64,000 nucleotides of DNA from Sycon ciliatum (Eukaryota; Porifera; Calcarea; Leucosolenida; Sycettidae), in the NCBI RefSeq assembly GCF_964019385.1, contig NC_088655.1, positions 11,043,706 through 11,107,705 of the forward strand. The letters are read 5' to 3'. Numbering within the stretch: the first letter of the stretch is position 1; every line of letters starts with the position of its first letter. The translations under genes and the position numbers were made by a program. Positions 1 through 64,000 of the stretch are shown piece after piece. The notes beneath the pieces are model-generated. The model did no database searches. It worked only from the letters and a program-made list of their open reading frames with translations, and was not told where the DNA came from.

Positions 1-309
1 GAGGTGCAAAGTGAAGTGTTGACAAGATAGAACCAGAACCGCTTGTGGGGTGGGCATGCATGGTGTTTTATAACTTTTAGATCGTTGCAAAAAAATTAGG
101 AAAGTACGCAGGCATACAATTTTAAAATGAAAATATGGAAACGGTGGGTGACAAGTTACGCGTCAGACTCCACCAACTGAAGCAGATTTTTTGAAAGGTC
201 TGATATGCACAAGTTAATTTGTGCCCCACCGTTATCCGCGGTTTTATTTTAGTATTGTCTTGGCTCACCACCTGTGTTCATATCGTAATTACTTACCTGT
301 CCTTGAGCA

Positions 310-770
310 GAGATGTGTGATGGAAGTGGGCAAAAATGGTCAGAAGCGTGCCCAATGCTACATCCTTTCTTTGTTTTGAGTTCTTTGGGGAAGTGTGTGT
401 TGTTCCCTACATCGGAGCTCGCGGTTTTCCTGCCGACTTGAATTCTCACTTGACTAACTCACAACTGCCATCCAGCGCACACGAGAAGTCCATCGAACCG
501 TCCACTCGGCAAAACTTCAAGAAAGCACCACTCCCGGCTCCACACACAGTGAGCCTCTTCTTCACATTTGAGTTCTTTACATTTTAAAATTGTCTTGCTT
601 TTAGCTGCATATTCTAATACTGATCAAGAAGGTAATTCTGGCCGTACAAGGGGCTTGAGTCAGTGCAAGACGGAAGCTAGTGTGATACAGTCCCACGTGC
701 GACTTGAGAGACCCGCCAGATATGGACATGAAACATGAGCACGTCAGTGCAGTGCATACAGCTACGAAAA
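310..770 (-). pseudogene. E': interrupted exon 4 of a gene E duplicate
   Basis: On the minus strand 770-655 translates as AVCTALTCSCFMS... and YHTSFRL, matching exon 4 of gene E, and still has an AG acceptor in front. The second half of the exon (TM4 and AHFHHTSLLKDR) is found only at about 363-303. About 290 bp of unrelated sequence separates the halves, so TM4 is broken. Flanking DNA also matches (1-300 resembles 12458-13330; 770-850 resembles 13510-13580), so this is a segmental duplicate, not a retrocopy. I saw no exons 1-3 for it between 870 and 3300. Confidence 0.7.
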
Positions 771-870
771 ACGCAACAAAAAGTAGGAGTAAGAATATTA
801 GCAATACACAGAATCGTAGCATGGTGGCTTCGATATTTGAGCGCACCTGGTGTCGGAAGAACACATTGTG

Positions 871-1760
871 CACTATGTCGAACTTGCAATCCTTCCCTTC
901 CTGAGTCTATTCACCGTTGTGCAACAGAGAAACTGGTACCACCTTCTAAATTGGTCATTGCAGGAATTACCCTCACAGAGTGAGGTCGGAGTAGACTTCT
1001 GTTTGGAATTTCTTTGCAGCCGTCATGTTTCCTGTACTACATACTTTGTACGTGTCCCAATTGCTAACTCGGATACAAGACAGAGAGAGAGAGAACGTGT
1101 AGATGCCACCGACGGTTCACGAGCACATTATGAGAGGGTTTGTGTGCCTACAACCGGCAGTATTATACAGAAGTTGGTCATGGTGCCGAACGTCTGAATT
1201 ATCAATTGGAATCACTATTATTATGTACATGTATTATTGTTGATGGCAGACTTGTAGGAGAAACTCGCGGGACTCCTGAATACCCTTGTAGGTCCGGTAT
1301 AAGCGTGCATTAGATATTGGCACTGCTGGCAGGATATAACAACCAGAATTATACCGCGAAACTGCAGCACGCAAATTCGAAGAACTTGGAACTCACGTAG
1401 TATGTACAGGTACATATACATATACAGCTCTTCATAAGCTGTTTACGGAGACTCTGTAATGGTATTTTTATTTCCTTTATTTCTATGTATTTATTTTTTC
1501 ACGGAGGAGGCGGACAGCCCGAACCTGCCGGTTAACCCGGTTTTCAATTGATTGCTTTGAGTTTTTTCCAGTACAAGGCGCGGTTCCAAAGTGAAAAATA
1601 AAGAAAGAGATTCTCTTGCTTATTATGATAATAGTCCGGAGCACGAGTGTATTATTGAGCCACGCTGAAGTACCCGGTAATTTGGGATAAGAAGTATACG
1701 TATATTAGAAGTATATCCCCCCCCCCCTTTATGTTCAGGCTGCCCGTTTAGGAGCCATCA
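871..1760. other. No gene seen
   Basis: Only short ORFs. An AGAGAGAGAG tract near 1083. A poly-C run at 1721-1733 precedes the hammerhead-like site. Confidence 0.5.
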
Positions 1761-1804
1761 GTTGCCTGACGATCGTAGTAATACGTGAAACTCAGAGTTG
1801 CGAC
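1761..1804 (+). ncRNA. Hammerhead-like ribozyme, U.U variant
   Basis: GTTGC, CTGACGA (1766-1772), U, CGTA-GTAA-TACG, U, GAA, ACTCAGAGT, H17 = T, GCGAC. The core is intact and stem I pairs over 5 positions with one G.T. The usual G-C at the base of stem II is a T/T mismatch. Same architecture as the 50779 and 52970 copies. Confidence 0.55.
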
Positions 1805-1889
1805 ATAGCTTCCAATCTCTCTTGTGTAAGAAGCATATGACTATATATGTATGTACTTCGGGTATAATTATTATGTACATGAGCATGTA

Positions 1890-2300
1890 AGTGCAAGTAC
1901 CTGCTGCCCATGGTGGGGCGTCGTGAAAGAGCTCTACTCTTCTCAATTTTGTTCCTTGAATTGTGGTTTGACCGTATTGTCCAGTGGTCTTGCCAGTATA
2001 GTCATCGACATGCATGACCATCCGCCAACGTCCTTCACAGCTGAGACTTTCAGCTCGTGTCTATCTTGGTTGCGCTCACCTTCCCCTCCTTATGTTGTCT
2101 CTATAACTTAGAACCTTCCAAGTTGGAAGGCTGTTGGAGTGCGCATCCAAGATGTGCTAGAGCTGTTAGCCAGTTAGTTGTAGAACGTCAGTACCGACGG
2201 TCAGTGTTGTGCAATGTTATCGCATGAGCTGATTGTTTAGTAACTGGTGGTGTTAGTGGACATTATAGCGTAACTTGTAGTTTCTTGGTCCTTTTTTTGT
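1890..2300. repeat. MITE of the CCTTCCAAGTTGGAAGG family
   Basis: Centred on ACCTTCCAAGTTGGAAGG (2112-2129), with arms that recur inverted at 20330-20760 and in two pieces at 5131-5242/7920-8005. No coding capacity. Confidence 0.65.
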
Positions 2301-3356
2301 TTTTGTTTTTTACTAGCAAACACAGCCCTACTAATATTCAGGGGAAGAGGACAACTGAACTGACACTGGACAGCAAGACAAAGGGGAGTAGCGGCGATGT
2401 GCCGATGTGGTTGGCGACTGTACTTCGGACACTTAGTACCCACTGCCTATGGGGTTCACTGGTGGATCTAGTGTAATAAAACAGTGCGCCCAAGGCTCCA
2501 AGCGTCTTGTACGGGCAAAATACATAAAAGCGCAACCTCAACTTGCAGCACATGAGCTAAAATGGAGGGAAATGAACTCAAGCGCAACCTCAACAGGAAG
2601 AAAATGAGATAAAATGGATGGAGGGAGCTAAGATGGCTGTGCCAACAGTCTATTATCGAGGGAGCTAAACTCATAGCTCATGGCTGGCTAGCGTTCGAGT
2701 GCAGCCCCCACGGCAACCAGTGACGCTGGTGAGGAAACATCGTGAGACGCTCTGAGGGAACGCGAACCACGAAGACACATTACGCTTGAGCTAAGCAGAG
2801 CGAAGCTATGGGGGCGGGGGTCTAATGTAATTGCTTACACTGAGCTCTGCCATCTTCGGATAAGGCACATCTTCGATCTGTTGTGAGATGCTCAATGGGT
2901 GCACTAGCACAGTGCTGGCAACTGAAATCCGACACCCTGAGCGGCGCGCTCCACATCGTAACACTACGAAATAGAGGCCGCTAGAAAGTGAACGCACCGC
3001 CCAGGGGGTCGGATTTCAGTTGCCAGGACTGTGTGTACGCTCAATCTATACAAGCCTACAGTAACACTTCAGCCAGTACAGTAAACCAGGCGGATACATT
3101 TTAATCAGACATCTGCGCCTTGCATCCTGTAAGGCAGAACCCGAACGATGGAGCGAAGAAGCAGCGCTAACGGCTCACATCCTGGAGAGCATGTACTAGT
3201 AGCCAACTCAACTGATATAAAAGAAGCGAGGAAAACAAACCAACGTCTTGTCGGTGAAAAAGTCTTTCCTGGTCAAATCTCAGTTGAATGCAGTACTGCC
3301 GTGTCGTAGTCCTTTGCGCTTGGTTTGGTGTTGGCTCCTGCCGCTGCTCTGTTGTC
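2301..3356. other. Upstream region of gene A, no gene seen
   Basis: Contains a pair of inverted blocks around GGCAACTGAAATCCGAC (2918-3030) that recur at 27610-27700, another foldback family. No convincing TATA box. The 5' end of gene A probably lies between 3100 and 3357. Confidence 0.4.
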
Positions 3357-6300
3357 ATGGCCCCACCGGGTGGCTCTAGGGGTGGCTTTAAGGGAGTGGA
3401 GTTGGCCATGTGGTGCACACTGCTGTTCGCCATTGTCTGCATGATCTGCGCTACAGGTAATCGATATGTACATGCACATCCCACTGACGCATTTCAGTCC
3501 TCATATCATGCATATACGGGCATACTATTTTGATGGCATGCTTGCTATGATTATACTTGGCCCGACTTATTAAGTTAAAATGTGTGCTTCGTTTCCGAAA
3601 AAAAAAAGTAAATTATCGTATCCGTTCCCGAAGGGAACTCACGACGGCCGCTAACACCCGATAAACCCTAGCGGCAGATGCAGCGCCTAACGGTGGGGTT
3701 TCCGAAGCCTACCAAAAAAACTCAAATAATCTCAGAACGGAATATACTTCCCAGCTACCTAACAGTGTCCTTCAGTTGTCGATTTGCGATATTGAGGAAG
3801 GAACGGCTCGAACTCCAAAGGAGGCACCGCCTCAAACTTTCGCGTTCAAACTTGTCGTCAGCGGACCCCTGTTGCTTCACACGCAACACTGAGAAGGCCT
3901 GGTGCTGATGACTACAATGTGATGGAGAATTGCCACGGAGTACGAGAAACTCCTGGACGATCGTTCTCGATTCCCTCCTGGCGTATTGAAATTGCTGCAG
4001 TTACTGTTTCCTGGGAAGAATTTTCAGCAAATGCATCATCCAGAAACTCGTGCAGCAGCACAAGCATCGCATCGTCCAGTAACTCCAATTTACTATCTCT
4101 CGAAGTCGTTCATGATGTGGTGGCCGACGAATCAAGATCACAGAAGAGATCGCCGAGAAGCTGATCGAAATAAACAACTTCTACCCCTGGAGTCGCCTCT
4201 CATGCGAGAAACTGGCTGGAAAACTGAAACGAACAAAGAGTGAATTATTCTGCGGATATGGTGCTCTGTGAGCGCGCAAGGATGAGCGCGCACGGTCTGA
4301 CTGTACGACATAGACTGCCGGTACGCGGAACACAGTGATGAGAAGCGATTTTTTTCTCGTGCGCGGTGGTCTACCTGTTTGCCTCATTTGAAGGTATCGT
4401 GGAAACGTCGAGTGAAAATCCCTACAGCTGCCATTCTGGCAGTTGCACTGCACGAGGTAGAGGCGAATGCGAACGTCAAACCGGGCCTATGGATTGAAAA
4501 ATCACAGGATGCGCAGCGGAGCTTGGAGGAGGTAAAAAAACTGCCGACGTTTTGCAGGGTGACGTACTTGCAGATGCGTCCAGAGACACGAGCAGCCATG
4601 AAATCTTGAGAGTCAGCCCAAGAGATGATACAGTAGTTATCTATCCCCCGTCTCTTGGTTGATTGTTTAGTTCTGGTGCTCATTTGTACAAATACTTGAA
4701 TTTTACTTCAAAAAGTAATACCAAACTTTATTTCAGGAGTACCCAAAGGCTAATTTATATCTGGGGTATCTCCTATGTGTATACTTGTATGTACTAGTAA
4801 CATTTGAAGAGAATCAAACATTTTAATAAGTCGGACCAAGTAATAATAATTATATCCCATGTTAGACTCGGGTGGACAGCCAAGGATGAATTATTTTAAA
4901 GAAGAAAAGAGGACCAAAGCGCTACAAAGTTACTCTATAATCGAGAGGTTACGATGCACGTTATTTCTGACGAGACGCGAAAGTTCAGCTCGCTTTATTT
5001 GGCTCGCACGTCGAAAACTTAACGCGAGTGACCTGCTGCTCACGTCGAAATTTGGAGTTTCACGCCAAATTTGACGTGAAATTGCGCGTCACGTCGGAAA
5101 TAACGTGCATCTTAACCTCACTAATATCCACTAACCTTCCAAGTTGGAAGGCTGCTGGAGTGCGCATCCGCGAATGTGCTAGAGCTGATTGCCAGTTAGG
5201 TGTAGAACGTCAGTACCGTTGGTCAGTGTCGTGCAATGTTATGCAGGCATATGCGGAAAATGCCGGCAGAAAAATTGGCAGAATTCGGTACTTTTTCTGG
5301 TACGTTTCATGCATGTTTGGTATGTGTGTAGTATCCCTGCTTTACAGTTTACACATGACTAGTAGTACATGTATTTTGCATGACTCTTATTGTTTAGAAG
5401 CATACAGTACTTCCTACATTTACGATTGTTCTTCCTTGATCCTTGCATGGCGCCACTACACACTGGAGAGTAGCTAGACCAACACTAATTATCAGTAGTC
5501 TTCATTGTTTCCAAATACAATACTTGTGCCGCTATGCTTCATTTGCAAGAGGTCCTTGTGCAGTTGTATGGACTTATCTTCACTGCGATATCTGTGTAAT
5601 GCTCCAATGCTTCCTTTTAAGCACTGAGACGTGCTGCGAGTAATCAATGGCATTTCCAGATTGCTTGCTACACTTTCACATACATTCTTTAGCTGTTTTG
5701 CTGCCTGCTGCTTGTTTCCCGCAATAGACCCCAGCTGAAGCTTCCTAGCTGGTCCCCTTGCCAACAGCCTTGTTAGATTCTGTATAAGTTCTCTAGTTTG
5801 CATCTCAAAGAGATCAAAGAGAGAGAGAGAGATCAGAGAGAGAGGAGAGAGTCGTGGTTGAGAGAGAGCAAGTTCACTTTCACTTTGATATAAGATAACC
5901 TCCAGGCCGTGCCGGAGTAAGTTCTGATATGTTAGTTGACTGACTGTGGGTAGTAGCCTCCTAGCCTTAGACCACGCACTTTACATTGGTGGCAGCGGTG
6001 GTTCAATTTTATAATTGCTAGATTCGAACCCACCTAGTATCTGTATTGCATGGATGGCAGCGGCGCCACAGAATTGATGACAGCGGTAAATTGTTTATTG
6101 GTGTAACCGGTACCAGCATGGCCCAACCTGATGCGTCAGTCGCCGCTACTCCTTCGCCCGCCACGTCTTCCCCTAGCCCGAAATGATGACGGACAGCGTC
6201 TCTACCGATCAAGCTCCATGTCCTACGTAAGCTAATTCCCGATATGGCATTCTCTTTCCTATCTTCCTTCAGTCTTTCTGTTCTCTTCCGTCTTCCTTTA

Positions 6301-9300
6301 TGCGAGTGAGTGAATCCAGTTTAGTCCGGTAGGCGTCCGATCATGGTGAGCCACGGTCTACCTAGCTAACCTGGGACAATGTGTGTGAGAATGCCCTTGT
6401 GTACTCAGTTCGGCTTGGTACTGCGATTTGGCTGGCAGGTTGTGCCAGGGTTGTGCAGCAAGTCAACTGTGGTTTTTTTTTCAGGTCCTATTTATTATTA
6501 TTTTGCTTGTTCGCGTTGGTATCAACCTGCATAAAGCAGGTATATAGCCTTCGCTTAAGCTGCCATAAAAAAGAAAGCTCATCCTAAGCGAGAGGGCTAG
6601 AGGGAAATATAACGATAACGAGATACAGAATACAAAGAAATCCAATGAGTTCAACGTACAATTCAAAACAAGAAAGAAAGGAAAGAAAAACAGGTCCTAT
6701 TTGGAGGACAATATTCCCTTTTTGACCCCGTGAGATGGTGAGAACCTGGTGTGCTTCTATTTTTTGATTTGTTATCAGTTCAGTTCTTCTGTCTACTCTA
6801 AAAACGTTATCATTTCCGATATTATTTTTGCCATATCCCGGTTGACGCTCTACAAGTAATACGCTATCTACTATGACGTTCACACCGCCTCCTATGATCT
6901 GCTGCTGAGCTCGAGCTACTACTTCTACTACTCCTACTAGTGTCAGTTGTCACCCTTTCGTCCGAATATCAAGCACTCTGTTCAAAGATTCAAGAATACA
7001 TGTACGTGAATGCAAGTTAGTTGTCCAGTCCACCTACTGACGGTGCCTTCTACTAGTGAGTACTGTTCATCATACATCATCGAACTCGCTGTCAAATCAC
7101 GAGGGCGTGATTTAGTGTAGGAAGGGAGGGTGTAGTATCCCTGCTTTACAGTTTACACATGACTAGTAGTACATGTATTTTGCATGACTCTTATTGTTTA
7201 GAAGCATACAGTACTTCCTACATTTACGATTGTTCTTCCTTGATCCTTGCATGGCGCCACTACACACTGGAGAGTAGCTAGACCAACACTAATTATCAGT
7301 AGTCTTCATTGTTTCCAAATACAATACTTGTGCCGCTATGTTTCATTTGCAAGAGGTCCTTGTGCAGTTGTATGGACTTATCTTCACTGCGATATCTGTG
7401 TAATGCTCCAATGCTTCCTTTTAAGCACTGAGACGTGCTGCGAGTAATCAATGGCATTTCCAGATTGCTTGCTACACTTTCACATACATTCTTTAGCTGT
7501 TTTGCTGCCTGCTGCTTGTTTCCCGCAATAGACCCCAGCTGAAGCTTCCTAGCTGGCCCCCTTGCCAACAGCCTTGTTAGATTCTGTATAAGTTCTCTAG
7601 TTTGCATCTCAAAGAGATCAAAGAGAGAGAGAGAGAGATCAGAGAGAGAGGAGAGAGTCGTGGTTGAGAGAGAGCAAGTTCACTTTCACTTTGATATAAG
7701 ATAACCTCCAGGCCGTGCCGGAGTAAGTTCTGATATGTTAGTTGACTGACTGTGGGTAGTAGCCTCCTAGCCTTAGACCACGCACTTTACATGTGGACAA
7801 AGAAATGGAGCAGAATTCGAGGAATTACCCGCCATAAGGTTTGTACGGTTCTGCCAATTTCACTGCTTTTCGAGCAGAATCCGCCACCTTTTCGAGCATT
7901 ACCCGCCAATGCCTAAATTGTTATCGCATGAGCTGATGGTAAAGTAACTAGTGGTGTTAGTGGATATTATAGCGTAACTTGTAGCTCTTTGGTCCTCTTT
8001 TCTTCCTATATTTATCCCATGTTCTCTGATGATTACACCAATCACTTTGATGTTTACTAATATTATGTGACAGAGAATTTCAGAAGCCGCCACTTGACCT
8101 TGATTCTGCTCTATATCACACACGTAGCCTGTCGTTACACATGTGTCTCTGTATATTACGCATCGTGTCTCCATTCTCAGCTGTGCCGCAGTGGTATGTA
8201 GGGAGGTCTATACGCGTCGGTCTCTGGAAGATCTGCTATAGCTACGACTCCCCGTGCGAGGTCTACAGCGTCACCTCCTCAGCATCGAGTGGGTAACGTA
8301 CTGTTACTATGGAACTCTCTCTCTATCTCTTTCTCTCTCTCTCTCTCTTTCTGTCTAAGTTTCTCTCTCCTTCTCTCTCTGCTATTGGCGCGCCTGGTTG
8401 TGATGAAGCCCAGACCCAAGGTCGGCAGAGCATCCCAGACCACGCCACCACTCCCCTTATTCATGGCTCACACATGACGGGTTTACGTGGCTCTAGTAAA
8501 AAAAAAAAAAAAAAAAAAGAACTAGCTTCAACGTAACAAATGCTTACGAAGGCAGAAGAGAACAGACTAAAACGGCTAGATAACTGTTGTAACGGTGTGT
8601 TCCATGCACACAGCAGGGATAAGGCAATCCCGGCTACTGATCCCGGCATGCACACAGCAGGGATAAGACAATCCCGGCTACTGATCCCGGCATGCACACA
8701 GCAGGGATAAGGCAATCCCGACTACTGATCCCGGCACACAGCAGGGATAAGGAAATCCCGACTACTGATCCCGGCAGTTGTCCTAGAATTGCCTTAGCTT
8801 TGCTATGTGCATTACACGCAACGTCACAACAATGACCTATTCGGCTGTATCTGTTCTCTTCTGCCTTTGTGGTATTGCACCATACTTGTGGTGTTGAGCA
8901 CTCTAGGCAAGCTGGGAATTCTCGCTATTGTAACAAATACTGAAATGGTGGGCTCTGGCACTGTAATCACACAGAGCAGGCATGCCGATGCCACACAGAA
9001 ACAAAAAATCACGGAATTAAAGCGGTATACATCTACATGTGTATGGACCCTGGCTAGCACCAGACGTTACTATAATACAAATGTAACATATTTTGCATAG
9101 CTACGGGAATAATTATTCAGTTTTTTCGGTCTTCTGGGAGACAGGTAGACACATTCTAGGTGTTCAGGAAATATATGTACGAATTTTGTGCTCTCTCGAA
9201 AGCGCCGAAGTATTAACGTAGGTCACGTTTCTACCTGTTCGCCAATGGTCCATCCTTTCTAATTTTGTGTAAGATTGAATCTGATCGTATTCTTTCCTAT

Positions 9301-11599
9301 TGGTACATAATGTTCTGAAAGGATGTTAGGAAATTCACTGCCTGAAAGCCTTCGTAGAAGAAGTAAGACCTTCTGGGCAAGATGCCGTCCCATGAAGCAC
9401 AACACGTGTCTAAGTCTTGAGCACAGTTGTGTAGTGGATTGTGCTGGACTGGTGTTGGTTCAGATCCACGCCAAGATGTCTAGCAACATTATACTGTTGT
9501 GATGGGCTGAGCCTCTTGCACGGGAAAAATAACACGTTTGTGTAGCATCAACACAGTTACATAAAACGAATGACTGGCCGTCTGGGTGTATTTAAGTGGA
9601 TATAATTACTACACGTATGTATATGTATATACTCTCTTCTTCTGTTACAGGCAGCCTTAACAGTGCTCGAGGCTTTTCTGTTCTTGCTATCATTATGGCT
9701 CTAGTCGGTATGTTCTTAGCTGGAGCCATCGCGCTCATGACCAACAAGGTAACCCTACTAAGGATTCCCCGCGTTTTATTCGGCATCGCAGGTACGTGGA
9801 AATATCGTTAAGATGTTACCAGCATTAAAGTAATGCGTGTAGCGTGGAACTCACTTACTTTGGAGGTACATTGTACATCTACATTTAGTATGTACGTCGA
9901 TAAGAAACACTCTTGCATATGGACATTGTATGGAGCAGAGGTGTATGGGCCCGTGAATGAAGTATGTTTGGGTTACGAAGCACTTCGGATACTAAACACA
10001 CTTGTCTTCAGCCCATGGGGGTACGTGTGATCAATGTTCCACTGTACGCTTGTCTTCTGCCCATGGGGGTACGTGTGATCAATGTTCCACTGTACGCTTT
10101 TCTTCTGCCCATGGGGGTACATGTGATCAATGGTTCACTGTATGCTTGAAAGGGGCTCCTGCGCTTTTTGCAATTACAATCTACTTGTAATTCCTGTCAG
10201 CTGTGATCATCGGAAAAACTGCCTGGCAATTAGGCCTGGGGTGTAGTCATGTCTTTGCACCTAACGAATTGAGCACCTTTCTTCTATTTTTCAAATGTTG
10301 CATCTCACAAATCACGATGAATTGGTGTACATGTAATTTGTATGTTCTGGTACTTGTATCTCCAGATATCGACAAAAGAAACTGATCGAAACCTGCAATA
10401 AAACTTCTGCAGGTGTAAATCAATCCAAAATTTGCACGTTTGAAAAAGTATAAAAAAGAATCCATTCAAGTGACTTTCGGTGTAGTTAATTATCTCGATT
10501 TTAATTTTTTTGTCTATCTGATACTTCATGTCTGCTGGATTTTTCGGTTCTGCGTTGTTCAGGTGGCTTTAAGGCCATCTCGGCCCTCTCGTTTGTGGCA
10601 TTCGTTCACAGAGCAGACACGTTCTCTAGCAGCTTCAGCTATGGTGCTAGCTTTGCCGTCGCCTGGGTTGCTGTCTATATGTCCTTCGCTGCGACTCTCT
10701 TCGCACATCTGCACCACAGAGCGCTGGTAAGTACCAACAAGCACAAGAGGATGAGAAAGTGTTTTTACTCCGAGTTTCATCAAAACGCAGTAATGAGTAA
10801 ATCTGGACCTGGTTTATATATCCACAAAGCAAAAGTGTAAATCAATGTCCGCTGGTAAGTACATGCTGATGTGCAAGTCTGGTGAGAAAATACTGAAACA
10901 GTGCAACTTTTAATTCGTTGGCACCCTTGCTTTCTACGGACATTGTTCAGTACGGATGCGTTGGATCCATACCGGAGCAGCATCGGAATAATAAGTATTT
11001 CGGATACTATGTTCACTCTCCTACTGCCCAGAGGGGTACGGCTTATCCGAGTTCTACTGAATCACTATGTACTGTGCCCTGCAGACCAGAAAAAATCTAT
11101 CATTTGTAAAAGGACTTTCTAGGCAGTGATTCAGTGAATAGCGAAGAAGTGGCCGTGTCTCCAATTATTATTGTTGTACTTCTAGCTTACGTTTACCGGT
11201 AGACAAGACTTTGGAAACGAGAAATTTCTCAGAAACTCTCACTTGGAGCTCGCCAGGAGGATACAAGCGAAAGTGGAAGCTGGCGTCATCTTGGAAAACA
11301 AATTGTGCCAGCCTCGTTGGCTTTACTTGGGGCGATCCAATACCAGCGGGATTTTGTTAAATACATCCACGTCTTGAAAGAAGTGTATGGGCGATATAAT
11401 TACTCATGGTGCAAGGGTAATTTATTGGCTACGAATGAAAATTACGGGAAGCGGCGACATCTACCTCAGGATCAAGACTATTTAAAAGTTTTGCTGTGTT
11501 CTGTTGCTAACACTAACGCTTGTCATGGTGCTACTGTGTGCTTTTCTTCCCCAGGCTATTGAGGCTATTCAGCGCCAAACGCGTGCTAATCCTGTGTAG
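3357..11599 (+). CDS. Gene A: claudin/PMP22-like four-TM membrane protein, 5 exons
   Basis: Spliced model: exons 3357-3456, 8181-8288, 9651-9791, 10563-10726 and 11555-11599 (558 nt, 185 aa). Introns 1-3 are phase 1 and intron 4 is phase 0; all splice sites are GT-AG (the exon 2 donor is GTGGGT). Exon 1 supplies TM1. Exon 2 gives a short extracellular loop with W38, GLW at 47-49, C52 and C59, the claudin-family signature. Exon 3 opens with SLNSARGF, where claudins have an AARA-type motif, and carries TM2. Exon 4 carries TM3, extracellular loop 2, TM4 and AHLHH (164-168). The family sits in the plasma membrane and forms or regulates cell-cell contacts and paracellular barriers; the exact role here is inference. 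Intron 1 hosts a nested LTR retrotransposon. If intron 4 is retained, the frame runs on to a stop near 10840, giving an alternative tail. The model is strong for exons 1-4 and weaker for exon 5. Confidence 0.82.
3606..3705 (-). repeat. SINE tail fragment
   Basis: TAAATTATCGTATCCGTTCCCGAAGGG to CGCCTAACGGTGGGG, the inverted tail of the 24340 SINE. In intron 1 of gene A. Confidence 0.6.
3706..5130. other. Intron 1 of gene A: possibly decayed coding material
   Basis: Several overlapping 60-90 aa ORFs (3678-3908, 3919-4164, 3986-4243, 4379-4609) with codon-like texture but no recognisable domain and no continuous frame. Could be a dead transposase. Confidence 0.3.
5327..5985 (+). repeat. 5' LTR of the 5327-7791 element
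   Basis: Starts TG and ends CA; a GA-rich microsatellite lies at about 5818-5870. Its copy at 7131 has a GA tract two bases longer and C/T differences, for example near 5537 and 5755. Confidence 0.85.
5987..6034 (+). promoter_or_regulatory. Split tRNA-Leu primer-binding region
   Basis: TGGTGGCAGCGGTGG (5987-6001) is complementary to the 3' end (CCACCGCTGCCACCA) that I recall for animal tRNA-Leu(AAG/UAG). After 19 AT-rich bases the sequence GATTCGAACCCACC (6021-6034) resumes, which is what the complement of the same tRNA's T arm would read next. So the leader matches about 29 nt of one tRNA, interrupted once. Confidence 0.7.
7131..7791 (+). repeat. 3' LTR of the 5327-7791 element
   Basis: Preceded directly by the polypurine tract and followed by the TGTG target duplication. 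Nearly identical to the 5' copy. Confidence 0.85.
8309..8520 (+). repeat. Short retroposon with CT tract and poly-A
   Basis: A CT microsatellite, then GGCGCGCCTGGTTGTGATGAAGCC through CATGACGGGTTTACGTGGCTC, then about 20 A. The same unit is inverted at 26460-26600 and a relative is at 57150-57215 (minus). A SINE-like family distinct from the tRNA SINE; begins about 20 bp after exon 2 of gene A. Confidence 0.6.
8603..8775. repeat. Minisatellite, 44-bp unit x about 4
   Basis: Units start at 8603, 8647, 8691 and about 8735 (CACACAGCAGGGATAAGGCA...); the last is 4 bp short. In intron 2 of gene A. Confidence 0.85.
10001..10144. repeat. Minisatellite, 48-bp unit x 3
   Basis: Units at 10001, 10049 and 10097, each with GCCCATGGGGGTAC and CACTGTA. 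In intron 3 of gene A. Confidence 0.85.
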
Positions 11600-13150
11600 C
11601 TCATGCGAACTGCATCGCCAGCTAACACTTACGGATACTGTACATCGTACGAAGAGCCTTCCCTGAGGTTTCTAGCTGGCAACACCTTTTGCTACATGTA
11701 ATTAGCCTTTTCTTTGCATTGCAAATCTTATGTATAACATCTCGTATAGGACACGGCATTTCCTGTACACCTCAGCGCTTGAAAATATCCATAATACTAT
11801 ACGTAGGTAGTAGGTAGTGCAAGATACCACTACTCGGTTACTCGACTTCTCTGGTAATTTGCGTGTGCTATGGACACAGGAATTTGGGGTGGATCTTTTA
11901 CTAGCATGCGAGTTTCTAACGTTATAAAGCTCAAAGGCACTTCACTGCTAGGGATATTGCGCACATGTATATTCTCCGACAATCACGTGTCGCAATTTGA
12001 AATGGCTCAACCATTGAATTACATGAATAGATTTGCACTATATTGTTGCGTTGTGTGCCCTGAATTCAACCCTTCATTGAAGGCAGGAAACCCGAAAGAG
12101 CCAGCATACCTACAACGGTAGTTGGGAATAACAGCCTACATTGTTATACTCCAGCAGCTAGGCCTTTATGTTTGAGATCACTGAAGAGATTTAGTCACCA
12201 ACACAAAAAGCAAACTCTGCAACGCATTTTAATTTTATGCCTGTAAAATCTGAACAGATCGACAGAAATGTCTGTAGGGCATGATCCAAGCTAACATAGC
12301 GCATGTAGTTTATTATGAAGGCATTGTTCACGTTCATTTCCCTCCAGTGCGTTCTCTTTATAATGATAAGGAGAACGTGCGTTTACAGTATTTTTCACTG
12401 TTATCGTTGTTTTTGTTTACCATCTTATGAGAAAACGTACACGAATTGTTCCAGGACGAAGTGCAAAGTAAGGAGTTGACAAAACAGAAGCAGAACTGCT
12501 TGTGAGATAACAGTTAGGGTCGCATGGCGTTTTTATCAGTTCTACATCATCGCTGTGCAGAAAACAGGAAAGTACACAGGCATACATATACACAGGGACA
12601 TGCTCTACTGCGCTTAGAGTTGCGTTGCCGAGTGATGACAGAAAAGATGATGATAGCTAACTGTGCGGATCTAGGATTCAAAAGAATTTGTAGGTAGACT
12701 GAATATTAGACGCATAGATGCATTTAGCATGGTAGTTATGCGCAAGTGCATTGCGTACATTGTCTTAGACTCCGTTCCGGTTGTCAATTACCAGCAGTTT
12801 CTTGTCCGGTTTAATAGGCCTGGGATAGAATAACACAATGAAACACAGTCATGGTGATGCACAGTGGATGAAACCTAAAAACAAACGCCGGTTGTCTGTG
12901 TATCATTTTTGAAATGGAACTATAGGCAATTTGGCCGCTGGCACCCCGAAACAGGCTATGCAATAAGATCACAATTTTCCCTGAAGCAATCCACGTGTCA
13001 GGACCACCGGTATCCCTGGAGAATTTCCCGTTATAAGACCACAGGAATCCATACAACCCTCTACGTTGCAAGACCACAATTGGCCGTCCACCCACGCCCG
13101 AAGACCATACGTTTGCCTGAAGCAGTCCACGCTATCAAATCACACGTTTT
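11600..13150. other. Between convergent genes A and E
   Basis: Probable 3' UTRs of A and E. 12458-13330 is duplicated at 1-300. No further gene seen. Confidence 0.4.
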
Positions 13151-13326
13151 GAAATTTTAAAACGAAACATGGAAACCGGTGGATATCACGTTTAAGCGTC
13201 AGAGTCCACCAACTGAACCAGATTTTGAAAAGTCAGATATGCACAAGTCAACTTGTGCCCCACCGTTTTCCGCGGATTCATTTTGATATTATTGCCTTGG
13301 CTCACCACCGGTGTTCCTATCGCAAC

Positions 13327-16300
13327 TTACCTGTCCTTGAGCAGAGATGTGTGATGGAAGTGGGCAACAATGGCCAGGAGTATGCCCACTGCTACATCCG
13401 CCCAAGCAAGACGAAAGCTAGTGTGGTAGTGTCCCACGTGCGACTTGAGAGACCCGCGAGGTATGGACATGAAGCATGCGCACGTCAGTGCAGTGCATAC
13501 AGCTGCGAAAAAGGTAACCACAAGAAAGGGTACGGATATTACCAATAGACGTAGTGTGGTAGCTTCGATATTTGGCCGCCACTTCCATATACCAACTCTT
13601 CGTGCAGGAGCTATTATTAGTGGGTGTAGTGGAGCTTGCGAACCTTATGAAATGTTCTAGCCATCAAAACACAAAAACTTTATAAAAATCGGAGAGATCG
13701 ACTTGCGTACACACCATAATTTAAAACAAATGCGTTATACTTATATTTTCGATACTTTCGGAGCATCCGTTTCATATCTAAAATTTCAATAAAACGAACA
13801 AACACTAATGCACAGAATCCAATAGCGAAAGGCTTCTCTGTGCCTAAAATTTCTGTTCAATAAACCTGGCCTTTTGCACTCATACATTCTCAGACATGAT
13901 CTCTGTAAAATTTATTTCTGCCAATCATTTCATGGAAGCTCTAGTTCGCTTTCGCTGAACCTGGCCCATATCTTGTCCCCATCAAGATTAACTTTTAAAA
14001 GGTAATTGCTCTTTCAACTTACAATTGGTATAATATTGCTACACGGCCCTACCTGCAGCAAAGAACACTATGCGCGGTGTCTTGAGCAGTGTGCGCGATG
14101 AAGATGTTTCACACTCCACCACCATGCTCATGACTGCTCCCATCACCACCAGAACCAGAGCCAAGAGGCTGAACGCCTGAGCAGCACACAGTGCGCCTGC
14201 CATATACAGTTCGGGCAAATGGAGAACACAATCAATTCTGAGATAATCTTAATTCCAAGGACTGGAGAAAATACCTCATCACCGAGATTCTCTGGCCTTT
14301 TGGCCAAGACGCCAGCGTATATTTCTGGCTTCAACAGGCAGGCATAAAGGTCGTGTCTTCCATTTCCGGATAAAGTAGCGTGAGAGTCAAAAACTTTGAA
14401 GGCTCAGCATAATGCACCCTCGATAATTATTTTGACTGTTATCACACGAAGTTGATTGTTCCAAGTAGGAACACACGCTTCTTGCCCAACTTGACACTGT
14501 CAAGTGTCAAGTGTCAAGTTCGGCAAGAAGCGTGTGTTCCTAATTGGAACAATCAACTTCATGACTATTACCGCCGAAGTCGCAACTTCTAAGTTCGTAT
14601 TATTACACCATGGTAAAATAAAAATTTAATAATATTATTATAAAGTACTATCCAATTTCAAGGACAATGCACTATATGATTTCTGTCCTTTGACTTGGTA
14701 CCACCAGAATTCTAGGACATTGGCAATGCGGCACAATTTGTATGTATTTTCTATAGTCGTAACGTAGGCCTTGGCGGATAATTCCTGCAGAAAAATTGGC
14801 AAACATTCGGTACTTTTTCTGGTAGGTTTAATGCATGTTTGGTATGTGGATAAAGAAATGGAGCAGAATTCGAGGAATTGCCAGCCATAAGGTGTGTATG
14901 GTTCTGCCAAATTCACTGCATTTCGAGCATTCTCCGCCAAGGCATAGTCGTAAGTGCCCTTCACTGAGGTTTCACTGGCATCTTTCAGTACCTTATTGTA
15001 AGCAGCAAAATACCATGCATATGATGAATTATTTTCCTTTGCATTCGAAAATTATTAATTTGTATGTACATGTTTGTATGTACCCAATGCTGTAGACAGC
15101 AAGCTGTTTCGGCCATAAAGGCCTCATCAGTACAGCTACGAGCTAAATAGGCCGAGCTACCAGCCATGGTGCAAAGGAGGCACCACAGACATTAAGGTAG
15201 CTCGTCGCTCTAGCGCCAGAGTGCTCAAACTACAAAATGTAGCGGGCTGTTTGTATGTATGTATAACTCATTATCACAAGGTGATCGTAGAGGCATTAAT
15301 CAGCGAGAGAATTGTGAATGATGTCTCTGAATCCAACTCTATCGTGTGCTGCATGAGAGAGAGCATGCAAGGGAAGACCCGTCCAACTTTTAATGTTAGA
15401 AATCCATGATGTCGCGGGCCTTCCTCTCGGTCGAGATCCAGGAGTTGATCCTTGCAGGAAGGGCTTGGAGAAAACGTCATGTCTCGTAACATGGCCAAAC
15501 CTCATCAACTTAAATTTCTTGACTTCGTTCGCTAGCCGCATCCTTGCTCCGATGATGTCATTGATTTTTCCAGGATAGATTGGTTGGTACGCCGGTCGTA
15601 GTATGTTACTCCTAAGAGTCGGCGGAAGCATTTCATCTCGAAGGATGAATTTCTTCTCATTGATGAGGCAGATAATGTCCAAGATTGGCATCCGTATAAA
15701 ACAGTCGCTAGCACAATAGACCTAACAACACGAAATTTAGTCGGCAAAGATAGTGATGGCGATTTCCAAATGAATTGAAGCTCAATGATCTTTTGCTTCC
15801 CTAGTGCTAAGCGTCTTCTTATCTCCACATCGGACCTGCCATCCGACGTGATTACGGCACCTAAGTATTTAAACTGGGACACCTCTTCTATTCGCTCATT
15901 GCCTACTTGAAACTATTAATTTTACAGATGTATTATTTCCGGATTCATTGACCAGCTTTGCAGTGTATTGCATTACTCCATTTTTTTGTCCCTAAAAGAG
16001 GCTCAACTACAATTAATCAGGATTAAACAACGTAAACTAACTAGCTTACTCGGTATGTTCTTGAATGGGAAGGTGACGAAATAGTTGTAACAGACCTTCC
16101 GGCCTACGAACGGCTCACTGAAGTCATCGTCACCGCTGTTGAAGCCCGACAGGCACATCTGCCACAGTCCGTATTCAGTGGTTCCCTTTCCAAAGTCTCC
16201 AAACCTGTTCTCCACAATCTCCCACTTAGGAAGGACTGGATGTGAATGAAGAAACAACAGACAACGACGCAAGCCACTGCAGTAATGTTATACACTACAG

Positions 16301-17010
16301 AACTAACGTTATGGCATGCGCTTCATGTTGTTCATGCTTACCAAATTGTTTGTGGAGCGCACCAGTTCAGAATTACTCAGTTTAATCGCTCACTTTGGCA
16401 TCCGAGAACGCACTGGCATAATGATAGCACCAGCTGCATATTGAAATTAGAAAAACGATTACGTCCCCAAATACTCGCACATGAATACTGGCCAATTTCG
16501 CAATTGTAGGTTGAAAAGATATAGTACATTGTACGTGAACGTGTAGGCTCATGGAAGTGTACCAGCCTTGGTGGTAGTACTAGTAGCCATCACGCATCAG
16601 CCTTGGTGGTGGTAGCCATCACGCATCGACACCAGCTGGATATCATCAGCACTGCGAACATGCAGAAAGGCATGCACCCATCCACGGATACTCGGAAAGA
16701 GGTGAACTACAAGAATAATACTATTGTTCTGGATGCAAGCCACTGAACCAGATGAACACACACACACACACTCACTTGCACACGACCGCACACGCACACA
16801 CACACACACGCACCTGCACACCCCACACACATACACACACACCCGCGCACGACACGCATACACACACGCTTGAACGCACACGTCAACACACACACACCAT
16901 GAACACATAAACCCACTCCCAAAACCGTACGTACCATTGTAGAGAACCATGAGTGATTGGGTTCCCAACACCAGGAAAAGAAGGCTCACACGCAGAAATT
17001 CGCTCGCCAT
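13327..17010 (-). CDS. Gene E: claudin/PMP22-like four-TM membrane protein, 4 exons
   Basis: Minus-strand model: exons 17010-16935, 16235-16050, 14196-14053 and 13502-13327 (582 nt, 193 aa, the same length as gene G). All three introns are phase 1 with GT-AG ends. Exon 1 is a hydrophobic TM1 starting MASEFLRVSL. Exon 2 has VLPKW (W30), GLWQMC (48-53) and a second Cys at 74. Exon 3 starts ALCAAQAF and gives TM2 and the inner loop ending KTPRIVFF. Exon 4 holds TM3-TM4 and AHFHH (182-186), ending LLKDR. The stop follows an AG/GTAAGT that could be a donor, so a further exon cannot be excluded. Intron 1 contains a CA/TG microsatellite. Intron 2 contains an RTE-like LINE fragment, a hammerhead ribozyme and a long hairpin. 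This is the only family member on the minus strand. Its exon 4 region is duplicated at 1-870. Confidence 0.83.
14448..14560. repeat. Long hairpin, 50-bp arms
   Basis: Arms 14448-14497 and 14511-14560 (GAAGTTGATTGTTCC... and complement) pair with two mismatches around a short loop containing repeated GTCAA. It sits between exons 2 and 3 of gene E. Most likely a young foldback MITE; no terminal duplication was identified. Confidence 0.7.
14766..14948. repeat. MITE with GCCTTGGCGGA termini (empty site for the LTR insertion)
   Basis: Ends GCCTTGGCGGA and TCCGCCAAGGC are inverted repeats. Its middle, GGTATGTGGATAAAGAAATGG near 14840, is the uninterrupted version of the site where the 5327-7791 retrotransposon landed. 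Related debris lies at 40916-41010 and 41875-41950. Confidence 0.65.
15089..15136 (-). ncRNA. Type I hammerhead self-cleaving ribozyme (canonical)
   Basis: Read on the minus strand: stem I GCTGTA (15136-15131), CTGATGA core (15130-15124), stem II GGCC/GGCC closing TTTAT, GAA, stem III ACAGC-TT-GCTGT, C17 at 15095, then TACAGC closing stem I. Every conserved core base is present. Cleavage is predicted between 15095 and 15094 (GTC/T). The tiny stem III is typical of retrozyme and Penelope ribozymes. It lies in intron 2 of gene E, antisense-free (same strand as the gene). Confidence 0.85.
15290..15905 (-). pseudogene. 5'-truncated RTE-like LINE tail
   Basis: Two overlapping minus-strand frames, 15882-15532 and 15691-15296, together give FKYLGAVITSDGR, VLYGCQSWTL, MRFGHVTRHD and RGRPATSWI, motifs found in this order in the C-terminal part of RTE-type reverse transcriptases. 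There is at least one frameshift between them. It lies in intron 2 of gene E. Confidence 0.75.
16757..16910. repeat. CA/TG microsatellite
   Basis: Imperfect (CA)n in intron 1 of gene E. It creates a spurious Cys/Val-rich minus-strand ORF. Confidence 0.9.
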
Positions 17011-17867
17011 GGTGCGTTCAGCAAAATGTGCCAATCTCCGCAGCCTATCCAGCACTTGGAGAAAACAACCTTGCCACATGTACAAGACAACAAACTACAG
17101 CGGTAACGTGAGTAGCTCACACCCTAGTTCATACGTTTTCTTTGCTCTCCAGCAAGTCTTGTTGCAGGCCGCAGAATATGAGAATGCAAATACGAACGTG
17201 CACGCAGGGTGCAGGTCGGCATTGCTGCATTCGCTAGAACATTGCGCCCTGGCTCGCAAAAACTGAAAGCCGTCCGGAGTGCGCTGTTGAAGTAATCCCA
17301 TTTGCCTAATGATGGAGGTAGAACTTGAAAATCTTATCGATACAAATGAACTGGAAGCTGGATCTTGGCCCTGGCCAGCAGGCCCAGGGTACGCTCTTGT
17401 TCACTGGCCATTTCTTAGTCACATGTTCACAGTTTGAAGAGACACTCGAGGTTGAAGAGTGCTCCCGACAGCAAAGTAAAGTTCTCGAGAATCACTTCCT
17501 CTTACGAATTGATTGAATGCGGCATATTCTGCATGCCAGAAGCTAATAGTGTGTATGACCCATGAACACGACCATAATGCATCCACCGACAGCATTGAGC
17601 CAGAGTCGGTCCTTGGCAAAGCCAAGACATTGTACACAATATTATACAGGTCAACGCGCTGCATACCGGTACGGCACTATAGCTTAACTGATAAATACGT
17701 CTTAGTGGGGAGACATCCATTGCAATTAGTAGTAGAGCCTCGCATGACTCTATGAGGCTGAATCTGGACCTTTCCGTTCCAGATTACCAAGGTATAGAAT
17801 ACGACGCGTCGGGTACAGGATGCAGACCATCTTCGACTTGCTCTGGCAGTGAGGGCACATGTACAGG

Positions 17868-18620
17868 TGTAGTGGGTAGCCGAGTAGTCGGATGGAGGCA
17901 CACACAATAAGACTGTGAAGTAGGTTTCTTGGCTCAATCTGCCTGAAGTTATGGTTACAACTGCTCCGGCTCAATCTGCCAGGAGGGACTCTGAACGGAA
18001 TATAACTGCTCCGGCTCAATCTGCCAGGAGGGACTCTGTTCTGTTCTGCTCTAAACTAAACTGATCTCTGGTAGAGCAGATAGGGCTTATATAGCATAGA
18101 CAGCATATACATGGCAAGGGGAGAAATAGTAGTGCAAGGAGAAGACGTACAAGGAGCTAACGTGAAAGGAATAGGTAGGAGGAAGAATGGACCTAAGTAG
18201 CGAGCAACCATTAGGTAACAGGAATGCAATCTAACAGTATGAAGGAAACTAATGTGAATGGCAGGCAGGGTAATTGGGCGTGAAGGTTACTAAGAGGACA
18301 GCGGTTGGAAAAGCCATTTGACTGTGTGCGAGGTAGGACATGGATTCTGGGAAGACATCTGGCAGAAGAAGAGAAGCGGAAGATATCTTAGAACTAGTAA
18401 TTAAAAGAGTTAGTGATGAGGAACGGGCTATAGGAATCAATGTAATGTAGTACAGCATGAATGTGTGCAACATGTATACAGGTCATGCCGTACCGGTCTG
18501 CAGGCAGGGTTGTCTAGTAGTCCTACTTCAAAGTATTAAAGTGGTTGCTGGGAGAAGCACTTAGGAGTAACCGGCAGTGTCGCGTGCTAGCATGAATACA
18601 GTAGGGCCAGGGATACTACA
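17868..18620 (-). repeat. 3' LTR (in element orientation) of the 17868-20291 element
   Basis: Contains the pair of direct repeats GCTCCGGCTCAATCTGCC near 17960 and 18005 and a short ORF on the minus strand that also appears in the partner LTR; I regard that ORF as non-coding. Confidence 0.8.
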
Positions 18621-19538
18621 CCCTCCCTTCCTACACTAAATCACGCCCTCGTGATTAGACAGAGAGTTCGTTGTTGTATGCTGAGCACTACTCACTGGAA
18701 GACACCGTCAGTAGGTGGACTGGACATCTAACTTGCATTCACGTACAGGTATTCTTGAATCTTGAACAGAGTGCTTGATATTCGGACGAAAGGGTGACAA
18801 CTGACACTAGTAGTAGTAGTAGTAGCTCGAGCTCAGCAGCAGATCATAGGAGGCGGTGAGAACGTCATAGTAGATAGTAGATAGCGTATTACTTGTAGAG
18901 CGTCAACCGGAATATGGCAAATAATATCGGAAATGATAACGTTTTTAGAGTAGACAGAAGAACTGAACTGATAACAAATCAAAAATAGAAGCACACCAGG
19001 TTCTCACCATCTCACGGGGTCAAAAGGGAATATTGTCCTCCAAATAGGACGCACAGCACACTTGCTGTACCACCATGGCGTTTGAGCCATAAAAATAGTT
19101 CACAGTTCCAAACTGAACTGGACAAAGGGCACTCTAACACACATTATCCCAGGTTAGCTAGGTAGACCGTGGCTCACCATGATCGGACGCCTACCGGACT
19201 AAACTGGATTCACTCACTCGCATAAAGGAAGACTGATGAGAACAGGAAGACTGAAGGAAGACAGGAAAGAAAAGGCCATATCGGGAATTAGCTTACGTTG
19301 GACATGGAGCTTGATCGGTAGAGACGCTGTCCGTCATTATTTCGGGTTAGGGGGAGACGTGGCGGGCGAAGGAGTAGCGGCGACTGACGCATCAGGTTGG
19401 GCCATGCTGGTAACGGTTACACCAATAAAACAATTCACCGCTGCCATCAGTTCTGTAGCGCCGCTGCCATCACTGCAATACAGATACTAGGTGGGTTCGA
19501 ATCTAGCAATTATAAAATTGAACCACCGCTGCCACCAG

Positions 19539-20291
19539 TGTAGTGGGTAGCCGAGTAGTCGGATGGAGGCACACACAATAAGACTGTGAAGTAGGTTTCT
19601 TGGCTCAATCTGCCTGAAGTTATGGTTACAACTGCTCCGGCTCAATCTGCCAGGAGGGACTCTGAACGGAATATAACTGCTCCGGCTCAATCTGCCAGGA
19701 GGGACTCTGTTCTGTTCTGCTCTAAACTAAACTGATCTCTGGTAGAGCAGATAGGGCTTATATAGCATAGACAGCATATACATGGCAAGGGGAGAAATAG
19801 TAGTGCAAGGAGAAGACGTACAAGGAGCTAACGTGAAAGGAATAGGTAGGAGGAAGAATGGACCTAAGTAGCGAGCAACCATTAGGTAACAGGAATGCAA
19901 TCTAACAGTATGAAGGAAACTAATGTGAATGGCAGGCAGGGTAATTGGGCGTGAAGGTTACTAAGAGGACAGCGGTTGGAAAAGCCATTTGACTGTGTGC
20001 GAGGTAGGACATGGATTCTGGGAAGACATCTGGCAGAAGAAGAGAAGCGGAAGATATCTTAGAACTAGTAATTAAAAGAGTTAGTGATGAGGAACGGGCT
20101 ATAGGAATCAATGTAATGTAGTACAGCATGAATGTGTGCAACATGTATACAGGTCATGCCGTACCGGTCTGCAGGCAGGGTTGTCTAGTAGTCCTACTTC
20201 AAAGTATTAAAGTGGTTGCTGGGAGAAGCACTTAGGAGTAACCGGCAGTGTCGCGTGCTAGCATGAATACAGTAGGGCCAGGGATACTACA
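19539..20291 (-). repeat. 5' LTR (in element orientation) of the 17868-20291 element
   Basis: Same 753-bp length and sequence as 17868-18620. Adjoins the tRNA-Leu primer site at 19537-19523 with a 1-nt spacer. Confidence 0.8.
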
Positions 20292-20329
20292 CCGGTATAT
20301 TGGTAGAAAATACTAGAAATGCAAGTAAA

Positions 20330-20760
20330 AATATAAAATAAGATAAAAGAAAAAGGACCAAGGAACTACAAGTTATGGTATAATGTCCACTTACACTGTA
20401 CATCACAAGCTACTAAACAATCAGCTCATGCGATAACATTGCACGACACTGACCGACGGTCCTGACGTTCTACAAGTGCCTGGCTATCAGTTCTTGGATG
20501 CGCAATTCAGCAGCCTTCCAACTTGGAAGGTTCTAAGTTATACCTTCACCTCCTATGTTAACATATTATGCTAATAGGAGGTGAAGGTAAGCGCAACGAA
20601 GACAAGCATGAGCTGAAAGTCTCAGCCGAGAATGACGTTTGCGGATGTACATGCATGTCGATGACGATACTGGCGAGATCATTGGACAAAACGGTCAAAC
20701 CACGATTCAAGGACGCAAAGAAACATTCCACAATAAGAATTCACGGTTCACGTCAGACTC
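20330..20760. repeat. MITE of the CCTTCCAAGTTGGAAGG family, inverted copy
   Basis: Reverse complement of the 1890-2300 copy (GGACCAAGGAACTACAAGTTATGG... through CCTTCCAACTTGGAAGG to GCAACGAAGACAAGC). It directly follows the 17868-20291 LTR element. Confidence 0.65.
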
Positions 20761-23300
20761 AGCTGAAGGCCGAGTTTTCCACATCCGAGGGAACGCCACC
20801 ATCCCCAAGGATCAAGGCGCTGATTCAGCTCCTAAGGCCCCGGTCACACATGCACTTTTTTGGCGGTTCCACCAAAGCGTAAGTTACGCTTCCGCCGTTG
20901 CCTCGGCAACGGCGGAGGCGTAAGTTACGCGTACTGGGCCGCAGTGAATGCGCCCCAAATCCACGAGTGTACTTGACAGGAGACATTCAGCAGCATGTCA
21001 GCGATCCACGATAGCTCTACTTGTACAAGCGAAGGTCGCTTCAACTCGGACAAGAACATCTAAAATTTCATAGGACGTGCTGCATTTGCATTCTCTCCGC
21101 CAAAGCGGAGCGTTGAGGAGCACAGTAGTCTACATGTGTATGTGTGACCGCTGCATCGTGTGGTCCGCCAAAGCGGCTGCGGTAGTTCCGCTTTCCGCCT
21201 CCGTAAAAGCGGTGCAAGCTTTTCATGTGTGACCGCGGCCTAACGTGGTGGGAGGTGAGCAGATCAGACCCAGCAAAGTGGTTAAAGAACAAAAATCCCA
21301 TTCGCTGCTTCCATACTTCCCCCTTGTCAGGCTATGGGTTCCCAATGAACTGGGGGTCGCAGCGTGGCTGGAAAAAGTCCTTCCGTCTCCAAGCAGGAAT
21401 TGAGATTGATAACATCTGTTTCTAAATCAAAGTCTTAGACCAACTAAATGGAAGTAAACTTGGTGCCAAAAATGTGCTTATTTTATTTTAAATCAACCTC
21501 CGATGGCAAAGCCTATGCAAAGGAGGGGTGTTAGCCAGCCATGGCAGCTTCAGTCAACATCCACAATTTCTACCTCACAGCCAGAGAGCTGACGGCGACA
21601 TCAAGGACATTGCTTTGTCGGGGAAGGAATGAGTTCCGACTGATTCGAGAAAAGTACACTGTGGATTCGCGACGAAAGGTTCAAGGTTACGAGCAGCAGT
21701 TCACTTCTACATGTTAGTTCAAAACCTCGACCTGCGAACATTACTGCTTTTGCCCTTTGAGTATTCATCTCCAACGCCGCGAAGAAAAGAACTGCCACGA
21801 AAATCAGGGACCTACGAGGAAATCCGAACTTCTGTATATAACTAGTATTATGTTTGGTGAGTGAAGACATTCACAATGGACGCGTTCGAATACACACATT
21901 TCGGTCAATTCTAGAATTAGTCATGGTGGACGCACCGTTCGATTACACAAATTCCATCGTCACGTCAGTTCCAATTCCGTCAATTCTGAAGAGAGGGCGG
22001 AATTGGCAATTTCAGAATTGGTAGTTCCAGAATTGACCCACTCGACGTGCATTTACATGTACATGTACATGTACATGTATAACGCCTTGCTACATGTAGG
22101 TCCACGTGCGCGCAAGGGTGCACGGGATCCCACGTGATCCCCTTTTACGATTTTTATGTGTAGTCGTTCATTTACAAAATTACATGGCCGCAATCCGTTC
22201 ATTCTGTTCATTCGAGAATTATAAAACCTGTGCCCAAATGTGTAATCGAAAGCGCCCATTATTGTCTGATGTTGCAGCAGGCTCGCCTTGCTTGCTTCAC
22301 TGCTGTTTCGTGTTCCAACACATACATGTACATGTACATGTATTTTAGAGTCACCTGCCAAATATTCCACCGAACCAACGGTCCTCCGAATACTGTGACA
22401 GTTGTCACACTGGCTGTAGGTCCATAACTTAAACCTGTACTAGGTGTGTTACTTTGGGGAGGACTGAAAGTTCCAATCCCAGGACGCGATATTGCTCCTA
22501 GCTATCAGTAAAAGTGGGTCTAAGCACAAATGTGATATTGGTGTGAACAATGGATGCATTCCTCGAATTTTCTACCCTGCTTGCCAAGACTTCATCGCCG
22601 TGCCAATGCGCACTGCGTCTTTCGTATTTTGATATCAGTGTGCAAAGGTGTTGGCGACTGTCAACGAGAGTCACGCCATATCATCCGTGCGCAAACTGTT
22701 TCAGCAAAGGATCATCCGATGCCATTAATTTTATTAGGTTGTCATTGCGCCAGAATCTGCCCAGAAGGAAACCTCGTTTGTCACAGGCAAAACACTCAAG
22801 CTGAGCTTTCACCAAGAAACGGTTATTAATGTAGATATTCTCCAATCTGCTTATTCGTGTTACTGACATTGGTTCGTCCCACTTCGCATCCCTTTACGCA
22901 GCTCGTCAAGAACTTTGGCGCAACGTTCCAGGTTCCCCAAATGTACCCATTTGCCGCACCACCAGGAATTGGACGGCTCGCACAGATAGGGTTCGACCTA
23001 ATGGGAAACCACTCGTACTTCAGCGTCCTCAAATTGAGTATAAATAACAGGTGCAAACTTGGATTGTAGAGGTCCAGGGACAGTTCTTTGAATTTTCATC
23101 AATCCTTTGCGCTCGGTTTTCTCGCAAGGCTGTTGAATCATAACCAAGAGTTTTATTGTACCAATAATTGGCCATTCGTTGAATGCGCTGAATCAATTGC
23201 GCTTCGTCTTCTCCCAGAGCTGTTGGAGCGTAACCAAGCGCTTTATTGTACCAACTGGCCTTTCCAACCACGGTTCACAGTAGTGACAGAACTACACTGT
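20761..23300. other. Intergenic, repeats only
   Basis: CCGCTTTGGCGGA-type inverted motifs at 20860-20930 and 21090-21210, a SINE fragment, TACATG runs at 22050 and 22320, and no gene I can support. Confidence 0.4.
21225..21425 (-). repeat. tRNA-derived SINE, inverted fragment
   Basis: Reverse complement of the SINE body (GTCGCAGCGTGGCTGGAAAAAGTCCTTCC). The tRNA head is degraded. Confidence 0.6.
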
Positions 23301-23309
23301 TCAAGAGGC

Positions 23310-23400
23310 ATGTGTGTCAGCACGGATCCAGCATGGCGGTTGAAGTTCGGATTGCTAGCCAGCGCATTGGTGACAGTGCTCCTGATGATTACCTCCCTAG
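23310..23400 (+). pseudogene. B: orphan exon 1 of a claudin-like gene
   Basis: 91 nt encode MCVSTDPAWRLKFGLL... to a phase 1 donor (G/GTTAGT). It is the same length (30 codons plus 1 nt) as exon 1 at 27737, with shared residues LK-GLL-SALVT--L-IT-LG, so the frame and start are well supported. A longer upstream ATG in the same frame exists but has no counterpart in the paralog. I found no exon 2 (GLW..C), exon 3 or exon 4 before the next exon 1, so it is either an alternative first exon of gene C or a dead copy. Confidence 0.6.
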
Positions 23401-23933
23401 GTTAGTGCTTGCATCGATGTGTTCTTTCATATTACAGTGAACCTGTCTAGGACGACCGCTCAAGGGACCTTCAAAGTGTAGTCTCTATAAGCAGGCGGTC
23501 TCCTTATCCAGGGTTATTTTGCTGGGGAAGCATCCCTTGGTTCTGGCCGCATTGATCGTCTGGGACAGGTGGTCGCTTATCCGAGCGGTCGCCTTGACAG
23601 GTTTTACTGTATGTATTGCATTGCCGTTTTGCTGGTGTAGACACAGTATTGACATGCTAACAAAAACGTCCAACTCGGGTAGGGAGCGCTTGTAAATGTG
23701 TTGTGTTTCTTGAATCTTGACCCCCCTCCAAACTTACAACCAAGAGGTACATGTACATGTACACACACATACATGTAATCGAGAAAACAGGCTAGCGTCT
23801 ACCAAAGCAAAGGCCAATCTGGTCAACACAAAGCCGATCAGAGTTATAACGGTCAAAATGCACAAGTTGCTCATTGTTGTGAATTTCAAGTGCAAAAAAT
23901 ACAATGTACATTATTATTTTATTATTGTGCAGG

Positions 23934-24260
23934 CAGGCATAGTGGGATGGTCTAAGACCATGATTGAGAAACAGAGGGTACCAGGTTCAAGTCCTGCTTG
24001 GAAGCGGAAGGAATTTTTCCAGCCGTGCTGCGACCCACAGTTAATTGGGAACTCGTGGCCTGGCACGAGGGAAACATGGATGCAGTGAATGGGATTTCGG
24101 TCTTTGACCACTTTGTGGTGGGTCTGATCTACTCACCTCCCACCGCTTAGGAGCTGCATCTGCGCCTTGATCCAAGAGGGTGGTGGCGTTCCTGCGGATG
24201 CGGAAAACTGGGCCTTTGGCCGAGTCTCACGCGAACCGTGAATTTTTTTTTTTTGCTTGT
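23934..24260 (+). repeat. tRNA-derived SINE, copy 1
   Basis: A-box-like TGGTCTAAGACCA and B-box GGTTCAAGTCC near the 5' end, followed by a shared body (CCAGCCGTGCTGCGACCCACAG, GGTGGCGTTCC). Full-length copy. Confidence 0.75.
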
Positions 24261-24339
24261 TCGCCAAGCAAGCGTGGCTTGTCTTCGCATAAGCCAAATG
24301 AACTAAAGGAAATAATGAGGAATGAGCGAGGCCAATGAG

Positions 24340-24650
24340 GTGCACAGTGGGTTGGTCAAAGACCATGATTGAGATACGAGAGGTACCTGGTTCAAGTCCT
24401 GCCTGGGAGCGGTTTTTCCAGCCGTGCTGCTACCCACAGTCAACTGGGAACTTGTGGCCAGGCACAAGGGGTACATGGATGCAGCTAATGGGGTCGCTTT
24501 CGGCACTTGTGCCAGTGGTTGTGAGACTTACCCACTCACCCCCACCGTTAGGCGCTGCATCTGCCGCTAGGGTTTATCGGGTGTTAGCGGCCGTCGTGAG
24601 TTCCCTTCGGGAACGGATACGATAATTTACTTTATTTACTTAATGAGGTG
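24340..24650 (+). repeat. tRNA-derived SINE, copy 2
   Basis: Same head with B-box GGTTCAAGTCC at about 24391. The tail is different: CGTTAGGCGCTGCATCTGCCGCTAGGG to GTTCCCTTCGGGAACGGATACG, recurring inverted at 3606-3705 and 33738-33836. Confidence 0.75.
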
Positions 24651-25260
24651 AACATACGCGTGCAACGGCAGAATAGGCAAAATGACCAATGTACATGTAT
24701 GTAGTGTTTCGTACTTTAGTCTAACCAGACCAACCAGAGAGCCAAGACCTTAGTTCTAACTGTTGTACTACGATAAGACAAAGAACCTAGAACACATGCA
24801 ATCTACTAGATTATACATACGGGCTAAAGTGGGAAGGAGGAATGGAATGCTAGATCATGTAAGTGGATCATGATGATGGGAATGATATCGGAATGCATGT
24901 ATGCATGGGCTTCATGCATCTAGTCACATGACACTACACCTCCCTTTCTTTGAGGTCGTAAGAGCAAATATGGCAGTAGATTAAGAAGATGGAGAAGATA
25001 CCTAACTGGACGACTTTGAAAATGAAAACAATAAGACCGTTGCAGAAGGGATCCATTACAGAGTGCTGAAAGCACTGGTCTGTCCGAGGGAGTATTCTAG
25101 TATAGTGCATTGTACATGTACATGTATATCCTCTCCTCTTACGAAGAAAAGACCTAAGGGTGTACAGAGGACACACAGGCACATGCAAGCCATTAGAAAA
25201 GAGAACGAGCAAGAGAGGGAGAGACAGAAGAGTGGAGTATGTTGTTTGGAGAGACCAAAG

Positions 25261-25779
25261 TTAGAAGCGATCGGGAGCGTGAACGACACGGCCGCGAGCC
25301 GTGACATACTTATCAGGCTGGTCTTGAGCTGGAGGGGTCGATGGCAAGTTGGGAACTGCAGGACACGGCGGAGTAGAAGGTTGACTGGCTGGGGGATCAG
25401 GATCGGTAGTAGCGGCAGAGTGACCAGCAGGCGGCAACTGTTGCGGCGTTGGCATTGGGACAATGTGCCGCCGGTTGCGTCTGAACTGGCCCGATGGGGT
25501 TGCTACGATGTAGGAGCGCAAGGCTGGTTGGCTCATCACGTGGCCAGACTCTTCACGATCAGGTAGATACACAGGCTGTTGGGGACACAGAGACGGCAGT
25601 GTCCGGGCTGCATGGCGACTGGCATGGTTGGTGCTTTGGCGATCCTTTAAGCGCTGATCCGCGGCACGCAGGTCGCTCTGATCGACTGGATGCGACTGTC
25701 GCTGTGTTGGAGAGAGAGGTAAGAGTGACTGCAGCTGGCGGTTCATCAGAAGCTGGGCTGGACTCTTACCATTCTCCAA
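25261..25779 (-). pseudogene. pol C-terminus (integrase tail) remnant of gypsy element
   Basis: 172 aa from MENGKSPAQLLMNRQL, the motif that ends the catalytic integrase core in Ty3/gypsy elements. Later come GHVMSQPALRSYIVAT and RRNRRHI, typical of the gypsy integrase C-terminal (GPY/F-like) region, then a Pro-rich tail. No catalytic residues remain. Confidence 0.75.
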
Positions 25780-25982
25780 GGGAGTGTTGCGGTACGCGAG
25801 TAGTGCGAGGTGCCAATCAGTGCCCTGAAGGAACAGAAAACCTGGGCGGGCTCGGGCGCCGAATAAGACGTAGAAGGCGCTCCACCGGAGGAGCTACCTG
25901 AACCACCATTGCTGCCTCCGCCACCGGCGGGGGAAGATCCGCGGGAAGCGGGTTGAACCGAGCTGGGGTCCGAAGAAGACAT
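25746..25982 (-). pseudogene. gag N-terminal remnant
   Basis: Starts at the ATG four bases after the primer site: MSSSDPSSVQPASRG, then a Gly/Ser-rich low-complexity segment. The frame then runs into sequence belonging to the end of pol in another frame, so the gag reading frame is a stub created by the internal deletion. Confidence 0.65.
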
Positions 25983-26250
25983 GGCTATCCCACCGCTGCC
26001 ACCATGTAGTGTTTCGTACTTTAGTCTAACCAGACCAACCAGAGAGCCAAGACCTTAGTTCTAACTGTTGTACTACGATAAGACAAAGAACCTAGAACAC
26101 ATGCAATCTACTAGATATTATACATACGGGCTAAAGTGGGAAGGAGGAATGGAATGCTAGATCATGTAAGTGGATCATGATGATGGGAATGATATCGGAA
26201 TGCATGTATGCATGGGCTTCATGCATCTAGTCACATGACACTACAATGTA

Positions 26251-27736
26251 GATGATAATTATCTTCAGCGGTATGGTCCACCTCCCTTCGGAAAGCACGC
26301 TCCCCACCCTCCCAGTCTATCTTATCCAGTATGTACACACGCACGCCCACCCACCCACACCCGCACACAAACTCCACACACGCTGTCCAGACCAGCTCAC
26401 GCCGACGCTACATCGAATGTGAACAGGGCTTGAGTTTTTTTATTTTTTTATTTTTTTTATTTTTTTACTAGAGCCACGTAAACCCGTCATGTGTGAGCCA
26501 TGAATAAGGGGAGTGGTGGCGTGGTCTGGGATGCTCTGCCGACCTTGGGTCTCGGCTTCATCACAACCAGGCGCGCCAATAGCAGAGAGAGAGAGTTCCG
26601 CTGTACATCGTAGTATGCATTAGTGTGCGAAGAGGGATCCAGTAATGGCCTTTTGAACTTGAACATGAGCATTGTGTTTACGATGTTAGTTTTCTCAGTC
26701 ACAAAATACTCACGCAACGTGCAAGATTTGAACTTTCTCGTGTGAATACTCTGCACCGCCTGTCCACTTCCGAGCAAACATTCCATGGTGCAGTTACACC
26801 CCGCGTGAATCACCGCGTGATGGATTTTAATTGCCCGACGGAGTGCAAGGAATTCGCTGGCTTATTTGTGGCTAGAATTCTCCACTTGCGGCACTGCCAT
26901 CGCATTGAACCCACACAGATACCAGATACGCTCCAGCGGCGGATCCAGCGATCTCTACAGGGGGGTTCCAGTATAGTCAAAACTGAATGCTAGTACATGT
27001 AGCTGATACTTCAAATTACATGTACATGTACATGGACAACGCATATGGTTGCCAGTAGTACATTTACGAAATTTAGGGGGTTCTGAGGAACCCCTGGATC
27101 CACCCCTGCGCTCCCCGCCAAGACACTATAAAGGCTTTGAACGCCTTTGAAACGTCTTCTTGGTCACAAAGGCGTGCCAATGATATTCACACAAGAGACT
27201 TACTTGCTAAGGACAGGCATAAAACTGTCATGAGGATGACGCATGCTCACCCAATTCATCTGAACATGATTACCAGCGAGCTGTAATTCGGAAGTGGCAC
27301 TACAAACAAGCAAGTGGGTACTGCATGGCAAAATTCAACAAAAGGGACTCAAAACTCATAAAAAAAATCAAAAATCGCCAAAATTCAGAAAATATTCAGA
27401 ACTTTTTGTGGAAACCCCTACACTCCATGGACTTTCTCTTCTCGTTCATAACTACACAAAGTCATGCATATCATGCAAAGTACATGTACATTATGACACA
27501 TGAAGCGTTCAATGTCCACTTTAGAAAATACTTGTAGTAAGCGTTGAGGTTCAGTATGCACAATGGGTCAAGTTTGAACAAGCATGGCGTCTTTTAGCAT
27601 TAGTACACTGCTGGCAACTGAAATCCGACCCCCCTAGCGGTGCGCTAGCCGCGTTAGCGATTCGTAGGAGACGCTAGGGGGGGTCGGATTTCAGTTGCAA
27701 GCACTGTAGTAGTAGCAGCCGTAGTAGTAGTAGACT
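26251..27736. other. Intergenic before partial gene C
   Basis: Retroposon at 26437-26600 and a foldback around GGCAACTGAAATCCGACC (27612-27705). No exon 2-4 of the claudin type found for the orphan exon 1 at 23310. Confidence 0.4.
26437..26600 (-). repeat. Short retroposon, inverted copy
   Basis: T-rich tail at 26437-26469, then the reverse complement of the 8383-8500 unit, ending in a GA tract. Confidence 0.6.
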
Positions 27737-30540
27737 ATGGGTGCTACTGAGGGTTCGTCGATCAAGCTGAAGGTCGGATTGCTAGTCAGCGCTCTGGTTA
27801 CGACCACGCTATTGATCACAGCATTAGGCAAGTATAATAATTGTAATCGTTGATTGGAATATTCATAAGTTTAGGGAATGCGAAAGGGAAAAGTCTAAGG
27901 AAAGAGTTGACTGTCACCATCAGAAATCGAACCGGGGACCTTTACTTGAGGCTACCGATGCTCTGATCTTTTTTTTCTTTTTTGGTGTGTTAAAAAAACC
28001 CACTGAGCTATGGTGCAGTTGTCATCCCAGCAGAGACCATTCAACATTTTTGTCAGACTTCGAAACTGTCACTTCCTGTGAATCTGCACAGGCTTGTGGG
28101 ACGTAGCCCTCACTATACCCACACACTTCACGTACAAACTAGTACGCGGGCAGCCCCAATGTATCGAATTGTTGGAGTAGTGATACATCCACATGTTTGT
28201 TCAGATCTATGGAAGCCCCGCATCATGATCCTAAACAGCAGGGTAGTGTTTGGAAGACCCTTCCCTGACCTCCGGTGAATCGCAGCAAAAATTCCATTAT
28301 GGGAGCGATCCTTTCGAACAATTGTGAGGTCGATTTTTAATATTAAACTTCCGAAAAGATAATAATGATATTGTAAAAATGGAAGTAAAGTTCCCACGTC
28401 CGTGTTACAAATGGCTATACAATTCTATCGAGAGACACAACCAGCTTAGAAAGTTTCGCTTGTGCCAGGCCACCAAGTGAAAATACGGACTGGTGAGGAC
28501 GAACGTACAACGACAACGGAAGTGACAACAACAATCAATATTCGAAAACGTGGTAGACCGCGAAAACTAACCTCAATATCGGACACCGGACAAGTTGGAG
28601 TAAGAAGCTCAATAGAAATCCGCAATGGAGGAGACGTAGCGGAAAGGACACTGGGTATCGCGCACCCAACGGTTAGTGTCAAGAAACGTGGAAGGCCGTG
28701 GAAACGCGAAGATACAGATAGTGGTGATGCCACGAAGAGGCGAGATGACGGGACATTGGAGGAGACAACACCCAATGGAGCTAAGAATCGCACTTCGTCA
28801 ATCAAGCAACATCTGTCAGCCCGTACCAATTGTCGTGAGTTGTACAGTGATAATGTTTTCTCAATATTGTCACGTGGTAGATGTGCGTTGCATTTGGCTG
28901 TGTTAGAAGCTTTGTATATCCGTAAGTTAGATCCTGAACTTTGCGTACAAAAAGAAAATGTGTTGTCGCTACAATTGTTTGGTGTTGCTCCTCGTCGAGG
29001 TGGTAACAATGTAACTTAATTTGCTCACTATGTTGTTGTCACTATTATTATTTTCCTTCGAGTTTTGTGTCGTGCTAAACTTGATAATTTTCCACCTTGC
29101 CACGAGTGTTGTTATCTAATTATCTTTACGCTATTATAAGTTTTAGTCTTTCCAACTTGAGCCATTCCCTGTATAATCCTTGATGAGAAGGGACCAAAAA
29201 CGTTCGGATACTTATGACAAGTGCCTTATTATGACTGGATGTGTGTTTGCGTGGATACTTGCGACCCATAACTTACCTTCGTTTTAAAGTATTATCCGCC
29301 TCCGACCTCTTTAAAAAATTATTATTATTATTATTATTATTATGAAATGACATAAAGGCAATGTGCTAATCGAGGGGTTCATTTGATTGAAAGAACAGTA
29401 TATGTAGATGTAGATGTATGTACAAGTACAAAGACAAGTATGGATTGATGAGGAGAGAAATGGGGAAAATCAACTGCAAGGTGGCGGAATTCCGTTTCTT
29501 GTGAAGCTTTTGTGTTCAATCTTACATTTCAATTGAGTGTTGTGTCTATTTTCGAATTTGGGTTGTCTTTTTGCTTCGGTTCTTACAGTCAGTTAGGCAG
29601 GCACAGTGGGTTGGTCTAAGACCATAATTGAGAAACGAGTGGTACCAGGTTCAAGTCCTGCTTCGAAGCGGAAGGATTTTTCCAACCGTGCTGCGACCCA
29701 CAGTTAATTGGGAACTCATGGCCTGGCATGAGTAAAACATGGATGTGGCAAATGGGATTAAGGCCTTTGGCCTCTGGCTGGTGGATCTGATCTATCCTCC
29801 CCCACCGTTTAGGAGCCGCATCTGACGCCTGATCAGCGGGTGGTGGCGTCCCACGGAAGCGGAAAGGTGGTTCTTGACCAGGGAGTTGTACGACTCCTAG
29901 TTCTTGACCTGCCCGGTACGCGAACCCCTTGGAATTTTTTCTTTCTTTTCTGACAGTATGGTGTCACGCTATGGAGTATGGGCGTTGTGAATAAAACCAT
30001 TCTCAACTGCAGAGTACAGTCATTCCGTTATGAACTAGTGTTAAGCTCATACCCATTCATGTACATGTATAACACTCAAGGAAAGGATCCAATGTTACGA
30101 GGTATGACTATCGGTTCACACATGTTACCAAAGGATGGTCAGCCAGGCAGTGCGATAGCAAATCACAAAACTGACAGGCGTACTGAGGCATTAGATAATC
30201 GTATGCACATACATGTACATGTATAGTGTGCAGTGTACATGTAGGAACAGGTTTTCAGTGCCCAGTCTTTAATTAATTTATCATACTGTGGAATTATTTG
30301 TATGGTCTTGCGTGCGCGTTTGTTTGTTACGCAGGTCTGTTCATGCTAATCTCGGCGTTTAGCTTCCTGGGCGTTCGGTTCACATTCACGGATACTGTGC
30401 TGCAACTAACGGTGGAGTTGGCGGAAAAGTACGGCGCAGGATATGGCGTGGCATGGGTCAGCATTATAGCCTGCACAGTGACTGCTGTGTTGGCTCATTT
30501 CCACCACGGCTCGATTGAAACCACCGCCGACACCAAGTAA
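27737..30540 (+). CDS. C: partial claudin-like gene (exon 1 and exon 4 only seen)
   Basis: Exon 1 is 27737-27827 (MGATEGSSIKLKVGLLVSAL...), ending in phase 1 at AG/GCAAGT, a GC-type donor. The last exon is 30335-30540 (phase 1 acceptor GCAG/GT), encoding GLFMLISAFSFLG, an extracellular loop, YGAGYGVAWVS in TM4, then AHFHH and GSIETTADTK-stop. Exons 1 and 4 join in frame. I could not find exon 2 (loop 1 with GLW..C) or exon 3 (TM2) in between, where a Penelope-like fragment and a SINE are inserted. Either those exons were lost, which would give a three-helix product or a pseudogene, or they are too diverged for me to see. Exons 1 and 4 themselves are well preserved. Confidence 0.6.
27913..28017 (-). 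repeat. tRNA-like sequence with an expanded D loop
   Basis: On the minus strand CACCAT...ATGGTG pair as an acceptor-like stem. TAGCTCAGTGGG fits an A box and GGTTCGATTTC a B box. About 30 extra bases (A/T-rich) sit in the D loop region, so it is not a normal tRNA gene; probably a SINE head or tRNA pseudogene. Confidence 0.4.
28462..29019 (+). pseudogene. Penelope-like element 3' end with two AT-hooks
   Basis: 185-aa open frame. The first third has two AT-hook cores, RKRGRPRK and KKRGRPWK. The end reads SSIKQHLS...LHLAVLEALYIRKLDPEL, resembling the last part of the GIY-YIG endonuclease of Penelope-like elements. Downstream, at about 29178, is TTGATGAGAAGGGACC...AAAACG, a decayed hammerhead-like sequence often seen at the 3' side of such elements. 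The RT is absent. The assignment rests on the tail motif and is moderate. Confidence 0.5.
29310..29342. repeat. ATT microsatellite
   Basis: (ATT)n after the Penelope-like 3' end, possibly its tail. Confidence 0.8.
29598..29930 (+). repeat. tRNA-derived SINE, copy 3
   Basis: Same family as 23934-24260, B-box GGTTCAAGTCC near 29649, inserted in the gap between exons of partial gene C. Confidence 0.72.
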
Positions 30541-30839
30541 AGCTCTCTTTACACCGCATTGAAATGTGAGCACTGACAGTTGTGAAGGACTTTCACCCTC
30601 AAGGAAAGATCCGTCCGTTCTAATCCAGCTCCATAATTGGGTTAACCCATCAGATCAGAGGCTCTTGACGTTCTGGTTACGGTAGTTGCAGGCGAGGTAT
30701 GCTGGTTTTCTAACACCTCAAGATGATACTTGGATGGTGCCTGTTGGCGACATAATTATAACTATTTAGGTTTTCAATTTTTTCCGGAAATCAACACACA
30801 TTCCAGCTTTATGCTGGACCAATATACATGTACATGCAC

Positions 30840-31700
30840 ACACTAGGTCTACATCTCGACACCCAGCTTCGGTGGGATACTCAAGTTGCAACTACTACAC
30901 GGAAGACCTCCCAGAAACTGACGGCGCTGCGAGCCATTCGCTCCTGCTTAACTGAGCAACAAGCCCTGCTATTTTACAGATCGTTAATACTACCGGACAT
31001 GTTGTATGGATCTAATGCCTTCTTCTCGGTTCTCTCTGCGCACCAACGGCATCAGCTTTCGGTCCTCGACAAGCGATGTATCCGCTGCGTTGCCAACCAG
31101 CCATTCCCCTCCCACACAGATCCCATCTACACCCGTCTAGGCCTCATCCCCATCATCCAAAACGCCCACTGTAAACTCCGCCTTCTCATGCTTCGTATCC
31201 ACACCGCCAGAAATAGTAATCTCCTGTCCAAGCGCCTACGTCGCCAGACTGAAGGCGTCACTCGGATCAACGATCCAAATGCGTATGTTGTCCCTGCCAC
31301 CAGGCGAGTCTCTGGTGACTGTCGGCCGCTCGTTTCTGCTGTTAAATTATGGAACGCCCTGCCCCAAGAGTTCAAGTCCCTCGCCTGCCATAGATCATTC
31401 AAGAGACTTTTAAAGGTTTATTTTTATGGTTAGCCAGCATCTAGGCTTGGACTTGGAGTCGTGACTCAACTGTGACTCAACTGTGCTTTCTTCTTCTTCT
31501 TTTTTCTTCTTTTTTCCCCTTTCTCTTTTTTCTTTTTGAGTATTTGCAGTCTGTGTTTTCTGTGTTTTTCTCTCTTTCGTGGAGGCTTGCTTGTTGTATC
31601 CTTGGCTCTCGGCCGTTACTTTATCGCCATCATAATATTGGGCACCATTGCCCGTTTGGTCTGCGATACAAAATAAAATTTCAACAACAACAACAACAAC
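30840..31700 (+). pseudogene. 5'-truncated LINE tail with (CAA)n end
   Basis: One open frame to 31433: LGLHLDTQLRW, LTEQQALLFYRSLILPDMLYG, LDKRCIRC, and KLWNALPQEFKSL near the end, the C-terminal thumb region of a jockey/CR1-like reverse transcriptase. No catalytic RT core. AATAAA lies near 31672 and a (CAA)6 tail at 31682-31700. A different family from the 57638-64000 LINEs. Confidence 0.78.
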
Positions 31701-33559
31701 ACGTAGCCATTATTGTTCTTACGCACATTGTCAAATTGCATAGTGATGAAGTCAGTATTGATAGGGTTGCTGTATTTTAGAGCTCCACTGCATCAAATTG
31801 TACATCTAGGAGTGTGCCCATCATTTCACCAAGATCATCTACATGTACATGTATAATTATTCGACATGACAGGCATGCTGTACATGTACATGTACAATCG
31901 AGCCCTGATCCTTTCAAGCCAATTGTGAAAATTGCATGCTTCAGGCACGCAAAGAATGCTGTGTTGTGAACTTATTTTGTTTTATACCGGTAGGCATTAA
32001 TGACACCAGAAATTTACTTGCACTCACGCTGCTTCTGGAAAAGAATACACACGTAGAATAATGTTGTCCATTTATACATGTATGACTAGACTCGGAGGGA
32101 AGGCCAAGGATCAATTTATACTTTTATAGCAAAGAAAAGGACCTAGAAACTACTCATTACGCTATCTGTATCATATCGACTAACACCACCATCCGCCAAC
32201 GTTTTTCGCAACTGAGACTTTCGGGCAATGAAATGCTTCACACCATCCGCAACAGAACGCCTGCCTGCCAGGGAGGAATGACACCTTTTTAGGAAGATAA
32301 CTTTAGCAAGGAACTGGTCCTGCAACATCAGTTTCACTGCAATGGGGACTGAAACGTGGACAGAACTCAGCCATGTGAAAATGAGTGAAAACCTAAATTT
32401 CATTTTTTTTGTTCAGTTTCGTAGAGCCTATAACACGTGGAACAGGCAGCTGCAGATCCAGCGCTTAGCAATGGGGGTGAACAGTTCAATGAAACACTTG
32501 TCATAATAATAATAGATACCTGAGGCAAGTAGAGCAGTGATACTACTGGTGAACTCGCTTCTATTGGCTCATTATCTTTCCACCACTTGTGGTGGCATAC
32601 ATGTACATGCATATAACACATGTACTCGTATTACTCCAGCTGTCCTGTTCGTGATACAAGCAGGAGCAACCCTCTGTTCCATAGTCAGGGGTTTCAGAGC
32701 AATCCTTCAAATCTACCAAAACAAACAAAACAAACTTGAAGGAGAGAGGGAGAACACTTAATTCAAAAAGTAACAGTTGCAGTGCAAAAGAAGTGCTTCA
32801 ATGGCATCGGAGCTACACCCATCCTCATCTGGGAAGAAGGCCAGAATCAACAAAGTCGTAATGTACAAATATGGTTACGTTCGTGATAACGGCGGTCACA
32901 CCACTACTGGGCAAGGTCCCACATGGCGTGTACGAGTCCCTGATTTAGACCGAGTGAGAGAGTGCCGAGTTAAGAGCTATAACAAATCTGCATAATTAAC
33001 GTCACGTAGACACCACCTTGAAGTTGAACATCATTGTGTTGGCTCGATTGACGAAGGCGTTGGTATAGCAGATGGCACTCACCACTCTCATCACGGCACT
33101 AGTTACAAAGATTGTTGTTTTGAGTGTCTCGACTACCCCAGTTTTTCCCAGTTCCGGCACCAACAAAATAATAAAGATTACATGGACTGGATCAGTGCAT
33201 GTCTACCTCATAGAGTCATACTGGTCGTATTACTTGCTAGTTGCCTCCTGCATGAAGGGTAGCGCATTTTTGTGCCCACTTGATTTAAAGATTGGCTGAC
33301 TCATGACTTCCAACCCCACGCGCAAGAGAGATCCATCTTACCATCGACAACATTATAATTCTTATACATGTAATCACCAAATCCGCGTGATCGAACCACT
33401 TAGTATTTTACTGAGTAATCAGCGGCCACTACTTGCATGTCGTATTGCAACCACTGGAGTATATTATACCGAACTAAAACCATGGGTGATCCCATTTTCG
33501 TTCAGGACAGCGTTGGTGCAAGGTCGATTTATGCTTGAAAGTCTGAAAAGCACTGAAAC
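31701..33559. other. Intergenic before gene D
   Basis: TACATG runs, MITE debris at 32088-32240 (AACACCACCATCCGCCAACG), and short ORFs without recognisable content. Confidence 0.4.
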
Positions 33560-36500
33560 ATGGAGCTTGAGAGGAGAATATTAGTACTTCGGAATGCCCT
33601 GATCCTCTGCGTGCTGCTCGCCTTCATATTCATGATTGTTGCGGAAGGTTAGAAATTGCAATGCGTGATCATGCTTGTTCGCTTTCTCCTTCCGTACTGT
33701 AAAATGTAAATATAATTATTGTATTGGAAAGTAAAGTAAAAGTAAATTATCGTGTCCGTTCCCGAAGGGAACTCACGACGGCCGCTAACACCCGGTAAAC
33801 CCTAGCGGCAGATGCAGCGCCTAACGGTGGGGGTGAGTTATTGGAAAGACCGTTATGCAATATTTACGCATTCATGCAACGAGGTACATGTATATTATAT
33901 GAAAAATATCATGGTTGGCAAAACAAAGTACCCGTCTTAGTACCATGATGCTGGTCAAAGTCAGCTTGGCAATGGTCCGTAACATGTGGGCAAATCTATT
34001 CGGTCGTGTCCGTGAGTTTTGTTTCGTATCACAGCATTTGGTTGCAATTGGTTGACTTATGAGCCCACTCTTCAATCACCTGCCCACCAAGCATTCCAGC
34101 CGCTATTTTGGGTGTACCTATATTTTCGGCAATTTTACTCGTAGGTACATCTGTTTTGTACCACACTATTTCCATAGCTGTGCAAACACTGACACACATC
34201 CTCCTCTTGGTGACTGCTTCTCTGTATCTTCATTTAAAATGTCTGTTCACCGACATTGGTCGTGTTCTCCTAAACCGAAATGTTTTGTGCGCCTACATTT
34301 CCTGAAATAGAGTACACCAGTCGTTGAAGATTCGGCAACATAGGGCTCAACAAAATATCGTCTTGAGGTCTGTTCTGCGTTGGCTAGCAGAGTTTGGTTG
34401 GACACGTACATGCTCATGTATCTGTGTGGTCTATTTCGGTGATTACATTTTGCCGCAGCTTCTACCACATGGTTCGACAACACGTTCATGGACCGAGAAT
34501 CTGTGGGGAGGTTTCGCTTCGACGAGCTATGGATAGCAAGGAGCGGTCTGTGGCGCCACTGCCGGGGCCTGCAAACTTTCCCCGACACGATATTCGCACG
34601 GGAGGTGACGTGTAGAAAATATGACTCCGCTGCAAGAGGTTTTACAGGTAATTCATAAAGGTATTACACACAGCCCCGTAGTTATGGGTTCACGAGGTAC
34701 ATACATTTGAGAATAATATTTAAATAATGATAATTATACGATGCAATTTCAATATTACGTACATGTACATGGTACACTGACTTGTCAGTTTGAGCACTCT
34801 GGCAAGGTACGTTCGGGCCTGATTGGAAATTTTTATTTTCATTGCTATCATGTTCGGCCTCATTTCCTCTGTGCTGCGCTGATGAGTTCACAAAGAACGA
34901 AACAGCATGCTGTCCGCAGATTGAGTGTACATGGTACATGTACATGTACGACAAATCATATGCTAACACATTGAATGACCATTGTGCCAAAGGTACACGT
35001 ATGTCCCCCGAAGCTCCACTTGACTCACGACAGATGCACGCTAGCTATAGCTTCATTTGGAAGGAATTTCGCTCGAGTTTTCCCAGCACTCGAGCACACC
35101 AGAGTGAATTTGAGAACAATGCACTAAATTAATGCGGGGATGAGAAATCAGTGGTTGGGAAGCTTGATAACGAAGTTCATGATCACTACAGGAATAAATC
35201 ATGGTATAGCCGTTTATGCGAAGGTCATTATTGATGTTGATGTTGTTGTTGTATTTTATTTAAAGTCGCACCGCAACCAAGCAACTATGCCTTCTTACAT
35301 GTACATGTACCGGTACATGTAAGCGTGCGACTGAACATGATTGTACATGTATTGTACATGTACATGTACATGTACATGTACAATACATGTATGAAGAAAA
35401 TGCTACGCAATAAATGGAATGGAATGATTGTTGACTAGCGGAGATTGGTAAGATTGTCATGCAACCAGTGGCTGTGGCTGATTCTATTTTTGTCTGCGTT
35501 CGTTTCTCACTCTGTTTTACTATAATGTAGGTTCTCTTCGATCAGCACAAGCCTTTTCGGTGATAGCCGTGTTGCTATTGGGATTCGGTGCAATATGGTC
35601 TGTTTTGCTTGAGCTGAGGATGATCCTGCAGGCAGTGTTCCGGATCCAGGCACCTAGTGCGCATGCGGACACGCTGCAGAAAGTTGCACAGCTTGGACCT
35701 CGTGTGCTGTTTTCCGCTGCTGGTGAGTGCACGCATGGGACAAACTATTCGCAAGCATAATCGCAAGCATGAAAATAATTGGAGTTACAATAACCTTTTG
35801 TTCAACCTTACTTGTAGCCAGCCAGTTATGTGCTCTCAGCGGTGGGTATCATGAGGACAGTATCTGGGAAACACGTCTGTTTAACGCGTAAGGCACGCTG
35901 GGTATGAATCATTTCAAGCGACAGGATGGGCGATAGTCAATGAGAATTCTGCCTGTCGACCCACCCTCATTCTAGTGCCCTATCAATGCGTCACAGCTCG
36001 TTTTCTTTACCCCGACTCCCATTGCTATGATGCTTCTCTTTACCCCGACTCCCATTGCTATGATGCTGCTCTTGTCTATCCTTATCTACGCAATACAACT
36101 TGCTCCGACCAACTACTAGGCATGATGCTCCTCTTAGTCCCAACCCCTGTAATTCTAGATAGTGTCATAGTTTCTCCGTGCATCTTACACGGGCAATCTC
36201 ATATCATGATGTCACTGGCCTGACACAACAACTGAAGAAAAACAAAAATATAAGCGCGCAATCTCATATCATGATGTCACTGGCCTGACACAACAACTGA
36301 AGAAAAACAAAAATATAATTTGTAACACGGAAATTGTGGGCACAAGTTATGCGATCGAGTTCACCAACTGAACCAGATTTTGAGCAGTCGGACGGGCACA
36401 TTCTAACACAAAACTGACAAAGAGTATTGAGACATTTCGTTGGTTAGCGTTATCCAGCAGTGCTCAAGCTGACTTTCATGCTGTGGAATGTCTCAGTACT

Positions 36501-37623
36501 CCTTGTCAGTTTTTTGCTAGATTGTGCACGTCTGACTGTTCAAGATCTGGTTCAGTTGGTGGACTTGATCGCTTAACTTTTGACCACATTTTGCCACGTT
36601 GCAAAAACAATCTGTGCAGAGGTATATATATGCTGCTTTAGAACTACCCTGTGCAGAGATACAGCAACCATGAGTTCATAAATTGCGATTGGAAATATGA
36701 GATGCCTTACCTTGCCTGAGAATGAAAGTATAGCATATTTTGGAGGAACGGCTGGCCAAAAGCGAGAGGACTGGTATTATGTTGTTCCAGACCAAACGTG
36801 CTGCATTGTATTCAAGAAGCCGTAACGACACACCGATAATTTTTGTACTGCAGGATGGTGTTTGATCTACGCTGTATTCAACACTTCATGAACCTTCATG
36901 GCGTGGCATGCCACGCTGAACGCGTCTGGTTGCGTAGTGGTACATCTTAGGCTTTCTCGTTTAGCTTTAAGATCTGCATCCGCGCCATAGATCTTTGTAG
37001 GGTGGTGGCGTTCCTACGGATGCTGAAAACCTAGTCTAACTGAATCTCAAGAGAATTGCGAAATGTTTTCATCTCGTTTTTCTGAATTTCCATGTGCAGC
37101 TATATCTATGGGGCTAGCAGGGTTTGCTTTCCTCCCATTCGCCTACGGTGAAGACATACCCAAGGGTCGATCTGACTTCCCGGTCCGATTTGGCGGGGGC
37201 TATGCTATAGTCTGGCTGAGCGTTGTGGTGTCGGTGGTCGCTGCTGTCATCGCACACTTTCATCACAACGACATTATGACTGTGCCTACTCAGAAGAGTC
37301 CAGACGCCTCAGAGCCGACGCAGATCACAGGTGGGAATGTGCCAGGGAATGATAGTGGTGCTGTAGCATCACCCAGCGTCGTTCCAGTGGCATCACCCGT
37401 CAGTATCCCAGTCGCCATGCCGGTACAGCCTCCCGTGTCCCTACCAATGGACGAACCTAAGAAACAACCCTTGACGTCTCCGGTCAAGTCACCGAGAAAA
37501 TCCCCAGTAGCTCCGCCACGAAAATCATCTATGGAACCGCCAAAGAAACTTCCGATAACGCCACCTAAGAAGGCACCCAAGCCTTTACCCAACGCCACTC
37601 AAGCATCCAACGGCAACGCATGA
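33560..37623 (+). CDS. Gene D: claudin-like four-TM protein with long Pro/Lys-rich cytoplasmic tail
   Basis: Exons 33560-33647, 34459-34647, 35531-35722 and 37100-37623 (993 nt, 330 aa), with three phase 1 GT-AG introns. Exon 1 starts MELERRILVLR and is TM1. Exon 2 carries W34, GLWRHC (59-64) and C81. Exon 3 opens GSLRSAQAF (TM2) and is 51 nt longer than in G and A, enlarging the inner loop between TM2 and TM3. Exon 4 carries TM3, TM4 and AHFHH (208-212). Residues 213-330 then form a tail that is unusual for the family: first Ser/Thr/Pro/Val-rich, then repeats of the PPKK/SPRK/APPRK type. Such a tail is a plausible ligand for SH3 or scaffold proteins (inference). Intron 1 holds a SINE tail and intron 2 a hammerhead ribozyme. 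A DNA transposon begins about 110 bp after the stop. Confidence 0.85.
33738..33836 (-). repeat. SINE tail fragment
   Basis: Nearly identical to 3606-3705. In intron 1 of gene D. Confidence 0.6.
34874..34919 (+). ncRNA. Type I hammerhead self-cleaving ribozyme inside intron 2 of gene D
   Basis: Stem I CTGCG (34874-34878), CTGATGA (34879-34885), stem II GTTC/GAAC with loop ACAAA, GAA, stem III ACAGC-AT-GCTGT, C17 at 34914, CGCAG (34915-34919) closing stem I. All core bases fit. Cleavage is expected after 34914 in the sense transcript of gene D, so it would cut the intron 2 RNA. Confidence 0.87.
36003..36069. repeat. 33-bp tandem duplication
   Basis: TTTACCCCGACTCCCATTGC repeated with a following TATGATGCTNCTC. 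In intron 3 of gene D. Confidence 0.75.
36191..36320. repeat. 65-bp tandem duplication
   Basis: Two copies of CAATCTCATATCATGATGTC... ending AAACAAAAATATAA, period 65. In intron 3 of gene D, abutting the foldback MITE. Confidence 0.8.
36315..36606. repeat. Foldback MITE, ~105-bp arms (CACCAACTGAACCAGAT family)
   Basis: Left arm 36331-36430 and right arm 36488-36600 pair (CACCAACTGAACCAGAT / ATCTGGTTCAGTTGGTG). Pieces of the same family occur at 165-225, 13195-13260 and in the arms of the 49257-50260 element (CTGACAAGGAGTACTGAGACATT). Confidence 0.7.
36960..37045 (+). repeat. SINE tail fragment
   Basis: CTGCATCCGCGCC...GGGTGGTGGCGTTCCTACGGATGC resembles the tail of the 23934 SINE. It ends about 55 bp before exon 4 of gene D. 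Confidence 0.5.
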
Positions 37624-37734
37624 TTCATGATAAAATAATGTTATTGTTTATGTCCTTGAGGACTTCAGCACACATTCTATCCTATTCAAACACGTGGCTC
37701 ATTGACTGTTTAGGCTGCATCACTGCCCCATTAA

Positions 37735-40622
37735 GGTGGCAGACGGGTCACAGGCGGGTCAAAAATCGAAAAAATCGAAAGTTGTCAGAATATGTTCATT
37801 GATATCTCAAATGAAAGGTATAGCTCTGTAGTATATGTTACTGAAATTTTAGCATCGTCAGACCTCTCTGTGTGGCACTACAGCCCGTCAAAGTTAGCCC
37901 TTTGCGTTGAAAAATTCAAAATTTGAATTGAGAATTTATTGGAAACACATCCGGCGTAACCTATAGATTTATAGCAGTTCCAGCGGTTTTACGCTGCCAG
38001 GGGAACCATGCTGGTCATTCCTCGTGCGGATGAGCACGAGGACTGATCCACATCAGTTCAGCTGCACAATGTAGCTGGCTCAGGCGTAGGCGTGGGCGTG
38101 CGTGCGTGCTTACAAAAATACTCAACAGTTGTGACCAAATTGTCACGATCGCACTGACTGTTTTTCCGGATGTCCCTCAGCATCTCACGCAAGCATCGTA
38201 AAGGAAGGAAGAAAGGATCATCTAAATTTAGAGGAAATCAGTGGACAAAGAAAGCGGCAGAGACCAGAGCAGCGCCACCTGAAGCTGACGACGTGTTTGA
38301 GGAATTAGATGCAGATGCATCGCACAGAAAGCTCGTAGAATTTTGTTTTGAAAGTGACAGCAGTGCGTCTGACTATAGCAGTTCCGGGAGTGATCAAGAG
38401 GATGGCGAAGAGGCTGGACAGCGGCGGCTAGTTGACATCTCTTGCCTGAACACCTTGATTTCGTCGGCCTTGTGCAGCTCTTGTCAGCAGCCCACGCTGA
38501 GTATTGTTGAAGACCAATTGAAAGGTTTTGTTCCGCATGTCAGTTTGCAGTGTGCCTCATGTGGTGAAACCGTAACTCAGGCTCTTGGTGTAAAGGGAAT
38601 ACAAGGTCGTCATTATGACGTTAACAGGAGAGCTGCACTGGCTATGAGATGCATCGGAAAAGGGTACTCCGCAATGACGACGCTATTTGGCATTCTTGGA
38701 TTGCCGCGTCCCATGTCCAAGAGCACATACTATGAGCACAGCAGTGTTATGTGCTCCAGTATTGAAGCAGTGGTTCAGCAAAGCATGTTGAAGGCAGCTG
38801 AGCAGGCTACTCTTAGTAATCCAGATACAGATCACCCAGACCAAGTTGCTGTGACGATTGACGGCACCTGGATGAAACGTGGGTTTTCAAGTCGGTACGG
38901 CATGGTGTTTGCTATTTCGTGGGAGACGGGCCAAGTTCTGGATTTCTGTGTTCTGAGCAAACATTGCAGTAGCTGCCAGCGTTGGAGGTCCGACAGGCGT
39001 TCTGGCAAAGTCTCCCAGGCAGAATTTGAAGCGTGGAGTGCGGATCATGTGTGCGACGTCAATACTGCTGCTTCATCTCCGGCAATGGAAACTGAAGGTG
39101 TAGTGACACTGTTCAATCGCTCAGTCGCTACCAGGAAACTGATGTACACCACATACATTGGTGATGGTGACAGTAAAGGCTTCCAGGCAGTTGTCAATGC
39201 CAAGCCATACGGAGACGTAGAGATCACGAAGGAGGAGTGTGTCGGGCATGTGTCGAAGCGCCTGGGCAAGGCATTGCGTGAACTCAAGAAGAAGAAAACA
39301 CCGCTGAGTGATGGAAAGCCGCTTAGTGGTCGAGGGCGCCTGACAGATGATCTATGCGACTCACTGCAAACATATTATAACTTAGCCATCAGGAATGGCG
39401 CTCAACTACCTGGCGACCCAATCACTAACATGGCACGACTCGTTTGGGCGTCAATTTGCCACCGGGCTTCTACGGATGCAAAGCCAATGCACCAGTTCTG
39501 CCCAACAGATGATGATAGCTTTTGCAAGTGGCAGCAGTGGAAGGCTGGGAAAGCACCACCATATGTTCATCGAAATCCCATACCATCTGCAGTGTTTGAA
39601 GCCGTCAAGCCGATATATCAACGGCTAGCGGACAAGCCACTCTTGGAGCGCTGCCGACGTGGAGCCACCCAAAACCAAAACGAAGCTCTGAATGGTTTGG
39701 TGTGGCAGTATTGCCCAAAGACTGGTTTCTGTGGCGTTGAAACTGTCAAGGCATCTGCTGGACTTGCTGTCATCAAGTTCAACCACGGCTCCAAGATGTT
39801 TGAGCGTGTTCTTGAAGAAATGGGCTGCGCTACGTCCCGCAGCACCTCGACTAGGCTATCATGCATGGATGCTGATCGCCTGTATTTCTCCAAGAGAAAG
39901 CACTCCACAGCAGAGAAAGAGGCTAGGAAAAGAAGAAGAAGAGTCAGGAAGGGTCTGGAGGAGGATACAATGGAGGAAGAGGGAGTCACCTATGCTTCTG
40001 GTGGCTTTTGAGCAGCTTTCGAGTGGAAAATGTAGTTGAGAACACTTAGTTTAGATAGCAGAATATTCCTGTTTTTTGCCCTATTCCGGCACTTTGGGAC
40101 ACTCTTTGACTGTTGAGACTCAGTTTTAGGTATAGAAAACTATACATTTTTGGAAACTGTGGTGCATTTGTGTCATCATGGACCACAGTTTACGCCGAAA
40201 GTTCCTACTGCAATGGATTTTTGTTCCATTGAAATGTACCTTATCTATGCGCGATCGGACATTTATGACTTGATCGGTGGCTAGGCTGATTGTTTTAGCT
40301 TTTGGACCAAGTTGTTTTGGTCCATGATACTTTCAATAGCCAGTAGGTTACTCTTGGATCTTTTTTTGACAGGTTGTTGTGATTTACGTTGTTGTATTTT
40401 TGTCCCGAAGTTCGGCTATTTTTCGCCCGTCATCTGGGAAATTTGGTTGACGGTGAAATGATGATCAACAAACACAGCTCATTGGGTAGTGTCCTATCTG
40501 AAATCTGTTCGTATAAGGATTCAGTGTTGAAAATTTGAAGTGAATCCATTGATTTGTACCCAAGTTATGCTCGATGAAGCTCGTTTGAGTCTGAAAAAAG
40601 GTCGCGAAACCAGTCTGCCACC
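37735..40622 (+). mobile_element. TTAA-flanked DNA transposon (Kolobok/Mutator-like), apparently intact
   Basis: The element starts GGTGGCAGAC at 37735 and ends GTCTGCCACC at 40622, a perfect 10-bp terminal inverted repeat. Each end abuts TTAA (37731-37734 and 40623-40626), a 4-bp target duplication. It encloses one long intronless transposase gene (38170-40011). TTAA duplications are known for Kolobok and piggyBac. The transposase does not look like piggyBac but like the animal family usually labelled 'Mutator-like transposase', so I favour a Kolobok-type assignment. It landed just 3' of gene D. Confidence 0.85.
38170..40011 (+). CDS. DDE transposase, animal Mutator-like/Kolobok-like family
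   Basis: 613 aa, single exon, no frame damage. The N-terminus is basic (RKHRKGRKKG), followed by an acidic Ser-rich stretch (about 70-100). A C4 zinc ribbon follows (CSSC near 115, CASC near 140). The core has IDGTWMKRGFSSRYG (D231), KHCSSC, YIGDGDSKGF (D332/D334), EECVGH (E355-H360) and TQNQNEALNGLVW (E505). I take D231, D332 or D334, and E505 as the DDE triad from the spacing; this is inference. The C-terminus is a basic RKRRRRVRK tract, a likely nuclear localisation signal. The protein would bind the 10-bp TIRs and cut at TTAA. Start chosen as the first ATG before the basic tract. Confidence 0.85.
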   Translation: MSLSISRKHRKGRKKGSSKFRGNQWTKKAAETRAAPPEADDVFEELDADASHRKLVEFCFESDSSASDYSSSGSDQEDGEEAGQRRLVDISCLNTLISSALCSSCQQPTLSIVEDQLKGFVPHVSLQCASCGETVTQALGVKGIQGRHYDVNRRAALAMRCIGKGYSAMTTLFGILGLPRPMSKSTYYEHSSVMCSSIEAVVQQSMLKAAEQATLSNPDTDHPDQVAVTIDGTWMKRGFSSRYGMVFAISWETGQVLDFCVLSKHCSSCQRWRSDRRSGKVSQAEFEAWSADHVCDVNTAASSPAMETEGVVTLFNRSVATRKLMYTTYIGDGDSKGFQAVVNAKPYGDVEITKEECVGHVSKRLGKALRELKKKKTPLSDGKPLSGRGRLTDDLCDSLQTYYNLAIRNGAQLPGDPITNMARLVWASICHRASTDAKPMHQFCPTDDDSFCKWQQWKAGKAPPYVHRNPIPSAVFEAVKPIYQRLADKPLLERCRRGATQNQNEALNGLVWQYCPKTGFCGVETVKASAGLAVIKFNHGSKMFERVLEEMGCATSRSTSTRLSCMDADRLYFSKRKHSTAEKEARKRRRRVRKGLEEDTMEEEGVTYASGGF

Positions 40623-40626
40623 TTAA

Positions 40627-42326
40627 TACATAGAGTCACGATACGCAGTGATCTAAATGTACATGTTCATGTAGTCCATCTTCCAATGTACTGTAGATCA
40701 GATTGTAATCACGGATCGCACGCCATGGTTTTGTTTACGCTGTGAAATATTAATGGCAGAAAATTCAAAATACATGTAGATGTTGATCGCAATCATTATA
40801 ATTATTATGTTAACTATAGTACTCCTCCATCATGTATTATAAATGTAATTAAATTTTAGAATTACATGTACATGTACAGGTAGGTTTGTCTCATTTTCTA
40901 GGAAACAATCAATTAGCGATATCACCGGTGGATTATGCCGGCATAATTATTGGCATAATTTGGTGGTTGAAAATTTGGAGCATAATTTGGCATCCTCTCG
41001 GAGGTAGGAGCATAACTACACGATTATACCACAGTTGTAGTATGTAGGCTATACAATTGTGTACAATGCACCTGATCAGTGCTGGGGGTCTGCATGGTAA
41101 AGGGTTCGGAGGTCATGCAGATAGTGTTTTCAATGAAAAGCAGGGTAGAAATCATGGCAATGGCAATGCAGTCACGGTATTGTATGCTCGAACTCGTTTT
41201 CTTCAAAGTTCTTTCTCACACTGATACAGTACATGTAACAGAAGATGCGAGTGAATCAGCCTTCATTAGGTATCCCGTAGCGGACGAGATAGTGGCGGGT
41301 AGTCCGCAAAACTCCGTGTACATGTAAATTCCATTTGTACATTATGCATGTTACGAAGTCATGGCCTCTGCTAGTCTGGATTTTAGCAGCCATGATATTA
41401 TGACTGCAGGCTATGGATATTGCTCGAAATTGATGTATAGTTGATGTTCGGTCATAATGAAGGGAGAAGTGGAGCTACGGAAGAGATGAGCTGATTATTC
41501 GCAGGGTGAGGGTGACATCGGTTGGACGAGTATGATGATTATGAAGACTGTGAGCCTGTTGAACATGATAATTTTCAAAGGTAACTCAAACTAATTTGGC
41601 AATGAAATAATATTTTTACTGAAGTACAAAAGAAATCAAGTGATGAATAGAAGAATTTTATGTTTTCTCTTTTCCATGGTGATCTCTTACATGCATGGAC
41701 ACCTTGCAGCTTGGTATGGGGATACTCAGGTATTTTGTTGTACTTATGGCCACTTGCAACTTGCAAGTACGAAAAAGGCACAATTTTCCGAACTTTGAGG
41801 CTCCATAAGTACAACAAAGTGAATATACATGTATATCCCCGGGTGCCAAAGCATAATATGAGGATTTTACGAGCATAATGCGAGAATCCATGAAAGCATA
41901 ATTCCATGATTTCGCGAGCATAATCCGCCGGAGCCTAGCGATATTCCCGCCGAGTGCCTAAGCAAAGTTGAACGCCAGCTCAATCGTAGTTTGCTACTCT
42001 TTGATGATGTGCTCAGGACCTTGGATTAGTTTAAAAAGCTCGCTCAATTATAATTTTGCTGGTCTTTGCTGACGCGTCGAAGGCCTTGGAATAGTTTAAA
42101 CCCCGCTGAATGCACTCTAAATACGTGCGTGAAGTTGAATGTCAGAGGAACGCAGTGCGTGCAATTCAAAAAGAAAGTCTCAAGACAAAATTCCTGCATT
42201 ATGATCTTATGACTTACCTGTAGCTTTGGTGTAGCAGAGGCCGTCCAACGTTTCTTAACCAAGCGCACGCTTCCTGTTATACAGTACATGTACATGTACA
42301 TGTACTACACAGGCCGTTGGTACGCT
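40627..42326. other. Intergenic between the DNA transposon and the repeat pair
   Basis: Repeats with GGAGCATAATTTGG motifs, and a hairpin pairing GTTGTACTTATGG (41728) with CCATAAGTACAAC (41802). No gene supported. Confidence 0.4.
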
Positions 42327-42689
42327 TCACTCGCTATACCCACACGCTTCGCGCACAATCGGTATTGAGAGGAAATAAAGAATTATGAAAAGACACATGG
42401 GCACGCGTTATGAGTAACTGCCAACTATCTACATTGTACTACTGCAACAAGATAATTATGTATTAAAAACGCAATCAGAAAGCGTGATAACTGGGCACAA
42501 ACCTGACAGGCTGTTCAACGACCTGACATTGTACATGACAATCATGTTGCTCCAACACAATCCAATGCGCAAGTCAAACGCCTTCCAGCTTCTGACTGCT
42601 TGCGTGACAATCAGTTTGACTGCCCAACAAACCGTAGACGCCAACATCATGTCATGCGTGATCCTGCATGCATCGTGCTAGTGTCATGG

Positions 42690-43830
42690 GAATGGGACAG
42701 ACATACTTATATCAGGATTCTTCGATTCCCAGGTTCTTTATGGAAATATACCAGGAGTCTATATACCCACTCCTCACCCTCACCACACAAGAGGACCACG
42801 CTTTACTTCAGGACCAAGTTGCAAGTGCAAGTATAAAACAGAACAGCAGCAACAGCAACCAACCATCCATGCCAAGCATCGAGCGATATACTAGTCCCAG
42901 GCAGCGCGCAAGGAGCGAGGCCAGCAGGCAACCAGCCAGCAAAGCATGAAGAGTGAAAGGCTCTTCAATAACGCTGTTCAATGGCGAGAAAAATCGAAGC
43001 CACAGCAAACTCTTTATTGGAACAAAATGGTATCCCCTTCTCTCCCCGGTGAGTGGTCGAAATAGGGGACCTTTAGAATAACTATTGCAAGTATCTCGGT
43101 GGAGAGAAGCCGTTACATACAGTGTCTGATTATGACACACAATGGCAAAATCGCTAGGGGAGCATGACGCTGTTGTGCCGTCCACATGATCAATGTGTCA
43201 ACAAACTGAGGGGGTTAGACACCGCAAGCTATGTTGCTGTTAGTCTGGCTATTCATCTGCCACCATGCACGGGTTCTACGCACGTCCTAAATCGCATCTT
43301 GACAAGAGAAAAGCGCTTCATCCGCAATCGTCATCGTTTTGTTTTTGATCAATGACAATCCGTCCATAAATATAACGGTAAATGGATAAATTGGCAATCG
43401 TCTTTCACCTAGCGCGTACATGTTCCACTGCTGACTTTTGTCAAAGGAGATCATTTTAGTACATGTGTCATGACCGGGGAGTGAGCCAGACATACTCTCA
43501 GGATTCTACAATGCCAGGTTCTTTACGGAAATATACCAGGAGTCCAGATACCCATTCCTCACCCTCACCACACAAGAAGACCAAAGCTTCACTCTAGAAC
43601 CAAGCTCAAACAACAGAGAAGCAACAAGAACAACAACAAACACAACAACAAGCTATCGGCGCAAAGCATCGAGCGACATGCACAGTATACACAATGTCAT
43701 GTATACTGTACTGCTATTCAATGTAATTATGAACTACATGTAGTAGCGTGCACGCTGAAGGATCGAAGCGAGCGAGCAGCGAGCCAGCAAAGCATGAATG
43801 GTGATAGGTTTTACGTATCGTATGGAATCA
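42690..43830. repeat. Two diverged direct copies of a ~280-bp repeat
   Basis: 42690-42950 and 43490-43820 share CCAGGTTCTTTA-GGAAATATACCAGGAGTC and CCTCACCCTCACCACACAAGA, each followed by a CAGCAACA/AACAACA-rich stretch and AGCATCGAGCGA. No coding sequence seen between. Confidence 0.65.
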
Positions 43831-43854
43831 AGCAAGAGTACGAGTGTGAGATCG

Positions 43855-44235
43855 CCTAATCACAGCCCGCCGCGCGAAGCGCGAAGGGCTGTGATGTAGG
43901 CTGATCGAACATGAGTACGAGTGTTTTGATTGCATTTCTGACATGCACCCGCGCTTGAAACTCATATCGGACTTGTAAATACTTCGCGAAGGGCTGTGAT
44001 TGGCTGATAGAACGTGAACACGACTGTTTTGATTGGATTTCTGACCAGAACACGCACTTCGATCTTCCTATCGCGCTTGAAAGCACGACTGTCAACCTTC
44101 TCGAGCCGGAGTCAAGTAAAAAAAAAGCGAGCTTGATCAGTGAATCAAAGCCCTAGTGGAGCGGGCTTTGATCGTAAAATCAAAGCCCGCCTGGGCGGGC
44201 TTTGATGGGAAAATCAAAGCCCGCTCCACTAAATA
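43855..44235. repeat. Palindrome-rich repeat (GGCGGGCTTTGAT hairpins)
   Basis: Starts with CACAGCCCGCCGCGCGAAGCGCG, a strong GC hairpin, and ends with four alternating copies of AATCAAAGCCCGC and its complement (44144-44230). An inverted relative occupies 54085-54485. Confidence 0.65.
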
Positions 44236-44985
44236 TGGAGTTCTACTTCTTGTAGCATGCTTTGATGTCCTCATCTAGGCCCTGCTAGGTGCAATGCGAT
44301 TGGTCATCTCCGTGCCTACAGTCTTGTGACATGTCAGAAAACACTATTGATCGACGAGACACATCGCCGCCACGGCAAACACTTCATAAAGACACATGTA
44401 GGGGCAGACGGAGTACAGAATGATCACACGGACACGACACATGCACGTCAGAGTGCATTCTTGTACGTACAGATGCAGGAAGTAATAGATAACTAGTAAA
44501 CCGTTCTCAATAACTGAGGCCAGTGAGGGTGCGTTTACACGACAACGCTGGACCAGTTACTGTACTCGATCTCCGTACAGACACAACATGCGCTTAGAGC
44601 CATTGTAAAATTTAATTGTAAAACATCGTGTCATGACGGCGTTGTTGATGCCATAATTCCAGGGAAAATCGCACTACTGCTTGCTCTGCTGCCAACACAA
44701 GCGTAGACTCGTCAAGATGACACATGATCATCCTACCAACACCCACTGACATTCATCCCGCTCTATCTAGCTCTACAAAGTACTAATAATCACGCTGCAC
44801 CGGAATGCGTGTGGATCAGACATCTACCAACGCCACTGTCCTAGGCTGCAGTATTGGGTATTCATTGGCGCTACGTGAAGCGGGCTGTTTACATGTATGG
44901 TTGTGCATGTACAGGTACAAGCATTAGCACAAGTACATGTATGTACATGACTGTACACCTAGTACCCGATGCTGTACTGCAGTGT

Positions 44986-45030
44986 AGTGTAGACAGCAAG
45001 CTGTTTCGGCCATAAATGCCCCAACATGTA
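44986..45030 (-). ncRNA. Decayed hammerhead copy upstream of gene G
   Basis: Minus strand keeps GGCCGAAACAGCTTGCTGTCTAC, here given by parts (GAAAC, stem III, GTC), identical to the 15089 ribozyme, but CTGATGA has become TGTTGGGG and stem II is mismatched. It cannot fold an active core. It is about 340 bp before exon 1. Confidence 0.6.
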
Positions 45031-45358
45031 CATGTACATGTATGTCGAGAAGAAACACTGCAGAGTGTGTGCTCTAGTTTGTATTCTCTTACTTTTCCCA
45101 ACGCATCCCGGAAAGTATCCTCTGATCCAGACTCACCTACCAGAGTTCAGGGCTAAAGAAGAACGATCACGATGTACATCTACATATATATGTAGCTCTT
45201 TGCACACGTCCTCTTGTGTCCTTCGCCGATAAAAAGAGAATAGCAAGCGGTTTTCCGAAGCAGTTAGCCATCGCTTGCAATCACCAGTGGATACATTGTG
45301 GTTGACAAAAACGTATGTTTATCAGGCGCTGGTATTATTATTCTTTGCCGGAAAAAAG

Positions 45359-48829
<3,471 letters not shown>

Positions 48830-48999
48830 TCATTTACATGCATGGGCAATATAAAATTATTCTAGTTTCTCGCTGGGCTAGCCGTCTGTATTGCTGTTCC
48901 AGAGGAAGGCTATATTTGTGCAAAAATCTATAGTAGGCTACTAGCGCTGATTGTCGCGGCTACCTTTTCTGCACATGTGCATGTACATTGCATACACGT

Positions 49000-49065
49000 C
49001 GTGTGCATGTACATGTATACGTATACATGTACATGTATACGTATACATGTACATGTACATGCACA
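49000..49065. repeat. Perfect palindromic TACATGTA/TATACGTATA array
   Basis: Alternating GTACATGTATACGTATAC units about 200 bp after the stop of gene G. Other dense TACATG runs: 22050-22078, 35296-35390, 52210-52232, 52383-52440. Confidence 0.85.
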
Positions 49066-49256
49066 CATGCGTGACTATTATACACTGTCAAGTGTTGAGT
49101 GACGGAAAATAACGTTCAATTTGTTCATTGCAAACCAATCTCTGCTGTTTCTTGTCCCAAAATCATTCTTTTCTACCATTCCCTCAACTTATGAATACCC
49201 AGCAATATATTTAAATTTTTCTTGATTGTTATTCATTATAATAATTTAATAATTTT

Positions 49257-50260
49257 AATTAACTCGGATGGTGAGCCAATTAAATTATTTTGAAAAGATG
49301 AAGGACAAAATGTTACGAGTTATGACTAACTGTCCACCAACGTAACCAGATCTTATACAGCCAGGGAGTGCGATAAAATGGCGCAAAACTGACAAGGAGT
49401 ACTGAGACATTCGGCGACCTGACACCTAGTGTAACAGGTAGCCGAGTGGTAGGGGCGGTGCAATCAACAAGAGTTAGTTTTATTCTTCTTCTCTGAGGTA
49501 CACACCTGGGATATAATTATCAGTAAATGAAGAAGCGGCAAATAAATAACTTTACCCGGGTGCACACCTAGAGGTTGGCTACTTCTTCTTCGAGTTAACT
49601 TTGTCGTTGCTATCTAATGCAATCAAAACAGAAATGCGCAGCAGCTTTTATACAGCAGATGCCGTACGTTTACATACGGAGATACACTAAATATCCACCA
49701 TGTAAAGTTCCGTATTAACCGGGCAGGGATACTACACTAGCTCCAACACTTCTCCAAGGCGCAAACCAACAACCTTCCAACTTGGAAGTCTCAGGTTCGG
49801 AAAGGTCCAAGAGGGGAAGGAAAGCGCAACGAAGAAGAGCACGAGCTACGCATTACGGCAACAAAGTATGCCGAAAGTTACTGGATGATAACGAAACTAC
49901 TGGTAGTAGGATTATTGGACATACCGGCCTTACTACAACTCGACGACGCAAAGCAACAGATCAGTGACTTTCGGCATTCTTTGTTGCCGTGATGCGTAGC
50001 TCGTGCGCTTCTTCGTTGCGCTTTCCTTCCCTTCTTGGACCTTGCCGAACCTGAGCATTCCAAGTAGGAAAGTTGTTGGTTTGCGCCTTGGAGATGTGTT
50101 GGAGCTACATGTCGCCGAATTTCTTAGTACTCCTTGTCAGTGCTGTGCCATTTTTTCGCACTCGCTGACTGTATAAGATCTGGTTACGTTGGTGGGCAGT
50201 TAGTCATAACTCGTAACATTTTGTCCTTCATCATTTCACAATATTTTAATTAAACAAGCA
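49257..50260. repeat. Foldback element with ~300-bp arms, left arm split by a solo LTR
   Basis: The left arm (49257-49429 and 49737-49900) and right arm (about 49968-50260) are inverted copies, for example AAGGACAAAATGTTACGAGTTATGAC versus GTCATAACTCGTAACATTTTGTCCTT quoted here only by position (49310 and 50200). The centre is about 65 bp. The solo LTR at 49430-49736 is in one arm only, so it came later. Confidence 0.75.
49430..49736 (-). repeat. Solo LTR (307 bp) with CTAG target duplication
   Basis: Runs TGTAACAGGTAGCCGAG to GGGATACTACA and is flanked by CTAG on both sides (49426-49429, 49737-49740). It is related to the solo LTR at 53065 and, at its ends, to the 753-bp LTRs. It interrupts the left arm of the 49257-50260 foldback element. 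Confidence 0.8.
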
Positions 50261-50778
50261 TTTCGGGGGTAGCAGTTATACATGTAGCTTAAAGGAGGAC
50301 TAATTGTACTGTTACCATTTCCTACATGTCGGCATGTACGTGTAAAATGTTATACGATGATCGCAAAGTACACAACGAAAGGAATCTTTTTCATGAACAT
50401 TTTATGAAGAAGAAGGAAGCGCCTCTATATCTGTTACCTGGCATGGCACCACTCTGCGCTATCACCTTTCCCTAGGCACTCTGTGCAATGCATCATGAAA
50501 AATGGGCTGGTCACACCCTGCAATATCATCACCCTCATCTAGCACCTAGGCACTCTGTACAATGCATCATGAAAAATGGACTTGTCACATCCGGGACCCG
50601 ACATAATGATAATTTTCAGTACTGGCTTACAGTAACCTGGTTAAGTATTTCCCCGATTATAAGTCGCACCTTTTAACACTAAAATTCAGAGTAAAAAAGT
50701 GGGTGCTACTCACACTCCATAGTGACGGAGTTCACACCTTCTGAGTATATAACCAGTGTATCATACTTTGTTTGATCA

Positions 50779-50825
50779 TCCATCTGATGATCCGTTGCTT
50801 GAACGGTGAAACACTGTGTAATGGA
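50779..50825 (+). ncRNA. Hammerhead-like ribozyme, U.U variant
   Basis: TCCAT, CTGATGA (50784-50790), T, CCGTT-loop-AACGG, T, GAA, ACACTGTGT, H17 = A at 50820, ATGGA. Stem I 5 bp, stem II 5 bp, stem III 3 bp. The base of stem II is T/T. Confidence 0.55.
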
Positions 50826-51443
50826 ATTTGATCTCTGACGGTTTTTCCGCTTGTGTGTGATGAAGCTCTGCCTCGCTTGCATTGAGCGCTCTCCGCAGTT
50901 TGAGACCATTCCCTTGTGTGAAGAAGAAGGAAAAAATGTTACGAATTATGACTTTTTCACAATAATTTAATTAGCTCACCATTCGATTTTTGAAGAAGAG
51001 TACATAACTGCATGTGTGATCATGTAATCTTGATGTTGTGCTGAACCCCTTTTCGCGGGTGTCGCTGACTGGGACACTTCAACTTCAAATAATAATAACA
51101 TTCTATTTTTACAATCTTCTGCACTTCCAAAGAATAGTTGTCCCTGCTGTCCTTCTGCCTGCACTTCTGATCCACAAAATCATGCGCGTCCTTACATGCG
51201 TTGAACGCTGCACTGACCCACTTTAAAATTCGCCCAAAACCACGTTACCATTAGTACACTCCAGGCCAGGGTTTACCGTCCTACATGTACATACATGTAT
51301 GCGTACGGGAAACTGATGATAGTGGAGGCTGCTCTCCGGAATCATTTCACAGAATTATACTAGCTTTTCAAATCGAAATCAATACATTGATAGCTTTTCT
51401 CCGCCTCTTTTGTTTGCCTATCCAGCGCTGTTCAAGCCCCAGA

Positions 51444-51468
51444 CTCTCTCTCTCTCCCTTTATCTTTC

Positions 51469-51504
<36 letters not shown>

Positions 51505-51505
51505 T
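51444..51505. repeat. CT microsatellite
   Basis: (CT)n within an otherwise featureless intergenic stretch. Confidence 0.9.
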
Positions 51506-52535
51506 TTCCATTTCCCTCCCTGTCTGGTAATTCACATTTCACTCTTTCTTACTTTTACACGCAAAATTTGTACGGATCCTCTCCCTCAGCCTGGGTCTCA
51601 CGTTGTTAGCGTACTTGTGTCATTTCAGCAGCATTGTTTAGAAAACAATAATAATTATGCTTTACAACCAAGTGATTGCCATGTGTGCATAGAATTGCTT
51701 TTTGGAAACTCAACGGCTGCTCACCTTGCTTGGGGCAAGTCAGCACCCCGTGCTGAGTTCATGGTCCACATTTCAAGGGCATCCGTGCCTCTCCTCACTG
51801 CAGCACTACGGAGTATGCTCTGAGGTTTTCACGCCACCATGTCGCTCTCCGTGACGCAGTCTTCCTTACTGTTTCTAAGTTACGGAAATGTTCCACCGAT
51901 TAGAGGCTAGCAGACGGTCTCTGCTTGAAGCATTGGACCTTTGTTGTGATTCAAACACGTCGCACAAGTCTCAAGCCAATCCAAACGCACTTGCTCTGGT
52001 TTACAAGAACCGAAAACAAGAAACGTTTTGGCTCTAGGTCTACGTGAGCTGTGGTCTTGCGCGTCTACCTATCTGGTCAAAGCGTTGCTATGGAGTCATC
52101 CCAGAAACATACCGGTAGGTAGTACTACTACTAGAATGTGTTCCTATGAGGCTATGGTTAGCAACTGGTCTGCAGTGTATAGACAGTGATGCTGATCTTA
52201 CGGATCACTTACATGTACATGTACATGTATTTGATTTGTACAAGTGCATGCTTGGAGACTGTAGCCGCCGCCCTGTGTAAACTGGGCAGAGAACATGACA
52301 ATTTCATGTACAATCATGTACATGTACATTAACATTAATTTTGCTAGTACATATACATGTAGTATGCACATCTAAATACTATACATGTACATGTACATGT
52401 ATAATCATGTACATGTGCATATACATGTATATGTACATGGTTAGTAAGACTATGCCTGTAGCTGCAGAAAAAGTGCTCAACATCCAATTTCTTGGGGGGA
52501 GCAATGACACATATGCTGTAACTCCTCAGACTTCA

Positions 52536-52800
52536 CTGGCTCTGCTGTAGTACAGGCATCCAGCACCCAACACCTGAATCCTAACACCACCAAAGAGGCA
52601 AGTGCCGCCATTGCACCTAACTGCAACTCGTCGGACTTAATTGGCTCTGCTGTAGTACAGGCATCCAACAGATAGCGCCTTGGCAAATTGGCTCTGCTGT
52701 AGTACAGGCATCCAACAGCTGGCACCCCCCCCCCCCCCCCCCCACTGCAAATTGGCTCTGCTGTAGTACAGGCATCCAACAGCTAGCGCCTTGGCAAATT
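52536..52800. repeat. Minisatellite with TTGGCTCTGCTGTAGTACAG core
   Basis: Four spaced copies of GGCTCTGCTGTAGTACAGGC followed by ATCCAACA; a poly-C run at 52727-52742 interrupts the third. No gene seen here. Confidence 0.75.
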
Positions 52801-52969
52801 GCACTGCCCCACTATGCTATAGTCATCTAGCACTCAGCTTCACACACTTCTCAGCCGGCAAATTAGCCCATTGATTACGTATCAGGGGTCCCGCTAAGCC
52901 TTACACTTGCTTCCGCCTGCATCCACCTTAAATTCCCATTATGCTTTGACCAGTCTGCATTGAATATTG

Positions 52970-53014
52970 TTCGCCTGATGATTGCACACAGTGCATGAAA
53001 CTCGGAGTAGCGAA
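52970..53014 (+). ncRNA. Hammerhead-like ribozyme, U.U variant
   Basis: TTCGC, CTGATGA (52975-52981), T, TGCAC-ACA-GTGCA, T, GAA, ACTCGGAGT, H17 = A at 53009, GCGAA. Stem I can extend through AATAT/ATATT after a bulged G. The base of stem II is T/T as in the two relatives. Confidence 0.57.
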
Positions 53015-53064
53015 ATATTACGAGTGATCCATTGTTTGTTGACATGTGTATATGTACATGTATA

Positions 53065-53382
53065 TGTAATGGGTAGCCGAGTGGTAGGCGCGGTGAAATC
53101 AACAAGAATTACTTTTATTCTACTTCTTTCAGGTACACACCTGAGATATAATTATTAGTGAAAGAAGAAGCGGCAAAATGACTGACTTTTTCTCCGGTGC
53201 ACACCTGGAGGTTGAATAGCTCGTTATTATCAAAATCTCATCTTCATCAAAACAGAAATGCGCAGCCGCTTTTATGCAGCAGCTGCCGTACGCTTACATA
53301 CGGAGATACACTAAATATACATCAGGCAAAGCTCCGTATTAGTTCCGTACTGCTTCCGTATTGGTCGGGCAGGGATACTACA
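53065..53382 (-). repeat. Solo LTR (318 bp) with TATA target duplication
   Basis: Runs TGTAATGGGTAGCCGAG to GGGATACTACA with TATA on both sides (53061-53064, 53383-53386). It shares the internal GGTACACACCTG and CAGAAATGCGCAGC blocks with the 49430 copy. Confidence 0.8.
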
Positions 53383-53719
53383 TATATGAGAAAGATGGAA
53401 TGGCAGATACAGACACCCAGCCAGAGACTATCATTAATAGAGCTACTGTATCGTTCTGGTTGAGTGCAGATTGTCAAGTACATGTAACTAGTTGCATTAT
53501 CTTTTTCTTTGAAAAATACTTTTATTATTAATTTTGTTTTGTTTTTCCAGAACTAAATATTGCGACAGAGCTTTCGGCCATATTTATGATTATTTATCGC
53601 TGTTCTCACACTTTACCATTTTAGCAGCTTGCATATGCCATTGATATATGTGGAAAGCGCGCACTTGCGCCATTTCTTGTGTATAAGAATGATCATTCCT
53701 CCATTATCATCATTATCAT

Positions 53720-53765
53720 CCTCTACTGATGAGCTCCGACAGGGAGCGAAACAGCTGTCTAGAGG
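53720..53765 (+). ncRNA. Type I hammerhead self-cleaving ribozyme (canonical)
   Basis: Stem I CCTCTA (53720-53725), CTGATGA (53726-53732), stem II GCTCC/GGAGC with loop GACAG, GAA, stem III ACAGCTGT, C17 at 53759, TAGAGG (53760-53765). The six stem I and five stem II pairs are all perfect. Cleavage is predicted after 53759. Confidence 0.87.
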
Positions 53766-53999
53766 CGTGGAGCAATAATTATTATCTCTCAACGGAAGTG
53801 TCCTTGCTGGTGTCTGTATGGTTCGGCTGAAGAGCGCGTGGTTGTGATGAGTTGGGAATGCAATGAATTGTTTTTCCAGAAGTGAGGAAAATCACGTGAA
53901 CTTACCACGTCCATGTTTGCAAGTTGTATGAAAGCAACCTGCATGTACATGAACATGTACATGATTGTAAAAACCATGATTGTACATTCTGACATGTCA

Positions 54000-54490
54000 C
54001 AAAACTGTAGGCACGGAGATGACCAATCGCATTGCACCTGGCAGGGCCTAGATGAGGCGATCAAGGCATGCTACAAGTAGTTGAACTCCATATCTAGTGG
54101 AGCGGGCTTTGATTTTTCCCAAAAAAACGAGGCGGGCTTTGTAATTATTTTACGATCAAAGCCCGCTCCACTAGGGCTTTGATTCACTGATCAAGCTCGC
54201 TTTTTTTACTCGACTTCGGCTCGAGAAGGTTGAGAGCCATGCTTTCAAGCGCTATAGGAAGATCGAAGTGCGAGTTCATGTCCTAAATCCAATGAAAACA
54301 GTCGTGTTCATGTTCTATCAGGCAATCACAGCCCTTGGCGAAATATTTACAAGTTATTTTTTAGTTCTACATGAGTTTCAAGCGTGGGTGCATATCAGAA
54401 ATTCAATTTTAAAAAACACTCCTCGTGTTCGATCAGCATGCATCACAGCCCTTCGCGCTTCGCGCGGCGGGCTGTGATTTGGCGATCTCA
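54000..54490. repeat. Inverted copy of the GGCGGGCTTTGAT palindrome repeat
   Basis: Reverse complement of 43855-44290, including GCCCTTCGCGCTTCGCGCGGCGGGC at 54439-54470 (described by position) and the CTAGTGGAGCGGGCTTTGAT blocks near 54094 and 54160. Confidence 0.65.
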
Positions 54491-55973
54491 CACTCGTACT
54501 CTTGCTGGATTCCATACTGTAAGTTCACGTGATTTTCCTCACTTATGGTGAAGTACAATCATGTACATGTAGTGAATACGCCACAGCGAACGCATGAACC
54601 CTATTGAGTTCATGTAACGCTACAGAAGTACGTAGTTCAGAATAATCACACAATACATCCTCGTGATCAATTGTGTCGGAAGGACATTCACCACATCATG
54701 AGAATGAAGCTTTGGCAAGGTACATGTACATGTACATGCACTTGTACAGTACATGTAACTGCACTCTTGCATTCTGTGATCAACGCCTGCCGACCCGAAC
54801 TTGTTTTGCACCCTTCCGGTGTGCTAGGAAGACTCATTTGTGTGTGGACAAGTAAATTAGTGTTCGTCGTAATTACATGTACATGTGTACAATAGTCATA
54901 TACATGTGCATGACCCTGTGCTTGGCTCTAAATGCACATGCACATGTGTACATGTGTCACTTGCTAATCTCCCGCACTAGTAGTAGCAGACTACCTTGAA
55001 TACATTTTCGCCGTTAACCCTGACTGGCCTGAGCACCCTTCTAAGACGTCCTTGGACTCTGTTGGGATTGCGCTTCCTCGCACAGTAAATTGTATGGAAA
55101 CAAATCGTAAATTGCAATATTTATGGACAGGTTCATGTACACGGCTGCTTAATTTCGAGTCGGTTTAAACGCACTGTTGTTAATTCGACATATTTGCAAT
55201 CCGTTTAGCCATCTATTCTGCGCCCCACTGGTGACAGCTAACAAGCACGAAACAACTACAAATGTACATGTCCACAGCTGTCAAGAGCAAAGCTGTCCAC
55301 AGCTGTCCAGATATTGAATATTACACAAAAAGCACACCACTGTTCAACCATTGTATTCTTCAAAATGAAAATTGATCAATCTCTTTTCCGAAGATTCCAT
55401 GACACTCTGAAAAGCAGCAATTAAAATAGTTCCACTGCTGACTTTTGTCAAATGAGATCGTTTAAGTACATGCAGGTCAGAGTGCATTCTTGCGACAATA
55501 CACGCACAGTTACAGGAAGTGCTTAATAACTGTACTTGATCTCCGTAAAGCTACACCATCAACACCGAGCCATTGCGTAGATGTAAAACCTCGTGATCAT
55601 GACGGCGTTGTTCACGCCATAATTCCAGGGAAGCCGCACTACTACTCTACTGCCAACACAAGCGTAGATTGGTCTGCAGCAACATGGCACATAATCGTTC
55701 TCCCAACACCCACTGACATTCATCCTGCTCTAGCTCTACCTACACACTAATCACACTGCATAATACCGGTAGTTCTGTGGGAATGCGTGTGGATCAGACA
55801 TCTACATGCACCTACGGTCCTAGGTTACAGTAGGTATTCATTGGCGCTACCTGAAGCGGGCTGCTTCACAAGTAACTGAAGTTGTTTATTATGATTGTGC
55901 ATGTACGGGTGCAAGAATTAGTGCAAGCACAAGTACACGTACATGCACATGAACATGTACATTGTATACTCGA

Positions 55974-56015
55974 TGCTGTAGACAGCAAGCTGTTTCGGCC
56001 ATAAAGGCCCCAGCA
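55974..56015 (-). ncRNA. Decayed hammerhead copy upstream of gene H
   Basis: Stem II (GGCC/GGCC), GAAAC, stem III and GTC/TACAGC are all kept, but CTGATGA is shortened to CTGG, removing the catalytic core. Position relative to gene H matches the gene G copy, so it was carried by the segmental duplication. Confidence 0.6.
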
Positions 56016-56361
56016 TGTACACGGTGTGAGTAAAGTATGTACATGTACATGTGCATGTAGAGTAGGAACAGTGCGGAGTGTGTTCCCTAATGTTTATTCT
56101 CTCACCTTTTCCCAGCGCATCCCCGGAAAGTATCATCTGATCCAGACTCACCTACCACTAGTTCAGGGTCAAAGAAGAACGATCGCGATGAAGATCTACA
56201 CGTAGCTCTTTGCACATGTCCTCTTGTGTCCTTCACCTGTAAAAAGAGCATAGGAAGCGGTTTCCAAAAACAGTTAGCCATTGCTTCCAATCGCCAGTGG
56301 ATACATTGTGGTTGAAAAACCGTATGTTTTTCAGGTGCTGGTATTCGTTGCAGGTAGAAAC

Positions 56362-56833
56362 ATGGCCAACAATCTTATTGTTCCCCTTGTACTGTCGGCG
56401 GTGGTGACGCTCGCGCTCCTCATTACTGTTCATGGTGAGTTGCAGGCTTCAAATATTGCTTCATATAAATATTGCTTCATATACATATACATGTATGTAT
56501 ATTACCTCATTACAACTCAAAATTCTCTAAGTTGTGTCGACATGTGCAGGTACTTGTACATACAAATTCAGGGAGGTTACCGGTATCATTATTTTACTGC
56601 TATTGAGTATCTCACACCGTAGAACTAGTTTCTTGTTCTGTCTGTACGTTATCTGTTTCTACGCCCAGTTGTTCCAAAGTGGTATGAACAGTCGCGAACC
56701 GACAGTACTGTTATCCGAAAACTCGACACCGGGATTTGGCGATTATGTGACGAGCTGAACGTGCCGATAGTTGGTTTCAGCAGCAGGGCGTGCAAAGCGT
56801 TCGACATCACAACACGGAAGATACATGTATACC
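56362..56833 (+). CDS. Gene H: duplicate of gene G, exons 1-2 only in window
   Basis: Exon 1 56362-56434 differs from gene G by one residue in MANNLIVPLVL. Exon 2 56669-56833 encodes VVPKWYEQ, then GIWRLC and a second Cys, with a CGTGAGT donor as in G. Spacing, the poly-G run after the donor (about 56868-56886) and upstream DNA back to about 55450 all match gene G, so this is a segmental duplicate. No exon 3 or 4 is visible to the right, where LINEs occupy 57638-64000. They may lie beyond the window or be lost. Loop 1 has diverged (VIRKLDTGIW versus ELGVRQKLDTGIW) more than TM1. Confidence 0.75.
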
Positions 56834-57040
56834 GTGAGTGCACAGCTCTGCATGAGGATAGCGGCTGGGGGGGGGGGGGGGGGGGTGCAAAACAGGCAGA
56901 TTGAACGAGGCCTGTCGCTCCCCAAAGGTAGTCTTCAGCCCCCAAAGAAAACGTCATGATTGCCAAACAATGCGTTGGCCAGATTTCATGCAGAGCTGCA
57001 CACCACTGTGGATTTGCTAGATTGAGACATTTTTGTTTTG

Positions 57041-57637
57041 TTTTTTTTTTCTTTTTTTTTACTATTATTCACAAACCCTACTCGTAAAATAAATAATTAT
57101 GTGAATTATATAAACAAACAGCTACTGAGCAGGGGCTGCACTGGGCAGCAGTGATGGTGAGGTACCAGGGGCTCCACCGACCAAAGGTCTCGGCTTCAAT
57201 GCCACAAGCACGCACCAGGAAAAAGAAACAGAAATGTAAAGCAAAGCTAGATGTAGCTATGGGGAAGTAGAATGGGTAAAAGTACCGGTAGGTGTTTAGA
57301 AAAATAAAAACAAGATGAAAAGAGATTGTTTATTATCAGTGTTTGGACTGATGTACAATGTACATGTCAACATCATCAACCAAAACTTATGAACTTTTTT
57401 AATAGATCTGAAACGAAACTCGCACAAAGAAGTGTAAAGAAAACAAGCTAAAAAACAGAAAAATAATAAGGCACCCATTTTGATAATCCAGGGGATGGCC
57501 CACGCCTGGTAAAAGAATAAGCAGAGAAAAGAAAAGAATCATAACAAGTTTTTCCATGTATGCAAAACACAGCTGAGCACTCTGAGCAAGGCCAGGAACG
57601 CGGATTAGCGGGTCCGGCAAGCGACGGGCTCAAAAAA
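57041..57637. other. LINE 3' flank and retroposon piece
   Basis: 57150-57215 is a diverged short retroposon (minus). About 57300-57637 is the probable 3' UTR of the adjacent LINE on the minus strand. Confidence 0.45.
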
Positions 57638-60523
57638 TTACAGGGAATCTGTTGCCCAGTACCAGTTGCTGTCTCTCAGGTGTCCGTAGACCTTTGTCTT
57701 GAATGACTGAAAATGTGTTTTGTGTGGGCGCTGCGACAGCAGCCTGTCAGGAAGGGAGTTCCATGCGCCAATACAGCAGTACGGGAACGACCGCTTCACG
57801 ACGGATGGAGCTGAGACAGGGAGCGTGTCTGACAGTTGATAGGCGTGGCTGGTGGCATTATTGTGCTGGTTCCTGGTTTTGGGGTTGGCTGGAGAAACGC
57901 AATGCGGTGGCAATACAGCAAGTAGCTGAGGAGGACCAGTAATGAAATGCAATTTGTACATGCACGAGAGAGCAGCAACAGTCCGGCGGACAGCCAGACT
58001 CGGGAGAATTGCACCAGGGCCAATGATGCGCAGTGCGCGGCGTTGAACATTATCCAGACGTTGGATGTGTCTGGCTGGCGCGCCCATCCACACAAGCGGG
58101 GCATACTCCATCAGGGGCCTCACGAATGCCTTGTAGACAGTCGTTCGGCCAGCTGGCGTTAGAAAGTGGGCCGCTCGTCGGAGAAAGCCGAGGCGCTGCT
58201 GGGCGCGGATGGTCACGGTCCTGAGGTGATTAGCGAAGGACAATTTGGAGTCAAATCGAACACCAAGCAGTGATATGCTGGTTTCCTCCGGTACAGGGGT
58301 ACCACCAAACAGGATTTGGGGCAGGTCTAGGTCAGTGCGTCGGAGGGAAGCAGTCATAGCCTGTGACTTGCTGGGCTCGAAAGACACTTTCCACCGGCAA
58401 CCCCACTCATGCAGGCGGTTTGTGGATACCTGCAAGGTGTGTGCAGCGTCCCGAGGGCACTGAGCTGAGGATACTAGACTGTATAGTGTCGTATTGTCCG
58501 CGTAGGCCTCAAGCTGAGCATTGCCATCAAGAACATCGGCAGCGTCATTCACGTATATTAGAAACAACGTAGGGCCCAATATACTGCCTTGGGGCACCCC
58601 TGCAGAGATTGGGTAGAGAGAAGAAATCTGACCGCCGACTAAGCACTGGAGTGAACGGCCGTCAAGATAAGACGATAGCCAGCTATGGAGAGTGCCAGTA
58701 ATGCCGAGCTGCCGGACCTTGTAGAGGAGGCCCACGTGGGAGACCCGGTCAAAGGCCCCGGCTATATCGACTGCGAGAATTCGTGCCGCGCCACCTTGGC
58801 CAACGATGTCCACCCAGGCGTTATGATGCGCCTGTAGTGCATCTGCCGTGCCGAGACCTCTACGGAACCCAAACTGGTGGGGAGTGAGGAGCTGCTGGCG
58901 CTCAAGATGGTTCATCAGTTGGCGATTGACAATAGTTTCCATTACTTTGGACATTATGCATAATAACGAGACTGGGCGGTAGTTCTTCAGAACAGAGCGC
59001 GAGGACCGTTTGTGGATCGGTACCACGTTAGCTGTCTTCCAAGATTCTGGTTGAACTCCGCACCTGAAACAGAGAGCGAATAGCTGGGACAAGGGCTTCG
59101 CAAGTTCTTTGGCACACTCTTTCAGGACCCGGGCTGAAATGCCGCCAGGACCAGTCGCCTTTGATATGTCCAGTCGCGCTAGCAGACGGTAGACAGTGGC
59201 GGGGCGAAAATGAACGGCTGCGAGTGCCGGTGCTCCGGTTGCAAAAAGGTCAGGTAAGTCGTCAGAAGTAAGATCCTGGCCAGTGACACTGCACTTCCTG
59301 GAGAAGGTGGCAAAGGCTTCCGATTTCTCATGGCTTGTTGCCAACTCCCGTCCGCCCGCGTCAACAATGAGAGGAATGTCCGTGTTTCGTCCGTCCCCAC
59401 TAGCATACTTTAACTTGGTCCACCATTCTTTGTCCTTCAGTGAGCCCGTGGACAGGCTGTGACGGATACTGGCCTCTTTAGCTTCCTGGGATCGCCTTAG
59501 GATGTTGACGGCTGTGGTAACGGAGCGGAGGAAAGCTTGTTTGAGTGAAAGATCGTTCGGGTGTTTTCTCCAGGAACGCCAACGTTTGTCCTTTTCCCTC
59601 ATAGCAGCTGTACATTCCGGTGTCCACCATTTCGGATCACTCGGCCTCGTGGTAAGTTCCTTAGATGGGACAAACCTGGCTATTGCGCCTCTGATAGTGG
59701 AGGTTACCCGCGCACAGGAGGTGTCCGGGTCATCAGTTATGATGTCGTGCCATGGAGAGTTGCGAAGGAAAGCTCGGAGGCGATGCCAGTCTGCGCTCTT
59801 GTACCGCCAGACAGTTCGCTTTGCTGCAGGCTCGTGGCAAGGTAATATGCCTACGAAGTCAGATAGAACGATAACGTGGTCAGACCGCCCAAGAGGGGGT
59901 GTGGCGGTTGTCAATACTGGGGAGTTGAAGGTAGACATCACGAGGTCAAGGGTATTGTCGCCACGAGTAGGAGTCTGAACATGCTGCGTAAGGAGGTGTG
60001 CGGCACAAGTGTCCTCAAGTGCTTCGCCCGCCGGTGTGGTCTTTGAGCTGTTTAGCCAGGCACGGTTGTGAACGTTAAAGTCCCCAGCAAGAATGAGACT
60101 AGCGCCGTGTTGACGGGCCAAAGGAAGGGTGTCGTCGAGATGATGGATAAAAGAGAGGTCACCGGGCCCGCAAGAACCCGGCCGGTAGACACCTCCCAGG
60201 ACAATCTTGTGCCCGGCGCTGAGCTGGATGGATACCCACAAGACTTCATGCTGGGGGGCGGCCAGTTCATCGATGATCAAGGCTGGGAGAGTAGATCGCA
60301 CCCAGATTGCAACTCCACCACCGTGTGCTGTGCGGTCAAGCCTTAATGGAGGGCTATAGCCCGGGAATATCGTGTCCGACACTTGGACCTTCTCTGTTGT
60401 GAACTTTGTTTCGGTTACCACTGCGACGTCAGGGTTGTGCTGTAGCAACGCGTGCTGGAAGTCGCCTAACTTGCTACTTAACCCGAACGCATTTGTGCAC
60501 AAGAGGCGAAATGGAGCAACCAT
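57638..60523 (-). CDS. LINE ORF2: AP endonuclease / reverse transcriptase (copy 1)
   Basis: 961 aa, uninterrupted. The N-terminal endonuclease has AGDFNVHNRAW and SDHVIVL. The RT has NYRPVSLL, HQFGFRRG, DIAGAFDRV, AGVPQGSILGPTLF and, at the catalytic loop, YADN, where copy 2 has YADD (base 58495). The C-terminus carries the usual LINE thumb motifs (LGVRFDSKLSF, AFVRPLMEYAPLVW, RRALRIIG). The domain order and motifs place it in the jockey/CR1/L2 group. A 3-bp deletion removes one Phe of the FATFF stretch seen in copy 2. The Asp-to-Asn change predicts a catalytically dead RT. Likely 3' UTR continues to about 57300 with an AATAAA near 57330. Confidence 0.88.
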   Translation of the reverse strand: MVAPFRLLCTNAFGLSSKLGDFQHALLQHNPDVAVVTETKFTTEKVQVSDTIFPGYSPPLRLDRTAHGGGVAIWVRSTLPALIIDELAAPQHEVLWVSIQLSAGHKIVLGGVYRPGSCGPGDLSFIHHLDDTLPLARQHGASLILAGDFNVHNRAWLNSSKTTPAGEALEDTCAAHLLTQHVQTPTRGDNTLDLVMSTFNSPVLTTATPPLGRSDHVIVLSDFVGILPCHEPAAKRTVWRYKSADWHRLRAFLRNSPWHDIITDDPDTSCARVTSTIRGAIARFVPSKELTTRPSDPKWWTPECTAAMREKDKRWRSWRKHPNDLSLKQAFLRSVTTAVNILRRSQEAKEASIRHSLSTGSLKDKEWWTKLKYASGDGRNTDIPLIVDAGGRELATSHEKSEAFATFSRKCSVTGQDLTSDDLPDLFATGAPALAAVHFRPATVYRLLARLDISKATGPGGISARVLKECAKELAKPLSQLFALCFRCGVQPESWKTANVVPIHKRSSRSVLKNYRPVSLLCIMSKVMETIVNRQLMNHLERQQLLTPHQFGFRRGLGTADALQAHHNAWVDIVGQGGAARILAVDIAGAFDRVSHVGLLYKVRQLGITGTLHSWLSSYLDGRSLQCLVGGQISSLYPISAGVPQGSILGPTLFLIYVNDAADVLDGNAQLEAYADNTTLYSLVSSAQCPRDAAHTLQVSTNRLHEWGCRWKVSFEPSKSQAMTASLRRTDLDLPQILFGGTPVPEETSISLLGVRFDSKLSFANHLRTVTIRAQQRLGFLRRAAHFLTPAGRTTVYKAFVRPLMEYAPLVWMGAPARHIQRLDNVQRRALRIIGPGAILPSLAVRRTVAALSCMYKLHFITGPPQLLAVLPPHCVSPANPKTRNQHNNATSHAYQLSDTLPVSAPSVVKRSFPYCCIGAWNSLPDRLLSQRPHKTHFQSFKTKVYGHLRDSNWYWATDSL

Positions 60524-60626
60524 GGAAGAAACAACAAGAAATAAACGAAAAGCTAAAAAATACCAAAATGTAAACCTAGAGCTAAAGTTCTTAAAAACAA
60601 AAAAGTCCTGAACGTGTTTCTAAGAT

Positions 60627-63077
60627 TTAAAAACGCCAAGTGTTCTGCTTGCTGCCAGCTGGACCCTTTCTCTTTTTCTTTCTTCCACGGACTTCGGTGA
60701 ATTCGGTTTCAGCTGAGGGGGAGGTCGAGCTTCGCTGCCGTTTGCTGTTGGTGCCTGCTTTGCTGTTGCTCTTAGCGCAGTCAGCCAGTAGGGCCATTGC
60801 TCTGTCTTCGTCACTAGCAGGATCACAGTGGGCCAGAGACGTGGTGGGGTCAGGCTGCGGTGGGGAGGGGGTGGGGGTTCCTCCATCTGACTCCTCAGCC
60901 CAGCTGCTGTCGGGAGACAGAGCTAGAGTGAAGTCCGGCTCACCTTCAGTGCGTCCCACTGAGGCAGATTCGGGTTCCCTGGATGCAGGGTGTGCAGCGT
61001 CCCGAGGGCACTGAGCTGAGGATACTAGACTGTATAGTGTCGTATCGTCCGCGTAGGCCTCAAGCTGAGCATTGACATCAAGAACATCGGCAGCGTCATT
61101 CACGTATATTAGAAACAACGTAGGGCCCAATATACTGCCTTGGGGCACCCCTGCAGAGATTGGGTAGAGAGAAGAAATCTGACCGCCGACTAAGCACTGG
61201 AGTGAACGGCCGTCAAGATAAGACGATAGCCAGCTATGGAGAGTGTCAGTAATGCCGAGCTGCCGGACCTTGTAGAGGAGGCCCACGTGGGAGACCCGGT
61301 CAAAGGCCCCGGCTACATCGACTGCGAGAATTCGTGCCGCGCCACCTTGGCCAACGATGTCCACCCAGGCGTTATGAAGCGCCTGCAGTGCGTCTGCCGT
61401 GCCGAGACCTCTACGGAACCCAAACTGGTGGGGAGTGAGGAGCTGCTGGCGCTCAAGCTGGTTCATCAGTTGGCGATTGACAATAGTTTCCATTACTTTG
61501 GACATTATGCATAATAACGAGACTGGGCGGTAGTTCTTCAGAACAGAGCGCGAGGACCGTTTGTGGATCGGTACCACGTTAGCTGTCTTCCAAGATTCTG
61601 GTTGAACTCCGCACCTGAAACAGAGAGCGAATAGCTGGGACAAAGGCGTCGCAAGTTCTTTGGCACACTCTTTCAGGACCCGGGCTGAAATGCCGTCAGG
61701 ACCAGTCGCCTTTGATATGTCGAGTCGCGCTAGCAGACGGTAGACAGTGGCGGGGCCAAAATGAACGGCTGCGAGTGCCGGTGCTCCGGTTGCAACAAGG
61801 TCGGGTAAGTCGTCAGAAGTAAGATCCTGGCCAGTGACACTGCACTTCCTGGAGAAGAAGGTGGCAAAGGCCTTCGATTTCTCATGGCTTGTTGCCAACT
61901 CCCGTCCGCCCGCATCAACGATGAGAGGAATGTCCGTGTTACGTCCGTCCCCACTAGCATACTTTAACTTGATCCACCATTCTTTGTCCTTGAGTGAGCC
62001 CGTGGACAGGCTGTGACGGATACTGGCCTCTTTAGCTTCCTGGGATCGCCTTAGGATGTTGACGGCTGTGGTAACGGAGCGGAGGAAAGCTTGTTTGAGT
62101 GAAAGATCGTTTGGGTGTTTTCTCCAGGAACGCCAACGTTTGTCCTTTTTCCTCATAGCAGCTGTACATTCCGGTGTCCACCATTTTGGATCACTCGGCC
62201 TCGTGGTAAGTTCCTTAGATGGGACAAACCTGGCTATTGCGCCTCTGATAGTGAAGTTTACCCGCGCACAGGAGGTGTCCGGGTCATCAGTTATGATGTC
62301 GTGCCATGGAGAGTTGCGAAGGAAAGCTCGGAGGCGATGCCAGTCTGCGCTCTTGTACCGCCAGACAGTTCGCTTTGATGCAGGCTCGTGGCAAGGTAAT
62401 ATGCCTACGAAGTCGGATAGAACGATAACGTGGTCAGACAGCCCAAGAGGGGGTGTGGTGGTTGTCAATACTGGGGAGTTGAAGGTAGACATCACGAGGT
62501 CAAGGGTATTGTCGCCACGAGTAGGAGTCTGAACATGCTGCGTAAGGAGGTGCGCGGCACAAGTGTCCTCAAGTGCTTCGCCCGCCCGTGTGGTCTTAGA
62601 GCTGTTTAGCCAGGCACGGTTGTGAACGTTAAAGTCCCCAGCAAGAATGAGACTAGCGCCGTGTTGACGGGCCAAAGGAAGGGTGTCGTAGAGATGATGG
62701 ATAAGTGAGAGGTCACCGGGCCCGCAAGAACCCGGCCGGTAGACACCTCCCAGGACAATCTTGTGCCCGGCGCTGAGCTGGATGGATACCCGCAAGACTT
62801 CATGCTGGGGGGCGGCCAGTTCATCGATGATCAAGGCTTGGAGAGAAGATCGCACCCAGATTGCAACTCCACCACCGTGTGCTGTGCGGTCAAGCCCGAA
62901 TGGAGGGCTATAGCCCGGGAATATCGTGTCCGACACTTGGACCTTCTCTGTTGTGAACTTTGTTTCGGTTACCACTGCGACGTCAGGGTTGTGCTGTAGC
63001 GACGCGTGCTGGAAGTCGCCTAACTTGCTACTTAACCCGAATGCATTTGTGCACAAGAGGCGAAATGGAGCAACCAT
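60627..63077 (-). CDS. Chimeric LINE ORF: ORF2 (EN + RT to YADD) fused to ORF1 C-terminus (copy 2)
   Basis: 816 aa open frame. Residues 1 to about 690 are ORF2, nearly identical to the neighbouring copy and with an intact YADDTTLY. At about 61000-60985 it leaves ORF2 after CPRDAAH and enters the last ~120 codons of ORF1 (REPESASVGRTEGEP... to KQNTWRF), in frame. The RT thumb and 3' UTR of this copy and the first part of the next copy's ORF1 are missing. The next ORF2 (60523) follows after the normal 104-bp gap. This is the product of a deletion between tandem copies. Confidence 0.85.
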   Translation of the reverse strand: MVAPFRLLCTNAFGLSSKLGDFQHASLQHNPDVAVVTETKFTTEKVQVSDTIFPGYSPPFGLDRTAHGGGVAIWVRSSLQALIIDELAAPQHEVLRVSIQLSAGHKIVLGGVYRPGSCGPGDLSLIHHLYDTLPLARQHGASLILAGDFNVHNRAWLNSSKTTRAGEALEDTCAAHLLTQHVQTPTRGDNTLDLVMSTFNSPVLTTTTPPLGLSDHVIVLSDFVGILPCHEPASKRTVWRYKSADWHRLRAFLRNSPWHDIITDDPDTSCARVNFTIRGAIARFVPSKELTTRPSDPKWWTPECTAAMRKKDKRWRSWRKHPNDLSLKQAFLRSVTTAVNILRRSQEAKEASIRHSLSTGSLKDKEWWIKLKYASGDGRNTDIPLIVDAGGRELATSHEKSKAFATFFSRKCSVTGQDLTSDDLPDLVATGAPALAAVHFGPATVYRLLARLDISKATGPDGISARVLKECAKELATPLSQLFALCFRCGVQPESWKTANVVPIHKRSSRSVLKNYRPVSLLCIMSKVMETIVNRQLMNQLERQQLLTPHQFGFRRGLGTADALQALHNAWVDIVGQGGAARILAVDVAGAFDRVSHVGLLYKVRQLGITDTLHSWLSSYLDGRSLQCLVGGQISSLYPISAGVPQGSILGPTLFLIYVNDAADVLDVNAQLEAYADDTTLYSLVSSAQCPRDAAHPASREPESASVGRTEGEPDFTLALSPDSSWAEESDGGTPTPSPPQPDPTTSLAHCDPASDEDRAMALLADCAKSNSKAGTNSKRQRSSTSPSAETEFTEVRGRKKKRKGPAGSKQNTWRF

Positions 63078-63180
63078 GGAAGAAACAACAAGAAAAAAAC
63101 GAAAAGCTAAAAAATACCAAAATGTAAACCTAGAGCTAAAGTTCTTAAAAACAAAAAAGTCCTGAACGTGTTTCTAAGAT

Positions 63181-64000
63181 TTAAAAACGCCAAGTGTTCT
63201 GCTTGCTGCCAGCTGGACCCTTCCTCTTTTTCTTTCTTCCACGGACTTCGGTGAATTCGTTTTCAGCTGAGGTGGAGGTCGAGCTTCGCTGCCGTTTGCG
63301 GTTGGTGCCTGCTTTGTTGTTGCTCTTAGCGCAGTCAGCCAGTAGGGCCATTGCTCTGTCTTCGTCACTAGCAGGATCAGAGTGGGCCAGAGACGTGGTG
63401 GGGTCAGGCTGCGGTGGGGAGGGGGTGGGGGTTCCTCCATCTGACTCCTCATCCTCAGCCCAGCTGCTGTCGGGGGACAGAGCTAGAGTGAAGTCCGGCT
63501 CACCTTCAGTGCCTCCCACTGAGGCAGAATCGGGTTCCCTGGATACATCCCTTTCGGCATCCGATCCTCCTGTAGCTGTAGCAGATGAGTCCGAGTACGG
63601 TTTGTCTGACCCCACGCCACTAGCACTGGCAAGCTGGCGGTTGTATGTCGTAGCCGAGGGAGGCTGCTGATCCAATGAGCTTGGATTTCCCGCCTCTCGT
63701 CCTGCTACTCTTTCTGCATCCGACCCTCCTACAGCAGATGAGTCCTGTTTGTCTGACCCCACGCCACTGGCCAGTTGGCGGTTGGCTGGTGGACCCCGAC
63801 CCCATGGATTTGTCGTACTCCGTGTGTGGGTGAGGCGATTTGGACATGCCTTTGCCTCATGTCCGCCTTGCTGACATCGAAAACATGTTTGCGTTTGTCC
63901 TGGGTACCAAACCCGTACCGTAGTACTACCGGAACCTATACGCACAGTAGACGGCATGCTCTTCTTCAAACTCATCCTTGCATGGCGGTTTCCCGTTTCG
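63181..64000 (-). CDS. LINE ORF1 (gag-like, CCHC zinc knuckle), N-terminus cut by window edge
   Basis: The frame is open to the window edge; the first in-window Met is at 63975. It contains CFRCQQGGHEAKACPN, a CCHC knuckle for RNA binding, followed by a long Ser/Asp/Pro-rich region with two near-repeats of RQLASGVGSDK and a basic KKKRKG near the end (a possible nuclear localisation signal). It ends 104 bp before ORF2 at 63077. The role is presumably packaging the LINE RNA. Confidence 0.82.
   Translation of the reverse strand, partial: ETGNRHARMSLKKSMPSTVRIGSGSTTVRVWYPGQTQTCFRCQQGGHEAKACPNRLTHTRSTTNPWGRGPPANRQLASGVGSDKQDSSAVGGSDAERVAGREAGNPSSLDQQPPSATTYNRQLASASGVGSDKPYSDSSATATGGSDAERDVSREPDSASVGGTEGEPDFTLALSPDSSWAEDEESDGGTPTPSPPQPDPTTSLAHSDPASDEDRAMALLADCAKSNNKAGTNRKRQRSSTSTSAENEFTEVRGRKKKRKGPAGSKQNTWRF

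Follow-up and report, generated by a model that had tools for sequence, protein, structure and literature searches.

Metazoan non-LTR retrozymes, as characterized in the accessible text of Cervera and de la Pena (2020, PMC7229834) and of a later review (PMC7761336), carry a type I hammerhead in units of ~170-400 nt, form short tandem arrays in which no LTR is seen, are flanked by target duplications of >4 bp and are predicted to give a self-paired circle. The Sycon family described here has the hammerhead, the unit size, the arrays without LTR and the duplications in common with them, and its predicted circle may be self-paired as well. Those texts already name Penelope-like elements (PLEs) as likely movers of retrozymes, with priming by target DNA as one possibility; the sections available leave the machinery and the priming unproved, and the review states that the repeats contain no motif from which their partner could be recognized. 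PLEs with minimal hammerheads resemble the Sycon family in having a type I hammerhead close to their fixed 3' end, an internal start of reverse transcription, an optional tail and AT-rich targets (accessible parts of PMC11167929, PMC6155905 and PMC7761336). Two further systems are comparable within what their sources make available. The Sm-alpha satellite of S. mansoni is also a non-autonomous repeat with a type I hammerhead (PMC6155905), a likeness drawn from its description alone. The amniote C10orf118 and RECK hammerheads (PMC3088659; HH9 in Rfam) are type I ribozymes in introns that were suggested to descend from a repeat.

We analyzed a 64-kb stretch of the Sycon ciliatum genome ("the window"; C14:11043706-11107705) that contains a hammerhead, H1, in a probable intron of a claudin-like gene. 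We are highly confident that H1 belongs, as its ribozyme, to a metazoan non-LTR retrozyme, a truncated copy of which lies in the intron. Its family is a further instance of these known elements. By analogy with the published systems, complete units, 228 bp long in A1 and 237 bp in A2, would be transcribed as multimers, which would be cut by their own hammerheads and closed into circles, and the circles would be reverse transcribed from a nicked target. Of this cycle, we observed the genomic arrays, the copy ends and the target duplications.

H1 is the 3' end of a 149-bp insertion between two copies of a 13-bp repeat (Table 1). Aligned with the 228-bp unit that is repeated in tandem array L024, positions 34775-34925 agree at 147 of 151 nt. 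Inside the ribozyme there is a single difference, in loop II, and the H1 variant of that loop also occurs in 10 of the 68 intact fetched copies. The insertion ends in ATTGAG, 11 nt beyond the cleavage site, and the duplication starts at that point (+11) with TG rather than TA as its first bases. Outside the ribozyme, H1 and a second window copy, H2, have a 17-nt box in common (AGTTTGAGCACTCTGGC), which ends 75 and 84 nt before the respective cores. These comparisons suggest that H1 is a little-diverged and probably young insertion that has lost its 5' part.

Table 1. Hammerheads, retrozyme insertions and host intron in the window
Feature	Position	Strand	Basis or remark
H1, type I hammerhead ribozyme	34874..34919	+	core and stems seen in sequence
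H1 stem I, 5 bp	34874-34878/34915-34919		
H1 core CTGATGA	34879-34885		
H1 stem II, 4 bp	34886-34889/34895-34898		
H1 GAA	34899-34901		
H1 stem III, 4 bp	34902-34905/34910-34913		
H1 C17	34914		expected cleavage after 34914
A1 retrozyme insertion with H1, 5'-truncated, 149 bp	34777..34925	+	match to L024 unit
Target-site duplication, left copy, 13 bp, TGTACATGGTACA	34764..34776	.	flank repeat
Target-site duplication, right copy, 13 bp, TGTACATGGTACA	34926..34938	.	flank repeat
Probable intron 2 of claudin-like gene, host of H1 insertion	34648..35530	+	GT at 34648, AG ending at 35530; phase-1 junction
H2, A2 retrozyme insertion, 5'-truncated	15083..15247	-	intact hammerhead 15135-15090
H3, intact minimal hammerhead, loop-less palindromic stem III (ACAGCTGT)	53721..53764	+	strict descriptor
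H4, retrozyme hammerhead relic without CTGATGA	55976..56022	-	three-hammerhead covariance model
H5, retrozyme hammerhead relic in the duplicated segment of H4	44987..45033	-	three-hammerhead covariance model
B1, minimal hammerhead, U.U at stem II base, second family	1761..1804	+	looser descriptor
B2, minimal hammerhead, U.U at stem II base	50779..50825	+	looser descriptor
B3, minimal hammerhead with U.U	52970..53014	+	flanks match terminal sequence of Penelope-like elements L088/L097

We searched the whole genome (538 Mb, 313 contigs) for the stem III motif CGAAACAGCNTGCTGTC and found 2,895 places, with 0 for the reversed control; a pattern for the intact core gave 2,290 places (control 0). 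These copy numbers rule out a unique intronic ribozyme. The genome mean is ~0.34 motif places per 64 kb, compared with 4 in the window (H1, H2, H4 and H5). Among 86 fetched motif places, 68 keep the CTGANGA core and 63 keep stems I and II as well. Some fetched places are tandem arrays with a 228-bp unit or with variant units of 229 and 237 bp, and spacing within the arrays of the first fetched set (66 insertions) was 228 bp (14 cases), 229 bp (3), 237 bp (2) or 92 bp (1). Arrays reach 5 units with one hammerhead per unit; most sampled loci are single (53/66), and H1 and H2 are single and truncated. By eye, we saw no LTR in units and flanks. Compared with 100 shuffles, the reference units are predicted to fold better as circles (z -2.57 for A1, -2.79 for A2), with 69% (A1) and 62% (A2) of bases paired. 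At the family level, then, we found tandem units within 150-450 bp bearing one hammerhead each, target duplications of >4 bp and no LTR. The GC content is 47.8% for A1 and 53.2% for A2; the A2 value departs from the <50% given for metazoan retrozymes in the accessible literature. Pattern scans of viral contigs and of genome contigs, in collections without animal genomes, gave 0 matches each and are little informative.

Copy ends were read from 66 insertions and a later set of 25, all of which, apart from H1 and H2, lie in about 0-50 Mb of one contig, C1. Some duplicated loci among the 66 are counted repeatedly (at least five groups have flanks in common: L013/L014, L036/L037, L008/L040/L060, L018/L072 and L074/L078). 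The 3' ends were set by ungapped extension, a procedure to which copies cut short in or after the search motif are invisible. The match to the unit ended 12-15 nt beyond the cleavage site in 37/46 A1 and 13/20 A2 copies, and exactly at +13 in 27/46 A1 copies. The later set behaved in the same way (+13 in 12/15 A1; 13-15 nt in 8/10 A2). By this measure, 16 of the 66 and 4 of the 25 copies had their 3' end elsewhere than at 12-15 nt. Target duplications of >=7 nt flanked 20 of 50 scorable copies (H1 included) versus 1.7% for mispaired flanks, and 5 of 14 versus 0.4% in the later sample; the other 30/50 and 9/14 had no duplication of that length. Low-complexity flanks had removed 9/59 copies, and later 7/21, before this count, and 4 of the 25 later copies were left out for unusable ends. 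When low-complexity cases, H1 and H2 are included, 13 of the 25 listed duplications start at +11. The two bases after the element were T and A in 31/35 A1 copies each and in 12/15 and 13/15 A2 copies, and TA followed 12/14 A1 and 7/9 A2 copies in the later sample. Because the unit itself also continues with TA, these bases may come from the template or from the target.

The 5' ends of the 66 C1 insertions were scattered over the unit. Taken together, the 91 insertions comprise 65 that fall short of one unit and 26 that span about one to five units, three of the latter (L032, L120, L122) reaching the fetched edge. A 5' end within ~3 nt of the cleavage site was seen in 1/91 insertions (L122, at the edge) and in 0/57 of the first set; in the later set 1/21 lay near the cleavage point, at unit position 225. 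Five of the 26 long insertions (L070, L113, L116, L119 and L129) start at unit position 11-17, so that counted back from the fixed 3' end they cover very nearly 1 or 5 whole laps.

A shared 3' end with variable 5' ends, these lengths and the duplications fit target-primed reverse transcription that starts internally on circular or multimeric RNA. A linear monomer released by self-cleavage would have its ends at the cleavage site; the end positions suggest a template that had probably been left uncut at that point or closed. Might the template instead be a linear multimer transcribed from an existing array, with reverse transcription again starting internally? We consider this quite possible, though we lean against it. 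The fixed 3' end within the unit and the multi-unit copies fit it equally well as a circle, and the anole PLE starts internally in vitro and uses unprocessed RNA (accessible text of PMC11167929). However, 5' ends do not cluster at the cleavage point, and lengths are mostly non-integer and reach 5 units in a family for which most of the arrays sampled are single; both observations are mild evidence for circles. The precise 3' end 11-13 nt beyond the cleavage site followed by TA, the 5' truncation and the PLE neighbors are features that the available portions of PMC7229834 and PMC7761336 do not describe. Our literature search, conducted on titles and the beginnings of abstracts with supplements and most subscription papers outside it, found no description of a fixed retrozyme 3' end.

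Hammerheads with a U.U at the base of stem II belong to a separate repeat, with 446 genome places for one pattern (control 0). From this list we chose eight loci (L097-L104) with two close places on opposite strands. At each locus the two hammerheads point away from each other, one at either end, at distances of up to 2.3 kb; three of the loci (L097, L099 and L104) have an ORF between the inverted pair. The L099 ORF contains the motifs YRDD, CxC..CPLRGxC and YIGS..FKxRxxNH, from which we take it to be Penelope-like. Searches of Pfam and PDB with the PLE ORF returned nothing useful, and NCBIfam gave for the L099 ORF only a retron reverse transcriptase (E 0.034), PLE not being recognized. Genome-wide, the ORF is matched at least 79 times, with 78 of 3,091 first-look candidates scored, and many of the matches stay open for >700 codons. 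Rfam at E up to 0.1 did not report the hammerheads of L097 and L099; a variant in L087 and L104 with a normal U-A at the stem II base supports the U.U motifs as true hammerheads. At their 3' ends the PLEs either terminate with GTTGACAT(G) or run on into a tail, and the accessible text of PMC11167929 reports the same two outcomes at the fixed end of an anole PLE. PLEs are protein-coding, whereas retrozyme units of 228/237 bp are far too short for such an ORF. The retrozyme ribozyme, with its looped 4-bp stem III and normal stem II, is also unlike the minimal hammerheads of PLEs. Beside PLEs, at 1082 (+) of L135 and 3890 (-) of L136, we saw another hammerhead variant (CTGAAGAGTGC..GCAC), perhaps of a different element.

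We examined 14 PLE loci (L097-L103 and L134-L140, 44.4 kb in all; L133 is L099 again, and L104, of another subfamily, was left out), a non-random set of seven best protein matches and seven chosen inverted pairs. Retrozyme DNA was present in 7 of the 14, and five of these seven held 15 exact motif places versus 0.24 expected from the genome mean. PLE and retrozyme lie tail to tail in L135, L137, L100 and L101, and the junctions of the first three have a TA- or TATG-rich tract between both 3' ends. The two are co-oriented in L139, a retrozyme pair sits next to the PLE in L138, and ~680 bp separate them in L136. In the loci seen, both kinds of end carry hammerheads and often abut TA-rich tracts. 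Among loci selected for retrozymes, only 4/106 contained DNA matching the PLE reference, with at least one short doubtful match (L028). We considered L137 as a one-event, head-to-head PLE/retrozyme hybrid and rejected this; a TA tract separates the two, and the locus reads as two serial insertions.

The least that follows from this adjacency is a shared choice of target; it may also reflect shared machinery. We tentatively propose, with confidence that falls a little short of even, that the Sycon retrozymes are moved by the PLE reverse transcriptase of the same animal. The enzyme would cut TA-rich DNA, often TA or TACATG microsatellites, the nicked TA would pair with UA of the circular RNA 12-13 nt past the cleavage site, and copying would run round the circle for anything between part of a lap and five laps. 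The hammerhead would make the circle, and copying would start at the outer 3' strand of that ribozyme's stem I. Mobilization by a LINE is, in our judgment, unlikely without being far-fetched. LINE copies also show 5' truncation, a fixed 3' end and target duplications that vary, H2 lies directly behind the truncated 3' end of a LINE, and PLE-matching DNA is scarce at retrozyme-selected loci. Against a LINE stand the retrozyme DNA in half of the PLE loci, with four tail-to-tail cases, and the hammerhead-bearing ends at TA-rich tracts that PLEs and retrozymes have in common. The question of the mover is directly testable in a genome that combines 2,895 motif places with a sharply defined 3' end, target duplications that can still be read and PLEs close by.

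What does the insertion mean for its host gene? The translation of joined exons 2 and 3 contains GLWxxC and has a weak Pfam match to Claudin_2 (E 0.067, 13.4 bits; cut-off 29.1), and pieces of two later probable exons had no match. Together with the splice signals, this weak match makes the intron 2 call plausible. The initial annotation had placed H1 in sense orientation within an intron of this gene, which our results support for a probable intron. That H1 is special to the gene is not supported: its family has many copies, and H1 arrived by insertion of a mobile element that left a 13-bp target duplication. Cleavage within an intron need not stop splicing. The claudin-like pre-mRNA would probably be cut in an intron that is removed anyway, and from a single truncated copy without a second ribozyme we would expect neither unit-length RNA nor a circle. 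H1 may affect splicing or release a small RNA, as the initial annotation suggested, but a role in splicing is unsupported, and in the sequence we saw no sign of selection for H1 in intron 2. A co-opted intronic ribozyme comparable to RECK/C10orf118, selected to tune claudin-like splicing, seems very improbable: the core is intact, sense and intronic, and the best Rfam match is the HH9 family, but the motif has 2,895 genome places, and its closeness to an array unit (4 differences over 151 nt) together with a clean 13-bp duplication argues for a fairly recent insertion. The amniote hammerheads, by contrast, are conserved at their own loci across mammals (PMC3088659, in its accessible part), whereas H1 is a little-diverged repeat copy. 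As regards the claudin-like gene, the retrozyme insertion is probably ordinary.

The ribozyme itself is complete. H1 reads CTGCG-CTGATGA-GTTC(ACAAA)GAAC-GAA-ACAG(CATG)CTGT-C^CGCAG with all core positions canonical, and shows the type I pattern CUGANGA..GAA..UH with three helices and an open stem I, confirming the core bases and stems of the initial annotation. A strict descriptor matched the window three times (34879+, 53726+ and 15130-) and matched simulated 64-kb windows 4, 2 and 0 times per 300 for Markov orders 1, 2 and 3. Across the three strict hammerheads, 38/38 scorable pair cells are standard pairs and 5/13 pairs have both-sided changes; sliding the partners lowers pairing to <=52.8%. 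Rfam did not match H1 at the gathering score. Its best match was RF02275 Hammerhead_HH9 at 24.1 bits (cut-off 52), the E value being 4.8e-4 when a 221-base stretch was searched and 0.14 over the whole window. Such a score had been named in advance as grounds for refutation, and formally H1 falls under that rule. However, HH9 gives the hammerheads of tandem arrays L024 and L015 only 27.9-32.6 bits, and RF00008 (cut-off 48.5) gives only 25.9 bits to the hammerheads of L066, a 237-bp array; because array copies fail too, the cut-off does not discriminate here and the rule is uninformative. The unconstrained minimum-energy fold of an 80-nt H1 piece is not the hammerhead (-20.3 versus -15.8 kcal/mol, in a model outside which tertiary contacts lie), the array unit has a similar energy gap, and a 150-nt piece folds no better than shuffles (z -0.08). 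Judging from its sequence, H1 is likely competent to cleave itself. A chance match to the hammerhead consensus, for which only the sub-threshold Rfam score speaks, is negligible in view of the simulations, the paired changes and the genome-wide copies with a control of zero.

Beyond H1, the window contains three more retrozyme copies (two of them dead), one unplaced minimal hammerhead and three of the second family; in total, six cores are intact within the 64 kb. We built a covariance model from the three strict hammerheads, which it recovers by construction; beyond these it picks up H4 (41.7 bits), H5 (33.4 bits) and, at 20.8 bits, 52970-53014. A looser version of the descriptor tolerates one mismatch at the stem II base and adds 1766+, 50784+ and 52975+, all with U.U there; in 200 simulated windows it found 1 and 2 loci in all under two background models. 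Rfam over the window at E up to 10 reported none of B1, B2 and B3. H2 is of the 237-bp type and is flanked by TACATACAAACA repeats (15259-15248 and 15082-15071), which are low-complexity and so weak as a duplication. We saw no flank that H3 has in common with A1 or A2; for B2 no shared flank was found. The segments bearing H5 (44559-45450) and H4 (55529-56451), both on the minus strand, align over 966 columns at 76.5% identity. Because H4 and H5 both lack CTGATGA, their ribozyme was probably dead before the segment was duplicated.

Other repeats lie in the window. At 57641-63173 (-), two neighboring tandem LINE ORFs of 993 and 848 aa have very similar N-terminal halves, and the 993-aa ORF has RVT_1 and endonuclease domains. 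An open Mutator-like transposase ORF of 617 aa occupies 38158-40008 (+). A long near-perfect inverted repeat at 14468-14540 is matched on both strands by the mir-2363 model, below its cut-off, and looks more like a small transposon hairpin than a microRNA. Finally, a repeat bearing ATCAAAGCCCGC...GCGGGCTTTGAT units is present at both 43867-44339 and 53987-54470, on opposite strands, with 86% identity over 494 columns.
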